This document shows positions 1-63,842 of a stretch of 63,842 bases of DNA, piece after piece. Each line of letters starts with the position of its first letter. Position 1 is the stretch's first letter. Under the pieces are notes generated by a model. It was not told the origin of the DNA, made no database searches, and saw only the letters and a program-made list of their open reading frames with translations. The DNA is taken from positions 1 to 63,842 of the forward strand of contig JAFSGH010000003.1 in assembly GCA_017440965.1 (NCBI GenBank), given 5' to 3'. A program made the position numbers and the translations under genes. Source of the stretch: Clostridia bacterium (GTDB lineage: Bacteria; Bacillota; Clostridia; Oscillospirales; Acutalibacteraceae).

Positions 1-91
1 AACTCAAATTAATCTTCAAGGGTTTCATTTTTTGTCGTTGTTTAATTTTCAAGGTCCGTGTTTTTTCGCCCTCTCTCAAGAGTGCCTTGTG

Positions 92-120
92 ATTATATCA
101 CATCGTTTCGCTCTTGTCAA
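92..120 (-). promoter_or_regulatory. rRNA-type promoter P-proximal (leftward)
   Basis: On the minus strand TTGACA (120-115) is followed after exactly 17 bases by TATAAT (97-92), a perfect sigma-A consensus. Downstream (positions 60-1 read leftwards) comes the segment ACCTTGAAAATTAAACAACG, which resembles the leader/processing stalk that precedes rRNA genes in Clostridia. I infer an rRNA operon starting just outside the left edge; the rRNA itself is not in the window. Confidence 0.8.
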
Positions 121-202
121 GAACTTTTTTTAATTTTTTTCAGATTTTTTGAAGCTTTTTTCAAATCATCTGAAGCACTCGCGTCTCGCTTAGTGCTTGC
201 AT

Positions 203-231
203 ATATTAGCACAAGAAAATGCCCTTGTCAA
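203..231 (-). promoter_or_regulatory. rRNA-type promoter P-distal (leftward)
   Basis: TTGACA (231-226, minus strand), 17-base spacer, TAATAT (208-203). It lies 111 bases upstream of the perfect promoter at 120-92 in the same orientation. T-tracts on the plus strand (A-tracts on the template read leftwards) at 235-270 and 125-165 could act as UP elements. Tandem strong promoters are normal for rRNA operons, which supports the reading of the left edge. Confidence 0.75.
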
Positions 232-403
232 CACTTTTTTTAAACTTTTTTCATCTTTTTTTGAATATTTTTCTAAACCACCATATATTGTGTTTTGTTT
301 CAAAATTTTACCCAATTTACAATATATTGTTATGTTTATTTTTGATTATAGGGAAATAATACACATTGTAACTTATTCTTAAATTGAAAGATGTGCTAAT
401 TTT

Positions 404-1096
404 ATGAACAGACAGGACAGACTTATTATTCATTTATTAAAGGGTTGTATCTGCGTATGCCTTTGCTTTATTATTACAGCTCTTACGGTAACGGTTTATA
501 ACCAAAGAAACATTGACTCGGAAATGACTCTTTCATCATTTGGTTCAAGAGGAGAAGAGGTAAGGCAAATTCAGAGAAAGCTCAGATCTTTAGGCTTCTA
601 TAACGGAAGCGTGGACGGTGTTTACGGAACCGCTACTAAAAATGCAGTCACTGCATTTCAACGCTCCTGCGGCATCAAGGCTGACGGCATTGCCGGTCCC
701 ACCACTCTTTTATACCTTGGGCTTTCATCCTCTTCCGGCTACAGCTCTTCAGATGTATGGCTTCTTGCAAAGCTTATTGCCGCGGAGGCAAGAGGTGAAA
801 ACTATAAAGGTCAGGTCGCGGTCGGAGCAGTTGTCCTTAACCGTGTTTCCCATGCTTCCTTTCCCGATTCCATTTCAGGTGTCATCTATCAGAAGGGCGC
901 TTTTGACTGTGTAACGGATTCAAACTGGAATGTTGCCCCGTCGGAAACTGCTAAAAAAGCAGCCACCGAAGCACTTAACGGCTGGGATCCAAGCGGCGGA
1001 GCAATTTATTATTACAACCCGAAAACTGCATCCAACGGCTGGATACGGACCCGCCCCGTTCTGACTATCATCGGAAATCATACCTTCTGCGCGTAA
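404..1096 (+). CDS. sleB: SleB-type cell-wall hydrolase with peptidoglycan-binding domain
   Basis: A 230-residue exported hydrolase. Residues about 12-32 form one hydrophobic segment (signal or anchor). Residues about 45-105 are a PG_binding_1 repeat (SRGEEVRQIQRKL, then GVYGTATKNAVTAFQ). From about 115 to the end is a Hydrolase_2/SleB lytic domain with the typical LAKLIAAEARGE start and GGAIYYYNP near the end. The family cleaves spore cortex peptidoglycan during germination, so the host probably sporulates. The Shine-Dalgarno is weak (GAAAG), and no other start fits the signal segment better. A CwlJ-like or vegetative hydrolase role cannot be excluded. The gene stands alone and is closed by a hairpin terminator. 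Confidence 0.85.
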   Translation: MNRQDRLIIHLLKGCICVCLCFIITALTVTVYNQRNIDSEMTLSSFGSRGEEVRQIQRKLRSLGFYNGSVDGVYGTATKNAVTAFQRSCGIKADGIAGPTTLLYLGLSSSSGYSSSDVWLLAKLIAAEARGENYKGQVAVGAVVLNRVSHASFPDSISGVIYQKGAFDCVTDSNWNVAPSETAKKAATEALNGWDPSGGAIYYYNPKTASNGWIRTRPVLTIIGNHTFCA

Positions 1097-1136
1097 ATCT
1101 CTTATATATAATGTAATATATATTATTTACATTATT

Positions 1137-1183
1137 AACGGTCTGCTGCACAATACAAAGCCTGCACACAGACCGTTTTTTTG
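1137..1183 (+). terminator. Intrinsic terminator after sleB
   Basis: AACGGTCTG (1137-1145) pairs with CAGACCGTT (1169-1177) and is followed by a T run to 1182. It separates sleB from the adenylation-enzyme gene. Confidence 0.8.
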
Positions 1184-1308
1184 TCACTTATTATACATTA
1201 AATATTTCTTTGTCGAATTTCCTCTGTTTTTTAATAAATCTCTAACATCTTACTATCATTACATTAATATACACAACAGAAAATATACAGTAATAAAGGA
1301 GTGAGGTA

Positions 1309-2832
1309 ATGACTGAAATCAACTCAGTAAAGCAACTGGTCGATTACGCTGCAGAAAAATACAAAGATAAGGTCTTCTGCAGATTTATACGTGACGGTCA
1401 GATATACAGCCGTTCTTTCACGGAATTCAGACTGAACGCTTATTCCGTCTGCCGTTATATACGGAGCATCACAAAAGATAAGCTCCACATCGCTTTTATC
1501 GGAAAAACAAATTACGAATACATAGCCTGCCTCACGGGAATGATCATCAGCGGAAATACCGTTGTACCCTTTGCTCCCGACATCTCTGTAGAAGAAGCCT
1601 GCCGACTTTTTGATGATGCGGATATAGACATTATTTTCTGCGAGGAGGACTTCTTAAACACTGCCGAAGAAATCAAAAGCAGGCTTTCGCATATAAGAAG
1701 CATAGTATCGTTAGGAGACAGTAAAGGCTTCGAGGAAATATTCAATAAATTTTCTGATGAAGAATACAGGTATCTTTCCGACATTGAGCCCGATCCCTCG
1801 GAACTCTCTCTTATAATTTACACATCAGGCACTACGGGAGATAAAAAGGGCGTAATGCTATCTTCGGACAATCTCGCCGCTAACAGCACCTATGATACAT
1901 ACACGATGGAAAATGATGATGTAAGCTTCTCCATACTTCCCATGCATCATATTTTCTGTTATTCCTGCGATGTATTAAAAACACTGTACGACGGCGGTAC
2001 CCTTTGCCTTAACGGCGCAATGAACGATATGTATAATAATTTTCTTCTTTTTGAGCCTACCGTTATGCGAATCGTCCCGTCTGTTCTCAGATCGCTTCTG
2101 ACAAAGATCAGGATAACGGAAAGAAGAAATCCTCAGTTTACAAAAAGAGAGGCTGCCGAAGCAGTAGTCGGCAGGAATATGAAAAAAATGATCGCTGGAA
2201 GTGCCTTTCTCAGCAGATCGCTTATTGACGAATTCGAAAAATACGGAATCATCGCAAGGCAGGGCTACGGAATGAGCGAATGCTCTCCGAGAATTACCAC
2301 TGCCGACTTTTCAGATGAATGCAAATATTCAAACGGTAAGCTAACGGGCGTCGACGAGGTAAGAGTCATCGACGGTGAGATACAGGTCAGAGGCCCCTCC
2401 GTAATGATGGGATATTATAAAAAGCCCGATGAAACCGCGAAGGTCTTTACCGAGGACGGCTTTTTACATACAGGAGATGCGGGATACATAGAAAACGAAC
2501 ATATTTTTCTGGTAGGCAGAAAGAAAAATGTAATTGTTCTGTCAAACGGAGAAAATATCTCCCCCGAGGAAATAGAAAACCGCTTTGCGGACGAAACCGC
2601 TGTAAAAGAAATTATTGTTTTTGCTAAGGATGACAAGCTTTGTGCGGAGATATATGCGGACACCACTGCCGATGAAAGCGATATCGAAGAAATTATAGAT
2701 AAGATCAACATTCTCTCTCCCTCGGACAGACAGATAGACTCTTTTACATTAAGGAAACTTCCTTTTCCCAAGACCTCAACAGGCAAGATCAAAAGAACTG
2801 AATTCAGATTTTCTCAGGAGGAAACACAATGA
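1309..2832 (+). CDS. Stand-alone AMP-forming adenylation enzyme (acyl/aminoacyl ligase)
   Basis: 507-residue ANL-superfamily enzyme. Visible motifs: ATP-binding TSGTTGDKKG at 172-181, GYGMSE at 319-324, HTGD with Asp390, GRKKNVIVLSNGENISPEEIE-like hinge near 403-420, and the catalytic C-terminal Lys493 in TSTGKIK. The hinge region resembles long-chain acyl ligases more than amino-acid-specific NRPS A domains, so a fatty acyl or aryl substrate is plausible. It starts at an ATG behind AAAGGAGTGAGG. Its stop overlaps the start of the condensation gene (ATGA), and a carrier protein follows, so it most likely loads that carrier. Substrate cannot be read by eye. Confidence 0.88.
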   Translation: MTEINSVKQLVDYAAEKYKDKVFCRFIRDGQIYSRSFTEFRLNAYSVCRYIRSITKDKLHIAFIGKTNYEYIACLTGMIISGNTVVPFAPDISVEEACRLFDDADIDIIFCEEDFLNTAEEIKSRLSHIRSIVSLGDSKGFEEIFNKFSDEEYRYLSDIEPDPSELSLIIYTSGTTGDKKGVMLSSDNLAANSTYDTYTMENDDVSFSILPMHHIFCYSCDVLKTLYDGGTLCLNGAMNDMYNNFLLFEPTVMRIVPSVLRSLLTKIRITERRNPQFTKREAAEAVVGRNMKKMIAGSAFLSRSLIDEFEKYGIIARQGYGMSECSPRITTADFSDECKYSNGKLTGVDEVRVIDGEIQVRGPSVMMGYYKKPDETAKVFTEDGFLHTGDAGYIENEHIFLVGRKKNVIVLSNGENISPEEIENRFADETAVKEIIVFAKDDKLCAEIYADTTADESDIEEIIDKINILSPSDRQIDSFTLRKLPFPKTSTGKIKRTEFRFSQEETQ

Positions 2833-4274
2833 TTGAAAAAATATTACCCGACGGATCAAAGGTAACAGCATTCCCAATATCCATTCCTCAGCAATTTATG
2901 TTTTTTATGTCCGCACAGTACGGGGCAAAATATCCCGTAAACAATATAGGTCTTTGCTGCTTTATTCACGGCGGGGCTGATCTTGAAATATTAAGAGATG
3001 CCTTATATGAAGCAATTTCCCGCTGTGACACCATGCGTCTGAGATTTACTCCGGATGAAAAATATAAGATACTTCAATATATCACTCCCGAGACCGAAAT
3101 GAACATTGACATAATTGATATGAGCGACATCCCCCTTGAAGAAGCAAAACTGAAGCTTCAGAGCATTTCAAGAGAAGATATCCCCACATATAACTGCGAG
3201 ATACACAAGATCTCACTTATACGCTTTAAGGGCAACACAGACGGAATATTCATGCGTCTTCACCATTTTGCAATGGACGCATATTCAACCGGAGTTTTTC
3301 TCAGAGATGCCTCGGAAATATATCTTCACAAAACAAAAGGAACAGCTTATCCCAAGCCTATGCGCCCCTACCTTCCTGTTCTTCTTCAGGAATTACAGTA
3401 TATCAATTCTCCTCAGCAGACAGAGGATAAGGATTATTGGTTCCGTTCACTCAGCGAAGCTGACGAGCCGGTATTCACAGATTATATGCTCGATAACAGA
3501 CTTACTCAGCAGCAGAAAAAGAATCCCTCACAAAGATTTGCTGATATTCATTCCGGCTCTCCAGAGGCGGGAACGCTTATTTTCAGCATGAGCGAAGATG
3601 AAAGCAAAAGGATATTATCCGTCTGCGAAGAAAAGCAGCTTTCTGTCTGTGCCTTTCTTTCAATGGGACTTCGCACCGCTCTTTCGGTATTCAACAACAA
3701 TGAAACGGATGTATCCTTCAAGATGATAGTCAACCGCAGAGGCACTGTGGCAGAAAAGAAATCAGGCGGAATAAGAATCAACTACTTCCCTATGAGAAGC
3801 ATCATTCCCGGTGATATGAAATTTGCAGATGCGGTAAATGAAATTTCTCTCATTCAGAATGACATCTACGGACACTGCTCTCTGAGCTTCTGGGATATGC
3901 TCATTGAAAGGCATAAATCAATGCCCTCTGATGCAAAGCCCGACTCAACCTACGACAGCATCGGACTTTCATATCAACCTCCGACAGAGCATATTCAGTT
4001 AGGTTCTTCACCGGATGAAGTCATATGGTTCAATAACGGGGCATCTATGATACCCTTATATCTCACAATAAAGCACAGAACCACGGACGGCGGATTTGAC
4101 TTTATTTTTGAATACAGAAAAGATCCCGATCCCGTATACGATCTCAATATCTTCTTCACAAAGCTGAGAGGTGCACTTCTTGCAGGAGCAGAAGATCCGG
4201 ACATAACTGCCCATGTTCTGCTGAAGCAGCTGAAAATTACCGACGAAGAAAGGAAGGGAAAAAACAATGGATAA
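2829..4274 (+). CDS. Stand-alone condensation-domain protein
   Basis: 481-residue protein with the NRPS condensation/CoA-dependent acyltransferase fold. The active-site signature HHxxxD is intact at His145-His146-Phe-Ala-Met-Asp150. Length equals one C domain with no attached A or T domain. The family transfers an acyl or peptidyl group from a carrier thioester onto an amine or hydroxyl acceptor. Translationally coupled on both sides: ATGA overlap with the adenylation gene upstream, and an 8-base overlap with the carrier gene downstream. The acceptor is unknown; candidates are a second carrier, a free amine or a cell-surface component. No thioesterase, transporter or modifying enzyme lies alongside. 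Confidence 0.87.
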   Translation: MIEKILPDGSKVTAFPISIPQQFMFFMSAQYGAKYPVNNIGLCCFIHGGADLEILRDALYEAISRCDTMRLRFTPDEKYKILQYITPETEMNIDIIDMSDIPLEEAKLKLQSISREDIPTYNCEIHKISLIRFKGNTDGIFMRLHHFAMDAYSTGVFLRDASEIYLHKTKGTAYPKPMRPYLPVLLQELQYINSPQQTEDKDYWFRSLSEADEPVFTDYMLDNRLTQQQKKNPSQRFADIHSGSPEAGTLIFSMSEDESKRILSVCEEKQLSVCAFLSMGLRTALSVFNNNETDVSFKMIVNRRGTVAEKKSGGIRINYFPMRSIIPGDMKFADAVNEISLIQNDIYGHCSLSFWDMLIERHKSMPSDAKPDSTYDSIGLSYQPPTEHIQLGSSPDEVIWFNNGASMIPLYLTIKHRTTDGGFDFIFEYRKDPDPVYDLNIFFTKLRGALLAGAEDPDITAHVLLKQLKITDEERKGKNNG

Positions 4275-4479
4275 GCTCAATGAGATTCTGCTTAATTATG
4301 CGGATGTTGATGAAATACCGGACAGTGCAAGCTTCAGAAAGGATCTTGGTCTTTCTTCCTTTGACACTGCCTGTCTCATTACCGAGATACGCACAGTAAT
4401 GGGTATCAGTCTTGAGCCTGCGGACTTTATAAAATGCAAAACCGTCGGAGCTCTTAAAGATTATCTGAATACAAAATAA
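4267..4479 (+). CDS. Acyl/peptidyl carrier protein
   Basis: 70-residue carrier protein. The phosphopantetheine motif reads DLGLSSFD, with Ser31 aligning to the attachment serine of the usual LGxDSL motif (Asp of DSL replaced by Ser30). Length and helix pattern match a free-standing ACP/PCP. It overlaps the condensation gene by 8 bases and closes the A-C-T trio. It is distinct from a housekeeping AcpP, which normally sits with fatty-acid genes and reads DSLD. I infer that it carries the acyl group activated by the 1309-2832 enzyme. Confidence 0.85.
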   Translation: MDKLNEILLNYADVDEIPDSASFRKDLGLSSFDTACLITEIRTVMGISLEPADFIKCKTVGALKDYLNTK

Positions 4480-4480
4480 T

Positions 4481-4562
4481 ACAACCCCCTTCATTATTAT
4501 ATTTTTTCTTGCAAAATACATAAATATTTTGTATTATATAATGTAATAAGCGAAGGGGTTGT
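4481..4562 (+). promoter_or_regulatory. Long-range hairpin: terminator or Shine-Dalgarno mask
   Basis: ACAACCCCCTTC (4481-4492) can pair with GAAGGGGTTGT (4552-4562), one C bulged; an inner stem CAAAATAC/TATTTTG lies in the loop. The 3' arm contains AAGGGG, the only good ribosome site of the gene at 4567, and runs into TTTTT. It may be an ordinary terminator of the trio, or it may mask translation of the downstream gene. Confidence 0.55.
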
Positions 4563-4566
4563 TTTT

Positions 4567-6243
4567 ATGGAATTTCTCAATAAAGTAATCAGCTTTTTTA
4601 CGGCAGTTATTGTATTTCTTATCACGCCTTTATACGCGGTATTCCCCTGCTATAATGACATAGCCTTCGAAATAGATACCGCTTCGGTCGGAGAAGAACT
4701 GCCGAATGCCGTAAGCAATGTAAACATCTGGAATATGAAGGAGACCGATCAGTTTACAAATCTTAAGATCAATGAAAAATATAACATCGGTGAATTCGTT
4801 GAATATGTACAGCTTATGCAGTGCACAGGCGGTGCCGCCAACCGTGATCTTTTTAAGGATCCTCTTGATTTTGATACACTTGATGACTACGATTTTGCAC
4901 CGCTTATCGAAAACTGCAGAGGTATTCTTGAGTTAGGCGCAAAGCCACACCTTAAGCTCGGCAGTGTTCCGCTTAAGTATTCCTCAGCGGCAAGAACAGA
5001 TACAACATTCGGAACTAATGTCTATCCCCCCGATGATTATGATATATATTATAACTACATAAAAGCAATGGGAGAAGCACTTGTAAATGAATTCGGAAGT
5101 GAAGAAGTGCTTACCTGGAGATTCGGCGTAATGACAGAATATGAAAATGCCGATTGGTTCAAAACCACTGACGCATCCCCCGAGAAAACAGCTAAGGCAT
5201 ACTGTAAGCTCTATGACTACAGCGTTGATGCCTTACAGAAAACAATCGGAGAGAATGTATTTGTCGGCGCACACTCAATGACGGTTACGGAAGGTCTCTG
5301 GGACGAAAATATATTCATTGAGCACTGCGGCAAGGGAACAAACTATAAAACAGGAGAAACAGGCACCAGAGTATGCTTCCTTTCCTCCTCATTTTATGAT
5401 ATGAAGCCCGGAGAATTCACCTCAGGGAAAACTCTTCCCGAATGCATTGCTTATCTTAAGGAATGTGCGGCAGATGCAGGTCTTACCGGACTTATCTTCG
5501 GCATTGACGAGGGAAGAATATACGGCGGTATCAACTCCGGCAGCGTGGATTCTCAGCTTCTTTCCCGTACCGTAGGCTATACCTATCAGGCTGCCTACGA
5601 TGCACGCCTTTATAAGCAGTTGTTTGATATCGGCGGTGATTATCTTTCATCCTGGTATTATTTATCAAACGGACTCTTTGAGGGCAATCCCACGGTATCC
5701 TATCATGTAGCAAGCAATGTTGCAAAATTCAAGGGTATGAGCAAGGTCAATACAGAAAAGACCGAAAAGGGGATGCTTCTCACCTCGGATATAGACTGTA
5801 TAAGTGCCGTAGACAGTGAAAACGGCAATGTCCTTGTAATGGCTTATAATTTCAATAATGATCTTGAATACAAGTACGGTACGGATATGAAATTCAATAT
5901 CGCCGTGCCTCATCTTGACGGCAAAAAGATCAACATAAAAATATCGAAGATAGATGACAGCTGTAACTTCTTCGATGAATGGGTAGAGGACAGAAAGACC
6001 TACGGCATTGAAAACAGCTGCTTTGCCTGGTCTCCCGATGATCCCATTATTGATGATATCAACACTCTTAATGATCCTGCCGCAAGAGAGATATATTTTG
6101 AAAAGCTTTATGACAAGTATACAAAATGCTCTGAGCTTACCCCCTCTGTGATAGAAGCTACCGTTAAAAACGGCAGTATCACAATAAGCGAGGATGTAGC
6201 TGCAAACGGCGTAATATTTATCGAAATCACACCTGCAGAATAA
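4567..6243 (+). CDS. Secreted clan-A (GH39-like) glycoside hydrolase
   Basis: 558 residues with an N-terminal hydrophobic signal (about 8-28). The body looks like a TIM-barrel glycosidase of the GH39/clan GH-A type. Two acidic motifs have suitable spacing: Glu191 in VMTEYEN after a WRFG strand (candidate acid/base) and Glu315 in FGIDEGR (candidate nucleophile). A beta-sandwich-like C-terminal part follows from about 410. Substrate is not assignable; xylan-type or other plant or mucin glycans are possible. The start ATG is 8 bases after AAGGGG. It is followed after 12 bases by a dockerin protein and is probably co-expressed with it. It has no dockerin of its own. Confidence 0.6.
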   Translation: MEFLNKVISFFTAVIVFLITPLYAVFPCYNDIAFEIDTASVGEELPNAVSNVNIWNMKETDQFTNLKINEKYNIGEFVEYVQLMQCTGGAANRDLFKDPLDFDTLDDYDFAPLIENCRGILELGAKPHLKLGSVPLKYSSAARTDTTFGTNVYPPDDYDIYYNYIKAMGEALVNEFGSEEVLTWRFGVMTEYENADWFKTTDASPEKTAKAYCKLYDYSVDALQKTIGENVFVGAHSMTVTEGLWDENIFIEHCGKGTNYKTGETGTRVCFLSSSFYDMKPGEFTSGKTLPECIAYLKECAADAGLTGLIFGIDEGRIYGGINSGSVDSQLLSRTVGYTYQAAYDARLYKQLFDIGGDYLSSWYYLSNGLFEGNPTVSYHVASNVAKFKGMSKVNTEKTEKGMLLTSDIDCISAVDSENGNVLVMAYNFNNDLEYKYGTDMKFNIAVPHLDGKKINIKISKIDDSCNFFDEWVEDRKTYGIENSCFAWSPDDPIIDDINTLNDPAAREIYFEKLYDKYTKCSELTPSVIEATVKNGSITISEDVAANGVIFIEITPAE

Positions 6244-6255
6244 GGAGATATCATA

Positions 6256-7698
6256 ATGAAATCCGCAATCAAAAGAGGGCTTACTCTTATTCTTACCGTT
6301 CTGCTTCTTCTGTCATCGGAAATTTTCTCATTTGCCGCCGTGACGGCAGATGCTGTGCCCGGTACGGTAAAGCTTGAATTGAATGAAACGGAAGAAGGTA
6401 TAACGCTTGATGTTTATCTTCTCAATATCTCCTCCTTTTCAAGCGCTGAAATTAATTTTAGCTATAATACAGAAGATCTTTACTATCAGGGATATGATCA
6501 TCATTTATCCGATCCCTCTGACAGCTATTACTGGTATTCTATCAGCAATTCCTCAGGGCACACATCTGCTGAAATTGAATTTTATGAAAGCACAGATCTT
6601 CATCTTTACACATATTTCTTTGCAAGACACTCCGAAATACTTTTTAAGGGTGCAGATTTCACTGTTGAAATAACGACCTTCTTTAATGAGACTGATTCTT
6701 ACACAAGCAGTGCAACCGTTTCTCTTCCGAAGGAAAAGATCGATCCCGAAAAATATCCGAACGCTCTTAAAAGCGGTGACATAGACGGTGACGGTGCCGT
6801 AGATTCGGTTGATGCAAGATATGCCCTTCGAATCGCAGTTGGTCTTGATAAATGCACCGCTCTCGTAAAGCAGTATGCGGATGTTGACAGTGACAAAGAG
6901 GTTTCCGCCTCCGATGCAAGAATTCTTCTCAGAACAGCGGTAGGCCTTGATAAAAAAGAGGATCTTCCTTATTTCCTGCCCCCTGAGACCTCTGCAGAGG
7001 ACAGCTGGTACTACTATCCCGATATAACATATCATACAGTTACAGAGGGTGAATCAAAGCCTGTAAATAATGTGCTTATAAGAAAAGGTACACCTACTAA
7101 ATGGACATCCTCAAACCCTGCCTGCGTTACCGTTGACGCCAACGGAAAAATTACCGCGCTGAAAAAGGGATTTTCCTGTGTCATACTGGAATGCGGCAAT
7201 GAAAAGTTCTACTTTGAAATTACTGTAAAGAGCACTCTTCAGGGAAAGATCGAGGCTCTTAAGGAAAAATATCCCGACGGCTATTACTGGAACAAGCACA
7301 CTCCCAGCACAAAATATCCCCTTGTTACGGAAACTCCCTGCTCCGACCATAAGGAAAAGAAATATGCCTACTGCAAGGGACAGTGCTCAGGCTTTGCAGA
7401 TATGCTGTATTCCGAGGTATTCCCCAATGCAAAGAGAACCAAGGGCGTTACATGGGAAACAATAAAGATCGGAGATTATATCCGTTTCAAGAGACACCAT
7501 TCCGTATTTGTTACAAATGTTGTGAACGAAGGTGACATAGTAGGCTATGATTACTGGAGCGGAGAAAATTACACAGCGTCCCATTCCTATATTGAGGTCG
7601 CACACTGCAACTGGTATTCCTGCTGTAATATCCAATGGGACTACTACTTCGATTCCGAATACGAAATAGACTCTTCATTAAGCTATACCGCATACTAA
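6256..7698 (+). CDS. Secreted dockerin protein with Ig-like and cysteine-peptidase-like domains
   Basis: 480 residues: signal peptide (1-28, ending FAAVTA); a beta-rich cohesin/Ig-like module (about 35-165); a type I dockerin with two calcium loops starting near 174 (GDIDGDGAVDSVDAR) and 208 (ADVDSDKEVSASDAR); a Big2-like domain (about 260-325); and a C-terminal CHAP/NlpC-like domain with Cys377 in GQCSGF and His414/His415 before SVFVTNV. It may be a cell-surface or secreted peptidoglycan/protein hydrolase anchored by cohesin-dockerin contact. No cohesin scaffold gene lies in the window. Preceded by AAGGAG-type site (AAGGAGATATC). Confidence 0.75.
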   Translation: MKSAIKRGLTLILTVLLLLSSEIFSFAAVTADAVPGTVKLELNETEEGITLDVYLLNISSFSSAEINFSYNTEDLYYQGYDHHLSDPSDSYYWYSISNSSGHTSAEIEFYESTDLHLYTYFFARHSEILFKGADFTVEITTFFNETDSYTSSATVSLPKEKIDPEKYPNALKSGDIDGDGAVDSVDARYALRIAVGLDKCTALVKQYADVDSDKEVSASDARILLRTAVGLDKKEDLPYFLPPETSAEDSWYYYPDITYHTVTEGESKPVNNVLIRKGTPTKWTSSNPACVTVDANGKITALKKGFSCVILECGNEKFYFEITVKSTLQGKIEALKEKYPDGYYWNKHTPSTKYPLVTETPCSDHKEKKYAYCKGQCSGFADMLYSEVFPNAKRTKGVTWETIKIGDYIRFKRHHSVFVTNVVNEGDIVGYDYWSGENYTASHSYIEVAHCNWYSCCNIQWDYYFDSEYEIDSSLSYTAY

Positions 7699-7701
7699 CC
7701 G

Positions 7702-7738
7702 AAAACCTCTTACTGCAACGGACAGTAAGAGGTTTTTA
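7702..7738 (+). terminator. Strong terminator after dockerin gene
   Basis: AAAACCTCTTACTG (7702-7715) pairs perfectly with CAGTAAGAGGTTTT (7723-7736), with A and T runs on the two sides so it could also work for leftward transcription. Confidence 0.9.
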
Positions 7739-7812
7739 TTAATATTATAGAACATTCCTGCATTTTAAACAATTTTGCTTATATCAAAGCTCCCGCAATA
7801 TCGGAAGACGGG

Positions 7813-7831
7813 AAAAGCAGTATGCTTTTTT
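7813..7831 (-). terminator. Short hairpin at the end of the PadR operon
   Basis: AAAAGC/GCTTTT pair around a 5-base loop immediately after the stop of the 170-residue gene. It is a weak stem; the leftward T run is short. A further stem CCCG/CGGG lies just beyond, so termination here is plausible but not certain. Confidence 0.4.
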
Positions 7832-8342
7832 ATCTGACATTACCCTTGGTATCACAAATTAGAGTGATGCTTCTGTTTATAGTTTTCAGCGGAACTCCCA
7901 GCTTATACTGCTGTACCGTAAACTCTGCCGTAGCTTTGTCATTGTCCTCGGTATTTTCAGATGATAAAAGCACCCAATCGGAATCGTAGATATCAATACC
8001 GAACTTACTGTCGGTGCAAATAGCCTTTTTATCCGAATAAACAAATTCAGCTTTAAGAGATGCCGTCCACAGCAGCTCATCCTCCGAGGAATAATAGCTT
8101 ACATACTTTGTTTTTGTCACTGTCCTCTGCCCTGTAAAAAACTCTATGAGCCTTCTGAAAAAATCCATCAGTCTTGAAAAGAAATCTGCTGAGCTGCTTT
8201 CTTTTACAAGGCATACGGTCTCTATATATGAGCCGTCCTCGAAAATTTCCTTTTCCGGCCTATGCTCTGCAAAAGAAAAGACAGGAAAGACAAAACCTAC
8301 CGCCAGAAGCAGACTTAATATTAATGACACTGTTTTTTTCAT
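7830..8342 (-). CDS. Exported protein of unknown function (PadR operon)
   Basis: 170 residues with a clear Sec signal (MKKTVSLILSLLLAVGF, cleavage after SFA near 25). The rest is polar with an amphipathic stretch near 55-70 (FFSRLMDFFRRLIEFF) and a beta-rich C-terminal half. I recognise no family. It overlaps the upstream HAAS-type gene by a few bases (ATGATATG region), so it is the third gene of the padR operon. It could be the exported target or sensor of this small regulatory unit. Confidence 0.65.
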   Translation of the reverse strand: MKKTVSLILSLLLAVGFVFPVFSFAEHRPEKEIFEDGSYIETVCLVKESSSADFFSRLMDFFRRLIEFFTGQRTVTKTKYVSYYSSEDELLWTASLKAEFVYSDKKAICTDSKFGIDIYDSDWVLLSSENTEDNDKATAEFTVQQYKLGVPLKTINRSITLICDTKGNVR

Positions 8343-8740
8343 ATCATCACTCCCGTGAAAAACCGATTATATACAAAAGCCGTGATCTCCGTAAAATAAC
8401 CGTGTGCCTCGGTATGGACATCTATAAAACTTATAATAACAAATATCAGATAAATCAGAACTATTGCCGCAAGTGCCGAAATCACAGTTTTCTTCAGAGA
8501 AAGCTTTTTTCTGATGCTTGTAATATCTGCTTCTGCCCTGAAGCTTTCACCGATAGCCTTTTCCGTACCGAAGATATCCTTTATATCCTCTATGGTGGCA
8601 TCCGGCTCGTCTTCAATATATTCTCTTATATTTCCCTTAAGCTCTTTGATAAAGCTGTCCTTTTCATTTTTGTCGCATAAAAGAACGGCAGCAATATTTT
8701 TATAGTAGCACTCAAGCTCCCTGTTAAGCTGCTTATTCAT
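8339..8740 (-). CDS. HAAS/DUF1700-type membrane protein
   Basis: 133 residues. The N-terminal 75 residues form the helical HAAS-like fold often paired with PadR regulators (LNRELECYYKNI, then EDIKDIFGTEKAIGESF). One transmembrane helix follows at about 85-110 (ALAAIVLIYLIFVIISF). I chose the ATG at 8740 because GGTGG lies 6 bases upstream; a GTG at 8743 would be only 3 bases from it. It overlaps the 3' end of padR. The family is thought to regulate membrane or sigma-factor functions together with PadR; the partner here may be the exported protein that follows. Confidence 0.75.
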   Translation of the reverse strand: MNKQLNRELECYYKNIAAVLLCDKNEKDSFIKELKGNIREYIEDEPDATIEDIKDIFGTEKAIGESFRAEADITSIRKKLSLKKTVISALAAIVLIYLIFVIISFIDVHTEAHGYFTEITAFVYNRFFTGVMI

Positions 8741-9071
8741 CACTTTCCACCGCCTTTAATATCAGATCTATCCCTTCGGAGATTCTGAAATATTCACCGA
8801 GAAGCTCCCGATAATACTCTTTCCCCTTATCCTCCAGATGATAGTATTTACGCATCCTTTTATTAATGATCTCATCATAGTCGGATATATATCCGTTTTC
8901 GGAAAAACGGTAAAAAACAGGATAAAGCGTACCGAGAGGCAAAGAGAATCTGCCGTCACTCATCTTTTCAACGGCCTTTACTATCTCGTAACCGTACATA
9001 TCCTTCTGTGAAAGCACAGCAAGAACAACAAGCTCTACCGTACCTCTCTTGAAATTATCTGCATTAGGCAA
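8733..9071 (-). CDS. PadR-family transcriptional regulator
   Basis: 112-residue winged-helix repressor. LSQKDMYGYEIVKAVEK and LPLGTLYPVFYRFSENGYI are the classic PadR N-terminal helix and recognition region. The start is a TTG (9071) behind GAGAGGAAG. It is first in an operon with the HAAS protein and an exported protein. The divergent promoter region (9072-9253) carries an inverted repeat and two facing promoters, so autoregulation and control of the Ig-like gene on the plus strand are likely. Confidence 0.9.
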   Translation of the reverse strand: MPNADNFKRGTVELVVLAVLSQKDMYGYEIVKAVEKMSDGRFSLPLGTLYPVFYRFSENGYISDYDEIINKRMRKYYHLEDKGKEYYRELLGEYFRISEGIDLILKAVESDE

Positions 9072-9100
9072 AAATATCTTCCTCTCTCGTTCATATTATA

Positions 9101-9129
9101 ATTGTACCATACAAATAACAGCAAGTCAA
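9101..9129 (-). promoter_or_regulatory. padR promoter
   Basis: Minus-strand TTGACT (9129-9124), 17-base spacer, TACAAT (9106-9101), about 30 bases before the padR start. Confidence 0.75.
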
Positions 9130-9149
9130 AATAATTTTTGCCGAACAAC

Positions 9150-9170
9150 ATATTTTGTCTCGCAAAATAT
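9150..9170. promoter_or_regulatory. Candidate PadR operator
   Basis: Perfect inverted repeat ATATTTTG (9150-9157), 5-base centre, CAAAATAT (9163-9170), placed between the divergent promoters and touching the plus-strand -35. Position suggests an operator; binding is inferred. Confidence 0.55.
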
Positions 9171-9173
9171 ATC

Positions 9174-9202
9174 TTGACACATAATATTTTAAATGGTACT
9201 AT
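9174..9202 (+). promoter_or_regulatory. Promoter of the Ig-like protein gene
   Basis: TTGACA (9174-9179), 17-base spacer, TACTAT (9197-9202). The -10 areas of both divergent promoters share TGGTAC, another possible regulator contact. Confidence 0.7.
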
Positions 9203-9253
9203 CAATTTGCAGAGGATATTTCCCCTGCAAATAACAATGAAAGGAAAATTAAT

Positions 9254-9670
9254 ATGAACATCAGCGAAATCTTCTCAAAGCTTATAGCATTATTTATGTT
9301 TGCACTCTCATTTATTGTTCCGGGATCTCCTGATAATGTTGAGATAAGCGTGAATGTAAATGACACACCCTCACAGTGTATTTCAGTCGAATGGAAAAAC
9401 AGCACCGGGAAAGCCATCACTGAGCCCCGTTTTTTTATGGAAAAAGAGGAAAACGGAGAATGGGAGCGCATCACCTTTTCTCAGGGCTTTGGCTTCAGGG
9501 AAATATATACCGAATATTATCCGACAGAAAAAGGTAGCTTCGGTATAGATTCCGAAATTGCCTTCGGTGAAAAGCTGTCTCCGGGCAATTACAGACTCAC
9601 ACTCTATTATGATGTGATCAACTGTACTCCGGACAAAGGTTCTTCAGCTATAGAATTTACGGTCAGCTGA
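9254..9670 (+). CDS. Exported Ig-like beta-sandwich protein
   Basis: 138 residues: signal/hydrophobic segment at 5-24, then one Ig-like beta-sandwich with alternating strands and the pattern FFMEKEENGEWERI ... LSPGNYRLTLYYDV, typical of bacterial Ig-like extracellular domains (Big_14-like). AAAGGAAAATTAAT precedes the ATG. Divergent from padR and probably under its control. It may be a ligand-binding or surface decoy module; function unknown. Confidence 0.65.
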   Translation: MNISEIFSKLIALFMFALSFIVPGSPDNVEISVNVNDTPSQCISVEWKNSTGKAITEPRFFMEKEENGEWERITFSQGFGFREIYTEYYPTEKGSFGIDSEIAFGEKLSPGNYRLTLYYDVINCTPDKGSSAIEFTVS

Positions 9671-9695
9671 GTTATCTATACATAAAACCTTTATT

Positions 9696-9733
9696 AAAAG
9701 GTCTGCTTCCGTAATATCGGAAACAGACCTTTT
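9696..9733. terminator. Bidirectional terminator
   Basis: AAAAGGTCTG-TTCCG pairs with CGGAA-CAGACCTTTT (9718-9733), with A/T runs on both sides, between two convergent genes. Confidence 0.85.
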
Positions 9734-9739
9734 ATCATA

Positions 9740-10390
9740 TCAGCCGAGTTCTACTATAAAAATAGCTTTCTTATCACTCCAGGCATTTACTTCATATTCC
9801 ACTTCGATTTTTTCTGCATCGGAAGGTACCTCAAAAAACACAGAGCCGCTGCCTTTTCTTCCCGAGGAAAGGGTAAGACTTAAGGTATCCTCAGTCCAGA
9901 TATATGCTTCAGCTGCATTTCCATCTGCATAACAGGTAAAATCATATGAGCTTATATATCTGTCCGTGCTTGCAGTATTGCTCACATCAAAACTGAGCTT
10001 TACAACAATATTTCCTTTCTGAGGTGCCGAATACCGGTTGTAGCCGGTCCACTTTTCTCCGCTGACATAGCTTATCTCAAGACCGTCATCATTAAGAACT
10101 GAACCGACACGGTAAACATTATCTTCTTTTTCTGCCGTGTTTTCCTCTGCAGTGTCTGAAGCATTTACCGAAACAGAAGTATCATTTCCTCCGGCAGAAG
10201 TCAGCTCATCTTCGCTGCCGCCGGCAGAAGAGCCGATTATTATGATAAGCACCGCTGCAATTATAAGCCAGAACCACCATTTTTTGAAGATCGGCTTTTT
10301 TGCTTTTTTCTCAGCATTAATATTTTCACCGCAGTTGGGACAATTATTAAAGCTGTCATCAAAGGAATTTCCGCATTTTTTACAAATCAT
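9740..10390 (-). CDS. Zinc-ribbon membrane-anchored protein
   Basis: 216 residues. N-terminal zinc ribbon with CKKC and CPNC pairs (residues 3-6 and 16-19), basic linker, one transmembrane helix (about 34-52, rich in Ile), a Ser/Thr/Glu linker, and an extracellular beta-sandwich (DUF4352-like, VGSVLNDDGLEISYV). I chose the ATG at 10390 because TTGGAGG lies ahead of it; a longer frame would run into the promoter. Divergent from an Xre regulator with shared operators, so probably repressed by it. Confidence 0.78.
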   Translation of the reverse strand: MICKKCGNSFDDSFNNCPNCGENINAEKKAKKPIFKKWWFWLIIAAVLIIIIGSSAGGSEDELTSAGGNDTSVSVNASDTAEENTAEKEDNVYRVGSVLNDDGLEISYVSGEKWTGYNRYSAPQKGNIVVKLSFDVSNTASTDRYISSYDFTCYADGNAAEAYIWTEDTLSLTLSSGRKGSGSVFFEVPSDAEKIEVEYEVNAWSDKKAIFIVELG

Positions 10391-10421
10391 TACAAAAACC
10401 TCCAAATTGTTTTTCATTGCC

Positions 10422-10450
10422 ATCATACTGCAAAATGCAGTAAAAGTCAA
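10422..10450 (-). promoter_or_regulatory. Promoter of the zinc-ribbon gene
   Basis: Minus-strand TTGACT (10450-10445), 17-base spacer, TATGAT (10427-10422). One palindrome of the Xre pair fills the spacer and part of the -10. Confidence 0.8.
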
Positions 10451-10468
10451 TACTGCAATTTGCAGTAT
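10426..10468. promoter_or_regulatory. Twin palindromic operators of the Xre regulator
   Basis: TACTGCA-AAA-TGCAGTA (10426-10442) and ATACTGCA-ATT-TGCAGTAT (10450-10468), centres 25 bases apart, on both sides of the -35. The arrangement would block both divergent genes and is typical of a small Xre/Cro-type autorepressor. Confidence 0.8.
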
Positions 10469-10492
10469 GATATATTTTTCTCGGTGATGATT

Positions 10493-10708
10493 ATGTACAA
10501 AAATATCCGTGATCTCAGAGAAGACAGTGATATAACTCAGGCACAGATGGCAAAAATGCTTAACTGCTCTCAGCAGGTATACAGTAATTATGAATTAGGT
10601 CAAAGAGACATTCCCACAAGCATCCTCATAAAGCTTGCTGAGATTCATAATGTATCGGTAGATTATATTTTAGGACTGACAACAAAAAAAGATAGGCTTC
10701 CGGAATAA
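10493..10708 (+). CDS. Xre-family helix-turn-helix regulator
   Basis: 71 residues, a single HTH_3 domain: RDLREDSDITQAQMAKML, then QQVYSNYELGQRDIP. I start at the ATG at 10493 because longer frames begin inside the second palindrome. CGGTGA serves as a modest ribosome site. It should bind the twin TACTGCA palindromes and control itself and the divergent zinc-ribbon membrane protein. Ends in a hairpin terminator. Confidence 0.88.
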   Translation: MYKNIRDLREDSDITQAQMAKMLNCSQQVYSNYELGQRDIPTSILIKLAEIHNVSVDYILGLTTKKDRLPE

Positions 10709-10725
10709 GAAGTCTATCTTTTTTT
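10684..10725 (+). terminator. Terminator after the Xre gene
   Basis: AAAAAGATAG (10686-10695) with CTATCTTTTT (10714-10723), extended inside by CTTC/GAAG. It overlaps the last codons of the Xre gene. A/T runs on both sides suit the convergent trpS too. Confidence 0.8.
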
Positions 10726-10738
10726 ATACTTTACATAT

Positions 10739-11746
10739 TCAGACCTGATAGAAGCCTACCTTTTTCATTACCTTGCGCATAGTTCTCGCAGCAAGATATG
10801 ATGCCTTTTCGGCGCCTTCCTTTGCACATTTCTCGATATATGCCTTATCACCGAGAATTCTCTTATATTCCTCCTGAATGGGGCGGAGCTCCTCAACAAC
10901 TGCCTCTGCAACGGCAGCCTTAAAATCACCGTAGCCCTTACCCTCGAATTCCTTTTCTATTGCATCGAAATCAAGTCCCGTACAGCAGGAATAGATATTC
11001 ATAAGATTATTGATGCCTGCTTTTCCTTCGCCGTAATATACTCTTGCTTCTGAGTCTGTAACGGCACTCTTTATCTTCTTTGCAATGACATTTGATTCAT
11101 CTGCAAGAGAAATGAAGGACTTTACATTGGAATCGGACTTACTCATCTTCTTTTCAGGCTCCTGAAGAGAAAGAATCCTTGCACCCTTCTTTCCGATATA
11201 AGGCTCGGGAATCTTAAAAACATTGCCGTAAATGCCGTTAAAACGCTCTGCGATATCACGGGCAAGCTCCAGATGCTGCTTCTGATCATCACCTACAGGC
11301 ACCTTATCCGCACCGTAAAGAAGAATATCGGCCGCCATAAGAATAGGATATGTAAAGAGACCTACATTGACATTATCTGCGTGACGCTGTGACTTATCCT
11401 TGAACTGTGTCATTCTTGATGCCTCGCCGAAGGCAGTATAGCAATTGAGCACCCACGCAAGAAGAGCGTGATCCGTAACATGGCTCTGAAGAAATACGAT
11501 ATTCTTTTCGGGATCAAGTCCGAGAGCCAGAAGCATTGCATACATTTCAATTGAACGGCGTCGAAGATCCTGAGGCTCGCTTCTTACCGTAATGGCGTGA
11601 AGGTCGGCAACACCGAAAATACAGTTATTCTCGGCAGCCATATCATGCCAGTTCTTGAACGCACCGAGATAATTTCCGAGAGTGGGTGTGCCCGAAGCCT
11701 GTACAAGGCTTAATACTACATTTTTCTTTTCGTTGGTGTTTTCCAT
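10739..11746 (-). CDS. trpS: Tryptophanyl-tRNA synthetase
   Basis: 335-residue class I synthetase that charges tRNA-Trp. HIGH-equivalent region GTPTLGNYLGA near 14-24; KKMSKS signature near 198; GDDQKQH middle motif. Length is normal for the bacterial enzyme. Last gene of the minus-strand run birA-membrane protein-dockerin protein-YgjP-trpS; AGGAGAATATT precedes the start, 22 bases after the YgjP stop. No T-box leader fits in that gap, so any tryptophan control would have to act further upstream. Confidence 0.95.
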   Translation of the reverse strand: MENTNEKKNVVLSLVQASGTPTLGNYLGAFKNWHDMAAENNCIFGVADLHAITVRSEPQDLRRRSIEMYAMLLALGLDPEKNIVFLQSHVTDHALLAWVLNCYTAFGEASRMTQFKDKSQRHADNVNVGLFTYPILMAADILLYGADKVPVGDDQKQHLELARDIAERFNGIYGNVFKIPEPYIGKKGARILSLQEPEKKMSKSDSNVKSFISLADESNVIAKKIKSAVTDSEARVYYGEGKAGINNLMNIYSCCTGLDFDAIEKEFEGKGYGDFKAAVAEAVVEELRPIQEEYKRILGDKAYIEKCAKEGAEKASYLAARTMRKVMKKVGFYQV

Positions 11747-11768
11747 AATATTCTCCTGTTGCCCGATC

Positions 11769-12284
11769 TTAATGTCTGAGAAGCTTTTCTCGCTGTTTAT
11801 AATCGGGAAGTATTTTTTCTATTTCTTTATAAAATTCCTTTGAATGATCATGATGCTTAATATGGCAAAGCTCATGCACTACGACATAATCAATAGCTTC
11901 CTCAGGAAAGCGCATCAGGTAAAACGAAAATGATATGCTGTTTTTCCCTGAGCAGGAGCCGAATCTTGTTCTTGCACCCGTTATGGTGATCCTTGTGGGC
12001 ATTACACCTATAAGGGAGGAATATCTGCTTATTTTTTCAGGAAGGACAGCCTTTGCCTTTTTGCGAAGCTCCTTTTCCTCTTCGGAGGATGCTTCTCTGA
12101 AAAGCTCCTGCTTTGAGAGCATTTTCTTTTTTGTTTTCTCAAGCCATGCAGAATTCTTATCTACAAAATCCTCTATTATCTTCTGCTTTGTGCCGGCAGG
12201 AGCACGCACGGTTACGGTACCGTCTGCTTTTACCTGAAGGGACAAGGTCTTTCTTTTTGAAAAAACTATACTGTACGGTATCAT
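11769..12284 (-). CDS. YgjP/WLM-type zinc metallopeptidase
   Basis: 171-residue YgjP-like (DUF45) protein. Zinc-binding HELCHIKHHDHSKEF is present near 134-148 (HExxH plus a downstream His/Glu set). The N-terminal beta-rich part with RKTLSLQV and VRAPAGT is typical. The family is linked to SprT-like peptidase folds with poorly known targets. Its start overlaps the stop of the dockerin protein gene by 4 bases. Confidence 0.88.
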   Translation of the reverse strand: MIPYSIVFSKRKTLSLQVKADGTVTVRAPAGTKQKIIEDFVDKNSAWLEKTKKKMLSKQELFREASSEEEKELRKKAKAVLPEKISRYSSLIGVMPTRITITGARTRFGSCSGKNSISFSFYLMRFPEEAIDYVVVHELCHIKHHDHSKEFYKEIEKILPDYKQREKLLRH

Positions 12285-13144
12285 TTAAGCAGCTCCGATA
12301 CAAAGCTTATTGCCTGCAGCTTGCCCTCATACTTTTTATATCCCTCGGGTATTGCCTTTTTCTGTGCAGGAATACTCATTGATACACTGTAAAACTTTGT
12401 TTCACCGATAAGCTTGTTCTGCTTATTATATTCCCTCAGTCTTATAAGCTTTCCTCCGCACATGGAGACCTCTGTGGTTATACCGTTTTCCGTAATACGG
12501 TATATCTTACACTGAAAGCCGTCTACCTGACCGTCTTTTACACTCTGAGCCTTACTGAGATCGGGATAGCTTACACCGTCAGTCTTATATTTTTCTATAA
12601 GAGTCTTTTTGTCTATACCCAAGGTATCAAATACCTCTTCCGGTGTCACAAGATACATTTTTTTGTTATGGCTTACTGCGTAAATATTTCCGTCCTGCAT
12701 AAACATTGCTATCTCCACACCCTCAAAGGTAAGAAGCAGATGCACGGTATTTCTTGTGCGTGCCAATTCAAAATACTCATACTGTCCCGTTTCGGTATCG
12801 AGACGCTCACCCATATAGTTATATATACCGCTTCTGAGCATATCGTATTGATTGCTTATAAAAATACTCGGCTCAAGTCCGACAGCTATACGAAGTATCG
12901 TTCTCGCATCTGCGGAATATACCGCACCGTCAGAGTCCATATCTGCAATAAAACGCTCATCCTCAGAAAGCTCCTCAAGTCCCACACTGTATCTAAGTGC
13001 AACTCTTGCGTCTCCGGCAGTTATCGATCCGTCTGCATCTATATCTCCCTTTTCCACGGCAAAAGAGGGAAAGGAAAACATACCGATAAAGACTGCAAGC
13101 ACAATAAGCATGCAGATGCTCTTATTCCTCGTCTGTTTTTTCAT
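12281..13144 (-). CDS. Exported dockerin-bearing protein
   Basis: 287 residues: signal peptide (about 1-29, FPSFAVEKG), then immediately a type I dockerin with duplicated calcium loops (GDIDADGSITAGDARVAL; ADMDSDGAVYSADARTIL), then a DUF-type beta-rich domain (about 110-275) resembling lipoprotein or outer-leaflet proteins (YEYFELARTRNTVHLLLTF). An N-terminal dockerin is less usual than a C-terminal one. No catalytic motif is visible. It overlaps the small membrane-protein gene by 23 bases and the YgjP gene by 4, so the operon is tightly packed. Confidence 0.75.
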   Translation of the reverse strand: MKKQTRNKSICMLIVLAVFIGMFSFPSFAVEKGDIDADGSITAGDARVALRYSVGLEELSEDERFIADMDSDGAVYSADARTILRIAVGLEPSIFISNQYDMLRSGIYNYMGERLDTETGQYEYFELARTRNTVHLLLTFEGVEIAMFMQDGNIYAVSHNKKMYLVTPEEVFDTLGIDKKTLIEKYKTDGVSYPDLSKAQSVKDGQVDGFQCKIYRITENGITTEVSMCGGKLIRLREYNKQNKLIGETKFYSVSMSIPAQKKAIPEGYKKYEGKLQAISFVSELLK

Positions 13145-13343
13145 CTGAAGCCTTTTCTTCTTTCTTTAATAAATATATCCATATCAGGGCGGAAATTACG
13201 CAAATAACCGCCGAGATAATTGCTGTCACATTCAATATGCCTGTTGTATCATCGCCGATAAAGCCGCTGTTTTCATATGTAAAAAGCCGTAATACCACGG
13301 CAAGAAATGCGCTTATCAGCAGAATTGCCTTAAGAATTTTCAT
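13122..13343 (-). CDS. Small two-helix membrane protein
   Basis: 73 residues with hydrophobic helices at about 3-20 and 38-60 and a charged C-terminal tail (KKEEKASDEKTDEE). No family recognised. Two bases after the birA stop and overlapping the dockerin gene downstream, so it is expressed in this operon. The overlap of 23 bases is long but both reading frames have signal or helix sequence that looks real. Confidence 0.65.
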   Translation of the reverse strand: MKILKAILLISAFLAVVLRLFTYENSGFIGDDTTGILNVTAIISAVICVISALIWIYLLKKEEKASDEKTDEE

Positions 13344-13344
13344 T

Positions 13345-14100
13345 TTACTGTATTATCTCTCCGAAAAAGATCTCTTTCTCCGTGCCGTCAGTCAATATTG
13401 CTCTTACGGCACCGTTTTCCGTAATATCGCAAACTTTCCCCTCGATTACACCGTTCTGAGTCTTATATTTTATATTTTTTCCTATAGAATACGATAATCT
13501 GCGTACATTATCAAGGCTTTTTTTGCTTACACCGAAAAGCTCCTCTTTTTCATAGATATATTCATCAAGCTTTTGTGTTATCCTTGAAAAAAGAGCCGTT
13601 TTGTCGGGCACAGCTATCCCCTCTGCCGCAAATGAAGTCATTTTATCAAGAAGCTCCTCGGGAATATCCTTTTTCTCGGTGCTGAGATTTATACCTATTC
13701 CTGCAACCACAGTAAGACTGCCCGCGCTTACAAGCTCACATAGTATTCCGCCGAGCTTTTTTTGGTTAAGATATATATCATTGGGCCATTTAATTTCCGT
13801 TGCCGTTCCCGTAAGCTCACTTATTGCTTCACTGACCGCAAGTCCTGCAAGAAGCGTGAGAAAGGGGATGTTTTTCTCGCTTCCCAGAAGAGGATAGGAA
13901 ACAGAAAAATAAAGCCCGCCGCGGGGTGAATAGAAATCTCTGCCCAGCCGTCCTCTGCCCTTCGTCTGAAAGTCGGCAAGAACAGCAGCAAAAACAGGCT
14001 CCTCGGAGCTTTTTATCATTTCCTTAAGAACGGCATTTGTAGACTCTGTCGCATTTAATGAAACAAGCCTTCTCGCACGCTCTGTGAACTTCTCATACAT
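13345..14100 (-). CDS. birA: Biotin-[acetyl-CoA-carboxylase] ligase
   Basis: 251 residues; attaches biotin to carrier domains via biotinyl-AMP. Motifs: LNATESTNAVL, GRGRLGRDFYSPRGGLYFS (ATP/biotin loop) and KWPNDIYL with the catalytic Lys, then KLGGILCE. It lacks the N-terminal HTH of E. coli BirA, so it is a pure enzyme rather than a repressor. No strong Shine-Dalgarno. It heads the minus-strand operon reaching trpS. Confidence 0.93.
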   Translation of the reverse strand: MYEKFTERARRLVSLNATESTNAVLKEMIKSSEEPVFAAVLADFQTKGRGRLGRDFYSPRGGLYFSVSYPLLGSEKNIPFLTLLAGLAVSEAISELTGTATEIKWPNDIYLNQKKLGGILCELVSAGSLTVVAGIGINLSTEKKDIPEELLDKMTSFAAEGIAVPDKTALFSRITQKLDEYIYEKEELFGVSKKSLDNVRRLSYSIGKNIKYKTQNGVIEGKVCDITENGAVRAILTDGTEKEIFFGEIIQ

Positions 14101-14165
14101 TTTATCTGCCCTTAATATAAATTTTACAGTCTTAAAATCCTGACAGAAGCACCGTAATAATTCAT

Positions 14166-14186
14166 TTTACGGCAAAAAACCGTAAA
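14166..14186. other. Hairpin upstream of birA
   Basis: TTTACGG (14166-14172), 7-base A-rich loop, CCGTAAA (14180-14186), 66 bases upstream of the birA start. It may be a leader hairpin or regulator site; no test possible here. Confidence 0.4.
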
Positions 14187-14248
14187 TTAAAATACTGTTC
14201 CGATACAAGCTGTACCGAAACTGGATAAAAATATTTCACAATTAACTT

Positions 14249-14286
14249 AAAAGGGACAGTCTTTGAAAAGTACTGTCCCTTTTTTT
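14249..14286. terminator. Bidirectional terminator
   Basis: AAAAGGGACAGT (14249-14260) pairs with ACTGTCCCTTTT (14272-14283) with flanking A and T runs. It ends the YdbC-like gene on the minus strand. Confidence 0.85.
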
Positions 14287-14319
14287 GTTTTTTCTGCGGC
14301 GGAACACATCCGCACTCTT

Positions 14320-14538
14320 TTATTCTTCGTTTGCGAGAAGCTCTTTAAGTGCCTTGATATCGTTTGCAGAAAGAGTGATTCCCTTACCCATCTTTTCGTG
14401 CTCGGGGCCCCAGTCACGGATATCATACTTAGGCTCTTTACCGTTCCAGCTGATAAGATTGAGCTCCTTTGCCCAACCGCCTGAGCCTTCAGAGATAATA
14501 CCGATGTGCTTAACGATCTCATATGTAAATTCGGGCAT
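14320..14538 (-). CDS. YdbC/PC4-family DNA-binding protein
   Basis: 72 residues (start at the ATG at 14538, behind GAAAGGAG). FTYEIVKHIGIISEG, GWAKELNLISWNG and YDIRDWGPEHEKMGKGITL match the YdbC/PC4-like family, small beta-proteins that bind single-stranded DNA. Monocistronic, with its own promoter (TTGATT 14613-14608, 17 bases, TATTAT 14590-14585) and terminator. High codon quality and strong signals suggest abundant expression. Confidence 0.9.
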   Translation of the reverse strand: MPEFTYEIVKHIGIISEGSGGWAKELNLISWNGKEPKYDIRDWGPEHEKMGKGITLSANDIKALKELLANEE

Positions 14539-14584
14539 TGTAAAGTCTCCTTTCAATATAATTATTATATTTATACATATTTAT

Positions 14585-14613
14585 ATAATATATAGGAAAA
14601 TTAAAAAAATCAA
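14585..14613 (-). promoter_or_regulatory. Promoter of the YdbC-like gene
   Basis: TTGATT (14613-14608), 17-base spacer, TATTAT (14590-14585) on the minus strand, in a very AT-rich stretch. Confidence 0.6.
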
Positions 14614-14771
14614 GTCCTTTTTTAAAATTTTTGTATAATTTGCGGTTTTTTCGGAAATTTCATAATAAAATCTTAAGAAAAACACAAACATGGCTTAATT
14701 CATCTGACGGATATATGATGCTATAATAAGGTCACACAAAAAAGTACATTATTTTTCAAGAGGTGACAAGC

Positions 14772-15545
14772 TTGAATAAAAGAAAAAGAAATATATTGAT
14801 ATCAATACTTATGGTGCTGACTGTAATTATTCTTATAATAATTGACAACACCGTTTTCAGTGAGCCGAAATACCCGATAGCGGATGAGCTTATCCGTCCC
14901 TTTGCCAAAAGCCATGATATCAGAATGAAGGAATATCCCGACGAGCTTAAGGCTATGCTTGAAAAGAATCCCGAAACGGAGGACTTCGTGCTGAATTACC
15001 CGTTGAAGAAGGATGCACAAGGTGATTTTTCCATGGAGGAATATAAAAATCTCTCTGAAGTACCTCATTTTATTCAATGGGATGAACGCTGGGGATATGA
15101 GGAATATGCAGGAAGCATTATGGGAATTGCAGGCTGCGGCCCCGTCTGCCTTTCTATGGTCAGTATGTACCTTCTTAATGATACCTCCCTTGATCCGTTA
15201 TATATTGCAAGGTTTGCGGAAAAAGAAAGCTATGCCTCAAAAAATAACGGAACAAAGTGGCTTCTTATGAGTGAGGGCGCAGGAAAGCTCGGGCTTGAAA
15301 GCAAGGAGCTTCCGTTGCATAAGGAGACAATGATCAACGCACTTGATAACGGCTGTCCTATAATATGTATAATGGGTGCAGGCGATTTTACATCTACGGG
15401 ACATTACATAGTACTGACTTCTTATGATGAAAACGGCTTTTCAGTGCTTGATCCCAATTCAAAAGCAAGAAGCTCGCAGAAATGGACATATGAAAGAATT
15501 GAAAGTCAGATAAGAAATATATGGTCCTTTTCGGTCGCAAATTGA
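14772..15545 (+). CDS. C39-like cysteine peptidase, membrane-anchored
   Basis: About 257 residues if started at the TTG (14772), which sits 5 bases after AGAGGTGA; a GTG at 14763 overlaps that site. One N-terminal transmembrane helix (ILISILMVLTVIILIIID). Peptidase_C39_2 domain: IQWDERWGYEEY, catalytic Cys in AGCGPVCLSM, and His in GHYIVLTSYDENG with a following Asp (VLDPNS). Extracellular papain-like peptidase or amidase; substrate unknown. No bacteriocin or ABC exporter is adjacent, so it is not a leader peptidase by context. Confidence 0.8.
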   Translation: MNKRKRNILISILMVLTVIILIIIDNTVFSEPKYPIADELIRPFAKSHDIRMKEYPDELKAMLEKNPETEDFVLNYPLKKDAQGDFSMEEYKNLSEVPHFIQWDERWGYEEYAGSIMGIAGCGPVCLSMVSMYLLNDTSLDPLYIARFAEKESYASKNNGTKWLLMSEGAGKLGLESKELPLHKETMINALDNGCPIICIMGAGDFTSTGHYIVLTSYDENGFSVLDPNSKARSSQKWTYERIESQIRNIWSFSVAN

Positions 15546-15554
15546 TATATCCGT

Positions 15555-15580
15555 CAGCCCCGTCTTAAAAAACGGGGCTG
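15555..15580 (+). terminator. Hairpin after the C39-like gene
   Basis: CAGCCCCGT (15555-15563) with ACGGGGCTG (15572-15580). The T tail is poor, so efficiency is uncertain. Confidence 0.6.
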
Positions 15581-15589
15581 TTACAATTT

Positions 15590-15616
15590 AATAATAATAA
15601 GAAGAAGAAGAAGAAT
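15590..15616. repeat. AAT/AAG trinucleotide microsatellite
   Basis: A run of AAT then AAG triplets upstream of the TIR gene promoter. Length variation here could change spacing but lies outside the promoter itself. Confidence 0.6.
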
Positions 15617-15635
15617 ATATGCATATGACAGTTTG

Positions 15636-15664
15636 TTGACACTCTTTATATGATATGCTAAAAT
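15636..15664 (+). promoter_or_regulatory. Promoter of the TIR-RCC1 gene
   Basis: Consensus TTGACA (15636-15641), 17-base spacer, TAAAAT (15659-15664). It implies a leader of about 140 bases before the ATG at 15814. Confidence 0.7.
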
Positions 15665-15813
15665 ATGATGCAGTACTGCAATAATACTGATGTTAAAGCA
15701 CCATTTCACTTTATGTTCACATAATAAAAACATATTAAACACTGAGGACCCTTCACACCTTATCATAACAAAGCACCTGCTATCGGAACGGTCTTCAACA
15801 CAGGGAGCATTAT

Positions 15814-18627
15814 ATGGGATATGCATTTATAAGCTACAGCACAAAAAACCGTGAATCTGCAGATTTTATACGGTATTACTTTAACAAAAACGGTATAGAA
15901 GTATGGATGGCACCTTATAACATTCCTGCAGGAAGCAAGTATGCAGCGGTAATCACACAGGCTATCAGAGATTGCAGCTGCTTTGTCCTGCTTTTAAGCA
16001 ATGCTTCTCAGGAGTCTGTTGCCGTTGACAGTGAGGTCGAGCTTGCCGCTCTGACCTTCAAAAAGCCCTTTATCACCGTTGAGCTTGAAAAGGTAACACT
16101 CAATGATGCGTTCACCTTCTATATTCATAATAAGCAGATCATACCGCTTTACAGCATTAATGAAAGCTCATATGAATTACAGCAGATACTGAGTGCTGTC
16201 AGAGGCTATACCGCAAAAGAAACAGAGGCTGCTGCTTTCAATAATGATAATATCAAGGCCGTAATACCTGCCGAAAACAAAAAGACAGCAGCTTTCAATA
16301 ATGACAGTATCAAGCCGGTAATCCCTGCCGATAACAAAAATACTGCAGGGACAACGGAAAGCTGGGCAGAAGCAAAAAGACTCAATATGATCGCAAGATA
16401 TCTTCTTAACAGATCCGGATACGGTCTTAAAACAGACGGTACAATATTCTTAAATAACTCCGCCGGGGAGCTTGCGGCCTTAACAGGTTGGAATGATATT
16501 TCAGCTGTTTATCCGGGCAAAAACTTTACGGTAGGACTTAAAAATGACGGTACGGTCGTTGCGACGGGCCGTTCAAATTTCTGGCAGAAGCCTCTTCATG
16601 AATTCAGCGGCATAAAGGCGGCAAGTGTAGGCGAGGAGCACATACTGCTGCTTTCCGAAAACGGTACCGTAACGGGCCTCGGAAGAAACAAGGAGGGGCA
16701 GTGCGATACCTCAGAATGGCGCAATATAAAGAAGGCAAAATGCGGCTTTTTCCATTCTGTAGGTCTCAGAGAAAACGGTACGGTCGTTGCCTGCGGCTGG
16801 AACGACTGCGGACAGTGCAATGTATCTGACTGGACAGGAATCGTTGAAATTCAGGTAGGAAGAGAGCACACCTTCGGCTTCAGGGCAGACGGTTCTGTTC
16901 TTGTTGCGGGAAATAACAGACTGGATCACGCAGAAATAAGAAGCTGGAAGAATATATCCGAATTCTTTTTTTCAACACATCTTGCAATCGGAATAAAAAC
17001 AGACGGTACGATGTGTTATACCGGCACGCTCAGAGAACAGCTGCAGGAGGCTGTGCGCTGGCGTGATATTGTTCAGCTTGCCTCTTCTCCGAATCACTGT
17101 GTGGGACTTACATCCCACGGAACAGTTCTTTTCGCAGGTGATCCCTCTTCAGGCAAATGTCAGGTAAGCGGCTGGACCGATATTATTGCCGTATTTGCAG
17201 GTGAAGGCTTTACTCTCGGACTGAGAAAGGACGGAACGATTGCCGTTGCCTGCGATGACGGAATAAAGAATAAAGAAATGGAGAGCTGGAAGCTCTTTGA
17301 CGATATTTATAATATTGATAACGAAAGGAAAGAAAAATCCGCAATCAAAAACGCTCAGCTGGCTGAAAAAAACAAGCCCGCCAAGGGCAGATATACTGTC
17401 GATGAGCTGATGAAAATCCGTGAGATCAATGAATTGGTTACCGATAAGCTTTTTACTGATATGAGCAGAACCATTGCAATAGACAATAACCATAAGCTGT
17501 ATTTTGCAGGCAAGCCGTATGAAGATTGCGATATCAACGATCATCTTTATGATAACGAAGCCGTTTCAATCGGTTCAGGGTATCTCGTTCTGCTGAAAAC
17601 CGACGGAACAGTTTCTGCCGTAGGCTCAAACATTTACAATCAGACTGAGGTTTATGACTGGAGAAATATTACTGCAATCAGTGCAGCATGCCGTCATACA
17701 CTGGGACTGAGAGCTGACGGCACTGTAGCTGTTGCAGGCAAAAACAAGGACCGCTACGGAAATTACATCGAAGAATGTGCTGTTGGCAGCTGGGATAATG
17801 TCAAAGCCATATATGCCACGGAATTCGCCTCATACGGACTCAGAAATGACGGGACCGTTTGTTTTACAACCTACTGCACAGAATATAATATGCAGGAAAT
17901 TGAAAAATGGAGAGACATCAAAAAAATTATTGCTCCCAGAATGGCAAGCATTGTAGTCGGAGTAAAAAATGACGGCTCTGTTGTTGCGGCAGGAGGTAAT
18001 TACAGCGGTATCCGTGAAGTTACGGAACAGAAGAATGTTTATGATATATCGACCGTTGGCACTCATATAGCCGGCATCACATATGACGGACATGCTTTTG
18101 CCTACGGAGAAAACCACTACGGCGAATGCGATGTTTCCGACTGGACCGATATCGTTCAGATTTCGGCAGGTCATTACCATACTATAGGACTTAAGGCAGA
18201 CGGAACGGTGGTTGCAGCCGGAAATAACGAAAACGGAATGTGCGATGTTTCACATTGGCGCGATATCGTCGGAGTATATACTGCTTATATGCATACAATA
18301 GGACTTAAGGCAGACGGTACGATCGTTACGGCAGGAGATAACCAATACGGACAGCTGGATGTGTCAGACTGGAAGCTTTTCAACAGCATCAAGGAAGAGG
18401 AAACCAAGCTTCAGCTTGCAAAGGAGATCTTTAACGATCTTTTCGGTGCCAACCCGATTCCTGCTGTCCCCGAAAAAAAACCTGCCCCTGAAAAGCCCGT
18501 GCAGGACAACAAGAAGATGCTTCAGGAGGAAAGACGCAGTAAGGGACTTTGCCCATATTGCGGCGGTACCTTCAAGGGACTTTTTACAAAAAAATGTTCA
18601 TCCTGCGGTACAGAAAAGGATTATTGA
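15814..18627 (+). CDS. TIR-domain / double RCC1 propeller / zinc-ribbon protein
   Basis: 937 residues, no signal or membrane segment, so cytoplasmic. Residues 1-135 are a TIR domain (YAFISYSTKN; GIEVWMAP; VLLLSNASQES) with Glu74 in DSEVELA at the place of the NADase catalytic glutamate. A linker carries a 19-residue tandem duplication (about 141-178). Two arrays of about eight RCC1-like repeats follow (about 195-490 and 552-852), each unit built on GLKxDGTVVAxG and a short DW/SW-x-I segment. The end is a zinc ribbon (CPYC 913-916, CSSC 928-931). TIR NADases act in bacterial immunity and signalling; RCC1 propellers bind ligands or proteins. No partner gene is adjacent. Its function is inferred only. 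Confidence 0.85.
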   Translation: MGYAFISYSTKNRESADFIRYYFNKNGIEVWMAPYNIPAGSKYAAVITQAIRDCSCFVLLLSNASQESVAVDSEVELAALTFKKPFITVELEKVTLNDAFTFYIHNKQIIPLYSINESSYELQQILSAVRGYTAKETEAAAFNNDNIKAVIPAENKKTAAFNNDSIKPVIPADNKNTAGTTESWAEAKRLNMIARYLLNRSGYGLKTDGTIFLNNSAGELAALTGWNDISAVYPGKNFTVGLKNDGTVVATGRSNFWQKPLHEFSGIKAASVGEEHILLLSENGTVTGLGRNKEGQCDTSEWRNIKKAKCGFFHSVGLRENGTVVACGWNDCGQCNVSDWTGIVEIQVGREHTFGFRADGSVLVAGNNRLDHAEIRSWKNISEFFFSTHLAIGIKTDGTMCYTGTLREQLQEAVRWRDIVQLASSPNHCVGLTSHGTVLFAGDPSSGKCQVSGWTDIIAVFAGEGFTLGLRKDGTIAVACDDGIKNKEMESWKLFDDIYNIDNERKEKSAIKNAQLAEKNKPAKGRYTVDELMKIREINELVTDKLFTDMSRTIAIDNNHKLYFAGKPYEDCDINDHLYDNEAVSIGSGYLVLLKTDGTVSAVGSNIYNQTEVYDWRNITAISAACRHTLGLRADGTVAVAGKNKDRYGNYIEECAVGSWDNVKAIYATEFASYGLRNDGTVCFTTYCTEYNMQEIEKWRDIKKIIAPRMASIVVGVKNDGSVVAAGGNYSGIREVTEQKNVYDISTVGTHIAGITYDGHAFAYGENHYGECDVSDWTDIVQISAGHYHTIGLKADGTVVAAGNNENGMCDVSHWRDIVGVYTAYMHTIGLKADGTIVTAGDNQYGQLDVSDWKLFNSIKEEETKLQLAKEIFNDLFGANPIPAVPEKKPAPEKPVQDNKKMLQEERRSKGLCPYCGGTFKGLFTKKCSSCGTEKDY
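16231..16344 (+). repeat. 57-base tandem duplication inside the TIR gene linker
   Basis: Two copies of a unit encoding AAFNNDxIKxVIPAxNKxTA, 57 bases each (from 16231 and 16288), in frame, with a few base differences. It lengthens the linker between the TIR domain and the first propeller. Confidence 0.8.
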
Positions 18628-18636
18628 TATTATCCG

Positions 18637-18678
18637 AAAAGGATCTGTAAAAACTCTTGTTTTTTGCAGATCCTTTTT
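18637..18678 (+). terminator. Terminator after the TIR-RCC1 gene
   Basis: AAAAGGATCTG (18637-18647) pairs with CAGATCCTTTT (18667-18677), then more T. Confidence 0.85.
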
Positions 18679-18700
18679 TCTGCTCGGACAGTTATTTTTC

Positions 18701-18729
18701 TTGTAAATCGGCTTCATATTATGTATAAT
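18701..18729 (+). promoter_or_regulatory. Promoter of the GH27-xylBA-GH29 operon
   Basis: TTGTAA (18701-18706), 17-base spacer, perfect TATAAT (18724-18729), about 30 bases before the GH27 start. I see no obvious catabolite (cre) or XylR operator. Confidence 0.55.
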
Positions 18730-18758
18730 ATATATACTTATATAATAGAGGTGTTGTT

Positions 18759-20051
18759 ATGAGGAATAAAAATGCTTGTGCACCTACTCCTCCGAGAGGC
18801 TTTAACTCCTGGGACTGCTACGGTGCGGCAATAAATGAAGAACAACTTATGGCAAATGCAAGATATCAGGCGGAGCATCTTAAGGATTTCGGCTTTGAAT
18901 ATGTAGTATGTGACATTCAGTGGTATGAGCCTACGGCAGACTCATATGCTTATCATAATTTTACGGAGCTTTGCTACGACGAATACTCCCGTGTTATTCC
19001 TGCAGTAAACCGCTTCCCCTCCTCTGCAAACGGTGTGGGCTTTAAGAAAATTGCAGACGATATACACGCTATGGGACTTAAATTCGGTATACATATCTTA
19101 AGGGGTATTCCCCGTCAGTGCGTACATCTCAACACTCCCACAAAAACACCCGGCATAACATCAAGAGATATTGCAGAGCAGTATTCCATATGTCCCTGGA
19201 ATACCGATATGTACGGTGTCAATGCCGATGCTGAAGGTGCACAGGAATACTATGATTCAATTTTTGAATTATATGCCTCATGGGGCGTGGATTTTGTTAA
19301 GGTGGATGATATCGCAAACACCGAATTCAAGCCTCACGATCCCTATTCCGCAAGAAAAGAAATTGAAATGATAAAAAAAGCAATAGATAACTGCGGCAGA
19401 GATATGGTCTTAAGCCTCTCCCCCGGACCTGCTCCCTTATGGGAAGCAGAGCATCTCAAAGAATATGCCAATATGTGGAGAATGAGCGGTGATTTCTGGG
19501 ACAGAAGCGACGCACTTGACCATATGTTTGAATTATGCTTTAACTGGTATCCTCATATAGCTGAGGGCTGTTATCCCGACTGCGATATGCTGCCCTTAGG
19601 TATTCTTCAGCTTACGGAGACCGATCCGAAATACAAGGCAAGAAAAACAAGGTTTACCGAAAAAGAGCAGTATATGGTTATGAGTCTCTGGTGTATGTTC
19701 CGTTCTCCTCTTATGTTCGGCGGTGAGATGACTATGATGGATGACTTCACATATTCTCTTATAACCAACAAAGAGCTTCTGGACATAAACGCTTATTCAT
19801 CAGAAAACAGACCTCTTATTTGGAATAAGGAAATTGCCGTATGGACCTGCAAGGACAAAAACGGTAAAAATGTCTTCGGATTTTTCAATCTTACGGACAC
19901 CGAAAAGGAAATAGTCCTTGACAGCAGCCTTGCTGAGGTCTCCTCCTTCGGAGAGCTTTATGATGTATGGACAAAAGAAAAAATAACTGCCGATAAGAAG
20001 CTCAGTGTAAAATTCAGCGGCAGAGACTCAAAAGTTTTTGTTTCGGAATAA
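18759..20051 (+). CDS. GH27 family glycosidase (alpha-galactosidase or beta-L-arabinopyranosidase)
   Basis: 430 residues, no signal peptide, so it acts inside the cell. Motifs of GH27: TPPRGFNSWDCYG at the start, then FVKVDD with Asp183 as likely nucleophile, and SGDFWD with the likely acid/base Asp. The C-terminal beta-domain is present (VFGFFNLTDTEKEI). GH27 members cleave alpha-galactosides or beta-L-arabinopyranosides; being co-transcribed with xylose genes makes a pentose substrate plausible, but the sequence does not decide. First gene of the operon; the xylulokinase follows after 11 bases. Confidence 0.85.
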   Translation: MRNKNACAPTPPRGFNSWDCYGAAINEEQLMANARYQAEHLKDFGFEYVVCDIQWYEPTADSYAYHNFTELCYDEYSRVIPAVNRFPSSANGVGFKKIADDIHAMGLKFGIHILRGIPRQCVHLNTPTKTPGITSRDIAEQYSICPWNTDMYGVNADAEGAQEYYDSIFELYASWGVDFVKVDDIANTEFKPHDPYSARKEIEMIKKAIDNCGRDMVLSLSPGPAPLWEAEHLKEYANMWRMSGDFWDRSDALDHMFELCFNWYPHIAEGCYPDCDMLPLGILQLTETDPKYKARKTRFTEKEQYMVMSLWCMFRSPLMFGGEMTMMDDFTYSLITNKELLDINAYSSENRPLIWNKEIAVWTCKDKNGKNVFGFFNLTDTEKEIVLDSSLAEVSSFGELYDVWTKEKITADKKLSVKFSGRDSKVFVSE

Positions 20052-20062
20052 AGGAGAACATT

Positions 20063-21523
20063 ATGCTTTATTTAGGAATAGATCTCGGCACCTCAAGCGT
20101 AAAGCTTCTGCTCACCGACGAAAAGGGAAGCATCCTTAAAACTGCCGTGAGAGAATATCCTCTTATCTTCCCCCGTGACGGCTGGTCGGAGCAACATCCC
20201 TCAGATTGGTGGGAAGGCACATTATCCGCATTAGATGAAATAACAAAGGGCATTGACCGCAGCCTTATAAGAGGCATCGGCGTGGCAGGACAGATGCACG
20301 GTCTTGTTATACTCGATGAAAATGATGAGGTTATCCGTCCTGCAATTCTCTGGAATGACGGCAGAACGGAAAAAGAGGTTGATTACCTCAACAACACGGT
20401 CGGAAGGGATGTCCTTTCGGAGTGTACGGCAAACATTGCATTTGCAGGATTTACCGCACCTAAAATTCTGTGGTTAAAAAATAATGAGCCTGAGAATTTC
20501 AGGAGAATAAAAAAAATAATGCTCCCGAAGGACTATATAAATTACCGTCTTACGGGCGTACACGCAACGGATTATTCCGATGCATCAGGTATGCTTTTGC
20601 TTGATGTAAAAAACAGATGCTGGTCTGAAAAAATGCTGGATATCTGTGATATAACAAAGGATATGATGCCAAGGCTTTTTGAAAGCAGTGACATAATCGG
20701 CAAGGTAAAGGATGAGCTTTGTCTTCCGTCTGCCGAGGTTGTGGCAGGTGCAGGTGACAATGCGGCAGCGGCAATCGGCACAGGTACACTCGGCAACGGC
20801 AGGTGCAATATTTCTCTCGGAACATCAGGTACGGTATTTATCTCAAGTGACAGCTTTTCGGTGGATTCCTTCAATTCACTGCACTCCTTCTGCCACGCAG
20901 ACGGAAAATACCATCTTATGGGCTGTATGCTTTCGGCTGCCTCCTGCAATAAATGGTTCTCAGAGGAGATTCTGAGAGAAAATGATTTTTCCCTGCTTCA
21001 GAAGGATATCACTGACTCTATGCTCGGAAACAATAATATTTATTTTCTCCCCTATCTTATGGGCGAAAGAAGTCCTATAAACGATACTGATGCAAGAGGC
21101 GTCTTCATAGGTCTTTCTCTTGACACAAAAAGAGAGGATACGGTGCTCGCCGTGCTTGAGGGCGTCAGCTTTGCAATCAGAGATTCCTTCGAGGTCGCAA
21201 AGAGTCTCGGACTTGATATAAAAGAAAGCTGTCTCGTAGGCGGCGGCGCAAAGAGTCCTCTGTGGAGAAAAATACTTGCAAATATTCTGGGAATAAGGCT
21301 TAATATCCTGAAAACAGAGCAGGGACCGGGTCTCGGCGCTGTGATCCTTGCCCTGGCAGGCACAGGAGAATATTCTTCTGTAAATGAGGCCGCATCGGCT
21401 ATTGCGGAAATATCCGAAAGTATTATTCCCGATAAAGAGCTTACTGCTTTATATGAAGAAAAATATCAGAAGTACAGACAGATCTATCCTGCACTTAAAG
21501 ATGTATTCAGAAACTTAAGATAA
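20063..21523 (+). CDS. xylB: Xylulokinase
   Basis: 486-residue FGGY kinase that phosphorylates D-xylulose to xylulose-5-phosphate. LGIDLGTSSVKLLL phosphate loop at the start, GQMHGLV, the FGGY signature region (MGERSPINDTDARGVFIG), and GGGAKSPLWRKI near the end. Length is normal. AAGGAG precedes the ATG. With xylA directly downstream, it completes xylose entry into the pentose phosphate pathway. Confidence 0.94.
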   Translation: MLYLGIDLGTSSVKLLLTDEKGSILKTAVREYPLIFPRDGWSEQHPSDWWEGTLSALDEITKGIDRSLIRGIGVAGQMHGLVILDENDEVIRPAILWNDGRTEKEVDYLNNTVGRDVLSECTANIAFAGFTAPKILWLKNNEPENFRRIKKIMLPKDYINYRLTGVHATDYSDASGMLLLDVKNRCWSEKMLDICDITKDMMPRLFESSDIIGKVKDELCLPSAEVVAGAGDNAAAAIGTGTLGNGRCNISLGTSGTVFISSDSFSVDSFNSLHSFCHADGKYHLMGCMLSAASCNKWFSEEILRENDFSLLQKDITDSMLGNNNIYFLPYLMGERSPINDTDARGVFIGLSLDTKREDTVLAVLEGVSFAIRDSFEVAKSLGLDIKESCLVGGGAKSPLWRKILANILGIRLNILKTEQGPGLGAVILALAGTGEYSSVNEAASAIAEISESIIPDKELTALYEEKYQKYRQIYPALKDVFRNLR

Positions 21524-21535
21524 GGAGCAATTGAA

Positions 21536-22852
21536 ATGAGTGAAATTTTCAAGGGTATAGAAAAGATAAAATACGAGGGAGCCAATTCAAAAAATGATCT
21601 TGCCTTCAGATTCTATGACGCCGAAAAAGTAATTCTCGGCAAAAAAATGAAGGAGCATCTTCCCTTTGCAATGGCCTGGTGGCACAATCTCGGTGCGGCA
21701 GGCACAGATATGTTCGGAAGAGACACTGCAGATAAATCCTTCGGCGCAGAAAAGGGCACAATGGAGCACGCATATAAAAAGGTGGATGCAGGCTTTGAAT
21801 TTATGCAGAAGCTCGGAATCGAGTATTTCTGCTTCCACGATGTTGACCTTGTTCCCGAGGCTGACGACATAAAGGAAACAAACAGAAGACTTGACGAGAT
21901 ATCAGACTATATTCTCGGAAAAATGAAGGAAACAGGCATAAAATGCCTTTGGGGCACTGCTAATATGTTCTCAAATCCCCGTTTTATGAACGGTGCAGGC
22001 AGCACAAATTCCGCAGAGGTCTACTGCTTTGCGGCAGCTCAGATAAAAAAGGCTCTCGATATCACCGTAAAGCTCGGCGGTAAGGGCTATGTTTTCTGGG
22101 GCGGAAGAGAAGGCTATGAGACACTTCTCAACACCGATATGAAATTTGAGCAGGAAAACATTGCAAGACTTATGAAAATGGCTGTTACCTACGGCAGAAG
22201 CATCGGCTTTACGGGAGATTTCTACATTGAGCCTAAGCCCAAGGAGCCTATGAAGCATCAGTACGATTTCGATGCCGCTACAGCTATAGGCTTCTTAAGA
22301 CAGTACGGTCTTGACAAGGATTTCAAGATGAATATTGAAGCCAACCACGCAACTCTTGCAGGACACACCTTCCAGCATGAGCTTCGTACCTCGGCTGTAA
22401 ACGGAATGCTCGGCTCAATTGATGCAAATCAGGGCGACCTTCTTTTAGGCTGGGATACAGACGAATTCCCCTATGATGTATATGAGACAACAATGTGTAT
22501 GTATGAAGTAATCAAAGCAGGCGGTCTTACGGGCGGCTTCAACTTTGACGCAAAGACAAGGCGTCCCTCAAACACATACGAGGATATGTTTGAAGCATTT
22601 ATTTTAGGTATGGATGCCTTTGCTCTCGGTCTTATCAATGCGGCAAAAATAATTGAAGACGGCAGAATTGATGAATTCGTAAAGAACAAGTATGCTTCCT
22701 TCAATGAAGGCATCGGAAAGAAGATAATTGACGGCGAGACTTCTCTTGAGGAGCTGAGTGCATACGCAGAAAAGCTCGGCAATACCGATATTCCTATGTC
22801 GGGCAAGCAGGAAAGACTCCAGAGCATTGTAAACAGCATTCTCTTCAATTAA
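21536..22852 (+). CDS. xylA: Xylose isomerase
   Basis: 438-residue class II xylose isomerase (D-xylose to D-xylulose). Visible: [13 protein letters not shown] with the catalytic His/Asp, [16 protein letters not shown] signature, [16 protein letters not shown] metal-binding stretch and [28 protein letters not shown] precedes the start, 12 bases after xylB. The order xylB-xylA with flanking glycosidases suggests an oligosaccharide-side-chain utilisation unit rather than a simple xylose operon; no transporter is included. Confidence 0.96.
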
Positions 22853-22873
22853 AAATTTTTTCGGAGGGCCGCT

Positions 22874-24352
22874 ATGACACAAAAAGAATACCTGAAGCTG
22901 ATCGATGAGGTTATAGCCAACGGCAAATATAAGGACGACTGGGCTTCATTATGCCATCATAAAACACCTGATTGGTTTACAAACGGAAAATTCGGAATTT
23001 TCATTCATTTCGGACTTTATGCCGTACCGGGCTTCGGAAACGAATGGTATTCCCGTTCAATGTACGATAAAAACTGCCGTGAATTTCAGTATCATATAGA
23101 TAATTTCGGTCCGCAGGATAAATTCGGCTATAAGGACTTTATTCCCATTTTCACTCTCGATAACTTTAATTCTGACGCCTGGGCAGAGCTTTTCAAGGCT
23201 TCGGGAGCAAGATATGTTATGCCCGTAGCAGAGCATCACGACGGCTTTTCTATGTATAATACAGAATTCAACCGCTGGAATATCTGCGAAATGGGTGCAA
23301 AAAGAGACTATCTCGGAAAGCTGAAGGAATCCTTGGAGAAAAACGGCATCACCTTCTGTGCTTCAACTCACAGAGCAGAGCACTATTTCTTTATGAATCC
23401 CGGAATGGAAACCGAAAGCGACATTAAAAACGGCGAGGCTGCGGATTTCTACGGCCCCTGTGTATATAATGAAGCCTACTGTCCGGAAAATATGACGGAT
23501 TCCACGTGGAATATTGAGGCAGAGGGAGCAACAGATGAGTATCTTACGGACTGGATGGTAAGAACACTTGAGCTTGTTGATAAATATCAGCCATCCTCCC
23601 TTTATTTCGACTGGTGGATACATAATAATTCCTTCAAGCCTTATCTTAAAAAAATTGCGGCTTATTACTATAACAGAGCCGAGGAATGGGGCAAGGAGGT
23701 AACAATAAACTATAAGCACAATGCTTTTCCTCCCACGGTTGCAACCTTCGATGTTGAAAGAGGCGCTCTTACGGACATTTCCCCTGTTCCCTGGCAGACC
23801 TGCACATCAGTAAGTAAACGCTCCTGGGGCTATATAAAGGACAATGAATTTAAAGATCCGTCACAGATCATCTGTGATTTTATCGATATCGTAAGTAAAA
23901 ACGGCTCGATGCTTCTTAATATCGGCCCTGCTCCCGACGGTACAATAGTAAAAGAAGAGGCTGACATATTAAGAGAAATAGGCCGCTGGCTTTCCGTTAA
24001 CGGTGAAGGCATATACGGCACCACATACTGGAAGAAATTCGGTGAAGGTGAGGTCAATGTCGAAGAAGGCTTCTTCAAGGACAACGATAACAAGGGCTAT
24101 ACCGAAAAGGACTTCCGTTTTACATATAAGGACGGCTGTATCTATGCCTTCCAGATGAAGCCTGACGGAAACACAGTTGAAATAAAAAGCCTTTTCTATA
24201 CAAAAAGAGCAGGCCTCGGCATCGCAGGCATCTCACTTTTAGGAAGCGATAAGGAAGTAAAGTACGAAAGAGACGAAAGTTCCCTTCGTATCACCGATTA
24301 TGAAAAAATTTCAACTTCACATCCCATCTGCTTCAGAATTGAACTTATATAA
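22874..24352 (+). CDS. GH29 family alpha-L-fucosidase
   Basis: 492 residues, no signal peptide. GH29 hallmarks: WFTNGKFGIFIHFGLYAVP, YVMPVAEHHDGFSMYNT with the conserved His pair, and SLYFDWWI with Asp246 as nucleophile; NIGPAPDGTI closes the barrel. Hydrolyses alpha-L-fucosyl ends inside the cell. GGAGGG lies ahead of the ATG. Together with GH27 and xylose isomerase/kinase it suggests uptake and breakdown of a fucosylated, pentose-containing oligosaccharide such as xyloglucan or xylan fragments (inference). Confidence 0.92.
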   Translation: MTQKEYLKLIDEVIANGKYKDDWASLCHHKTPDWFTNGKFGIFIHFGLYAVPGFGNEWYSRSMYDKNCREFQYHIDNFGPQDKFGYKDFIPIFTLDNFNSDAWAELFKASGARYVMPVAEHHDGFSMYNTEFNRWNICEMGAKRDYLGKLKESLEKNGITFCASTHRAEHYFFMNPGMETESDIKNGEAADFYGPCVYNEAYCPENMTDSTWNIEAEGATDEYLTDWMVRTLELVDKYQPSSLYFDWWIHNNSFKPYLKKIAAYYYNRAEEWGKEVTINYKHNAFPPTVATFDVERGALTDISPVPWQTCTSVSKRSWGYIKDNEFKDPSQIICDFIDIVSKNGSMLLNIGPAPDGTIVKEEADILREIGRWLSVNGEGIYGTTYWKKFGEGEVNVEEGFFKDNDNKGYTEKDFRFTYKDGCIYAFQMKPDGNTVEIKSLFYTKRAGLGIAGISLLGSDKEVKYERDESSLRITDYEKISTSHPICFRIELI

Positions 24353-24396
24353 CAGAAATTATCCCGGAACGAAAAATCAATGTCATTAAGTTAAGG

Positions 24397-24436
24397 AAAA
24401 CCGAGTTTCACAATGTTGTGAGGTTCGGTTTTTTTG
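24397..24436 (+). terminator. Terminator of the xylose/glycosidase operon
   Basis: AAACCGA (ca 24399) pairs with TCGGTTT (ca 24424-24430) with inner CAC/GTG, followed by TTTTTT. Confidence 0.75.
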
Positions 24437-24437
24437 A

Positions 24438-24482
24438 TATAAGCAAAATTGCTCACATTGCGAGCAATTTCCTATATAATAA
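24438..24482 (+). repeat. Truncated copy of the mosaic intergenic repeat (palindrome part only)
   Basis: ATAAGCAAAATTGCTCACA then TTGCGAGCAATTTCC and CTATATAATAA, the same sequence as the right third of the full units at 29893-30105. The CCCCCAA/TTGGGGG arm is missing. Confidence 0.85.
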
Positions 24483-24490
24483 GATAAAGT

Positions 24491-24514
24491 CCGGATTCCA
24501 TTGACGGAGTCCGG
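24491..24514 (-). terminator. Terminator after the S1-domain gene
   Basis: CCGGACTCC / GGAATCCGG stem (one mismatch) on the minus strand, followed by ACTTTAT. Confidence 0.6.
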
Positions 24515-24521
24515 CCTTGTT

Positions 24522-25397
24522 TCATATATCTATATGCTCTCCCTCATAGAAATATTTTATTTCAGAGGGAGTGTGCTTTTCTTCGGAATAATCAACGATT
24601 ATCAGCTTTATCTTCCTTCTTTCGGGAATGATATTCTTGATATATACTGCGGCACTCATCCCCTCCTTAACATCGGCATTATATTCCGCAAGTCCTGCAA
24701 GATTCGGCATCAGCTCCACAAAAACACCGTAGCTTTCAACCGAGCGGATTATCCCGGGAACTGTCTCTCCTATTCTGAAAAGTGCGGCATTTTCCTCCCA
24801 GGTGCCCAGCAGCTCCTTATGAGAAAGGATTATCCTTCCCTTATCATCCCTGCCCGAAACAAGGCATTTTATATTCTGACCGACAAAAAATCTTACTCCC
24901 GGATGGGGAATACGGGAAACGGAAATAGCTTCGATAGGTAAAAGAGCAATAAGACCTGAGCCTATATCACAGAAAGCACCGAAGTTTTCCATATGGGTAA
25001 CTCTTACCTCAATAATATCTCCCACGGCAAGATCATCGGCATACTCCTTCTGAGCCTTCAGCTGTGCTTTTTTTCTTGACAGCACGGCATAAAGCCTGCC
25101 TTCCTCATTCCTTTTTATCTCCTCAATTATGAAGCATACGCTTTTTCCCACACGGGAAATAAGCGCAATATCCCTGACATAACCCTCCTCGATGCCTACA
25201 GCACCCTCATTACGGGGAATTATTCCCTTCATTATACCTAGATCAATATGTAGATTATGCTCCTTATCGCAAAGAGTCGCCCTGCCCTCAAGTATCATTC
25301 CTCTGAGCATTGCATCCTTTAAGGCCTGAAGAGAGGAAAGTGCATTTTTATTTGCATTTGTATTTATTAAAGTTCCTTCCGGTCTGAATTCAGACAT
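24522..25397 (-). CDS. Multi-S1-domain RNA-binding protein
   Basis: 291 residues with about three S1-type OB folds: one near 30-110 (LDEGRATL..LHIDLGIMKGIIP form), the clear one near 122-190 (VGDIIEVRVTHMENFGAFCDIG ... GLIALLPI), and one near 205-275 (IGETVPGIIRSVESYGVFVEL). Related to ribosomal protein S1-like proteins of Clostridia, probably binding mRNA or ribosome. Too short for a full S1. AAAGGAAGAAACG precedes the ATG. Monocistronic, convergent with the GH29 operon. Confidence 0.82.
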   Translation of the reverse strand: MSEFRPEGTLINTNANKNALSSLQALKDAMLRGMILEGRATLCDKEHNLHIDLGIMKGIIPRNEGAVGIEEGYVRDIALISRVGKSVCFIIEEIKRNEEGRLYAVLSRKKAQLKAQKEYADDLAVGDIIEVRVTHMENFGAFCDIGSGLIALLPIEAISVSRIPHPGVRFFVGQNIKCLVSGRDDKGRIILSHKELLGTWEENAALFRIGETVPGIIRSVESYGVFVELMPNLAGLAEYNADVKEGMSAAVYIKNIIPERRKIKLIIVDYSEEKHTPSEIKYFYEGEHIDI

Positions 25398-25569
25398 ATC
25401 GTTTCTTCCTTTCGGTAAAATATTCTCACTGTAAATAATATTTGTCTTTTACAAAAAGTATTCGTAATATTTAATCTACCTTTAAGGATAAATGTAAGGA
25501 ATTGTTTAAAATAACAGTTTATCTTTTTAAAAGAATGTGTTATATTATATTCTGGGTAGGTGGCATACT

Positions 25570-25764
25570 ATGGATATAAGAGTAAATGATATACTTGAGA
25601 TGAAAAAACAGCATCCCTGCGGCGGCAAGAGCTTTCTCGTGCTTCGCAGCGGTATGGATTTCCGTCTGCGCTGTACCACCTGCGGAAGAGAAGTTATGGT
25701 TGCAAGAGTAAAAGCGGAAAAAAATATAAAAAAGGTGACAAGACCTGAAACCGAAGAAAACTGA
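25570..25764 (+). CDS. DUF951 family protein
   Basis: 64 residues from the ATG at 25570 (GTAGGTGG upstream). DIRVNDILEMKKQHPCGG, then RLRCTTCGREVMV: a small protein with Cys pairs suggesting a metal-binding ribbon. DUF951 genes usually sit by the parB/rpsF origin cluster in Firmicutes; here it precedes prfA by 21 bases. Function unknown. Confidence 0.9.
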   Translation: MDIRVNDILEMKKQHPCGGKSFLVLRSGMDFRLRCTTCGREVMVARVKAEKNIKKVTRPETEEN

Positions 25765-25785
25765 AAATTAGAATTAGGAACCGAT

Positions 25786-26865
25786 ATGACAGATAAACTT
25801 ACTAAGCTTGAAGAAAGATTTGAAAATATAAATGAGCTGCTCTGTTCAGCAGAAATAGCAACAGATATAGAAAAAAGCACCGCGCTTCTTAAGGAGCTTA
25901 AGACCATTACTCCCATCGTTGAAAAATTCCGTGAATATAAAGAAAATATTTCCGCACGGGACGAGGCAAGGACGCTTCTTGACGGCGGAGGACTCGATAA
26001 GGATTTCAGGGAGCTTGTGCTCGAGGAATTTGAAGCAGCAAGAGAAAATGCAGAAAAAAATTATGAAGAGCTGAAAATACTTCTTCTTCCCAAGGACAAA
26101 AATGACGATAAGAATGTCATAGTTGAGATACGCTCATCTGCAGGCGGAGAGGAAAGCGCTCTTTTTGCCGCTGTGCTTTACAGAATGTACTCCATGTACG
26201 CACAGACTAAGGCATGGAAAACGGAAATTATGTATTCAAATCCCACAGATCTCGGCGGCTTCAAGGAAATCAGCTTTATGATATCGGGTGAGGGTGCATA
26301 TTCCCGTTTTAAGTTTGAAAGCGGAGTACACCGTGTACAGAGAATTCCCGTAACGGAATCAAACGGAAAGATACAGACCTCTACCGTTACGGTCGCCGTT
26401 CTTCCTGAGGCAGATGAGGTGGATGTTGAAATAAATCCCGCAGATCTTGAGATCGATACCTTCCGTTCATCGGGTGCAGGCGGTCAGCATATCAATAAGA
26501 CCGAGTCCGCCATTCGTATCACGCATATTCCCACGGGAACGGTGGTTGAATGTCAGGATGAAAGAAGCCAGCATAAAAACAAGGACAAGGCAATGAAGAT
26601 ACTTCGTTCAAGAATACTTGAACAGGAAATAATAAAGCAGGCACAGGAAATTGCGGGCGAAAGACGCCTTCAGGTAGGTACGGGCGACAGAAGTGAAAGA
26701 ATAAGGACATATAATTTCCCTCAGGGAAGAGTGACCGATCACAGAATAGGCCTCACTCTTTATAAGATCGAAGCAATAGTCAACGGTGCTATAGACGAGC
26801 TTATAGATGCCCTTATAACCGCAGATACCGCAGACAGACTTAATGCCGCTGCAAACGAAGATTAA
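25786..26865 (+). CDS. prfA: Peptide chain release factor 1
   Basis: 359 residues; releases peptides at UAA and UAG. GGQ motif in [14 protein letters not shown]; the codon-recognising PxT loop appears as [23 protein letters not shown] follows. Length is normal. The ribosome site is poor (TAGGAA). Normally found next to prmC; prmC is missing here, replaced downstream by a Sua5-CoaE fusion, which also occurs near prfA in many Firmicutes as plain Sua5. Confidence 0.96.
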
Positions 26866-26866
26866 A

Positions 26867-28474
26867 ATGAACACAAAGATATACACAATTACCGACACGG
26901 TAAAACAGAAAAATGAAATAGAAGAAATAGCTTCGCTGATAAAAAGCGGAGAGGCTGTTGCCATACCTACGGAAACGGTTTACGGTATTGCGGCGGACTG
27001 CTTCAACGAGGATGCCTGCTCAAAGATCTTTGAAGCAAAGGGCAGACCGTCGGACAATCCTCTTATAGTGCATATTGCAAAAACCGAGGAGCTGTATACA
27101 CTTGTAAAGGAAGTCCCCCAAAAAGCACTTGAGCTTGCGGAAAAATACTGGCCGGGACCTCTTACAATAATTCTTCCGAAAAGAGAAGAGGTGCCCGATA
27201 AGGTATCGGGAGGCTTAAGCACCGTTGCCGTGCGTATGCCCTCTCATCCCGTGGCAAGAGCAGTTATTGAAGCCGCAGGCGTGCCTCTTGCCGCACCCAG
27301 TGCCAATATATCAGGCTTTCCGAGTCCCACATCCCCTTCATATGTTATAGACGATATGTACGGAAGACTTCCCGCAATCGTTGACGGCGGTGAATGTGAT
27401 TTCGGAATAGAATCCACTGTTGTAACGCTTGCAACAGATATTCCCGAGCTTTTAAGACCGGGTGCTGTGACATATGAGCAGCTGAAAGAGGTATTGGGAG
27501 AAGTAAAGCTTCACAGTGCGATCCTGAATCCTCTTGAAGAGGGTGTTACCGCAACCTCTCCCGGAATGAAATATAAGCACTATTCCCCCGACGCAAAACT
27601 TCTTATATTAAACGGAACAAAGGAAGAATTTATCCGATTTATTGAGAATAATCCGCATTTTGCAGATCACGCTCTGTGCTTTGAAGGTGAGGAAAATGAC
27701 ATCCCATTGCCCTCAGTTACCTTCGGAAAAGAGGATGATCCCTTTTCTCAGGCAAAAAGACTATTTGATGCCTTCAGGGAGCTTGATACAAATGGTGCTA
27801 AAAAGGTACTTGTCCGTTCCCCCTCGAGAGAAGGTGTAGGACTTGGTGTCTGCAACCGTCTTTACAGAGCGGCAGGCTTCAATTTTCTTTCTCCCTATCA
27901 GGGCATCGTTATAGGTCTTACGGGAGAAAGCGGCTCAGGAAAAAGCACCGTATGTGAAAGGCTCAGAAAAAACGGCTTCATCATAATAGATGCCGATAAA
28001 GCCGCAAGAAGCATTACCGAAAAAGGAAGCCCCGTTCTTGAAAGACTGGCATCCGCCTTCGGAAATGATATAATAAAATCTGACGGTGAGCTTGACAGAA
28101 GACTTCTTGCTTCAAGAGCTTTCAGGGATTATAAAAGCAAAAGGCTTCTTGACAGCATAACCCATCCCGAAATAATATCAATATGCGAAAAGACTGCAAA
28201 AGAGCAGACTGAAAAAGGAAAAAATGTAATAATAGATGCTCCTCTTCTGTTTACATCCGGCTTATGGCAGATATGCCATAAGACCGTAAAGGTATATGCT
28301 CCCGAGGAAATAAGACTTGAAAGAATACTTTTAAGGGATAATATAACCAAGGAAGAGGCACTTCTCAGGTTTTCTAAGCAGACCGAGGAGGAAAAGGCGG
28401 CAAGATCGGCTGATGTTATTATCAACAATTACCCGCCTTATGATCTTGATACTGAAATAAAAAAGATAATATAA
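26867..28474 (+). CDS. Fused Sua5 threonylcarbamoyl-AMP synthase and dephospho-CoA kinase
   Basis: 535 residues from the ATG at 26867, one base after the prfA stop. Residues about 15-340 are a full Sua5: YrdC part with VAIPTETVYGIAAD, GRPSDNPLIVHI and APSANISG, then the C-terminal Sua5 domain. Residues about 346-535 are CoaE: P-loop GLTGESGSGKST (350-361), DADKAAR, and VIIDAPLLF. It should make threonylcarbamoyl-AMP for tRNA t6A and carry out the last step of CoA synthesis. No stop or frameshift separates the halves; both active-site sets look intact. A longer start at 26843 lacks a ribosome site. Confidence 0.92.
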   Translation: MNTKIYTITDTVKQKNEIEEIASLIKSGEAVAIPTETVYGIAADCFNEDACSKIFEAKGRPSDNPLIVHIAKTEELYTLVKEVPQKALELAEKYWPGPLTIILPKREEVPDKVSGGLSTVAVRMPSHPVARAVIEAAGVPLAAPSANISGFPSPTSPSYVIDDMYGRLPAIVDGGECDFGIESTVVTLATDIPELLRPGAVTYEQLKEVLGEVKLHSAILNPLEEGVTATSPGMKYKHYSPDAKLLILNGTKEEFIRFIENNPHFADHALCFEGEENDIPLPSVTFGKEDDPFSQAKRLFDAFRELDTNGAKKVLVRSPSREGVGLGVCNRLYRAAGFNFLSPYQGIVIGLTGESGSGKSTVCERLRKNGFIIIDADKAARSITEKGSPVLERLASAFGNDIIKSDGELDRRLLASRAFRDYKSKRLLDSITHPEIISICEKTAKEQTEKGKNVIIDAPLLFTSGLWQICHKTVKVYAPEEIRLERILLRDNITKEEALLRFSKQTEEEKAARSADVIINNYPPYDLDTEIKKII

Positions 28475-28488
28475 CGGAGGACAAAACC

Positions 28489-29892
28489 ATGTGTGAAGAA
28501 AAATCCAGGGCAGATATTCTCAGAGAAGAGCTTTTTATGAAGAAGGAGCACACCTCTTGTGTTATAGGCGAAAAGGGTGTTAATGAGGCTGATTCCTTCT
28601 GTGAAGGATACATGAATTATCTTGATGCATCAAAAACAGAAAGAGAAGCAGTTGAAACTGCACTTGAAATGGCAAGGGCAGGCGGTTTTACCGAATTTGA
28701 TAAAAATGTAAGATATCCCGCAGGCTCCAAGGTCTATGTGAATAACAGAGATAAATCTCTTATCCTTGCCGTTATCGGACACAAGGATATAAGAGAGGGC
28801 GTAAGCATTGCTGCAGCCCATGTTGACGCACCGAGACTTGACCTTAAGCCCAATCCTCTTTATGAAGAGGCTGATATGGCATATTTCAAGACTCATTATT
28901 ACGGCGGTATCAAAAAATATCAGTGGACAGCTATTCCCCTTTCCCTTCACGGCGTTATCGTAAAAAAGAACGGCGAAAAGGTAAAGGTTGCAATCGGTGA
29001 TAATGCCGATGAGCCTAAATTTGTAATAACCGATCTTCTTCCCCATCTTGCCGCAAATCAGATGAGAAGCACTATGGCTGAAGGAATAAAGGGCGAAACC
29101 CTCAATATTCTTATAGGCTCCCGTCCCTTTGAAAATACGGCCGCCGCTGACAGCATCAAGCTCAATATAATGAGTATTCTCAATGAAAAATACGGTATCA
29201 CAGAAGCAGACTTCTTAAGTGCAGAGCTTGAGGCAGTGCCTGCTTTTTCAGCCTGCGATATAGGCTTTGACCGTTCTCTTATCGGTGCATACGGCCACGA
29301 TGACAGAGTATGCGCATATCCTGCACTTATGGCTATACTTGACTGCGAGGAGCCTGATTATACCTCAGTTACAGTTCTTACCGATAAGGAGGAAACAGGC
29401 TCTGAGGGAAACACAGGTCTTGATTCAAAGTATCTTGAATATTTCATCTGCGATCTTGCCGCTATATACGGTGCAGAGGGCAGGGATGTTCTTTCAAGAT
29501 CAAAGTGCCTTTCCGCTGATGTAAATGCGGCCTTTGATCCCAATTTCCCCGAGGTATATGAAAAAAGAAACTCCTGCGTAATAAACGGCGGAGTATGTAT
29601 AACAAAATATACCGGCTCAAGAGGAAAGGGCGGCACATCTGATGCATCTGCCGAATTTATGGGAGAGATAAGAACCCTTCTTGACAGTGAAAATGTATGC
29701 TGGCAGACAGGCGAGCTCGGAAAGGTAGACGAGGGCGGCGGCGGAACCGTTGCCAAGTATATAGCTCACCTCAATGTTGATGTAGTTGATCTCGGTGTTC
29801 CCGTGCTTTCAATGCATGCTCCCTTTGAGGTGGTATCAAAAACAGATGTATATATGGCCTACAAGGCATTCCTTGCATTTTTTAACAAATAA
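28489..29892 (+). CDS. M18 family aminopeptidase
   Basis: 467 residues; zinc aminopeptidase of the M18 (ApeB/AP1) family, cytosolic. Metal ligands lie in AAAHVDAPRLDLKP, in DKEETGSEGNTG, and in LSMHAPFEV near the end; YGHDDRVC is also typical. GGAGG precedes the ATG. It follows the Sua5-CoaE gene by 14 bases, so DUF951-prfA-fusion-apeptidase form one transcription unit, closed by the repeat region. Confidence 0.92.
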   Translation: MCEEKSRADILREELFMKKEHTSCVIGEKGVNEADSFCEGYMNYLDASKTEREAVETALEMARAGGFTEFDKNVRYPAGSKVYVNNRDKSLILAVIGHKDIREGVSIAAAHVDAPRLDLKPNPLYEEADMAYFKTHYYGGIKKYQWTAIPLSLHGVIVKKNGEKVKVAIGDNADEPKFVITDLLPHLAANQMRSTMAEGIKGETLNILIGSRPFENTAAADSIKLNIMSILNEKYGITEADFLSAELEAVPAFSACDIGFDRSLIGAYGHDDRVCAYPALMAILDCEEPDYTSVTVLTDKEETGSEGNTGLDSKYLEYFICDLAAIYGAEGRDVLSRSKCLSADVNAAFDPNFPEVYEKRNSCVINGGVCITKYTGSRGKGGTSDASAEFMGEIRTLLDSENVCWQTGELGKVDEGGGGTVAKYIAHLNVDVVDLGVPVLSMHAPFEVVSKTDVYMAYKAFLAFFNK

Positions 29893-30000
29893 GAAAAAAT
29901 CTTACGATTTGTCAACCCCCTACCCCCAATCTTGGGGGCTGTAGGTGTTTCTTGTTATAAGCCAAATTGCTCACAACGCGAGCAATTTCCTATATAATAA
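29893..30000 (+). repeat. Mosaic intergenic repeat, unit A
   Basis: Three stem-loops in series: AAATC-TTAC-GATTT (ca 29897-29910), CCCCCAA-TC-TTGGGGG (29923-29938), AAATTGCTC-7-GAGCAATTT (29964-29988), ending CCTATATAATAA. A near-identical inverted copy is at 34361-34470 and another at 53028-53134. Confidence 0.9.
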
Positions 30001-30105
30001 AAAAGCATTCTGCTTCAACCCCCGTCCCCCCAATCTTGGGGGCGAAAAGGTGTTTTTTGTTATAAGCAAAATTGCTCACATTGCGAGCAATTTCCTATAT
30101 AATAA
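30001..30105 (+). repeat. Mosaic intergenic repeat, unit B
   Basis: Directly adjoins unit A. Shares the G/C-rich stem (CCCCCAA/TTGGGGG) and the AAATTGCTC/GAGCAATTT palindrome, but opens with AAGC-ATTCT-GCTT and has a different connector (GCGAAAAGGTGTT). Its inverted copy is at 53135-53240. Confidence 0.9.
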
Positions 30106-30162
30106 AAATTAAACAAGGAAGCGTGAAGCTTCACGCATTCTCAGTTTTTTAACGGAGTTTTT

Positions 30163-31224
30163 ATGTATAAAGTCAATCCTGCAAAATACACGGGTGTAAC
30201 GGTGCTTCCGTCAGAAATTGCGGAAAAGCACCTTATCCTCTCTTCGGCTGCACAGCTTAAGGTAATAATATATGCTTTTTCAAGGGCAGGCGGATTTTTT
30301 GATGCCTCAGCTATTTCCGAGGGAACGGGAATTTCAGTTGAAGAAGTGAATGACGCTCTTTCCTATTGGCAGGATATGGGCTTTATTATGCTTTCAGATG
30401 ATGAGGTCAAAATAGAAAATACCGTTCATACAGAAAAGGAAGCTGTAACGGAAACACCTGCCGCACCCTTAAAAACAAAAAATGCACCTATTCCCAAAAA
30501 CAATCCCTCAAAGCTTACATATGAGGAGATCTGTACAAGAATAGGTGAATCCGAGAATATAAGAATACTTCTTAATGAAGCACAGCTCAGCCTCGGAAGG
30601 ACAGTCGGTACAGGCGATCAGAGCTCACTTATACTTCTGCATGATTATTACGGACTTCCCGTAGAGGTCATTTTATGCATCTGCCATTATGCCGCCACAA
30701 AGGGTAAGGCTACCAATATGAATTACATATATAAGATCGGCGTTGACTGGAGCCAGCGTGAGATAGATACCATAGAAGCGGCAGATGAGGAGCTTAAATC
30801 CATTGAAAAAACAAGTGCTGTCTGGGCACAGTTCTGTAAGGAATCCGGAATAAAAAATACCGTTCTTACATCCTCTAATGAAAAGTATTTTTCACAGTGG
30901 ATAAAGGAATGGGAATTTTCCGTTCAGATGATAGTGCTTGCATACGAGGAAATGACCGCACATACCGAAAAGATAAGCTTCTCTTATATGCATAAAATTC
31001 TTTCCGGCTGGTATAAAAAGGATATCAGAACTCCCGAAAAGGCAGAAGAGGATAAGAAGAATTTTATCCTCGCACAGGAGAAAAAGGCTCTTGAAAAAAG
31101 CGGCGGTAAAATCAGAAACAGAGCAGAGGATATTCCACCTTCAGATGCATCATACGATATAAAGCGTGCTGAAGAAAGAGCAAGGACAAGCATTCCTAAA
31201 GTAAAGAAAAAGGAAAAGAGATAA
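30163..31224 (+). CDS. DnaD-domain replication initiation protein
   Basis: 353 residues. N-terminal winged-helix part (about 20-90: ISVEEVNDALSYWQDMGF); two C-terminal DnaD-like (DDBH2) domains, each with the YxxxIxxxW signature: YIYKIGVDW near 185-195 and YMHKILSGW near 275-285. Such proteins remodel origin DNA and help load the helicase in Firmicutes. AACGGAGTTTTT precedes the ATG. The DnaI-like loader follows after 2 bases. The tail is Lys/Glu-rich. Confidence 0.88.
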   Translation: MYKVNPAKYTGVTVLPSEIAEKHLILSSAAQLKVIIYAFSRAGGFFDASAISEGTGISVEEVNDALSYWQDMGFIMLSDDEVKIENTVHTEKEAVTETPAAPLKTKNAPIPKNNPSKLTYEEICTRIGESENIRILLNEAQLSLGRTVGTGDQSSLILLHDYYGLPVEVILCICHYAATKGKATNMNYIYKIGVDWSQREIDTIEAADEELKSIEKTSAVWAQFCKESGIKNTVLTSSNEKYFSQWIKEWEFSVQMIVLAYEEMTAHTEKISFSYMHKILSGWYKKDIRTPEKAEEDKKNFILAQEKKALEKSGGKIRNRAEDIPPSDASYDIKRAEERARTSIPKVKKKEKR

Positions 31225-31226
31225 CT

Positions 31227-32213
31227 ATGCCTTATACAAAAGAAATTTATGAAAAAGCTCAGGAAATAATAGATGAAAGAAGAAAAGCCGCAGAGAATAA
31301 AAATGCAGGCATAATCAGGCTTTTTGAAACTATTGAACCGGAATATACGGCTCTCAAGCAGGAAATGATAACTTCTGTAAAGGAAGTCGTAAAGGCAATA
31401 GATATGTCTCCTGAAAAAGCGGCTGAATTCATACAGCAGCAGAAGATAAAAAATCTTACCGCACAGCAGAATATCAGACTTCTTCTTCAGAAGCATTCTC
31501 TTCCCGAGGATTATCTTGAAATAAAATATTCCTGTCCTGTCTGTGAGGATACGGGCTTTTCGGAGAATAAATTATGCACCTGTCACATTCAGCTTCTCAA
31601 GGAGCTTGCTTTTGAAGAGGCAGGCAAAAAGTCACCGCTGAAATTCTGTCTTTTTGAGGATTTCAGATTTGATTATTATCCTGACGAAAAAATATCGGGT
31701 GTATCTGCCCGTGACAGAATGAGGGATATCTACAGCTTCTGCAAGGAATATGCCGATACCTTCGATACAAGCAACAGCTCTGTTTTTATGACAGGAAAAA
31801 CAGGTCTCGGAAAAACTCATCTTTCTCTTGCTATTGCAGGCGATGTAATAAGAAAGGGATATACCGTATTATATAATTCGGCACAGAATATTTTTACCAT
31901 GCTTCAGAAGGAAAGATTCGGCAAAAGCGATACAAACGGAGCATATGAGGCTATGGTGCTTGAATGTGATCTGCTTGTCATAGACGATCTCGGTGCAGAA
32001 TTCGTGACCCAGTTCACAAATGCCGCACTTTATAATATCATCAATACAAGAATAAACCTCGGTCTGCCCACAATAATAAGCTCTAATCTTACCCTGCAGG
32101 AAATTGAAAATGAATATTCAACAAGAATATCCTCAAGAATAATAGGTGAATATTCAATTCTCTGCTTTGAGGGTAAGGATATAAGACAGCTCAAAAGCGA
32201 GAACGATGACTGA
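31227..32213 (+). CDS. DnaI/DnaC-type helicase loader ATPase
   Basis: 328 residues, AAA+ ATPase of the DnaC/IstB type. A zinc-finger-like segment at about 100-118 (CPVCEDTG ... LCTCHI) precedes the Walker A (FMTGKTGLGKTHLS) and Walker B (LLVIDDLGAE). It should load the replicative helicase together with the DnaD-like protein directly upstream. Ends at a strong hairpin terminator after the stop. IstB of an IS21 element is excluded by the zinc finger and the DnaD partner. Confidence 0.9.
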   Translation: MPYTKEIYEKAQEIIDERRKAAENKNAGIIRLFETIEPEYTALKQEMITSVKEVVKAIDMSPEKAAEFIQQQKIKNLTAQQNIRLLLQKHSLPEDYLEIKYSCPVCEDTGFSENKLCTCHIQLLKELAFEEAGKKSPLKFCLFEDFRFDYYPDEKISGVSARDRMRDIYSFCKEYADTFDTSNSSVFMTGKTGLGKTHLSLAIAGDVIRKGYTVLYNSAQNIFTMLQKERFGKSDTNGAYEAMVLECDLLVIDDLGAEFVTQFTNAALYNIINTRINLGLPTIISSNLTLQEIENEYSTRISSRIIGEYSILCFEGKDIRQLKSENDD

Positions 32214-32292
32214 AAATAATATTATTCCTTTTCTTTATCCTTTATCACTCAAGGATAATAACTCATAGCTATCTGACAATATATTATTACAA

Positions 32293-32337
32293 AAAAACGG
32301 AGGCCTTCCTGCACGGAAAGGTCCTCCGGTTTTTTAT
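32293..32337. terminator. Bidirectional terminator
   Basis: CGGAGG-CCTT pairs with AAGG-TCCTCCG, flanked by A7 and T6. It separates dnaI from the convergent Xre gene. Confidence 0.85.
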
Positions 32338-32347
32338 AATAAAAATA

Positions 32348-32998
32348 TCAGCTTTGTTTTTTTGAAGATTTCTTCCTCATAACATACCATAAAACTATAA
32401 GTATCTGAAATATTGCGGCTGCAGCATATATTTTATATGCACTCTTTTCCGCAAAATCAAACACATTAAAGGATACCGTCAGAGAAATGACCGCACCCCA
32501 GAGTATTCCCGACACGCTTGCCGCCTGCTGCCATATTCTTCCCCATAATTTTGAGAAAATAAGCGTTACAATAAATGAAACGGGGACAGAATACATAAAA
32601 ACAATAGCAAATTCTGTTTTTCCGAGTCCGTATACACTGTTTACTATCAGATCAATAATAAAATAAATTACAGAAGCAACAAGCCATACAAGACCTACGC
32701 TCAGAGAAGTGATCATAATTCTTCTGAACTGCATTTGCTTGATCATCTCATCAAGCTTTTCATCGGTAATATCATTATTACTGCTCTGCCCTATTATATC
32801 GTTGAGTGAGCAACCGAATATCTCGGACATTGTATAAAGAACATAGACATCGGGAACAGATTCTCCTCTTTCCCATTTTGACACTGCCTTATCCGAATAA
32901 TTCAGCTTTTCTGCAAGAGCACTCTGAGTCAGCCCGTTTGCTTTTCTGTAATACGATATATTATTGCCGATCCTTTTTCTGAAATCAGTTTCGTTCAA
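32348..32998 (-). CDS. Xre regulator with C-terminal membrane domain
   Basis: 216 residues. Residues 1-70 are an HTH (GLTQSALAEKLNYSDKAVSKWERG). From about 95 on there are four hydrophobic helices (for example VGLVWLVASVIYFIIDLIV). This layout, a membrane-tethered Xre regulator, is common in Firmicutes; signal and targets are unknown. 48 bases downstream of the hom stop, same strand, so it may be co-transcribed with hom. Confidence 0.85.
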   Translation of the reverse strand: MNETDFRKRIGNNISYYRKANGLTQSALAEKLNYSDKAVSKWERGESVPDVYVLYTMSEIFGCSLNDIIGQSSNNDITDEKLDEMIKQMQFRRIMITSLSVGLVWLVASVIYFIIDLIVNSVYGLGKTEFAIVFMYSVPVSFIVTLIFSKLWGRIWQQAASVSGILWGAVISLTVSFNVFDFAEKSAYKIYAAAAIFQILIVLWYVMRKKSSKKQS

Positions 32999-33046
32999 TA
33001 TTACACCACCAAGAAAAAACCTTTTTTAATACTGCAAAACAAAAAA

Positions 33047-34276
33047 TTATAAAATTCTTATAACAGAAGCAGAAGCAAAGTCCTTAAGCTCTGAAAGAGT
33101 GTCTCTGAGCTCACCTTCCGCTGCTTTTCCGGTAATAAATGCAATTTCATTTTCGGGAGCATCATCTCTTTCAAGAACGGTAACTCCGCCGAATGCCTCT
33201 CTTATGTTTATAAGAGCTGTCTTTGCATCCTTTGAATATCCTCTTATATAAAGAGCAGTCTCATAAAGCATATGATCTTCAATAATTCCGTCCTCATGCT
33301 TATCCCAGAAATAGTGCTTCTCATTCTTTTTAAGTCTTGCACATTCCATTACATCGCCGACAACTGCGCTGGCAGTTGCTTCTTTTCCTGCGCCCTGACC
33401 GTAAAGAAGAACATCTCCGACACTGTCTCCTGTTATCGAAACAGCGTTATAAACGCCGTTTACGCCTGCTATCATAGAATTATCATTTACAAAGAAAGGA
33501 CAGACGATTGCACCGATTTTGCCGTTTTTAAGCTTATCTGCTTTTCCGAGAAGCTTTATTTTATATCCCTTTGATGCGGCATATGCAGCATCCTCAAGAG
33601 TAATGGATCTTATACCCTCAGTATGTATCTCCTCAGGGAAAATATGATGTCCGTAAGCAATTGAAGCAAGAATACAGGTCTTTCTGCCTGCATCGAGACC
33701 TTCAACATCGGCAGTGGGATCCTTTTCCGCATATCCCTTTTCCTGAGCTATCTTAAGTGCTGAATCAAAGGACATTTTTTCGTTTATCATTTTTGTAAGA
33801 ATAAAGTTTGTCGTTCCGTTGAGAATTCCCGCAAATGAAACTATATTATTCGCAGAAAGAGATGAGAAAAGAGTTCTTATAACGGGAATACCGCCGCAGA
33901 CTGCTGCTTCAAACATAAAAGCGGCATTATTCTTTATTGCAGCATCAAATAACTCCTCAGCCTTTGCGGCAACAAGAGCCTTATTTGATGTTACAACATT
34001 TTTGCTCTTTTCAAGACATTTTTTACAGAATGTAAATGCAGGCTCAACACCGCCCATAGTTTCAACAACAGTATCGATCTCACTGTCATTAAGGATAATA
34101 TCTATATCACTGATAACTCTGTCTGCAAAGGGAGTATCTGAAAGATCTCTTATATCAAGAATATACTTTACATCTATATTTTCACCGGCACTCTTCATCA
34201 TAAGCTCTTTTTTACTGTCGATGATCTCAACAACACCTGAGCCTACAGTACCGCAGCCCAAAACTGCAATCTTCAT
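33047..34276 (-). CDS. hom: Homoserine dehydrogenase
   Basis: 409 residues; reduces aspartate semialdehyde to homoserine for threonine and methionine synthesis. IAVLGCGTVGSGVVE nucleotide loop at the start; GILNGTTNFILTKM; EKDPTADVEGLDAGRK with catalytic Asp/Lys region; a C-terminal ACT-like regulatory domain (about 330-409) suggests threonine feedback. TTTAGGAG precedes the ATG. Promoter on the minus strand at 34337-34309. No thrB/thrC nearby. Confidence 0.95.
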   Translation of the reverse strand: MKIAVLGCGTVGSGVVEIIDSKKELMMKSAGENIDVKYILDIRDLSDTPFADRVISDIDIILNDSEIDTVVETMGGVEPAFTFCKKCLEKSKNVVTSNKALVAAKAEELFDAAIKNNAAFMFEAAVCGGIPVIRTLFSSLSANNIVSFAGILNGTTNFILTKMINEKMSFDSALKIAQEKGYAEKDPTADVEGLDAGRKTCILASIAYGHHIFPEEIHTEGIRSITLEDAAYAASKGYKIKLLGKADKLKNGKIGAIVCPFFVNDNSMIAGVNGVYNAVSITGDSVGDVLLYGQGAGKEATASAVVGDVMECARLKKNEKHYFWDKHEDGIIEDHMLYETALYIRGYSKDAKTALINIREAFGGVTVLERDDAPENEIAFITGKAAEGELRDTLSELKDFASASVIRIL

Positions 34277-34308
34277 AAAAACACTCCTAAAGGAAAATAT
34301 TTATTTAA

Positions 34309-34337
34309 TTTTACTATACGAAAACATAAATGTAAAG
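34309..34337 (-). promoter_or_regulatory. hom promoter
   Basis: TTTACA (34337-34332), 17-base spacer, TAAAAT (34314-34309), 33 bases before the hom start. Confidence 0.65.
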
Positions 34338-34360
34338 ATATTTTTTTGCGTTATATTTTT

Positions 34361-34470
34361 ATTATAAAGGAAATTGCTCGCGTTGTGAGCAATTTAGCTT
34401 ATAACAAGAAACACCTACAGCCCCCAAGATTGGGGGTAGGGGGTTGACAAATCGTAAGATTTTTTCTTAT
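34361..34470 (-). repeat. Inverted copy of mosaic repeat unit A, upstream of dnaA
   Basis: Reads as the reverse complement of 29893-30000 with only a few changes. Its outer end carries TTGACA (34444-34449) pointing at dnaA; 18 bases on is TATTAA, so the repeat may add a weak promoter. Confidence 0.9.
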
Positions 34471-34492
34471 TAATAATTATTAAAAATTTTTA

Positions 34493-34521
34493 TTGATTAT
34501 TCAATTCTTATATGTTATTAT
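34493..34521 (+). promoter_or_regulatory. dnaA promoter
   Basis: TTGATT (34493-34498), 17-base spacer, TATTAT (34516-34521), 55 bases before the dnaA start. The 300-base gap 34277-34576 otherwise holds the hom promoter and the repeat; I see no DnaA-box cluster in it. Confidence 0.55.
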
Positions 34522-34576
34522 ATATACTAAGTATGTTTATATTAAAATAATGGATAATATTTTGTCGGAGGTTAAG

Positions 34577-35932
34577 ATGGATACATTGAATGACATTTGG
34601 AAAGAGGTCCTGGCTCTTTGTCAGCAAGAGGTTTCCGATGTAGTTTATAAAAGATGGTTATTACCCCTTGAAATTTATAAGCTTGATGCAGATACTGCCG
34701 TTTTTATAGTAAATACGGATTTTATGAAAACCATGATAATGACAAAGTTTGCACCGCTTATAAAAAAATGCTTCAGCGAAATAATAGGCTTTGATGTAGA
34801 AATAGATGTAGTCGTAGACCAGGCTCTGGATAATAAGACAAAGGAAGAGGAAAGCGATAATAATTCAGGTAACAGCACCCAGAGAAACGAGCCTGAGGAA
34901 TATACGGGAAAGAGCTTTTCTTCTTACACATTTGACAGCTTTGTCGTAGGTAAATCAAATCTGTTTGCTTATAATGTGGCAAAGGGCGTTGCAGAAAATC
35001 CCGGAGGAAAATACAATCCCTTCCTTATTTACGGTAATTCGGGACTCGGAAAGACTCATCTTCTTTTTGCTATATATAATGAGCTTAAGAGAAAAAATCC
35101 CAATAATGTTATTATTTACACCACAGGCGAAAGCTTTCTCAATGAAATGGTCGAGAGCCTTGCAAAAAAGAATACTATGGTGTTCCACAGTAAATACAGA
35201 AATGTTGACGCTCTTCTGATGGATGATATTCAGGTCATTCAGAAGGGAGAAAGAGCACAGGAGGAATTCTTCCACACATTCAATGCTCTTGACAGTGCGG
35301 GAAAGCAGATAATCCTTACATCTGATGTACCGCCCAAGGATATGTCCATTCTTGATGAAAGACTCAGAACAAGATTTGAAATGGGTGTTTTAGCCGATAT
35401 CCAGCCCCCCGATATAGAGACAAGAAAGGCTATTATAAAGCGTAAATCACAGACACTGGGTATTTCTCTCAACGATATGGCAACGGAATACATAGCAAGT
35501 AAAATAAAAAGCAATATCCGTCAGCTTGAGGGCACTGTAAAAAAGATAGAGGCACTCAAAAAGGTTTACGGTGTTATGCCTACATTTGAGCAGATACAAA
35601 GCATCGTTAAGGATGTTATTTCAGATTCTCTTCCCGTACCCGTAATTGTTGAAAAAACAATTTCAGTGGTATCCGAAACATACGGTATTGCCGTAGAGGA
35701 TATAAAATCAGCCAACAGATCACAGAATATTTCTCTTGCAAGAAATGTATCCATGTATGCAATAAAAGTTCTTTTACCCAATATCACTCTTAAGGATATA
35801 GGATCATATTTCAAAAAGGATCATTCTACGGTTCTTTATTCAATAAAGAAGATCGAGGAGGCTATCGAAAGCGATCAGATCTTCAAAAATACGGTAAATA
35901 ACATAATAAGAGAGGTTAAAGAAAAGAATTAA
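34577..35932 (+). CDS. dnaA: Chromosomal replication initiator DnaA
   Basis: 451 residues from the ATG at 34577 (GTCGGAGG upstream; an in-frame 28-residue extension has no ribosome site). Domain I at 1-80, a Gln/Asn/Glu-rich linker, AAA+ core with Walker A GNSGLGKTH (Lys159), Walker B LLMDDIQ, and DNA-binding domain IV. In domain IV the usual RQxAMYL helix reads ARNVSMY and the DHTTVLHA signature reads DHSTVLYS. These changes go with a non-standard DnaA-box (TTWTCAACA) in the adjacent origin. First gene of the dnaA-dnaN-recF-gyrBA series. Confidence 0.97.
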   Translation: MDTLNDIWKEVLALCQQEVSDVVYKRWLLPLEIYKLDADTAVFIVNTDFMKTMIMTKFAPLIKKCFSEIIGFDVEIDVVVDQALDNKTKEEESDNNSGNSTQRNEPEEYTGKSFSSYTFDSFVVGKSNLFAYNVAKGVAENPGGKYNPFLIYGNSGLGKTHLLFAIYNELKRKNPNNVIIYTTGESFLNEMVESLAKKNTMVFHSKYRNVDALLMDDIQVIQKGERAQEEFFHTFNALDSAGKQIILTSDVPPKDMSILDERLRTRFEMGVLADIQPPDIETRKAIIKRKSQTLGISLNDMATEYIASKIKSNIRQLEGTVKKIEALKKVYGVMPTFEQIQSIVKDVISDSLPVPVIVEKTISVVSETYGIAVEDIKSANRSQNISLARNVSMYAIKVLLPNITLKDIGSYFKKDHSTVLYSIKKIEEAIESDQIFKNTVNNIIREVKEKN

Positions 35933-35944
35933 TTAAAATTGATT

Positions 35945-36175
35945 TTTTTTCAACAACTTATTAACTTTTAACATTATGTTATCAACATCTTCAACATACG
36001 GTCCGACAAGCATGTTTATTCCACAAGTTATCAAATATCCGTTTTTTGAGAAATTATGAAGCTTTTTCCATATTTATCAAGGCTTTACAGATTTTTCAAC
36101 AATATTAACTGCCCCTACTTCTACTACTATTTTTAAACATATCAAATTTATGGATGTGGGGAGAAAAAAATTAAT
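35945..36175. other. oriC: Replication origin (oriC) between dnaA and dnaN
   Basis: 258-base AT-rich gap with DnaA-box-like 9-mers: TTTTCAACA (35947), TTATTAACT (35958), TTATCAACA (35979), TTATCAAAT (36028), TTATCAAGG (36074), TTTTCAACA (36093), and a TTATTCCACA (36016). None is the canonical TTATCCACA. Position and strand-composition switch (C>G to G>C on the plus strand around 33-36 kb) support an origin. Confidence 0.75.
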
Positions 36176-36190
36176 ACGGAGGTTTTTTAT

Positions 36191-37297
36191 ATGAAAATCA
36201 TCTGCCAAACAAATTCATTTACAAATACCTGTCTTAATATTCAGAGATCAATACCTTCAAAGGCTGTGCTTCCGCATCTTGAGTGTATACTTATAGAAAC
36301 AGTTGAGGATTCCTCGGTAAAGCTTACCGGTTTTGATCTTGATATTGCAGTAATAAAAACCGTAGATGTAAGGGTTGAAGAAAAGGGCGCAGTTGTTCTT
36401 AATGCAAAAACCTTCTGTGATATACTTAAATTTCTTCCCGGCGACACCGTAACTATTACATGTAATGAAAAGAATATATGTACCATCACCAGCGGTGAAT
36501 CGGAATATACACTTATAAGCCTTAATCCCGCAGAATATCCCGAGCTTCCCTCTGTTACGGATGAAAGACCCTTTGATATAAATTCTGCAGTTCTCAGGGA
36601 TATGATAAAAAAGACTGTATTTGCAGTATCTCCCGATGACGGCAAAACAGTACACAGAGGAGTTAAGTTTGAGCTTTCCGCAGGAGAAATAAAGCTTGTT
36701 GCCCTTGACGGCTTCCGTCTTGCAATAAGAACAGAATTTTTTAATTATAATGAGGATCCGTTAAGCTTTGTCGTTCCCGCAAAAACTCTTTACGAGATAA
36801 TAAAGCTTATAGAAAACGATGATGACACGGTTTCAATAAAAAAAGGAAAAAGACATATAATGTTCGTTATCAACGGCTACTGTCTCATTTCAAAGCTTCT
36901 TGAAGGAGAGTTCCTTGATTATAGAACAGCATTGCCGAAGGCAAAGAATGCTACTGTAAGAGTAAATACCAAGAGATTTATAGATATTATAGAAAGAGCT
37001 TCTCCTATTATTACAGAAAAGGTAAAAAGTCCCATCAAATTTATTTTTGAGGATGATGAGCTTAAGCTTTCCACATTTACTGCACTGGGAAGCTTCAATG
37101 ATAAGATATTTGTTTCTGTAGACGGTGAAAGAACAGAAATAGGCTTCAATAACAGATATCTTCTTGATGCTCTCAGAAGCTGTGATACGGATGAGGTCCT
37201 TATTGAGCTTAACGGCTCATATTCTCCCGCTGTAATAATTCCTCCCGAGGGAAATAATTTCCTTTATCTCATATTACCCGTAAAAATAAAGAGCTGA
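36191..37297 (+). CDS. dnaN: DNA polymerase III beta clamp
   Basis: 368 residues, the sliding clamp. Three similar domains, FNITCNEKNICTITSG-type strands, KFELSAGEIKLVALDGFRLA in the second and an end with LPVKIKS, the clamp's usual LPVR-like tail. ACGGAGG precedes the ATG. Follows the origin and is transcribed with the S4 protein, recF and remB. Confidence 0.97.
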   Translation: MKIICQTNSFTNTCLNIQRSIPSKAVLPHLECILIETVEDSSVKLTGFDLDIAVIKTVDVRVEEKGAVVLNAKTFCDILKFLPGDTVTITCNEKNICTITSGESEYTLISLNPAEYPELPSVTDERPFDINSAVLRDMIKKTVFAVSPDDGKTVHRGVKFELSAGEIKLVALDGFRLAIRTEFFNYNEDPLSFVVPAKTLYEIIKLIENDDDTVSIKKGKRHIMFVINGYCLISKLLEGEFLDYRTALPKAKNATVRVNTKRFIDIIERASPIITEKVKSPIKFIFEDDELKLSTFTALGSFNDKIFVSVDGERTEIGFNNRYLLDALRSCDTDEVLIELNGSYSPAVIIPPEGNNFLYLILPVKIKS

Positions 37298-37312
37298 TAA
37301 GAGGAAAAGAAT

Positions 37313-37576
37313 ATGGAAAGAAAAGTAATTAAAGTAAGAGCCGTTGTAAAAAGCAGTGAACCTCTTTATATAAATACTCCTTTTATAAAGCTTGACTCGG
37401 CAATGAAGCTTTCAGGTCTTGCAGATACGGGCGGAATGGCAAAAATGCTTATAGAGGACGGCCTTGTGAAGGTAAACGGCGAAATTTGCACGCAAAGAGG
37501 AAAAAAGCTTTATCCCGGCGATAAAATAATGTTCAGAAACGATGTTTTTGAAATAGTGGCAGATAATGAAGATTAA
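37313..37576 (+). CDS. S4-domain RNA-binding protein (YaaA type)
   Basis: 87 residues. INTPFIKLDSAMKLSGLADTGGMAK then VNGEICTQRGKKLYPGD is the S4 fold, as in B. subtilis YaaA between dnaN and recF. It overlaps recF by 11 bases. It probably binds ribosomal RNA; the role is not established. Confidence 0.92.
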   Translation: MERKVIKVRAVVKSSEPLYINTPFIKLDSAMKLSGLADTGGMAKMLIEDGLVKVNGEICTQRGKKLYPGDKIMFRNDVFEIVADNED

Positions 37577-38639
37577 CAGGATAGAGCTTAAGAATTACCG
37601 TAATATTGAAAGCCTTGAGCTTGTTCCCTGCGAAGGGGTAAATGTTATTTACGGTGAAAATGCTCAGGGAAAAACAAATATTCTTGAAAGTATATTCCTG
37701 TTTACGGGATTAAAAAGCTTCAGAAGCTCTAAGGACAGTGAATTAGTCGCCTTCGGAAAGGATCATACGAAGCTTAATATATCCTTTTCAACAAAGACAA
37801 GAGAGCAGAGTGCAGAAATAAAAATAACAGACAGAAGAAGAGCAGTGCTTAACGGCGTTTCGCTTCCTTCTCCGACAGCACTTATGAGTAAATTTCCCGC
37901 TGCACTTTTTTCTCCCGGTTTTATGTCTCTTATTCAGAACGGTCCGTCTGAAAGAAGAAAATTTATTGATTCTGCTATATGTCAGATAACTCCAAAATAT
38001 GCAGTTGTTCTGACTGAATATAATAAGCTTCTGAAACAGAGAAATTCCGTTCTCAAGGATAATGATAACTACAGAGAAACAAAGCTGTTTCTTGAATGTA
38101 TAAACGAGGCATTTTCAATACTCGGTGAAGAAATATATATTGAGAGAAAAAAATATCTTGACAGTATTCTTCCGTATGTTACCGACATATATGCAGGTCT
38201 TTCCTCAGGTAAAGAGGAGATAAGCTTTTCTTATATAAGAAAAGGTGACAGAACGGGTGATATGAATTTATCCGATATATTAAAAAATCACGAAACGGCA
38301 GATATTTCTTCAAAAATGACACTTACAGGCCCTCACAGAGACGATATTGATATAAATATCAATTCAGTTTCGGCGAGAAGCTTCGGTTCTCAGGGACAAA
38401 AGAGATCTGCGGCAATCGCTCTGAAGCTTGGTGAGGCAGAATTGATAAATAATTTCATCGGTGAAAGGCCCGTCATTCTTCTTGACGATGTAATGAGCGA
38501 GCTTGATGCATCGAGACAGGATTATATACTCAATCACATTAAGGATATGCAGGTATTTATCACCTGCTGTGAGCCGGGCTCAATTCTCAGAATGAGCGGC
38601 GGAAAGACCTTTAATATAAATAACGGAAGGCTGATCTGA
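37566..38639 (+). CDS. recF: Recombination mediator RecF
   Basis: 357 residues. Walker A in YGENAQGKTNILE near 30-42, the ABC-type signature FGSQGQKRSAAIAL near 275, and Walker B PVILLDDVMSELD. SMC-like ATPase that loads RecA at gaps. ATG overlaps the S4 gene. Standard place between dnaN and gyrB. Confidence 0.96.
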   Translation: MKINRIELKNYRNIESLELVPCEGVNVIYGENAQGKTNILESIFLFTGLKSFRSSKDSELVAFGKDHTKLNISFSTKTREQSAEIKITDRRRAVLNGVSLPSPTALMSKFPAALFSPGFMSLIQNGPSERRKFIDSAICQITPKYAVVLTEYNKLLKQRNSVLKDNDNYRETKLFLECINEAFSILGEEIYIERKKYLDSILPYVTDIYAGLSSGKEEISFSYIRKGDRTGDMNLSDILKNHETADISSKMTLTGPHRDDIDININSVSARSFGSQGQKRSAAIALKLGEAELINNFIGERPVILLDDVMSELDASRQDYILNHIKDMQVFITCCEPGSILRMSGGKTFNINNGRLI

Positions 38640-38640
38640 T

Positions 38641-38898
38641 ATGTATTTGCATTTAGGACAGGACACTGTCATCAGAAAAAATGACATAATAGGTATTTTT
38701 GATATAGACACTTCCACAGTTTCAAAAATAACAAGAGAATATCTTGCAAGGAAGGAAAAAGAAAAGAACTGTATTACAGTTTCGTATGAGCTTCCGGGCT
38801 CCTTTGCAGTATGCACGGACAGTGATAATAATGAAACAGTATACATTTCACAGCTTTCTGCTTCGACCTTACTTAAAAGATCGGCAGATATTTTCTGA
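38641..38898 (+). CDS. DUF370/RemB-like regulator
   Basis: 85 residues. MYLHLGQDTVIRKNDIIGIFD and TVYISQLSASTLLKRS match the RemA/RemB (DUF370) family; in Bacillus remB (yaaB) sits at this locus and acts as a DNA-binding regulator of matrix genes. The start is one base after the recF stop. Confidence 0.88.
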   Translation: MYLHLGQDTVIRKNDIIGIFDIDTSTVSKITREYLARKEKEKNCITVSYELPGSFAVCTDSDNNETVYISQLSASTLLKRSADIF

Positions 38899-38935
38899 AA
38901 AACAGCGTTTCTTAAACTCTAAGGAGGATCAATAA

Positions 38936-40936
<2,001 letters not shown>

Positions 40937-40944
40937 GGAGTAGT

Positions 40945-43488
40945 ATGATGGATAACGAAAATAAGATAAATGAAAATATGGAAGAAAATCAGCCTAAGGG
41001 TACTTTGGTGCAGGTAGATCTTAACAAGGAAATGAGAAGCTATTTCCTTGATTACTCTATGTCTGTTATTACCCAGAGAGCTCTTCCCGATGTAAGAGAC
41101 GGACTTAAGCCCGTTCACCGCCGTATTCTTTATACGATGCACGAAAATAATCTTACTCCCGATAAGGAATACCGTAAGTGTGCAGATACCGTCGGTTCTG
41201 TTCTCGGACGCTATCATCCTCACGGTGACGCATCCGTTTACGATGCAATGGTAAGACTTGCTCAGACCTTCTCAACAAGATATGTTCTCGTTGACGGTCA
41301 CGGAAACTTCGGTACTGTAGACGGAGACCCGCCTGCAGCATACAGATATACCGAGTCAAGAATGAGTAAAATTTCTCTTGAGATGCTTACGGATATTGAT
41401 AAGGATACTGTTGATTTTACGGGAAACTATGACGACAGACTTAAGGAGCCTACAGTTCTTCCCTCCCGTTTTCCGAATCTTCTTGTAAACGGCTCTACGG
41501 GTATTGCCGTAGGTATGGCAACAAATATTCCTCCCCATAATTTAGGTGAGGTCATCGACGGTATGTGCTGTGTTATTGATAACCCCGACTGTACTCTTGA
41601 GGATATTATGCAGCACATAAAAGGACCTGACTTCCCCACTAAGGGTATTATTATGGGAAGAGCAGGTATCAGAGCAGCATACGCAACGGGCAGAGGAAAA
41701 ATAACCGTCCGTGCAAGATGTGAGATACAGGAGACTAAAAACGGCAGATATGCTATTGTCGTTTCAGAGCTTCCTTATCAGGTAAATAAGGCAAGGCTTA
41801 TAGAATCAATAGCCGATCTTCATAAGGAAAAGAGACTTGAAGGAATTTCAGATATCAATGACTACTCCTCAAGAGAGGGTATGAATATCACAATTGACTT
41901 AAAGCGTGATGCAAATCCTCAGGTAGTGTTAAATCAGCTTTATTCCTTTACTCAGCTTCAGACCACCTTCGGTGTTATTCAGTTAGCACTTGTTGACGGT
42001 GTTCCGAAGGTACTTACCCTTAAGGAGATGCTTGAGCATTATATCGACCATCAGGTAAGCGTAATTACAAGAAGAACTGAATTTGATCTTAAAAAGGCAA
42101 GAGAGCGTCAGCATATTCTTGAGGCACTTCTCAAGGCTCTTGATTTTATCGATGAGGTCATTAAAATTCTCCGTGCATCAAAGACTGTTGCAGAGGGTAA
42201 GGAAAGACTTATGGAACGCTTCGGATTTGATGAGATCCAGGCAAACCATATAGTTCAGATGCGTCTCGGACAGCTTACAGGTCTTGAAAGAGAAAAGCTT
42301 CAGGAGGAAGAATTACAGCTTGAAGAAAAGATCGCAAGATTTGTTGAAATTTTAAGCTCAAGAGAAAATGTGCTTGCAATAGTCAAGGAAGAGGCTGTTG
42401 TTATCAAGGAAAAATTCTCTGATGACAGAAGAAGTGAGATAGTCAATGTTTCAGGTGAGGTCGATATTGAAGACCTTATTCCCGAGGAGGACTGCGTATT
42501 CACAAAGACCTCAATGGGCTATATAAAGAGAATGAGCGTTGACGAGTATCAGATACAGAAGAAGGGCGGTAAGGGTAAGATAGGTATCACCCGCCGCGAG
42601 GAGGATGTAGTTGATACTATGTTTACTGCTTCTACTCATTCGCAGATCATGTTCTTTACCACCAAGGGTAAAGCATATATGATAAAGGGATATGAAATTC
42701 CCGAGGGAAGCAGAACAAGTAAGGGTATGAATCTTGTAAATATCCTTCCCATTGAAACGGACGAAAAGGTTACTGCAATGATAATGATCCCCAAGGAGCA
42801 CGGTGAGCTTTATCTTTGTATGATAACAAAAAACGGTATAATCAAGAGAACAGAGCTTGAAAACTTCAAGAATATAAGAAAATCAGGTATTATTGCAATA
42901 AATCTTGATGAGGGCGATACTCTTCAGAATGTTCTTCTTACAACCGGAAATCAGGATCTCTTTGTTGCTACAAAGAAAGGTCTCGGAATAAGATTCAATG
43001 AGACAGATGCCCGTGTAATAGGAAGAACAGCAAGAGGTGTTAAAGCACTTACCTTCAAGTATCCCGATGACAGAGTTATAGGTATGGAGATTCTTGATGA
43101 AAATGCAGGCGGAAAGCTTCTTACTGTCAGTGAATGGGGTAACGGAAGAAAGAGTGATTTCTCCGATTATCATGTTCAGTCAAGAGGCGGCTTCGGTTCT
43201 ATCAATTACAGAGTTGCAAAATACGGTGATGTTGCCGCTATAAAGGTAGTTTATGACGATGATGATGTTATCCTTATTTCAGAGCAGGGTATTATTATCC
43301 GTATTTCTGCTGAGAGTATAAGAGAATGTGCAAGACCTTCAAAGGGTGTGCGTCTTATGAAGCTTTCTGAAAATGACAGCGTTATTACTCTTACACTTGC
43401 AAAGAATAACGGAGAGGAAACTTCACCTGTAGAGGATGTCCCTTCAGAGGATAATGACGAAGCAGAGGATAATACTGTTACAGAATAA
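40945..43488 (+). CDS. gyrA: DNA gyrase subunit A
   Basis: 847 residues. Catalytic Tyr in AAAYRYTES-type motif ([11 protein letters not shown]), the [17 protein letters not shown] start, the [12 protein letters not shown] loop, and six C-terminal beta-pinwheel blades with a GyrA box ([10 protein letters not shown]). Ends in an acidic tail. Starts at ATGATG behind AAGGAGTAGT. Together with gyrB it introduces negative supercoils. Confidence 0.97.
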
Positions 43489-43519
43489 GGTTTTCTTACT
43501 CGGAGGTGGTGTGTAAATT

Positions 43520-44662
43520 ATGAGCAAAACACAGAAAAAATCAAAAAAGAGCGGTAAAAATAGTTTTCTTACCGTAATCGCAGGAATTGCATTAGGCCTT
43601 GTGCTTGTTTTTGCTATAGTTGCCGTCGATCTTTTTTCAAAGATGAATATCATAAGCTTCGGAAATGATCCTACGGAAGAAAATACGGGATTTGTCGAGG
43701 TTACCGAAGCCGGAGATGATATTGAGATAATTGATACACTTGAAGAACTCAGAGATGTCGGCGATCTTTCATCAGTTCTTAAAAACTGGGCAGAAAATAA
43801 TACTGAGCATTCTCTTATGAACAGCAAGAATGTTGTTAATTTCCTTCTTATCGGTCTTGATGAATCTGAAAAGAATGCAGATGCAATTATTATTGCTTCC
43901 CTTAATAAGCAGACAGAAAAAATTTATCTTACTTCAGTATTCCGTGATTCATATACATATATAAACACTCCTGCAGGAGCAAAATATGCAAAGATCAATG
44001 CCTGCTACGCTAACGGCGGTGCATCGACTCTTATTGAAACGCTTCAGAATAATTTTAAGATAAAAATTGACTATTATGTTTCTGTTAACTTTGAGTCCTT
44101 CAGCAGCATAGTTGATATATTAGGCGGAATTACTCTTGATGTTCAGGCTTATGAAGCAGCTGCCGTAAGAAAAGAAATAGGCGGTCCCTGCCCGTCAGGT
44201 GATGATGTGCTTCTCAATGGTGAACAGGCACTTGCTTTCTGCAGAATAAGAAAATGTGATGTTGATGCGGATGTAAGCCGTACAAGAAGACAAAGACAGT
44301 TTATTAATGCTCTTATTGATGAGGCAAAGGATATAAGCATCAATCAGATATCCCCTCTTCTCAATACTGTTATCAAGTATATTAAAACAGACTGCAGTGT
44401 TCCCAATATAATTTCTCTCGGTACTCAGGCACTCACCAATAAATGGTATAATTTTGAAATATTATCTGCCGCAGTTCCCTCAGAGGAAAACAGATTGGAT
44501 TACCGCGGAAACTCCTGGGTATGGATAGTAGACTATCCCGCTGCCGCTCAGGAATTACAAAATACTATATACGGCACAAGCAATATAGAGCTTAATACGG
44601 ACAGAATATCTGCAATTGATATTATGAGTGATCCCAATAATACGGGAAATGCCGCCCCGTAA
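43520..44662 (+). CDS. LytR-CpsA-Psr family glycopolymer transferase
   Basis: 380 residues: a basic N-terminus, one transmembrane helix (about 16-38), a Ser/Glu linker, and the LCP catalytic domain (about 100-330) with VNFLLIGLDESEKNADAIIIAS, SVFRDSYTYI, KINACYANGG and FCRIRKCDVDADVSRTRRQ (conserved Arg/Asp). The family joins wall teichoic acids or other polymers to peptidoglycan. CGGAGGTGG precedes the ATG, 31 bases after gyrA, and there is no terminator between, so it may be read from the gyr transcript. Confidence 0.92.
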   Translation: MSKTQKKSKKSGKNSFLTVIAGIALGLVLVFAIVAVDLFSKMNIISFGNDPTEENTGFVEVTEAGDDIEIIDTLEELRDVGDLSSVLKNWAENNTEHSLMNSKNVVNFLLIGLDESEKNADAIIIASLNKQTEKIYLTSVFRDSYTYINTPAGAKYAKINACYANGGASTLIETLQNNFKIKIDYYVSVNFESFSSIVDILGGITLDVQAYEAAAVRKEIGGPCPSGDDVLLNGEQALAFCRIRKCDVDADVSRTRRQRQFINALIDEAKDISINQISPLLNTVIKYIKTDCSVPNIISLGTQALTNKWYNFEILSAAVPSEENRLDYRGNSWVWIVDYPAAAQELQNTIYGTSNIELNTDRISAIDIMSDPNNTGNAAP

Positions 44663-44682
44663 ATTTTAAGAAATTTTTAGAG

Positions 44683-44717
44683 AAAAACACTTCTGATGGA
44701 TTCAGAGGTGTTTTTTT
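44683..44717 (+). terminator. Terminator after the LCP gene
   Basis: AAACAC-TTCTGA (44685-44696) pairs with TTCAGA-GGTGTTT (44701-44713), then T run. Confidence 0.8.
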
Positions 44718-44804
44718 GGTAAAATTAATAAAAAATATTGAAATTATTAAAAAATTATATTAAAATCTTCTTAAATATAATTACTTCAAGGGAGATGATT
44801 ATTC

Positions 44805-45686
44805 ATGGCTGTTTGTCCTAAATGCTCACGGCATATCAAGGTCTGGCAGATGAGTCCTTACTGTAAAGGCTGCGGTGCTCATCTGATGTTTGCTTCATTT
44901 GAGCAGCAATTTGAAAAAGACCGCAGAGAAGCAGAGATGTCAATGGCTTTTTTCCGTTATACCCTTGCAAAAATCAAAAGTGCCTATATATCCGGAAGAC
45001 CGCAGAAATTTAAGATAATAGCGGCTTTATTTCCGGTAATTGCACTTTTTTTACCTTTAGGAAATCTTACTATAAGCACTCCGGTCTATTCCTCATCACT
45101 TACCTTTAATGTTATTGATATGTTTATAGGTCCGTTTTTTACTAACGGACTTTTCGGTAAGCTTGATGCTCTTTGCGCTGCTCCCGTTTTCGGTGAAATT
45201 GCCTCTGCTCTGAAGCCGTTGATGCTTATTTATGCTGTTATGGTTGCATCGGCTGCTGTCATTTTGCTTGCTGAGCTTCTCAGCTTTACAGGCAATAAGA
45301 AGGTATGTATTACTACTATTGTTTTTTCAGTAACCGGAATTATCGGCGCTGTCCTTACAAAGCTCTTTTCTGCTCCTGTTGCAGATGCCTGTGCCGGTGT
45401 CGGTACTATGGCTGAGGCTTCATCCTCTTTTCTTTTTATAATAGCTGCCGCTTTATTTGTTATTCCTCTTGTTGCAGCGGTGTGGTGTCTTAGATGTCCT
45501 CCCGTTTGTACCTTCAGAGAAGGTGATGAATTAAGAGTCGAATACAGAAAAAAATATAAAAAAGGTCAGATAGAATTATTAAATATCCCCTCACCCATAT
45601 ATGAATCCGAGGAGGATAAGAGGGAAAAGAAAAAGCTTATCAGTCAGGCTTATAATATGTCTGAGGAGGTGACGGTCAGTGAATGA
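44805..45686 (+). CDS. Zinc-ribbon multi-spanning membrane protein
   Basis: 293 residues. N-terminal zinc ribbon (CPKC 4-7 and CKGC 20-23), an amphipathic segment, then five or so hydrophobic helices between about 65 and 235, and a charged C-terminal tail. Not a recognised family. AAGGGAGATG precedes the ATG. It overlaps the next gene by 8 bases. With the Big2 protein and the symporter downstream it forms a three-gene operon whose link to transport is suggestive only. Confidence 0.7.
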   Translation: MAVCPKCSRHIKVWQMSPYCKGCGAHLMFASFEQQFEKDRREAEMSMAFFRYTLAKIKSAYISGRPQKFKIIAALFPVIALFLPLGNLTISTPVYSSSLTFNVIDMFIGPFFTNGLFGKLDALCAAPVFGEIASALKPLMLIYAVMVASAAVILLAELLSFTGNKKVCITTIVFSVTGIIGAVLTKLFSAPVADACAGVGTMAEASSSFLFIIAAALFVIPLVAAVWCLRCPPVCTFREGDELRVEYRKKYKKGQIELLNIPSPIYESEEDKREKKKLISQAYNMSEEVTVSE

Positions 45687-47073
45687 GATGAATATCCGCT
45701 CCGGTCTTTCTGATGAAGAAAGAAAGCGTCTTGAAAAAATCGACCGCTTGGATTCAAATCAGAAGCGAAAAAAGCTCATTCTTTTTTGTGTCACTGCAAT
45801 ACTTATAATATTTTTTGTAATAGGAACTGTTTTCGGCGGAATACATGTCTTAAGCTATGAAGGTACGATGGCTCTTCCCGTTGAGCAGCCTGAATACACT
45901 CCGCTTCCTCAGTCAGAAGATGAAATAATTTCTGAATTTAACAGCCTTCTTGCAGATACTGAAAATTTTGCAGGTGTAAAGCTTGATGTTTCTTACTCAG
46001 TTGATATTTCTGATGACAGCATTGTTCTTTCAGGTGATAAGGCTGATGTAAGCAGAATTCTTATTGATCATGTAAAATCCTCTGCCGTAGCTCTTTTAAG
46101 AAATTGCTATACTGATGAAAATTACAGCGGCACCTACGGTGAAGATTTTTCAGAATATCTTTTTGATAATGATTTCACTACAGCGGATGCTGTGATCACA
46201 TCAAAAGTCAATGAAGACGATAATAATAAGGCACAGTTTATTTTCAGCTTTGACGGATGCTCATATGATGATATAGAAAATCATACTGCTTCAGATGTTT
46301 TCGGACTTGATGTAAGCAAAAAGACGATTGATTATCTTAAAGAGCGTTTTTGTGATATTGTCAATATAAAGGATGCTGATATTTCCTTTGAAGGCTTTAT
46401 TATGACAGCTGATATTTCAAGACTTGAAAACAGACTTGATCGTGTTGAACAGAAAAGAATCTGTAATGTTACTCTTCCCCTTGAATTTATAGGTGAGTGG
46501 GAAGATCTCGGACAGCTTACGCTCTCTTTCAAGGTTGAGCTCTCTAAGATTTTTTCTTTCACAAGAGTTGAATTGTTTTTCAGAGATGATGTTTACTATA
46601 TAGAAAAGGGATCTTCAGATGAGTTTAAGACTAAGGTCATAACAGATCAGTCACCTTCTGAGATCGTTGTAGAGATATTCTCTTCAGATCCGTCGGTGCT
46701 TTCTGTAGACAAAGGCTTTTATAAAGGGGAAAAGGTAAGCCCGGATCCCGTCACGGTTACAGCCGTATACACCTATAAAGGTGTGACATATGAAGATACG
46801 TGTCTGTTCTATGTAAGAGTGCCGGTCGAGGGTGTCAAGGTCAATAAAAAAGAGATCTCACTCAAGGAGGGTGAAAGCTTCACTATGGGTGCTGTTCTTA
46901 CTCCTGATGATGCGACACTTACTGAGGTCTATTGGTTTTCTTCCGATGAAAGCATCGCTGAAGTAAATGAAGACGGTGTTATTACAGCCCTGAGAAGCGG
47001 CTTGGCAGAGGTCTGGTGTATTACTCTTGACGGAAACTACAAATCTTCCTGTAAGGTAAATATCGAAGGATAA
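45679..47073 (+). CDS. Membrane-anchored Big2 Ig-like protein
   Basis: 464 residues starting at a GTG behind GAGGAGGTGA. Charged cytoplasmic N-terminus (1-35), one transmembrane helix (about 33-57), a long extracellular region, and a C-terminal Big_2 domain (about 380-464, VEGVKVNKKEISL ... VNEDGVITALRSGLAEVW). No catalytic motif. It may be a surface adhesin or a sensor partner of the zinc-ribbon membrane protein. Confidence 0.75.
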   Translation: MNEMNIRSGLSDEERKRLEKIDRLDSNQKRKKLILFCVTAILIIFFVIGTVFGGIHVLSYEGTMALPVEQPEYTPLPQSEDEIISEFNSLLADTENFAGVKLDVSYSVDISDDSIVLSGDKADVSRILIDHVKSSAVALLRNCYTDENYSGTYGEDFSEYLFDNDFTTADAVITSKVNEDDNNKAQFIFSFDGCSYDDIENHTASDVFGLDVSKKTIDYLKERFCDIVNIKDADISFEGFIMTADISRLENRLDRVEQKRICNVTLPLEFIGEWEDLGQLTLSFKVELSKIFSFTRVELFFRDDVYYIEKGSSDEFKTKVITDQSPSEIVVEIFSSDPSVLSVDKGFYKGEKVSPDPVTVTAVYTYKGVTYEDTCLFYVRVPVEGVKVNKKEISLKEGESFTMGAVLTPDDATLTEVYWFSSDESIAEVNEDGVITALRSGLAEVWCITLDGNYKSSCKVNIEG

Positions 47074-47085
47074 GGGGGGACAGAG

Positions 47086-48696
47086 ATGGCTAAAATTACA
47101 AAAGATGCACTTGTAAACAGATTTTTTAAGGCTGATGAATATTCGGCCGCTACTCTCAGTGATGATCTTCTTAAAAAATACGAAAGTCTTGCTGTGGATG
47201 TATACAGCACAAGGCAGGTTTCCGTAAGTGAGATTGCCTGGATGGCAATTCAGAAGTTTTCTCGTTCTCTTAAGGTCGGTATAGACCATTATCAGAATAT
47301 GTATTTTACTAAGGTGCTGAAGATAGACCTTACTTACATTACTGTAATTAAGGCTCTTATAAGTGTTTATGATACTCTTAATAATCCTCTGATGGGTATT
47401 GCATACGACAGAACCAGAACACGTTGGGGTAAGGCAAGACCCTATGTTCTTGCAACTCCTCTTCCCTTCTTTCTTCTGACTGCTATTCTTTACAGTGGTG
47501 CTCTTATTATGGGCGGCAATACCGTAAATGATCCGAAAAAGATTATTTTTGTATTTATAACACTGTTTTTACAGGAGACTTTCTCTACTATATTTAATAT
47601 TCCGACTGACAACTATCCCACACTTCAATCCCCATGTCCCGCAGACAGAATTGCCGTTTCGCTTGCACAAAGCTACGCAGGTGCCTACGGCGGCGATATT
47701 GTTTCGGTTGTGTATATTTCTCTTATGTCTATAAATAATATAGGCGGTATTGAAATTTCTCAGCCTGTTATGTTTACCGTAATGGGCCTTGTTACTGCAT
47801 TTTTCGGTACGATCGGTACAATGGGCGTTGCTTTGAAATGCCCCGAAAGGGTACTTCTGCAGCCTAAGCCTGCTCCCCTCACCAAGACTATGTTTTATGT
47901 TCTTAAAAACAAGTATGCAATGAGAAATGTTGTTGCAAACTTTATTACATCATGGTGGAGTAACGGCGGATATTCATGGGATGTTATCACTCAGCTTGAA
48001 ATATTCGGCGGCGGTCTTAATATCGCTCCCCTTTATGGCTTTTATCACATTTGTAATGTTCTTTCCATGACATTTATAAAGCCGATAAGAGATAAGATAA
48101 AAAGCTACCGTAATATTGTAATAATTCTCAGAGCTTGGGATTTTATCGTTGAAATTATATGGGCAGTGGGCGGTTGGATCACTATGCCGATGAAAAAATG
48201 GTGGGTCAGCGGTATATGGTTTTGTATAGGCTACGGTCTTAACGGTCTTAATAATGCTCCTGCCACAGCCTTTGAGGGTGAGATCGCCAGAGAGATAAAT
48301 GACTATACCGAATATCTTACAGGTGAGCGACCTGACGGTACATTCGGCTTGCTTACTGATTATATCAATAAGCTTACACAGCCGCTTAACACTCTTATGG
48401 CTTTGTTTATTCTTAAGTGGACAGGATATGATACCACTATTGATTCTACCTATTGGGCTCAGGACAGCGTAGATGTTTACCGCAAGGTTTTTGCTCTTTA
48501 TGCTGCAGGCAATATGGTGCCTCATCTTGTAAGAACGATCCCTCTGTTCTTCTATGATCTTGACGGTCAGAAGAAGCTTGATATGTATAAGGCACTCAAT
48601 GAAAGAAGAATGCTCATAGCAAAGGAAAATCAGGGTAAGCTCAGCGAGGATATGTCACAGCTTATCGGCATCTTAAGCGAAGATAGTAAAAAATAA
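47086..48696 (+). CDS. GPH/MelB-type sugar:cation symporter
   Basis: 536 residues, about twelve membrane helices, MFS_2 type. NPLMGIAYDRTRTRWGKARPYVL is the MelB-family loop. GGGGGGA-type Shine-Dalgarno lies ahead of the ATG. Longer than usual MelB (about 470) because of an N-terminal extension and an insert. It may import the glycosides handled by the xylose/GH27/GH29 enzymes, but it is 22 kb away, so this is a guess. Ends at a strong terminator. Confidence 0.85.
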   Translation: MAKITKDALVNRFFKADEYSAATLSDDLLKKYESLAVDVYSTRQVSVSEIAWMAIQKFSRSLKVGIDHYQNMYFTKVLKIDLTYITVIKALISVYDTLNNPLMGIAYDRTRTRWGKARPYVLATPLPFFLLTAILYSGALIMGGNTVNDPKKIIFVFITLFLQETFSTIFNIPTDNYPTLQSPCPADRIAVSLAQSYAGAYGGDIVSVVYISLMSINNIGGIEISQPVMFTVMGLVTAFFGTIGTMGVALKCPERVLLQPKPAPLTKTMFYVLKNKYAMRNVVANFITSWWSNGGYSWDVITQLEIFGGGLNIAPLYGFYHICNVLSMTFIKPIRDKIKSYRNIVIILRAWDFIVEIIWAVGGWITMPMKKWWVSGIWFCIGYGLNGLNNAPATAFEGEIAREINDYTEYLTGERPDGTFGLLTDYINKLTQPLNTLMALFILKWTGYDTTIDSTYWAQDSVDVYRKVFALYAAGNMVPHLVRTIPLFFYDLDGQKKLDMYKALNERRMLIAKENQGKLSEDMSQLIGILSEDSKK

Positions 48697-48732
48697 TTAT
48701 TGACTGCAATTTTAAGCGTACAAAAAATATTT

Positions 48733-48783
48733 AAAAGAACACAGCATACAAGGTATTGTACCCGGTATGCTGTGTTCTTTTTT
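48733..48783. terminator. Bidirectional terminator
   Basis: AAAAGAACACAGCATAC pairs with GTATGCTGTGTTCTTTT, with T run on the right and A run on the left. Confidence 0.9.
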
Positions 48784-48815
48784 CATTTTTTTCTCCTTGT
48801 TTAGAAAGATTACTG

Positions 48816-50738
48816 TCAGATCTCCATATATCTTTTTGCCTGGGTAGAGAATAATTCATAGTATCTTCCCTGCTTTTCCATAAGCTCCTTATGATTTCCC
48901 TGTTCAATGAGTCTTCCCTGCTCCAGCACTAATATTTTATCTGCTACCGTTGCACTTGAAAGACGGTGGGAAACAAATACTGTAGTCTTATCCTGTCTTA
49001 ATTCATCAAAGCGGTTATAAATCTCCTGCTCTGCAATTGCGTCAAGAGAGGCGGTGGGCTCATCAAGGATCAGTATATCAGAATCACTGTAAAAGGCTCT
49101 TGCTATTGAAAGCTTTTGCCACTGACCGATGGAAAGCTCAATTCCGTCTTCTTCAAAAAATCTCATAAGCGGAGTTTCATATGCCTTCGGAAGATGACTG
49201 ATGAACTGTGCCGCGCTGCTCTTTTCTGCCGCAAGCATTATTTCTTCATCATCTGCCTTTTTATCCGCCTGGCCGAAGGTTATGTTTTCCTTTACGGAAA
49301 CGGCATATTTGCCGAAATCCTGAAAAATGATTCCGTATATATCGTAAAGTCTTTTAGTATCGTATTCCTTTATATCGTGGCCGTCAAGAAGTATTTTTCC
49401 CTCAGTGGGATCATAAAGACGGGTAAGAAGCTTTATAAGTGTCGTCTTTCCCGCGCCGTTCAGACCTACAAGCACAACGGTATCTCCCGGCTCTATAACA
49501 CAGCATATATTATCTATGACCTTTCTTTTTGTGCCGGGATAGCTGAAGGATACATTTATAAATTCTATTCTGTGTCCTTTATGTCTTTCGGGAATTCTGC
49601 CTTCCTTGAGAGAGGGCTTTATTTTTTTCTTTTCATTCATAAAGGTGATGAGATTATCTATGAAAAGCGTACCCTCGTATACTGTAGCTGTGGTTGATAT
49701 GAAGGTTGCTATTCCTGCGGCAACGCTTGTAAGAGCGCCTGTATATAAGGAATAGTTACCGATTTCAATTTTTCCTTCAAATACCTGCTTGCCTATTATC
49801 AGAAAAAGAATACAGTTTGCGGCAGAGGATACTAATGAAAGAGATATGTTCCATGCTCCCTCTTTTATAAACAGGGATTTAAGGCCTCTGAAATACCTTG
49901 CGAACACTTCTTTATATCTTTCGGTAAAAAGGTCGGAAAGACCGAAAATGCGTATTTCCTTTGCAAGGTCCTTGTCCGTTACGATGTTTGAGAAATATGA
50001 CAGCATTCTTCTGTCCTTTGAACGGTGGCGCATATATCTGAAATTCTTTTTTCTGTAAATGAAGCTGACTACCGCTCCGGGGATGCTGAGAATTATAACG
50101 AGCACCGATGCCCATACGGGCTTTACCTGAGAGAGTACTGCAAAATATGAGCAGACTGTGATAACCGTGCTTATAAGTGTGAAAACTGAATTTATTATCT
50201 GTATCGGTCTGTGGTCTGCTTCTCTTGTGGCATTTTCAAGCTTCGCATAAAAATCAGGCTTGTCGAAGCTTTCTATATCAAGCTCCTTTGACTTCCCCAT
50301 TATTTTGGTTCTTACATGATTTGCAACAAGCTCGCCTGATATTCTTGTTATCAATGAATTTATGTTATTGGTGAATGAGATGGCAAAAATGCAAAGAAAC
50401 TGAAGAGTAAGAAGAAAAACGATATTGCTCCAGCCGACCGTATCCGGAATACCGCTTGAAACACTTTTTGTATAGGAAGAAGCCAATGCATTAAGAAGGT
50501 AAGAGCCTGCATATGCCTGAAGCACCGGAAGGATACCGGAAAGCACTGCAAGAAAGGTCATAGCAAATAATATCCATGGCTTTGTTTCCCATACAAGGCG
50601 GAAAATATATAGCAGACGGAAAAAAAATTTTGAAAGAAGCTTTTTGAGATATTTCGGAATATCCTTTATTTTTTCCGGTCTCGGTTCTTTTAATTTATCA
50701 AGTGCGGCGCCGGGAGGAGGCCCCATCGGAGGATGCAT
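48816..50738 (-). CDS. ABC exporter (fused permease-ATPase)
   Basis: 640 residues: a Pro-rich leader (MHPPMGPPPG), six membrane helices (about 55-330), and an ABC ATPase with Walker A GLNGAGKTTLI, signature LSIGQWQKLSIARA, Walker B ILILDEPTAS and the H-loop VSHRLSS. It works as a homodimer or with a second half; no neighbour encodes one. Substrate could be a lipid or peptide. GAGGT precedes the ATG. Monocistronic. Confidence 0.92.
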   Translation of the reverse strand: MHPPMGPPPGAALDKLKEPRPEKIKDIPKYLKKLLSKFFFRLLYIFRLVWETKPWILFAMTFLAVLSGILPVLQAYAGSYLLNALASSYTKSVSSGIPDTVGWSNIVFLLTLQFLCIFAISFTNNINSLITRISGELVANHVRTKIMGKSKELDIESFDKPDFYAKLENATREADHRPIQIINSVFTLISTVITVCSYFAVLSQVKPVWASVLVIILSIPGAVVSFIYRKKNFRYMRHRSKDRRMLSYFSNIVTDKDLAKEIRIFGLSDLFTERYKEVFARYFRGLKSLFIKEGAWNISLSLVSSAANCILFLIIGKQVFEGKIEIGNYSLYTGALTSVAAGIATFISTTATVYEGTLFIDNLITFMNEKKKIKPSLKEGRIPERHKGHRIEFINVSFSYPGTKRKVIDNICCVIEPGDTVVLVGLNGAGKTTLIKLLTRLYDPTEGKILLDGHDIKEYDTKRLYDIYGIIFQDFGKYAVSVKENITFGQADKKADDEEIMLAAEKSSAAQFISHLPKAYETPLMRFFEEDGIELSIGQWQKLSIARAFYSDSDILILDEPTASLDAIAEQEIYNRFDELRQDKTTVFVSHRLSSATVADKILVLEQGRLIEQGNHKELMEKQGRYYELFSTQAKRYMEI

Positions 50739-50861
50739 AAAAATACCTCATTTCCGTATAAATATAAATCATTATATCAGAGCATGCTTAAACATAACAA
50801 AAAGAAAATAAGCCTGAGACTGTAAGGTACAATTTGTTTGCTGAAGGATAAAAAGTAGTAA

Positions 50862-51680
50862 TTATTTGCTGTCAAGCATTCTGCAAAAGATATATTGCTG
50901 AGCAAGTCCCTTGTTCGGACTGAAGCATTCGGGTAAGCCTTCAGGATAAAATTGCTTTGTGGCTCTGTCTATGTGTCGGTCTATGGGATAAACATTCTTG
51001 AAGCCGAGCGAAAACAGCAGAGTGCAGTCTGCGACCTTTTTTCCTACTCCTTTAATTTTCATCAGCTCTTTTCTCGCCTCATCCTCGTCCATAAGCCTCA
51101 GCTTATTGAGGTCTGTTTCACCGGATGCCACTTTCCTTGCGGCGTCAAGAATAAAGGGTACTCTGTAGCCTGCTCTGAGGAATAAAAGCTCCTCCTCGCT
51201 TTTTGTTGCAAGCACCTCGGCTGAGGGAAATGAATATCCGTTTTTAGTTTTTTCACCGAAGCCCTCGCAGAGTCTTCCGATTATACCTTTTATCCTCGGG
51301 ATGTTATTGCAGGAGGATATTATAAAGGAACAAAGAGTTTCCCATGGCTCCTGATTCAGAATTCTTATAGTACCGTATTTTTCGTATGATGTCTTTATGT
51401 ATGGATCCTGAGTAATGCGGTCTAAAATTGATTTATGATCTGTTGTGAGATCAAAATAATCCGTCCATATTTCATTTATATCGTCCTCACTGCTGCCGAT
51501 AAAAAGAATTCCGTTTTCGGTGATTTTCAGCTCGGTCTCCCTGCCGAAGGCAATTCCTCTGAAGGTATCGCTTTCTGTCTTTTCCCATCTGAATGCCTGA
51601 CCGCAGTCAAGAGTCAGAGGAAGATTTATTTCACCGAAATCTGTAATTTCGGTACCGTTTTCATGTCTTATAAGCTCCAT
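50862..51680 (-). CDS. 8-oxoguanine DNA glycosylase (OGG1 type)
   Basis: 272 residues. The N-terminal domain (LDCGQAFRWEK) and the HhH-GPD fold match the clostridial Ogg family. MKIKGVGKKVADC supplies the catalytic Lys and PIDRHID the catalytic Asp. Removes 8-oxoG from DNA and acts as a lyase. Monocistronic on the minus strand, with a ribosome site GAAAGAAGG. It borders the DnaA-box-rich gap. Confidence 0.92.
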   Translation of the reverse strand: MELIRHENGTEITDFGEINLPLTLDCGQAFRWEKTESDTFRGIAFGRETELKITENGILFIGSSEDDINEIWTDYFDLTTDHKSILDRITQDPYIKTSYEKYGTIRILNQEPWETLCSFIISSCNNIPRIKGIIGRLCEGFGEKTKNGYSFPSAEVLATKSEEELLFLRAGYRVPFILDAARKVASGETDLNKLRLMDEDEARKELMKIKGVGKKVADCTLLFSLGFKNVYPIDRHIDRATKQFYPEGLPECFSPNKGLAQQYIFCRMLDSK

Positions 51681-51799
51681 AATGTGCCTTCTTTCGCATT
51701 ATCGTCGATTTAAATAAAATTATCCGGAAAATTTATTTAAAAATATCTCCATTTTGTATAGACGGCAAGAACAAACAACTAACTGTATATGTTAAAAAA

Positions 51800-51920
51800 A
51801 TAACGAAGTGTTGATGTTGATAACTTATTAATGTTAAAAACTGCGAAAAACAAGGCTTTTAAGGGGTAGTTATCAACATTTTCAACAGAGTTATTAACAT
51901 TTTCACACTTTTTCACAATA
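51800..51920. other. Second DnaA-box-like cluster
   Basis: TGTTGATAA (51815-51823, minus-strand TTATCAACA), TTATCAACA (51870), TTTTCAACA (51879), TTATTAACA (51891), then TTTTCACA. The three plus-strand boxes are 9 and 12 bases apart, the same 9-mers as in the dnaA-dnaN gap. The rest of the 700-base gap (51681-52380) is AT-rich without a gene. Confidence 0.65.
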
Positions 51921-52028
51921 TACAAACAGTATAATTATATTGTCATTATAATGTGCATATGAATATATCATTTTGACTGACAGCCATTATCCCGGGTGTG
52001 AAAAAGTTTAAAAAAATCAAAAAAACAC

Positions 52029-52070
52029 TTGACAGAATATAGTGTACGGGCAGAATATTGTCGACACTAT
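52029..52070 (+). promoter_or_regulatory. Promoter-like -35 with palindrome
   Basis: TTGACA (52029-52034) and ATAGTGT (52039-52045) / ACACTAT (52064-52070), a palindrome straddling a weak -10 (AGAATA). Possibly a regulated promoter of an unannotated transcript, or of the small gene at 52381. No clear -10 and no small RNA can be proven. Confidence 0.35.
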
Positions 52071-52380
52071 ATGTTGGAATACCTTGTATTGTTAAAAAAT
52101 TCACAATACCTTATTTTTGTGCATTATTCCCATAGCATACAGTTTGGGACTCAGATTTATATATCTGTACAGTTAAACAGCTTCGAAAGAGCCTTTGCTT
52201 CAGTTCACCTGTTTTTTCTGACAGATCGTTTTATGAAGCTGTCTTGATATAACATTTTTGTTTTGCTGCTATCAGAATTTAATTTGCGTTTTCCTCCCCT
52301 TTTTTTATTATCTTAAGTATCCGGATTAAATTCTGTTTAACTGATAATACTGTTATTATAAATGTACGGAGGAAGAAAAA

Positions 52381-52653
52381 ATGTTAAAAGGTGTTAACCG
52401 TCAGGTGGTAGAGATCGCACAGCCTGACAGTATATATTTTGAAAGAGTGCTGTTTTTTGTAAAGCCTGAATATTCATCTGTCAGTGAGGCGCGCCTTCAT
52501 AAAAAGGCTGATGATGTTATTAAAAATGCATCTGATCCGCCCGAATGCCGACGCAGAATAACGGGAGGTAATAAGGTAAGTCAGTTTGTAAAAATGGCGG
52601 GTGCGGCAGGGATAGGAGCTGCTGCTGTCGGACTTATTTCGTTTTTCTTTTGA
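52381..52653 (+). CDS. Small protein with C-terminal membrane helix
   Basis: 90 residues. TACGGAGG precedes the ATG at a good distance. Residues 1-60 are soluble with Glu/Lys and one Arg-rich patch (PPECRRRI); residues about 70-90 are a hydrophobic helix (AGAAGIGAAAVGLISFFF). No family recognised. Isolated between the DnaA-box cluster and the repeat region. Confidence 0.65.
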   Translation: MLKGVNRQVVEIAQPDSIYFERVLFFVKPEYSSVSEARLHKKADDVIKNASDPPECRRRITGGNKVSQFVKMAGAAGIGAAAVGLISFFF

Positions 52654-53027
52654 AAAAATGAAGCCCTGCTTCCCTGCCGTATTTTTCGGAATAACAGATG
52701 TTTTATATGTTTGTAAATATGTAAAATGATGAGAAATTATTTTTGTTTTTTTAAGACACGATTGTATCAGATCCTGTATCCTGTAATTACTTGAATATAT
52801 TATCCGTATGCGTTACTGCAATTCTTTCGCGGTGATCCGTTTATTCTGAGACTTCCCTGCTTAAGAGCTTTTTTTGCCAAGGTATTAAGAATAGTGTTGC
52901 TTGAAGGACTATCGCTTATAATAATATAAGCTAAAGGCTTCGGACTTATTGTTGCTTTAATAAGCTGCTTCAGTCGGTTTTTTCTGTGTTGCATAAAAAT
53001 ACAAAAAAATATTGACAGTGTCCGTTT
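52654..53027. other. Gene-poor stretch
   Basis: I see no supported gene. A 64-codon open frame on the minus strand (52800-52994) has no ribosome site and no recognised family. Composition is AT-rich. Confidence 0.5.
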
Positions 53028-53134
53028 TTATTATATAGGAAATTGCTCGCAATGTGAGCAATTTAGCTTATAACAAGAAACACCTACAGCCCCCAAGATT
53101 GGGGGTAGGGGGGTGACGAATCGTAAGATTTTTC
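53028..53134 (-). repeat. Inverted mosaic repeat, unit A copy
   Basis: Reverse-complement form of unit A (AAATTGCTC palindrome, CCCCCAA/TTGGGGG stem, GAATCGTAAGATTTTT end). The outer TTGACA of the 34.4 kb copy is changed here to GTGACG. Confidence 0.9.
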
Positions 53135-53240
53135 TTATTATATAGGAAATTGCTCGCGTTGTGAGCAATTTTGCTTATAACAAAAAACACCTTTTCGCCC
53201 CCAAGATTGGGGGACGGGGGGTTGAAGCAGAAAGCTTTTT
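53135..53240 (-). repeat. Inverted mosaic repeat, unit B copy
   Basis: Reverse-complement form of unit B, ending with GAAGCAGAAAGCTTTTTT directly against the mnmE stop codon, so its terminal AAGC/GCTT hairpin may serve as the mnmE terminator. Confidence 0.9.
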
Positions 53241-54613
53241 TATTTGCCGACACAGAATTTTGAGAAGACCTCGTTTACTATTTCTTCACTTGCCTTTTTG
53301 CCCGTAAGCGTGAGCAGCTGCTCAATTGCACAGTCTATGCTGACATTTACGGCATCTATTGTGAGAAGAGAATCTATTGCAAAAATTGCTTCTTCAATAC
53401 ATTCTGCTGCTTTTTTTACATTATCATACTGTCTGCCTGCAGTAAGCATTTCCTGAGAAAAATCGAGACCTGCAGTTCCGAGTATATTTTCAAGCGCATC
53501 CTTTATTGTATTGAAGCTGTCCTCATTCTTAGCTGAAAGAGTTATTGTAACGGGAATATATTTTTGTATCTCGGCAGATGAAAAGCTGTGCTCAAGATCT
53601 GATTTATTGACTATAGCGAGACATCTTTTCTCCTTGCATAATTCAAGAAGAAGACGGTCCTCTGAGTCAAGAGGTCTTGAAACATCGAAAACTGCAAGCA
53701 CGAGGTCTGCGGTATCTATTCTTTCCTTTGCCATATCTATGCCGATGCTTTCTACCTCATCGTCAGTATCTCTGATGCCTGCGGTATCGGCAAGTCTTAA
53801 AAGAATGTCTCCTATTCTTACTGTCTCCTCAACAACATCTCTTGTTGTGCCTGCGACGGATGTGACAATTGAACGGGCACAGCCTGAGAGAACATTCATA
53901 AGAGTTGATTTTCCCACATTCGGCTTGCCGCATATTACTGTGTTTACTCCCTGAGTTACTGCCTTGCCGCTGTCATATCTCTGAAGAAGCTTATTGAGTG
54001 AATCAAGTGCTGACTGTAAGGTTTTTCTCAGTTCACCGCTTTCAACAGCGGGAATATCCTCGTCAGGATAGTCGCTCCATGCCGCAAGAGCAGCCGCCGA
54101 TGAAATAAGAAGGGAAGAGATCTCACTGATTTTTTTACTAACATCGCCCTTAAGAGTGTTTCTTGCGGCGTTGAGAGCGGCATCCCCCGAGGCGGATATG
54201 ACATTCATAACGCTTTCTGCCTGAATAAGATCCATCTTGCCGTTTAAGAAGGCCCTTTTGGTGAATTCACCGGGACCGGCAGGGGAAGCACCTAAAGAAA
54301 ACACAAGCCTTAACACCTTTTGCATAATATAAAGACCGCCGTGACAGCATATTTCGCATACATCCTCGCCTGTATAGCTTTTAGGCGCTCTGTATACTAT
54401 TACAACGGCTTCATCTACAGGGGAGTCTTTATCGGTCACCTGACCGTAGCTTGCTGTATATCCCTTCATATCGCTCACTTTTTTCCCTGAAAAGGACTTG
54501 AAGCACTGCTCGGTGATCTTAATTGCATCCTCACCTGAGATTCTTATTATTCCTATTCCGCCTGCCGCATTGGGCGTGGCAATAGCTGCTACAGTTGACA
54601 TATCAGACCTCAC
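53240..54613 (-). CDS. mnmE: tRNA uridine-5-carboxymethylaminomethyl modification GTPase
   Basis: 457 residues. Tetrahydrofolate-binding N-terminal domain (IAAIATPNAAGGIGIIRISG), G domain with CGKPNVGKSTLMN, DTAG and NKSD, and the C-terminal FCVGK ending with the catalytic Cys. Works with MnmG to modify U34 of tRNAs. Unlike most Firmicutes it is divergent from mnmG (reads left) rather than in line. Confidence 0.96.
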   Translation of the reverse strand: MRSDMSTVAAIATPNAAGGIGIIRISGEDAIKITEQCFKSFSGKKVSDMKGYTASYGQVTDKDSPVDEAVVIVYRAPKSYTGEDVCEICCHGGLYIMQKVLRLVFSLGASPAGPGEFTKRAFLNGKMDLIQAESVMNVISASGDAALNAARNTLKGDVSKKISEISSLLISSAAALAAWSDYPDEDIPAVESGELRKTLQSALDSLNKLLQRYDSGKAVTQGVNTVICGKPNVGKSTLMNVLSGCARSIVTSVAGTTRDVVEETVRIGDILLRLADTAGIRDTDDEVESIGIDMAKERIDTADLVLAVFDVSRPLDSEDRLLLELCKEKRCLAIVNKSDLEHSFSSAEIQKYIPVTITLSAKNEDSFNTIKDALENILGTAGLDFSQEMLTAGRQYDNVKKAAECIEEAIFAIDSLLTIDAVNVSIDCAIEQLLTLTGKKASEEIVNEVFSKFCVGK

Positions 54614-54789
54614 AAAGTTATAGATATGATATCAGACCTTTAATAATTGCTTTCTGTAGTATTTATCTATTTTGATGAAAAGCAAGCTTTTTAAAATAAC
54701 GATCCGAAAACAGAAGACGATGCCGTTTGCTGTTCAATGGGAAAAGCCTGATATCGGTATATAATAATTATAATCATTATAAGTCAATA

Positions 54790-54818
54790 TTGCAATATAT
54801 TAAAATGCGTGTTATAAT
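54790..54818 (+). promoter_or_regulatory. mnmG promoter
   Basis: TTGCAA (54790-54795), 17-base spacer, TATAAT (54813-54818), 35 bases before the mnmG start. Confidence 0.65.
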
Positions 54819-54853
54819 TATTTGTTCTGAGAATTGCTTTCGGAGGGTGTTTT

Positions 54854-56731
54854 ATGGATTATTTTTCAGGAAATTTTGATGTTGCCGTAATAGGCGCAGG
54901 CCATGCCGGTATTGAAGCGGCTCTTGCTGCCGCAAGACTCGGCACTAAGGTCATTTGCTTTACCATCAACCTTGATTGGATAGGTAATATGGCTTGTAAT
55001 CCTTCCATCGGCGGTACCTCAAAGGGACATCTTGTCCGAGAGATCGATGCTCTCGGCGGTGAAATGGGTATTGCCGCAGATAAAAACACTCTTCAGAGCC
55101 GTATGCTTAACCTTGGAAAGGGTCCTGCCGTTCATTCTCTCAGAGCACAGATAGACAGAAGAGAATATTCAAAGTATATGAAGAATGTACTTGAAAAGCA
55201 GGAAAATCTTACACTTGTACAATGTGAAATTATTTCACTTAACAAGCTCGATAATTCCGTATGGGAATTAAAAAATCAGCTTGACTGTGTTTACCATGCA
55301 AAATGTGTCATCCTTGCTACAGGAACATTTCTTGACGGTAAGATTTTTGTAGGAGATAAGTGCTATTCAAGCGGTCCTGACGGAATGTTTCCCGCAATCG
55401 GTCTTTCAGAATCTCTTAAGCAGCAGGGAATAGAGCTTCGCAGATTTAAGACAGGAACCCCCTCAAGAGTAAACAGAAGAAGTGTTGACTTTACGGAGCT
55501 TGAGGAGCAGGTAGGGGATGAAAGGGTAGTGCCCTTCTCATTTTCGACGGAGATTACTCCTCAGAATATTCTTTCTTGCTATATTACATATACGAACGAG
55601 GAAACAAAACGCATTATTACGGAGAATCTTCACCGTTCCCCCTTGTATGGCGGTGTCATTGAAGGTGTCGGGCCCAGATATTGCCCCAGTATTGAGGATA
55701 AGATGGTGCGTTTCTCAGAGAAGGAGAGACATCAGATATTTATTGAGCCCTGCGGTCTTGATACCGAGGAGCTGTATCTTCAGGGACTTTCTTCTTCTTT
55801 ACCTATTGATGTCCAAGAGGGCTTTATCCGTTCGATCAAGGGACTCGAGCATTGTGAAATAATGAGAAATGCTTATGCTATTGAATATGACTGCGTTGAT
55901 CCTCTTGAATTGAAGCCAACACTTGAGTTTCTCAATATTGAAGGACTTTACGGTGCAGGACAGTTCAACGGCTCCAGCGGTTATGAAGAGGCTGCTGCAC
56001 AGGGACTGGTTGCAGGTATAAATGCTGCTTTGAAGGTGCAGGGTAAGGAGCCCTTCATTCTCGAGCGTTCAGGTTCATATATAGGTACTCTTATTGATGA
56101 TCTTGTTACTAAGGGATGTAATGAGCCTTACAGAATGATGACCTCCCGTTCTGAATATAGACTGATACTTCGTCAGGATAATGCTGATATAAGACTTATG
56201 AAGATGGGTTTTGAATTAGGTCTTGTATGCGAGGAAAGGTATAATAAGCTTCTTAAAAAGCTTGAAATGATAGATATTGAGAGAAAGAGAACCGAAAGCA
56301 CGGTAATTGCTCCTTCTGAGGAAATTAACAAGCTTCTTGTTTCACGTGAAACATCAGCTCTTTCCACCGGATGTAAATTGGCTGATCTTATCAGAAGACC
56401 TCAGCTGAATTATGAGATCCTTGCTCCCTTTGATAAGGAAAGACCTGAATTGCCCTTTGAAGTCACCGAGCAAGTTGAGATCGATCTTAAATATGAGGGT
56501 TACATAAAGAGACAGCTTTCTCAGGTAAATGAGATGCACCGTCTTGAGGTAAAGCTGATTCCTGAAGATATAGATTATAAGGATGTAATAAACCTGAGAA
56601 CCGAAGCAATTGAAAAGCTTTCTAAGATAAGACCGAGGAGCATTGGTCAGGCATCAAGAATTTCGGGAGTCAGTCCTGCGGACATTTCCGTGCTTCTTAT
56701 ATATCTTACAAAAAAGCAGAGAGGGGAGTAA
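54854..56731 (+). CDS. mnmG: tRNA uridine-5-carboxymethylaminomethyl enzyme MnmG (GidA)
   Basis: 625 residues. FAD-binding [38 protein letters not shown], and C-terminal helical part. Partner of MnmE. CGGAGGG precedes the ATG. It carries a perfect parS inside the reading frame (56338-56353, coding for VSRET), so the segregation site is protected by protein coding. rsmG follows after 3 bases. Confidence 0.97.
56338..56353. promoter_or_regulatory. parS: parS site inside mnmG
   Basis: Perfect 16-base palindrome TGTTTCACGTGAAACA. This is the ParB/Spo0J binding consensus. Confidence 0.92.
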
Positions 56732-56734
56732 TCA

Positions 56735-57442
56735 ATGATATCCAAGGAATTATTAGTCACTTCCTGTAAACAGATGGGAATTGACATTACAGAAGAAGCT
56801 TGCGACAGATTTGATAAATATGCTGAGCTTCTTGTGGATTATAATGAAAGAGTTAATCTTACTGCGATAACAGCACCTGATGATATAGTAATCAAGCATT
56901 TTGCGGACAGCATCTGTCTTACAAAATATGTAGATATCAAAGGAAAAAGGTTGATAGATGTTGGAACAGGCGCAGGCTTCCCCGGTGCCGCCTTGTTGTG
57001 CTATGATCCCTTATATAATATTACAATGATAGACTCTGTTAATAAGAAGCTTGATTTTATAAGATTTCTTGTCAGAGAATTAGATCTTCAGGCTGAAATT
57101 ATTACAGTCAGAGCTGAAGATGCGGCTAAGAAGACTGAATTTCGTGAAAAATTCGATATAGTTACTTCCAGAGCAGTTGCTTCGCTTAATGTTCTTGCTG
57201 AATATTCCGTACCCTTATTGAAGGTAGGAGGAATATTTGCTCCGCTTAAGGCTGTATTATCTGATGAAGAAGATCAGAGAGGATGCGGTGCTATAGCAAA
57301 TCTCGGGGCTAAGGTCAGAAATAAAATTAAATATGAAATTCCTGACGGAAGTGAAAGAGAGATAATAATTGCGGAAAAAATATCGCAAACTTCACCAAAG
57401 TATCCGCGTGCATTTGCACAGATATCCAAAAAACCTTTATAA
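56735..57442 (+). CDS. rsmG: 16S rRNA (guanine-N7) methyltransferase
   Basis: 235 residues. SAM site DVGTGAGFPG, preceded by NLTAITAPDDIVIKHFADS; VTSRAVASLNVLAEY. Methylates 16S rRNA G527. Overlaps no gene but lies 3 bases after mnmG. The standard neighbour of gidA. Confidence 0.95.
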   Translation: MISKELLVTSCKQMGIDITEEACDRFDKYAELLVDYNERVNLTAITAPDDIVIKHFADSICLTKYVDIKGKRLIDVGTGAGFPGAALLCYDPLYNITMIDSVNKKLDFIRFLVRELDLQAEIITVRAEDAAKKTEFREKFDIVTSRAVASLNVLAEYSVPLLKVGGIFAPLKAVLSDEEDQRGCGAIANLGAKVRNKIKYEIPDGSEREIIIAEKISQTSPKYPRAFAQISKKPL

Positions 57443-57496
57443 ATCTGCAGATAAAGCATTTTGCGACATACAAATATATGTAAAATAATTAATAAG

Positions 57497-57556
57497 ACTG
57501 TGATATTCTTTTCTTGTAAGGACAAGCCTTCAATGAATATCACAGTTATTTTTTTT
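57497..57556 (+). terminator. Terminator after rsmG
   Basis: ACTGTGATATTC (57497-57508) pairs with GAATATCACAGT (57535-57546), then TATTTTTTTT. A second perfect hairpin TTCGGTTT/AAACCGAA (57561-57579) follows it directly, ahead of noc. Confidence 0.8.
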
Positions 57557-57610
57557 GATTTTCGGTTTGATAAACCGAAAAAATACATAGTAATTATCAG
57601 TGTGTAGTTT

Positions 57611-58387
57611 ATGTTGACTAATAAAGTAAAAACGGCAGGGCATATTATTCTGATACCTTGTGAGGATATAAGACCTTCGGCTTATAACATAAGACGGGTT
57701 ATAGCCGCTGATGAAATCAGAATATTGTCTGAATCTATAAGGGAAAACGGTATTCTTGTACCTCTGACGGTAAGCTCTAACAGTGACGGGACATATAATC
57801 TTATTTCAGGTGAGAGAAGAAGGCAGGCGGCTATTCTTGCTGATATGAGGTATTTGCCATGCATACTGATGGACTGTAGTGAAATTGAAGCGTTGATAAC
57901 TGCATTCATTGATAACTTTCACAGAAAAAATCTTCATTTTCTTGAATCTGCTCAGATAGCAGAAGATCTCAGAGAGTTATTTACGGTTGAAGAGCTGTCG
58001 GAATTAACGGGAATACCTGTCGGAGTAATATATACAAGGATTCGTTTGCTGAACCTGCCGGATAATATCAAATGGAAGATTATAACATCGGAAATCACCG
58101 AGAGCACTGCAAATCTGATATGTAACATAACGGATTCAGAGCTTCAGAATGCCGTTACTGACCTTATAATTTCAAATAATTGCAGCTTTGAGCAGGCACT
58201 TGAAATAGCAGGAAAGTCTGACAGTAAGACAGTATTTATTGCTCACTATAAGAGCTATAAGATTTTTAGGAATACAATTGAGCATGCTGTTGAGACTATG
58301 ACGGCTTCAGGTATTTCGGCGAATATATCGCAGAATGAATCTGCAGAATCAATTACATATAAGATAACTATCAACAAGTTGATATAG
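57611..58387 (+). CDS. noc: ParB/Noc-family nucleoid occlusion protein
   Basis: 258 residues. ParB-type CTPase/N-terminal fold with SGERRRQAA (CTP-binding Arg stretch), a central HTH (VEELSELTGIPVGVIYTRI) and a C-terminal dimer domain. Gene order rsmG-noc-parA-parB equals B. subtilis gidB-noc-soj-spo0J. It is shorter than Noc (about 283) and its N-terminus lacks the amphipathic membrane helix sequence seen in Bacillus, so membrane binding is doubtful. The ribosome site is weak. Confidence 0.85.
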   Translation: MLTNKVKTAGHIILIPCEDIRPSAYNIRRVIAADEIRILSESIRENGILVPLTVSSNSDGTYNLISGERRRQAAILADMRYLPCILMDCSEIEALITAFIDNFHRKNLHFLESAQIAEDLRELFTVEELSELTGIPVGVIYTRIRLLNLPDNIKWKIITSEITESTANLICNITDSELQNAVTDLIISNNCSFEQALEIAGKSDSKTVFIAHYKSYKIFRNTIEHAVETMTASGISANISQNESAESITYKITINKLI

Positions 58388-58440
58388 AGGAAACTCTTTA
58401 TCATATACGCCCATATCTTTCTCTTTCACACCCCACATCC

Positions 58441-58480
58441 AAGCAAAAAGGCAGCTGAAAAGCTGTCTTTTTGCTTTATC
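58441..58480 (+). terminator. Terminator after noc
   Basis: AAGCAAAAAGGCAGCT (58441-58456), GAAA loop, AGCTGTCTTTTTGCTT (58461-58476). Strong and symmetrical, so possibly bidirectional. Confidence 0.85.
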
Positions 58481-58505
58481 AGAATATGGGACAGAAAAAA
58501 ACTGA

Positions 58506-58521
58506 TGTTTCACGTGAAACA
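58506..58521. promoter_or_regulatory. parS: parS site upstream of parA
   Basis: Second perfect TGTTTCACGTGAAACA, 2168 bases from the copy in mnmG, in the 235-base gap before parA. Confidence 0.92.
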
Positions 58522-58623
58522 AATAATTAAATTCACTTTTGTATATATTAAATATTGATTTTTATTTCCCTCTTTGGTATACTTATCCTATTATATATAA
58601 ATAATATAAAGGAGGAGCCGCTG

Positions 58624-59394
58624 ATGGCAAAAACCGTTGCCGTATTAAATCAGAAGGGCGGAGTAGGAAAGACTACTACAGCAGTTAATCTTGCCGCCTG
58701 CATCGGTGCAAAAGACAAAAAGGTTCTTTTGGTCGATATTGACCCTCAGGGAAATTCCACAAGCGGCTTTGGAATAGACAAAAGAGCAATTAAGATTTCA
58801 TCATATGATGTGCTTGTAGGAAACAATAAAACAAAAGAGGCAGTAGTTCATACTGATTTTCAGTGCGTCGATCTTATGGTATCAAATATGAATCTTGCAG
58901 GCGCAGAGCTTGAGATCATTGATGTTAAGAACAGAGAAAGCCTGCTGAAGAATGCACTTGCGTCCGTATGGGAGGAATATGATTATATTTTTCTTGATTG
59001 TCCCCCCTCATTGGGACTTATCACTCTTAATGCGTTGACAGCCTCTGATTCCTTCCTTGTTCCCATTCAGTGCGAATATTATGCTCTTGAGGGACTTTCA
59101 CAGCTTATGGCTACAGTAAGAAACATTAAAAGACTTTATAATCCTTATATTGAGCTTGAGGGAGTGCTTCTTACTATGTATGACGGAAGACTTAATCTTA
59201 CACAACAGGTTGTTGAAGAGGTTAAGAAATTCTTTCCTAAAAAGGTATATTCTACCACGATCCCGAGAAATGTACGATTATCCGAGGCTCCCAGCTTCGG
59301 TCAGCCTATAATTTACTTTGATAAGAGATCAAAGGGTGCAGAAGCATATATTGATTTTGCTGATGAATTCTTGTCAAAGCAGGACAGGAGGTAA
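58624..59394 (+). CDS. parA: Chromosome-partitioning ATPase ParA (Soj)
   Basis: 256 residues from the ATG at 58624 (AAAGGAGG upstream; an in-frame 23-residue extension is hydrophobic and lacks a site). Deviant Walker A NQKGGVGKTTT, Walker A' DIDPQGNS and Walker B FLDCPPSLG. Works with ParB at parS to segregate origins and, in B. subtilis, regulates DnaA. Confidence 0.96.
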   Translation: MAKTVAVLNQKGGVGKTTTAVNLAACIGAKDKKVLLVDIDPQGNSTSGFGIDKRAIKISSYDVLVGNNKTKEAVVHTDFQCVDLMVSNMNLAGAELEIIDVKNRESLLKNALASVWEEYDYIFLDCPPSLGLITLNALTASDSFLVPIQCEYYALEGLSQLMATVRNIKRLYNPYIELEGVLLTMYDGRLNLTQQVVEEVKKFFPKKVYSTTIPRNVRLSEAPSFGQPIIYFDKRSKGAEAYIDFADEFLSKQDRR

Positions 59395-59398
59395 AAGT

Positions 59399-60256
59399 AT
59401 GGCAGCAAAGAAAAGCGGTCTCGGAAAAGGCTTTGACAGTCTTTTTCTTGATAATTCTTCAGACGCTTTGTCTGAAGGCGGCAGCGTAATGCTTCCGATA
59501 GGAGATATCGAGCCTGACCGAGGACAGCCGAGAACAAAATTTACAGAGGAGGCTCTTTCTGAGCTGGAGGCCTCTGTAAGAGAATACGGAATATTACAGC
59601 CGCTTCTCGTAAGACCTATGTCAGACGGCTCATATAAGATAGTAGCAGGCGAAAGGCGTTACAGAGCCGCGAGAAGAGCAGGACTCAGTGAAGTTCCCGT
59701 AATAATAAAATCACTTACAGACGCGGAAGCCGCGGCTATCGCTCTTATAGAAAACCTGCAGAGAGAGGATCTGAATCCCATTGAAGAGGCGGCAGGTATA
59801 AGAAAGCTTATAGAGGAGTACGGTTATACTCAGGAGGAGGCCGCTGAAAGGCTTTCAAAATCAAGACCTGCAATAGCAAATGCATTAAGACTTCTTGCTC
59901 TTCCGAAGGATGTTGCAAAGCTTGTTGAAGAGGGTAAGATTTCCGCAGGTCACGCAAGAGCTCTTCTGGGACTTGACGATGAACAGTTGATATCCGACAT
60001 TGCAGATGAAATTGTTGAAAAACAGCTGTCTGTAAGGCAGACTGAACAGCTTGTAAAGTCTCTTAAGAGGGTAAAGAAGGCTTCTCCCGCAAAGAAAACA
60101 AGAGATAAGTTCTTTGATGAGGTCGAGCTTTCTCTTTCAGGAGTTCTTGCAAGAAAGGTTACGGTATTGAATTCCGGCAAGGGCGGAAAGATAGAAATCG
60201 AATTTTTCGATGCCGATGATCTGCAGAAGCTTGCAAAATTATTTTCAGAAGACTAA
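59399..60256 (+). CDS. parB: Chromosome-partitioning protein ParB (Spo0J)
   Basis: 285 residues from the ATG at 59399 (AGGAGG upstream). KSGLGKGFDSLF start, GERRYRAARRAG CTP-binding stretch, ENLQREDLNPIEEA, HTH (TQEEAAERLSKSRPAIANAL) and C-terminal dimer domain. A second ParB family member besides noc. It should bind the two parS copies, 0.9 and 3.1 kb upstream. Confidence 0.96.
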   Translation: MAAKKSGLGKGFDSLFLDNSSDALSEGGSVMLPIGDIEPDRGQPRTKFTEEALSELEASVREYGILQPLLVRPMSDGSYKIVAGERRYRAARRAGLSEVPVIIKSLTDAEAAAIALIENLQREDLNPIEEAAGIRKLIEEYGYTQEEAAERLSKSRPAIANALRLLALPKDVAKLVEEGKISAGHARALLGLDDEQLISDIADEIVEKQLSVRQTEQLVKSLKRVKKASPAKKTRDKFFDEVELSLSGVLARKVTVLNSGKGGKIEIEFFDADDLQKLAKLFSED

Positions 60257-60272
60257 TTAAGGAGAAATCAAT

Positions 60273-61559
60273 ATGATAGATATCAGATTTTTAAGGGAAA
60301 ATCCCGAGGCAGTAAAAGAAAACATAAGAAAGAAGTTTCAGGACAGCAAGCTTGCACTTGTAGATGAGGTTCTTGCTCTTGATATTGAAAGCAGAAAGAA
60401 TAAGACTGAGGCTGACAATCTCAGAGCATCAAGAAATAAGTATTCAAAGCAGATCGGCGCTCTTATGGGGCAGGGCAAAAGGGAAGAAGCCGAGGAAATG
60501 AAGAAGCTTGTAAATGAGCAGTCCGAGGCTCTTGCAGCTGCAGAGCAGAAGGAAGCAGAGCTTCAGGAGAAAATTACAAAGATAATGATGATAATCCCCA
60601 ATATCATCGATGAAAGTGTACCGATAGGAAAGGATGACAGTGAGAATGTTGAGGTTCAGCGTTACGGCGATCCTGTAGTTCCTCCCTATGAGATCCCTTA
60701 TCATACAGATATTATGGAGCGCTTCAACGGAATCGATCTTGACAGCGCAAGAAGAGTTGCAGGTAACGGCTTTTATTATCTTATGGGAGATATCGCAAGG
60801 ATCCATTCTTCGGTTATCTCTTATGCAAGAGATTTTATGATCGACAGAGGCTTTACCTACTGTATTCCTCCCTTTATGATCAGAAGTGATGTTGTTACCG
60901 GCGTTATGAGCTTTGCGGAAATGGAAGCTATGATGTATAAAATTGAGGGTGAGGACCTCTATCTCATCGGTACCAGTGAGCATTCAATGATAGGTAAATT
61001 CATTGATACTATAGTTCCCGAGGAGTCTCTTCCCCAGGCACTTACAAGCTATTCTCCATGCTTTCGTAAGGAAAAGGGCGCTCACGGCATAGAGGAAAGA
61101 GGCGTTTACCGTATCCATCAGTTTGAAAAGCAGGAAATGGTAGTTGTATGTAAGCCCGAGGATAGCAAGATGTGGTTTGATAAGCTCTGGCAGAACACTG
61201 TTGATCTGTTCAGAAGCCTTGATATCCCCGTAAGAACTCTTGAATGCTGTTCAGGTGACCTTGCTGATCTTAAGGTAAAGTCCATTGATGTTGAGGCATG
61301 GTCTCCCAGACAGGGTAAGTATTTTGAAGTCGGCTCCTGCTCAAATCTTGGTGATGCCCAGGCAAGAAGACTTAAGATAAGAGTAAATGGAAAGAACGGC
61401 AAGTATCTTGCTCATACTCTTAATAATACTGTTGTTGCACCTCCCAGAATGCTTATTGCATTCCTTGAGAATAATCTCAATGAGGACGGCAGTGTAAACA
61501 TTCCCGAGGCACTTCGTCCATATATGGGCGGAAAGGAAAAGATCGTTCCCGTTAAATAA
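60273..61559 (+). CDS. serS: Seryl-tRNA synthetase
   Basis: 428 residues, class II. N-terminal coiled-coil arm (about 30-105), then class II motif 2 with FRKEKGAHGIEERGVYRIHQFEKQE and motif 3 (NNTVVAPPRMLIAFLENN). AAGGAG precedes the ATG, 17 bases after parB. Length normal. Not preceded by a T-box. Confidence 0.97.
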   Translation: MIDIRFLRENPEAVKENIRKKFQDSKLALVDEVLALDIESRKNKTEADNLRASRNKYSKQIGALMGQGKREEAEEMKKLVNEQSEALAAAEQKEAELQEKITKIMMIIPNIIDESVPIGKDDSENVEVQRYGDPVVPPYEIPYHTDIMERFNGIDLDSARRVAGNGFYYLMGDIARIHSSVISYARDFMIDRGFTYCIPPFMIRSDVVTGVMSFAEMEAMMYKIEGEDLYLIGTSEHSMIGKFIDTIVPEESLPQALTSYSPCFRKEKGAHGIEERGVYRIHQFEKQEMVVVCKPEDSKMWFDKLWQNTVDLFRSLDIPVRTLECCSGDLADLKVKSIDVEAWSPRQGKYFEVGSCSNLGDAQARRLKIRVNGKNGKYLAHTLNNTVVAPPRMLIAFLENNLNEDGSVNIPEALRPYMGGKEKIVPVK

Positions 61560-61671
61560 AAGCGGCGGCCTGCATTCCTTAGAAAATAACGGGATGCAAG
61601 AGTATCATTTGATAATAAAACAGAACAATAGTGAATATTGTTCACAAAAATATAACTAAGGAGCGTACATT

Positions 61672-63567
61672 ATGGATCCTATCAAAGTTGAATTTTCCGA
61701 TAACGGCAAAAAGAAAAGTGTAAAGGATGTGCTTATTCCCCCCGAAAAAGCAGGTCTTAAGATCGTTATCAATATTATTATCACACTTATCGTTGCAGTG
61801 GTAGCTTATTACTTTATGCTTCCGCCCATGAATCTTCAGTCCTATGATTTCTATATTTACTGGGCGATCGTTCTTGCCTCTTATGTCGGCTCTGCATTTC
61901 TTACCTCGGCTGCATTTATTAAGCCTGAATATGTGCCCTATGTAAGAAGACAGTCCATAGTTCCCATTGCCCTGGGACTTGTTCTTGCTCTTATTGTCGG
62001 TGTCGGCTACCTTGTTTCAAGTCCTTTCTTCAGAGCAAAGGATTATGCTGAGATACTTACTATCGAAAATGCTGAATTCGATAATACTATTTCTGTTATT
62101 GACAGTATTTCCGACTTTGATAAGGTTCCTCTTATTGATAAGGATGCTGCCCGTGAGCTTGCTGATAAGACTCTCGGTGACTTTTCAGCATTGGGACTTG
62201 AATCACAGTTTGAAATTCTCGAAAGTGATTCAACACAGATAAACTACAAGGGCTCTCCCTACAGAGTATATCCTCTTCAGTACGGCGATGTTTTCAAATG
62301 GATAACAAACTCAGTTCTCGGTGATGAATATCAGGGTATTCCCGGTTATGTAAGAGTTAACCTTAATACTCAGGAATCACAGCTTGTTACCGAATTCGAT
62401 ATCAAGTATTCAACAGCAGAGCATTTCAACGAGTATCTTGAAAGACATCTCCGTTTCAAGTATCCCACATACATTTTCGGTGATACATCCTTTGAAATTG
62501 ACGATTCAGGTAAGCCCTTCTGGGTAGTTGAGCATATCAAAAAGACCGTAGGACTTGTCGGTGGTGATGATGTTGCAGGCGTAATTCTTGTTGATGCCGT
62601 AACAGGTGATGACATTTACTATACAGCAGATGAGATCGGTGCAGATAATTCCGAAATTGCTTGGATCGACCAGGCATTTGATGCTGACCTTCTTGTTCAG
62701 CAGTATAATTACCTTGGTAAATATGCAGGCGGCTTCTGGAACTCCATCATCGGTCAGTCAGGCGTTAAGCAGGCCTCTCAGGGTTATTCCTTCATTGCTG
62801 TAGGCGATGACGTTTATCTTTATACAGGTGTAACATCAGTTACCTCCGATGACTCAATTCTCGGCTTCTTCTTTATCAATCAGAGAACAAAGGAAGGCTT
62901 CTTCTATAACACCACAGGTGCTACCGAAGCCGCTGCACAGAAGTCTGCTGAAGGTAAGGTTTCCGATAAGGGCTGGAAGGCTGCTTTCCCCATCCTTCTT
63001 AATATCGACGGTGAGGCTACTTACTTTATGGCTCTCAAGGACGATGCAAAGATCGTAAAATCCTATGCAATGGTTAATGTTCAGCAGTATAATGTTGTTG
63101 CAATTCCTGCTCAGGAAAACGATGATCTTGCAAGCGTTGTAAGTGAATACATTAAGGGCCTCAAGGCTCTCAGCCCCTCAGTTGTTATCGATATCAGCTT
63201 TGATGTATCATCAAATAAGCCCTCAGGCGGTGATGATGTAACATCAGGTCTTGCAAATATCAGCGGTGTGGTTACCGATATAAGAACAACAGTTGTTTCA
63301 GGTAACACATATTTCTATATTGAGCTGGATAATTCCGATGTATATTACTATGTTGCCGCAGATGTAGCAGATATGGTAGTTCTCATCAATAAGGGTGACA
63401 GCATCACTGTTACTATTGATGAAGCAAGCGAAGGACAGCTTGTAGAGGCACTTCAGATGGTTATGGGCACAATAGATACCCCTGCAGCTGAAGAGGTCAC
63501 AGAGGTTGAAACAACTGCTGCTGCTGAGGAAACAACAGCTGCTGCAGAGGAAACGACAGCTGCATAA
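61672..63567 (+). CDS. Large membrane protein with Ala/Thr/Glu-repeat tail
   Basis: 631 residues. A cytoplasmic start, three or four hydrophobic helices (about 28-50, 60-80, 98-118), then a long extracellular region (about 130-600) with many aromatic and Asp residues, an OB-like segment near 525-580, and a tail of TTAAAEE repeats. No family recognised. TAAGGAG precedes the ATG. Its position after serS near the origin may point to an envelope or division role, but that is a guess. Confidence 0.7.
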   Translation: MDPIKVEFSDNGKKKSVKDVLIPPEKAGLKIVINIIITLIVAVVAYYFMLPPMNLQSYDFYIYWAIVLASYVGSAFLTSAAFIKPEYVPYVRRQSIVPIALGLVLALIVGVGYLVSSPFFRAKDYAEILTIENAEFDNTISVIDSISDFDKVPLIDKDAARELADKTLGDFSALGLESQFEILESDSTQINYKGSPYRVYPLQYGDVFKWITNSVLGDEYQGIPGYVRVNLNTQESQLVTEFDIKYSTAEHFNEYLERHLRFKYPTYIFGDTSFEIDDSGKPFWVVEHIKKTVGLVGGDDVAGVILVDAVTGDDIYYTADEIGADNSEIAWIDQAFDADLLVQQYNYLGKYAGGFWNSIIGQSGVKQASQGYSFIAVGDDVYLYTGVTSVTSDDSILGFFFINQRTKEGFFYNTTGATEAAAQKSAEGKVSDKGWKAAFPILLNIDGEATYFMALKDDAKIVKSYAMVNVQQYNVVAIPAQENDDLASVVSEYIKGLKALSPSVVIDISFDVSSNKPSGGDDVTSGLANISGVVTDIRTTVVSGNTYFYIELDNSDVYYYVAADVADMVVLINKGDSITVTIDEASEGQLVEALQMVMGTIDTPAAEEVTEVETTAAAEETTAAAEETTAA

Positions 63568-63674
63568 AGCCAATAATACGGTTTCGTGAAGCCTTGGGGG
63601 AGCGTTTTCGGTAAGTCTTTCAAGGCGGAAAGCTTACTCTTGGCAGTTTTATAAAAATATATACAAAGAAAAAA
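63568..63674 (+). other. Structured 3' region after the large membrane gene
   Basis: GCCAA/TTGGC outer arms, GTAAG/CTTAC and GCCTT/AAGGC inner arms overlap in a way that could form alternative stems, ending in TTTTAT. It may be a terminator. No gene. Confidence 0.35.
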
Positions 63675-63842
63675 GGGGCTGTAAAAAAACAGTCTAAAAG
63701 GAAAAGGACTACAAACTTACCTGAGGAGGTAGGAATGTAGTCCTTTTTGTGATATAATTAACGTGCGAATGAAAACTAATATCACAAGAAAATATAATAC
63801 ACCATATCAATTAAAATTACCACTGGAAATTGAAAAAATTAT
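63675..63842 (+). mobile_element. Left end of an insertion sequence (IS1182-like), cut by window edge
   Basis: The end begins GGGGCTGTAAAAAAACAGTC, which resembles IS1182-type terminal repeats. A nested hairpin (AAAAGGACTACA 63702-63713 with TGTAGTCCTTTT 63736-63747, inner CTTACCT/AGGTAGG) precedes the transposase start. Such hairpins stop outside transcription from reading in. The right end is not visible. Confidence 0.55.
63769..63842 (+). CDS. Transposase, N-terminal fragment (window edge)
   Basis: Starts MKTNITRKYNTPYQLKLP (63769, or GTG at 63763) and runs out of the window after about 24 residues. The segment YQLKLPLEIEKI resembles IS1182-family transposase N-termini. The -10-like GATATAATT lies just upstream. 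Confidence 0.5.
   Translation, partial: MKTNITRKYNTPYQLKLPLEIEKI

What the first reader, a model, noticed from the sequence alone, without database searches (positions are those of the whole stretch)
15814..18627. TIR domain joined to two RCC1-like propellers and a zinc ribbon
Sequence shows a TIR domain with Glu74 in the position of the NADase glutamate, two arrays of about eight RCC1-type repeats, and a C-terminal CPYC/CSSC ribbon. TIR NADases are established in bacterial immunity (for example Thoeris and short pAgo systems), and RCC1 propellers in ligand or protein binding. This exact combination is not one I know as a described system. Inference: a single-protein sensor/effector, with the propellers sensing an invader or metabolite and the TIR consuming NAD+. 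No neighbour looks like a defence gene.
Basis: partly seen in the sequence, partly recalled or inferred. Interest (0 to 1): 0.85.

Follow-up and report, generated by a model that had tools for sequence, protein, structure and literature searches.

The report
TIR protein with two RCC1 propellers
A bacterium carries a lone gene that joins a probable NAD-cutting TIR domain to two ring-shaped RCC1 propellers and a small zinc ribbon; some relatives keep a TIR and carry other repeat modules instead, which looks like an immune receptor with an interchangeable sensor, though no activity has been tested.

Summary
In detail: one intact 937-aa ORF holds a TIR_2 domain (E 4e-15) with Glu74 at the catalytic position (Glu in 76 of 78 aligned TIRs), two homologous arrays of 8 RCC1 repeats, and a C-terminal CPYC/CSSC ribbon. 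It is a solo gene, whole in 1 of 26 genomes of its genus; three sister genomes have its flanking genes side by side without it. The architecture is not one of a kind: 21 other ORFs in fetched loci join TIR to RCC1, 9 with the same ribbon. RCC1-bearing TIRs are not one clade (p-AU 1.5e-50): this TIR is 72% identical to one fused to LRRs, and close kin carry MORN, TPR, Sel1, kinase or a probable STAND NTPase. In one relative, adjacent genes are 89% identical over 890 nt (ZnR-TPR-TIR), then continue into RCC1 or MORN. Best reading: a single-chain cytosolic TIR receptor of the bacterial immune kind with an exchangeable repeat sensor. NADase activity, ligand and phage defence are inferred. Against: neighbourhoods are not defence islands, and other members sit beside SPFH or PrsW proteins, so stress signalling remains open. 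No structure could be predicted (tool off).

The parts
15814..18627 (+). TIR-RCC1-RCC1-ribbon gene, 937 aa
15814..16218 (+). N-terminal TIR domain (res 1-135), catalytic-position Glu74 at 16033-16035
   Evidence: Pfam TIR_2; alignment A1; Glu in 76 of 78 rows
16219..16362 (+). linker (res 136-183)
   Evidence: no Pfam match
16363..17313 (+). RCC1 array 1, 8 repeat anchors (res 184-500)
17314..17448 (+). inter-propeller linker, probably helical (res 501-545)
   Evidence: sequence; helical by inference
17449..18387 (+). RCC1 array 2, 8 repeat anchors (res 546-858), 35% identical to array 1
18388..18531 (+). charged linker before the ribbon (res 859-906)
   Evidence: sequence
18532..18624 (+). 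C-terminal zinc ribbon (Cys 913, 916, 928, 931) ending KDY
   Evidence: alignment A2; 21 further ORFs with this tail in fetched loci
15636..15664 (+). promoter-like TTGACA-17-TAAAAT with TG before the second hexamer
   Evidence: consensus match only, 11 of 12
18637..18677 (+). inverted repeat after the stop codon, terminator-like by eye (not listed by the terminator scan)
   Evidence: reading as terminator is inference
15525..18693 (.). stretch without aligned counterpart at the same site in G309, G300 and G301 (right edge 18694 in G300, 18717 in G309 and G301)

Best explanation
A cytosolic, single-chain receptor of the bacterial TIR immune kind. The two RCC1 propellers, with the C-terminal ribbon, are the recognition and/or assembly half; binding a trigger brings the N-terminal TIRs together, which then cleave NAD+ and stop the cell. 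Shown: domain content, the conserved Glu under purifying selection, no membrane segment by hydropathy, presence/absence at a fixed site, and exchange of the repeat half for other repeats in relatives while a TIR is kept. Inferred: that the TIR is an active NADase, that the propellers sense rather than merely scaffold, and that the trigger is a phage or other invader.
For: TIR_2 above cut-off and Glu74; the three PDB sequences found by the TIR profile are Cat1, a CRISPR-associated TIR filament (E 2.8e-6), a TIR-STING fusion and a TPR protein, with the Glu aligned in all three. TIR kin fused to LRR_5, MORN, Sel1, TPR and kinase, and to probable STAND NTPases: NB-ARC and nSTAND3 matches are below Pfam's cut-offs (20.0 against 23.5 and 24.4 against 27.2 bits) but P-loop sequences are present. 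RCC1-bearing TIRs not one clade, p-AU 1.5e-50, 22 rows against 43. Whole gene in 1 of 26 genus genomes; site empty in 3 of 3 sister genomes that keep both flanks adjacent. Tandem genes in L215 are 89% identical over the first 890 nt (ZnR-TPR-TIR) with no blastn match after, RCC1 becoming MORN. PADLOC's matches are TIR-bearing models: SAVED_TIR, ThsB and Aga_TIR. Max 19-residue hydropathy 1.48.
Against: Neighbours are not defence genes: 42 of 46 other window ORFs and 86 of 190 neighbour ORFs of 40 related loci give only scattered PADLOC matches. The locus is near the replication origin (dnaA-like ORF at 34493; gene names by recall), not a mobile island. Position 70, Trp in 57 of 78 rows, is Ala here. 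Pattern scans found no relative of the TIR in viral contigs. The STAND matches of kin are weak (above). No structure, no assay; in one study many gut strains' TIRs showed no NADase activity in vitro (PMC9092222, table passage).
Confidence: 0.5

Rival explanations
1. A stress-signalling scaffold or nucleotide-signal generator of the envelope: the TIR-repeat proteins monitor the membrane or protein quality together with SPFH/Band-7 or PrsW proteins, and immunity is not the main role.
For: Of 86 neighbour proteins scanned, 7 are Band_7_1 and 4 PrsW, the two most frequent families; of the 190 neighbours, 6 related small proteins, membrane-like by eye, stand by the Band_7_1 genes. Zinc ribbons occur in several of the Band_7_1 proteins.
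Against: The gene in the window has no such neighbour; its genome has only two short Band_7_1 matches (E 1.4e-4, 8-92 of 211 positions, just over the cut-off with their neighbours); presence in 1 of 26 genus genomes is odd for a core stress pathway. Membrane-linked neighbours also fit immune systems.
Confidence: 0.25
2. A non-enzymatic adaptor: the TIR only assembles complexes and the propellers hold partners; no NAD+ is cut.
For: Ala instead of Trp at position 70; non-catalytic TIRs are common elsewhere (general knowledge).
Against: Glu74 kept in 8 of 8 of the subfamily, purifying selection, nearest solved relatives are mostly effector TIRs.
Confidence: 0.15
3. A secreted or host-directed effector acting on animal immune signalling.
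For: TIR proteins of some pathogens act this way (general knowledge).
Against: No hydrophobic segment fit for a signal or membrane anchor; kin joined to kinase and probable STAND NTPases.
Confidence: 0.04

Closest known systems
ZnR-TPR-TIR-RCC1 proteins of the same family and order (unnamed; e.g. L053, L221, L228)
   Same: TIR, RCC1 arrays (by extent two arrays in some), same C-terminal ribbon
   Different: They begin with a zinc ribbon and have another TIR lineage; ours starts with a TIR of the LRR/MORN-associated lineage
TIR proteins with LRR_5, MORN, TPR or Sel1 repeats (L042, L046, L045, L047)
   Same: TIR 51-72% identical, at or near the N-terminus
   Different: Other repeat modules; of the eight TIRs in A1 only ours is joined to RCC1
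TIR-STAND/NLR-like defence proteins (probable: L201 with NB-ARC match, L202 with nSTAND3 match)
   Same: Same TIR subfamily (L201) or near it (L202)
   Different: Ours has no NTPase module; their NTPase matches are below Pfam cut-offs though P-loops are present
Cat1, TIR-STING, TIR-SAVED (CBASS), Thoeris ThsB, pAgo-associated TIR
   Same: TIR with catalytic Glu
   Different: Their sensing domains or partners are absent here
Dictyostelium TirE (PMC13142454, passages seen)
   Same: The only protein in print that I found joining TIR domains and RCC1 repeats
   Different: Eukaryotic, two tandem diverged TIRs; relation to the bacterial proteins untested
BLIP-II / RCC1 propellers
   Same: Best PDB match over the propeller part by sequence (E 1.5e-7)
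   Different: BLIP-II is a secreted single propeller that binds beta-lactamases (recall)

Membership tests
TIR domain (PF13676) | match above curated cut-off | tested here: met
   56.8 bits against 28
Enzymatic TIR NADase | catalytic glutamate | tested here: met
   Glu74 aligned with a Glu of Cat1 and TIR-STING; 76 of 78 rows
Enzymatic TIR NADase | NAD+ pocket in structure and NADase activity | not testable with these tools
   structure prediction not accepted; no assay
RCC1/BLIP-II propeller | RCC1 repeats in arrays of about seven | tested here: met
   RCC1_2 E 1.7e-58; 8 anchors per array; blade number unresolved
Thoeris ThsB | ThsB_TIR above cut-off and a ThsA partner | tested here: not met
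   17.1 bits against 21.2; no ThsA among PADLOC matches of 42 window ORFs
CBASS TIR-SAVED | SAVED domain and a cyclase neighbour | tested here: not met
   PADLOC match covers TIR only, 14-89 of 404 profile positions; no SAVED in the Pfam scan
short pAgo TIR-APAZ | APAZ domain and pAgo partner | tested here: not met
   Aga_TIR matches cover the TIR end only (reading Aga as pAgo-associated is recall); no such partner in window matches
TIR-STAND (NLR-like) | STAND NTPase module | tested here: not met
   no NTPase family in the Pfam scan
ZnR-TPR-TIR-RCC1-ribbon proteins of the order | RCC1 arrays plus C-terminal KDY ribbon | tested here: met
ZnR-TPR-TIR-RCC1-ribbon proteins of the order | N-terminal zinc ribbon and TPR, and their TIR lineage | tested here: not met
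   protein starts with TIR; TIR in another clade
Anti-phage defence system | protection against phage | not testable with these tools
   no experiment possible; neighbourhood evidence negative

The most novel reading that the evidence does not exclude
These bacteria (Clostridia-like by gene content, an inference) hold an innate receptor repertoire built on a plug-and-socket plan: a conserved TIR effector half is recombined with interchangeable recognition halves (RCC1, MORN, LRR, Sel1, TPR, probable STAND), partly inside tandem arrays, so that new specificities arise by cassette swapping. The window's gene is a solitary hybrid that put a TIR of the LRR/MORN lineage onto a two-propeller, ribbon-tailed sensor.
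Probability: 0.35. Interest if true: 0.8.

Novelty: new variant of a known kind. Interest (0 to 1): 0.58.

Why it matters
If right, RCC1 propellers are a new class of sensor for bacterial TIR effectors, and these bacteria keep and reshuffle a family of such receptors much as plants do with NLRs. The tandem genes with nearly identical TIR halves and different repeat halves give a direct test of whether the repeat half sets specificity.

Tried and rejected
Thoeris, CBASS and short-pAgo membership were tested and dropped. A mobile-element explanation found little: pattern scans of viral contigs gave no relative of the whole protein or of the TIR and one contig with the ribbon on LRR proteins; tblastn found 20 plasmid and 7 phage records, all under 60% identity, and the rows shown (15 of 20, and 7 of 7) start at residue 165 or later, so without the TIR. 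The named-genome scan, which rests on six exact peptide patterns, gave one distant RCC1 protein (28%). Rfam over 14000-20000 gave one sub-threshold match at 14209. In the PDB a phycobilisome linker (CpcN, E 2.9e-8) scored above BLIP-II by summed weak matches over residues 521-578; I take it as spurious. Blade-to-blade identity within P0001 is low (mean 0.21), so recent blade amplification, as in L048 (0.76), does not apply to it. Literature: searches in the open library listed no paper that I recognised as describing a bacterial TIR-RCC1 protein; subscription papers are mostly not held.

Rows dropped: in the second tree three ORFs with long or doubtful TIR rows (L233_9324, L203_754, L081_1325) were left out, 69 rows becoming 65. 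For the neighbour scan I gave the nearest 90 of a list of 134 (itself cut from 190 by size and total length) less four that are TIR ORFs, 86 in all; a few TIR ORFs remained among them. In the window scan ORFs under 140 aa were left out (4 of 46). Of the 21 tail places one (G289:C109) is a helicase, a false match by its sequence, and one (G052:C9) is a 23-residue frame that I did not look into further.

Full report
What is there. The ORF at 15814-18627 encodes 937 residues. Pfam finds TIR_2 at residues 5-96 (56.8 bits, cut-off 28) and RCC1_2 with E 1.7e-58; WD40_RLD and ThsB_TIR also match but below their cut-offs. NCBIfam has no match up to E 0.01. The C-terminal CPYC/CSSC ribbon gives no Pfam match but is part of a conserved tail ending in KDY. 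Two arrays of eight repeats, 35% identical to each other over 281 residues, are joined by a 45-residue linker. Hydropathy shows no membrane segment.

The TIR. Glu74 is in the catalytic position: invariant in the eight TIRs of A1, Glu in 76 of 78 TIR rows, and aligned with a Glu of Cat1, a TIR-STING fusion and a TPR-repeat protein, the only three PDB sequences that the subfamily profile finds at E 0.001. The residue four before it, Trp in 57 of 78 rows, is Ala here. Against the closest TIR (L042, 72% identical) pN is 0.17 and pS 0.89, so the domain is under purifying selection although synonymous sites are saturated. Activity is not shown.

A recurrent design with exchanged parts. In 87 loci fetched (chosen mostly by similarity to this protein, so the counts are not frequencies) 21 other ORFs hold both TIR and RCC1, 9 of them with the same ribbon tail. 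Twenty of the 21 fall in one TIR lineage (30 rows); 19 of the 21 have a CxxC-CxxC pair in their first 60 residues. In a TIR tree of 65 rows the 22 RCC1-bearing TIRs, ours included, do not form one clade (p-AU 1.5e-50; the label changes at least 11 times). The window's TIR groups with one fused to LRR_5 and one fused to MORN (support 98/98, 96/98). Its subfamily is also joined to TPR, Sel1, kinase, a signal-vWA-membrane-TIR protein (vWA by eye), and, in L201, to a stretch that matches NB-ARC below Pfam's cut-off but holds a P-loop; somewhat further off are LRR_4 proteins and L202 with a sub-cut-off nSTAND3 match and a P-loop. So this gene is a hybrid of two designs.

Direct sight of a swap. In L215 (G175, a 109-kb contig) three ZnR-TPR-TIR genes stand in a row. 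The first two are 89% identical in DNA over 890 nt and have no blastn match at 1e-5 after that; the first continues into RCC1 repeats, the second into MORN repeats, and the third ends in the ribbon tail without RCC1. In L053 (another genus) two neighbouring genes are 82-97% identical over the first 360 residues, 58% in the next window, 0-47% through the RCC1 part, and 67% at the tail. Two further neighbour pairs (L221, L219) show the same trend more weakly. Of 53 loci with a TIR, 18 have two or more TIR ORFs, one of the 18 (L253) being a near-copy of another (L046) in the same genome.

The ribbon tail. A search of 398 family genomes with the tail found 21 places in 18 genomes. Sorted by what else the ORF holds: 4 TIR+RCC1 (the window's gene included), 4 TIR without RCC1, 2 RCC1 without TIR (one cut by a contig end), 6 with BspA-type LRRs (4 by Pfam; L242 and L244 by eye), and 5 others: three short proteins without a domain that I recognised, one 23-residue frame and one helicase that is a false match. 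The tail thus goes mainly with this kind of repeat protein. Its function is unknown; a shared docking site is my guess.

Distribution and site. The whole gene is in 1 of 26 genomes of the genus; nine others match parts only, one of them (G316) with a TIR 45% identical. In 300 family genomes 56 match some part at 1e-10, in 394 order genomes 25 at 1e-28, and no other genome gave the same N-terminal-TIR, double-RCC1 protein in the rows shown (the list is cut). In G309, G300 and G301 the peptidase gene (14763-15545) and the melibiase gene (18759-20051) are adjacent, with 67, 229 and 324 bases between the aligned flanks, and the 3.2 kb in between has no counterpart. In G076 the flanks are rearranged and in G305 they are on different contigs. 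Whether this is gain or loss cannot be told. Base composition of the gene is that of its neighbours. The TIR subfamily is also patchy in another genus (2 of 24 genomes of g4 at 1e-40).

Evidence that does not help the defence reading. The window is a core region with ORFs that look like dnaA, gyrB, gyrA and parB (names by recall). PADLOC matches among 42 of its 46 other ORFs are scattered and look like housekeeping homologies, which is inference since the tally does not name members. Of 190 neighbours in 40 related loci I scanned 86: each PADLOC family that matched at 1e-8 matched one protein (mad6, PD-T4-6, PDC-S66, RT-Protease_XI, C3a189); Pfam's most frequent were Band_7_1 (7) and PrsW (4). 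Seven loci pair the ZnR-TIR genes with an SPFH protein, six of these (L221 apart) or their kin with a small protein that looks membrane-bound (L214 shows the same order by eye). The own genome has two short Band_7_1 matches. This keeps an envelope-stress role open.

Comparison with print. In the open library only a preprint on Dictyostelium (PMC13142454, passages seen) mentions TIR with RCC1 in one protein (TirE). A survey says that prokaryotic TIR groups hold diverse architectures (PMC7075850, passages); gut TIR domains have been assayed, with no activity found for many strains and a Glu requirement used for prediction (PMC9092222, passages); conflict-system work describes repeats, propellers and Band-7 domains as superstructure parts (PMC7159879, passages). 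RCC1/BLIP-II is the third most populated group of highly repetitive propellers (PMC9218822, passages). Searches listed no paper that I recognised as describing a bacterial TIR-RCC1 protein.

Verdict. A real, intact gene; new variant of a known kind (TIR effector plus repeat sensor). I give 0.5 to the immune-receptor NADase reading, 0.25 to stress signalling, 0.15 to a non-enzymatic adaptor. The most interesting part lies outside the window: relatives that keep the TIR half and exchange the repeat half.

Noticed in passing
L215:641-6407 (G175:C44): Three tandem ZnR-TPR-TIR genes; the first two share an 89% identical first 890 nt and then differ completely (RCC1 against MORN).
   Followed up: yes
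L044:7361-9001 (G292:C9): Protein with signal-like start, vWA-like part (by eye), one strong membrane segment at residue 365 and a C-terminal TIR of the same subfamily: a Toll-receptor-like topology.
   Followed up: partly
L202:5377-6498 and 6861-10649 (G718:C34); L201:6421-9525 (G107:C31): Kinase-TIR gene beside a 1263-aa TIR gene with a weak nSTAND3 match; L201 is a TIR protein with a weak NB-ARC match. Both long ones hold a P-loop.
   Followed up: partly
L049, L212, L219, L220, L221, L230, L231: ZnR-TIR-RCC1 genes near an SPFH/Band_7_1 protein; a ~235-aa related protein, membrane-like by eye, in six of the seven, and a trypsin-like protein in L221. Looks like a conserved multi-gene unit.
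   Followed up: partly
L070, L071, L207, L208: TIR-LRR genes beside PrsW-like intramembrane proteases (assignment to loci by similarity and eye; the Pfam tally counts 4).
   Followed up: no
L216, L217, L218, L242, L244, L254: BspA-type LRR proteins carry the same C-terminal KDY ribbon; L254 is a viral-collection contig with two of them.
   Followed up: partly
L241 (MT840057.1): Record called Bacteriophage sp. (4.5 kb, unverified) encodes an RCC1 protein 40% identical to the propeller; may be bacterial DNA.
   Followed up: no
L079:9170-10459, L080:171-1031, L081:1325-2347 (own genome): Three other TIR proteins in the same genome, placed in other TIR lineages.
   Followed up: partly
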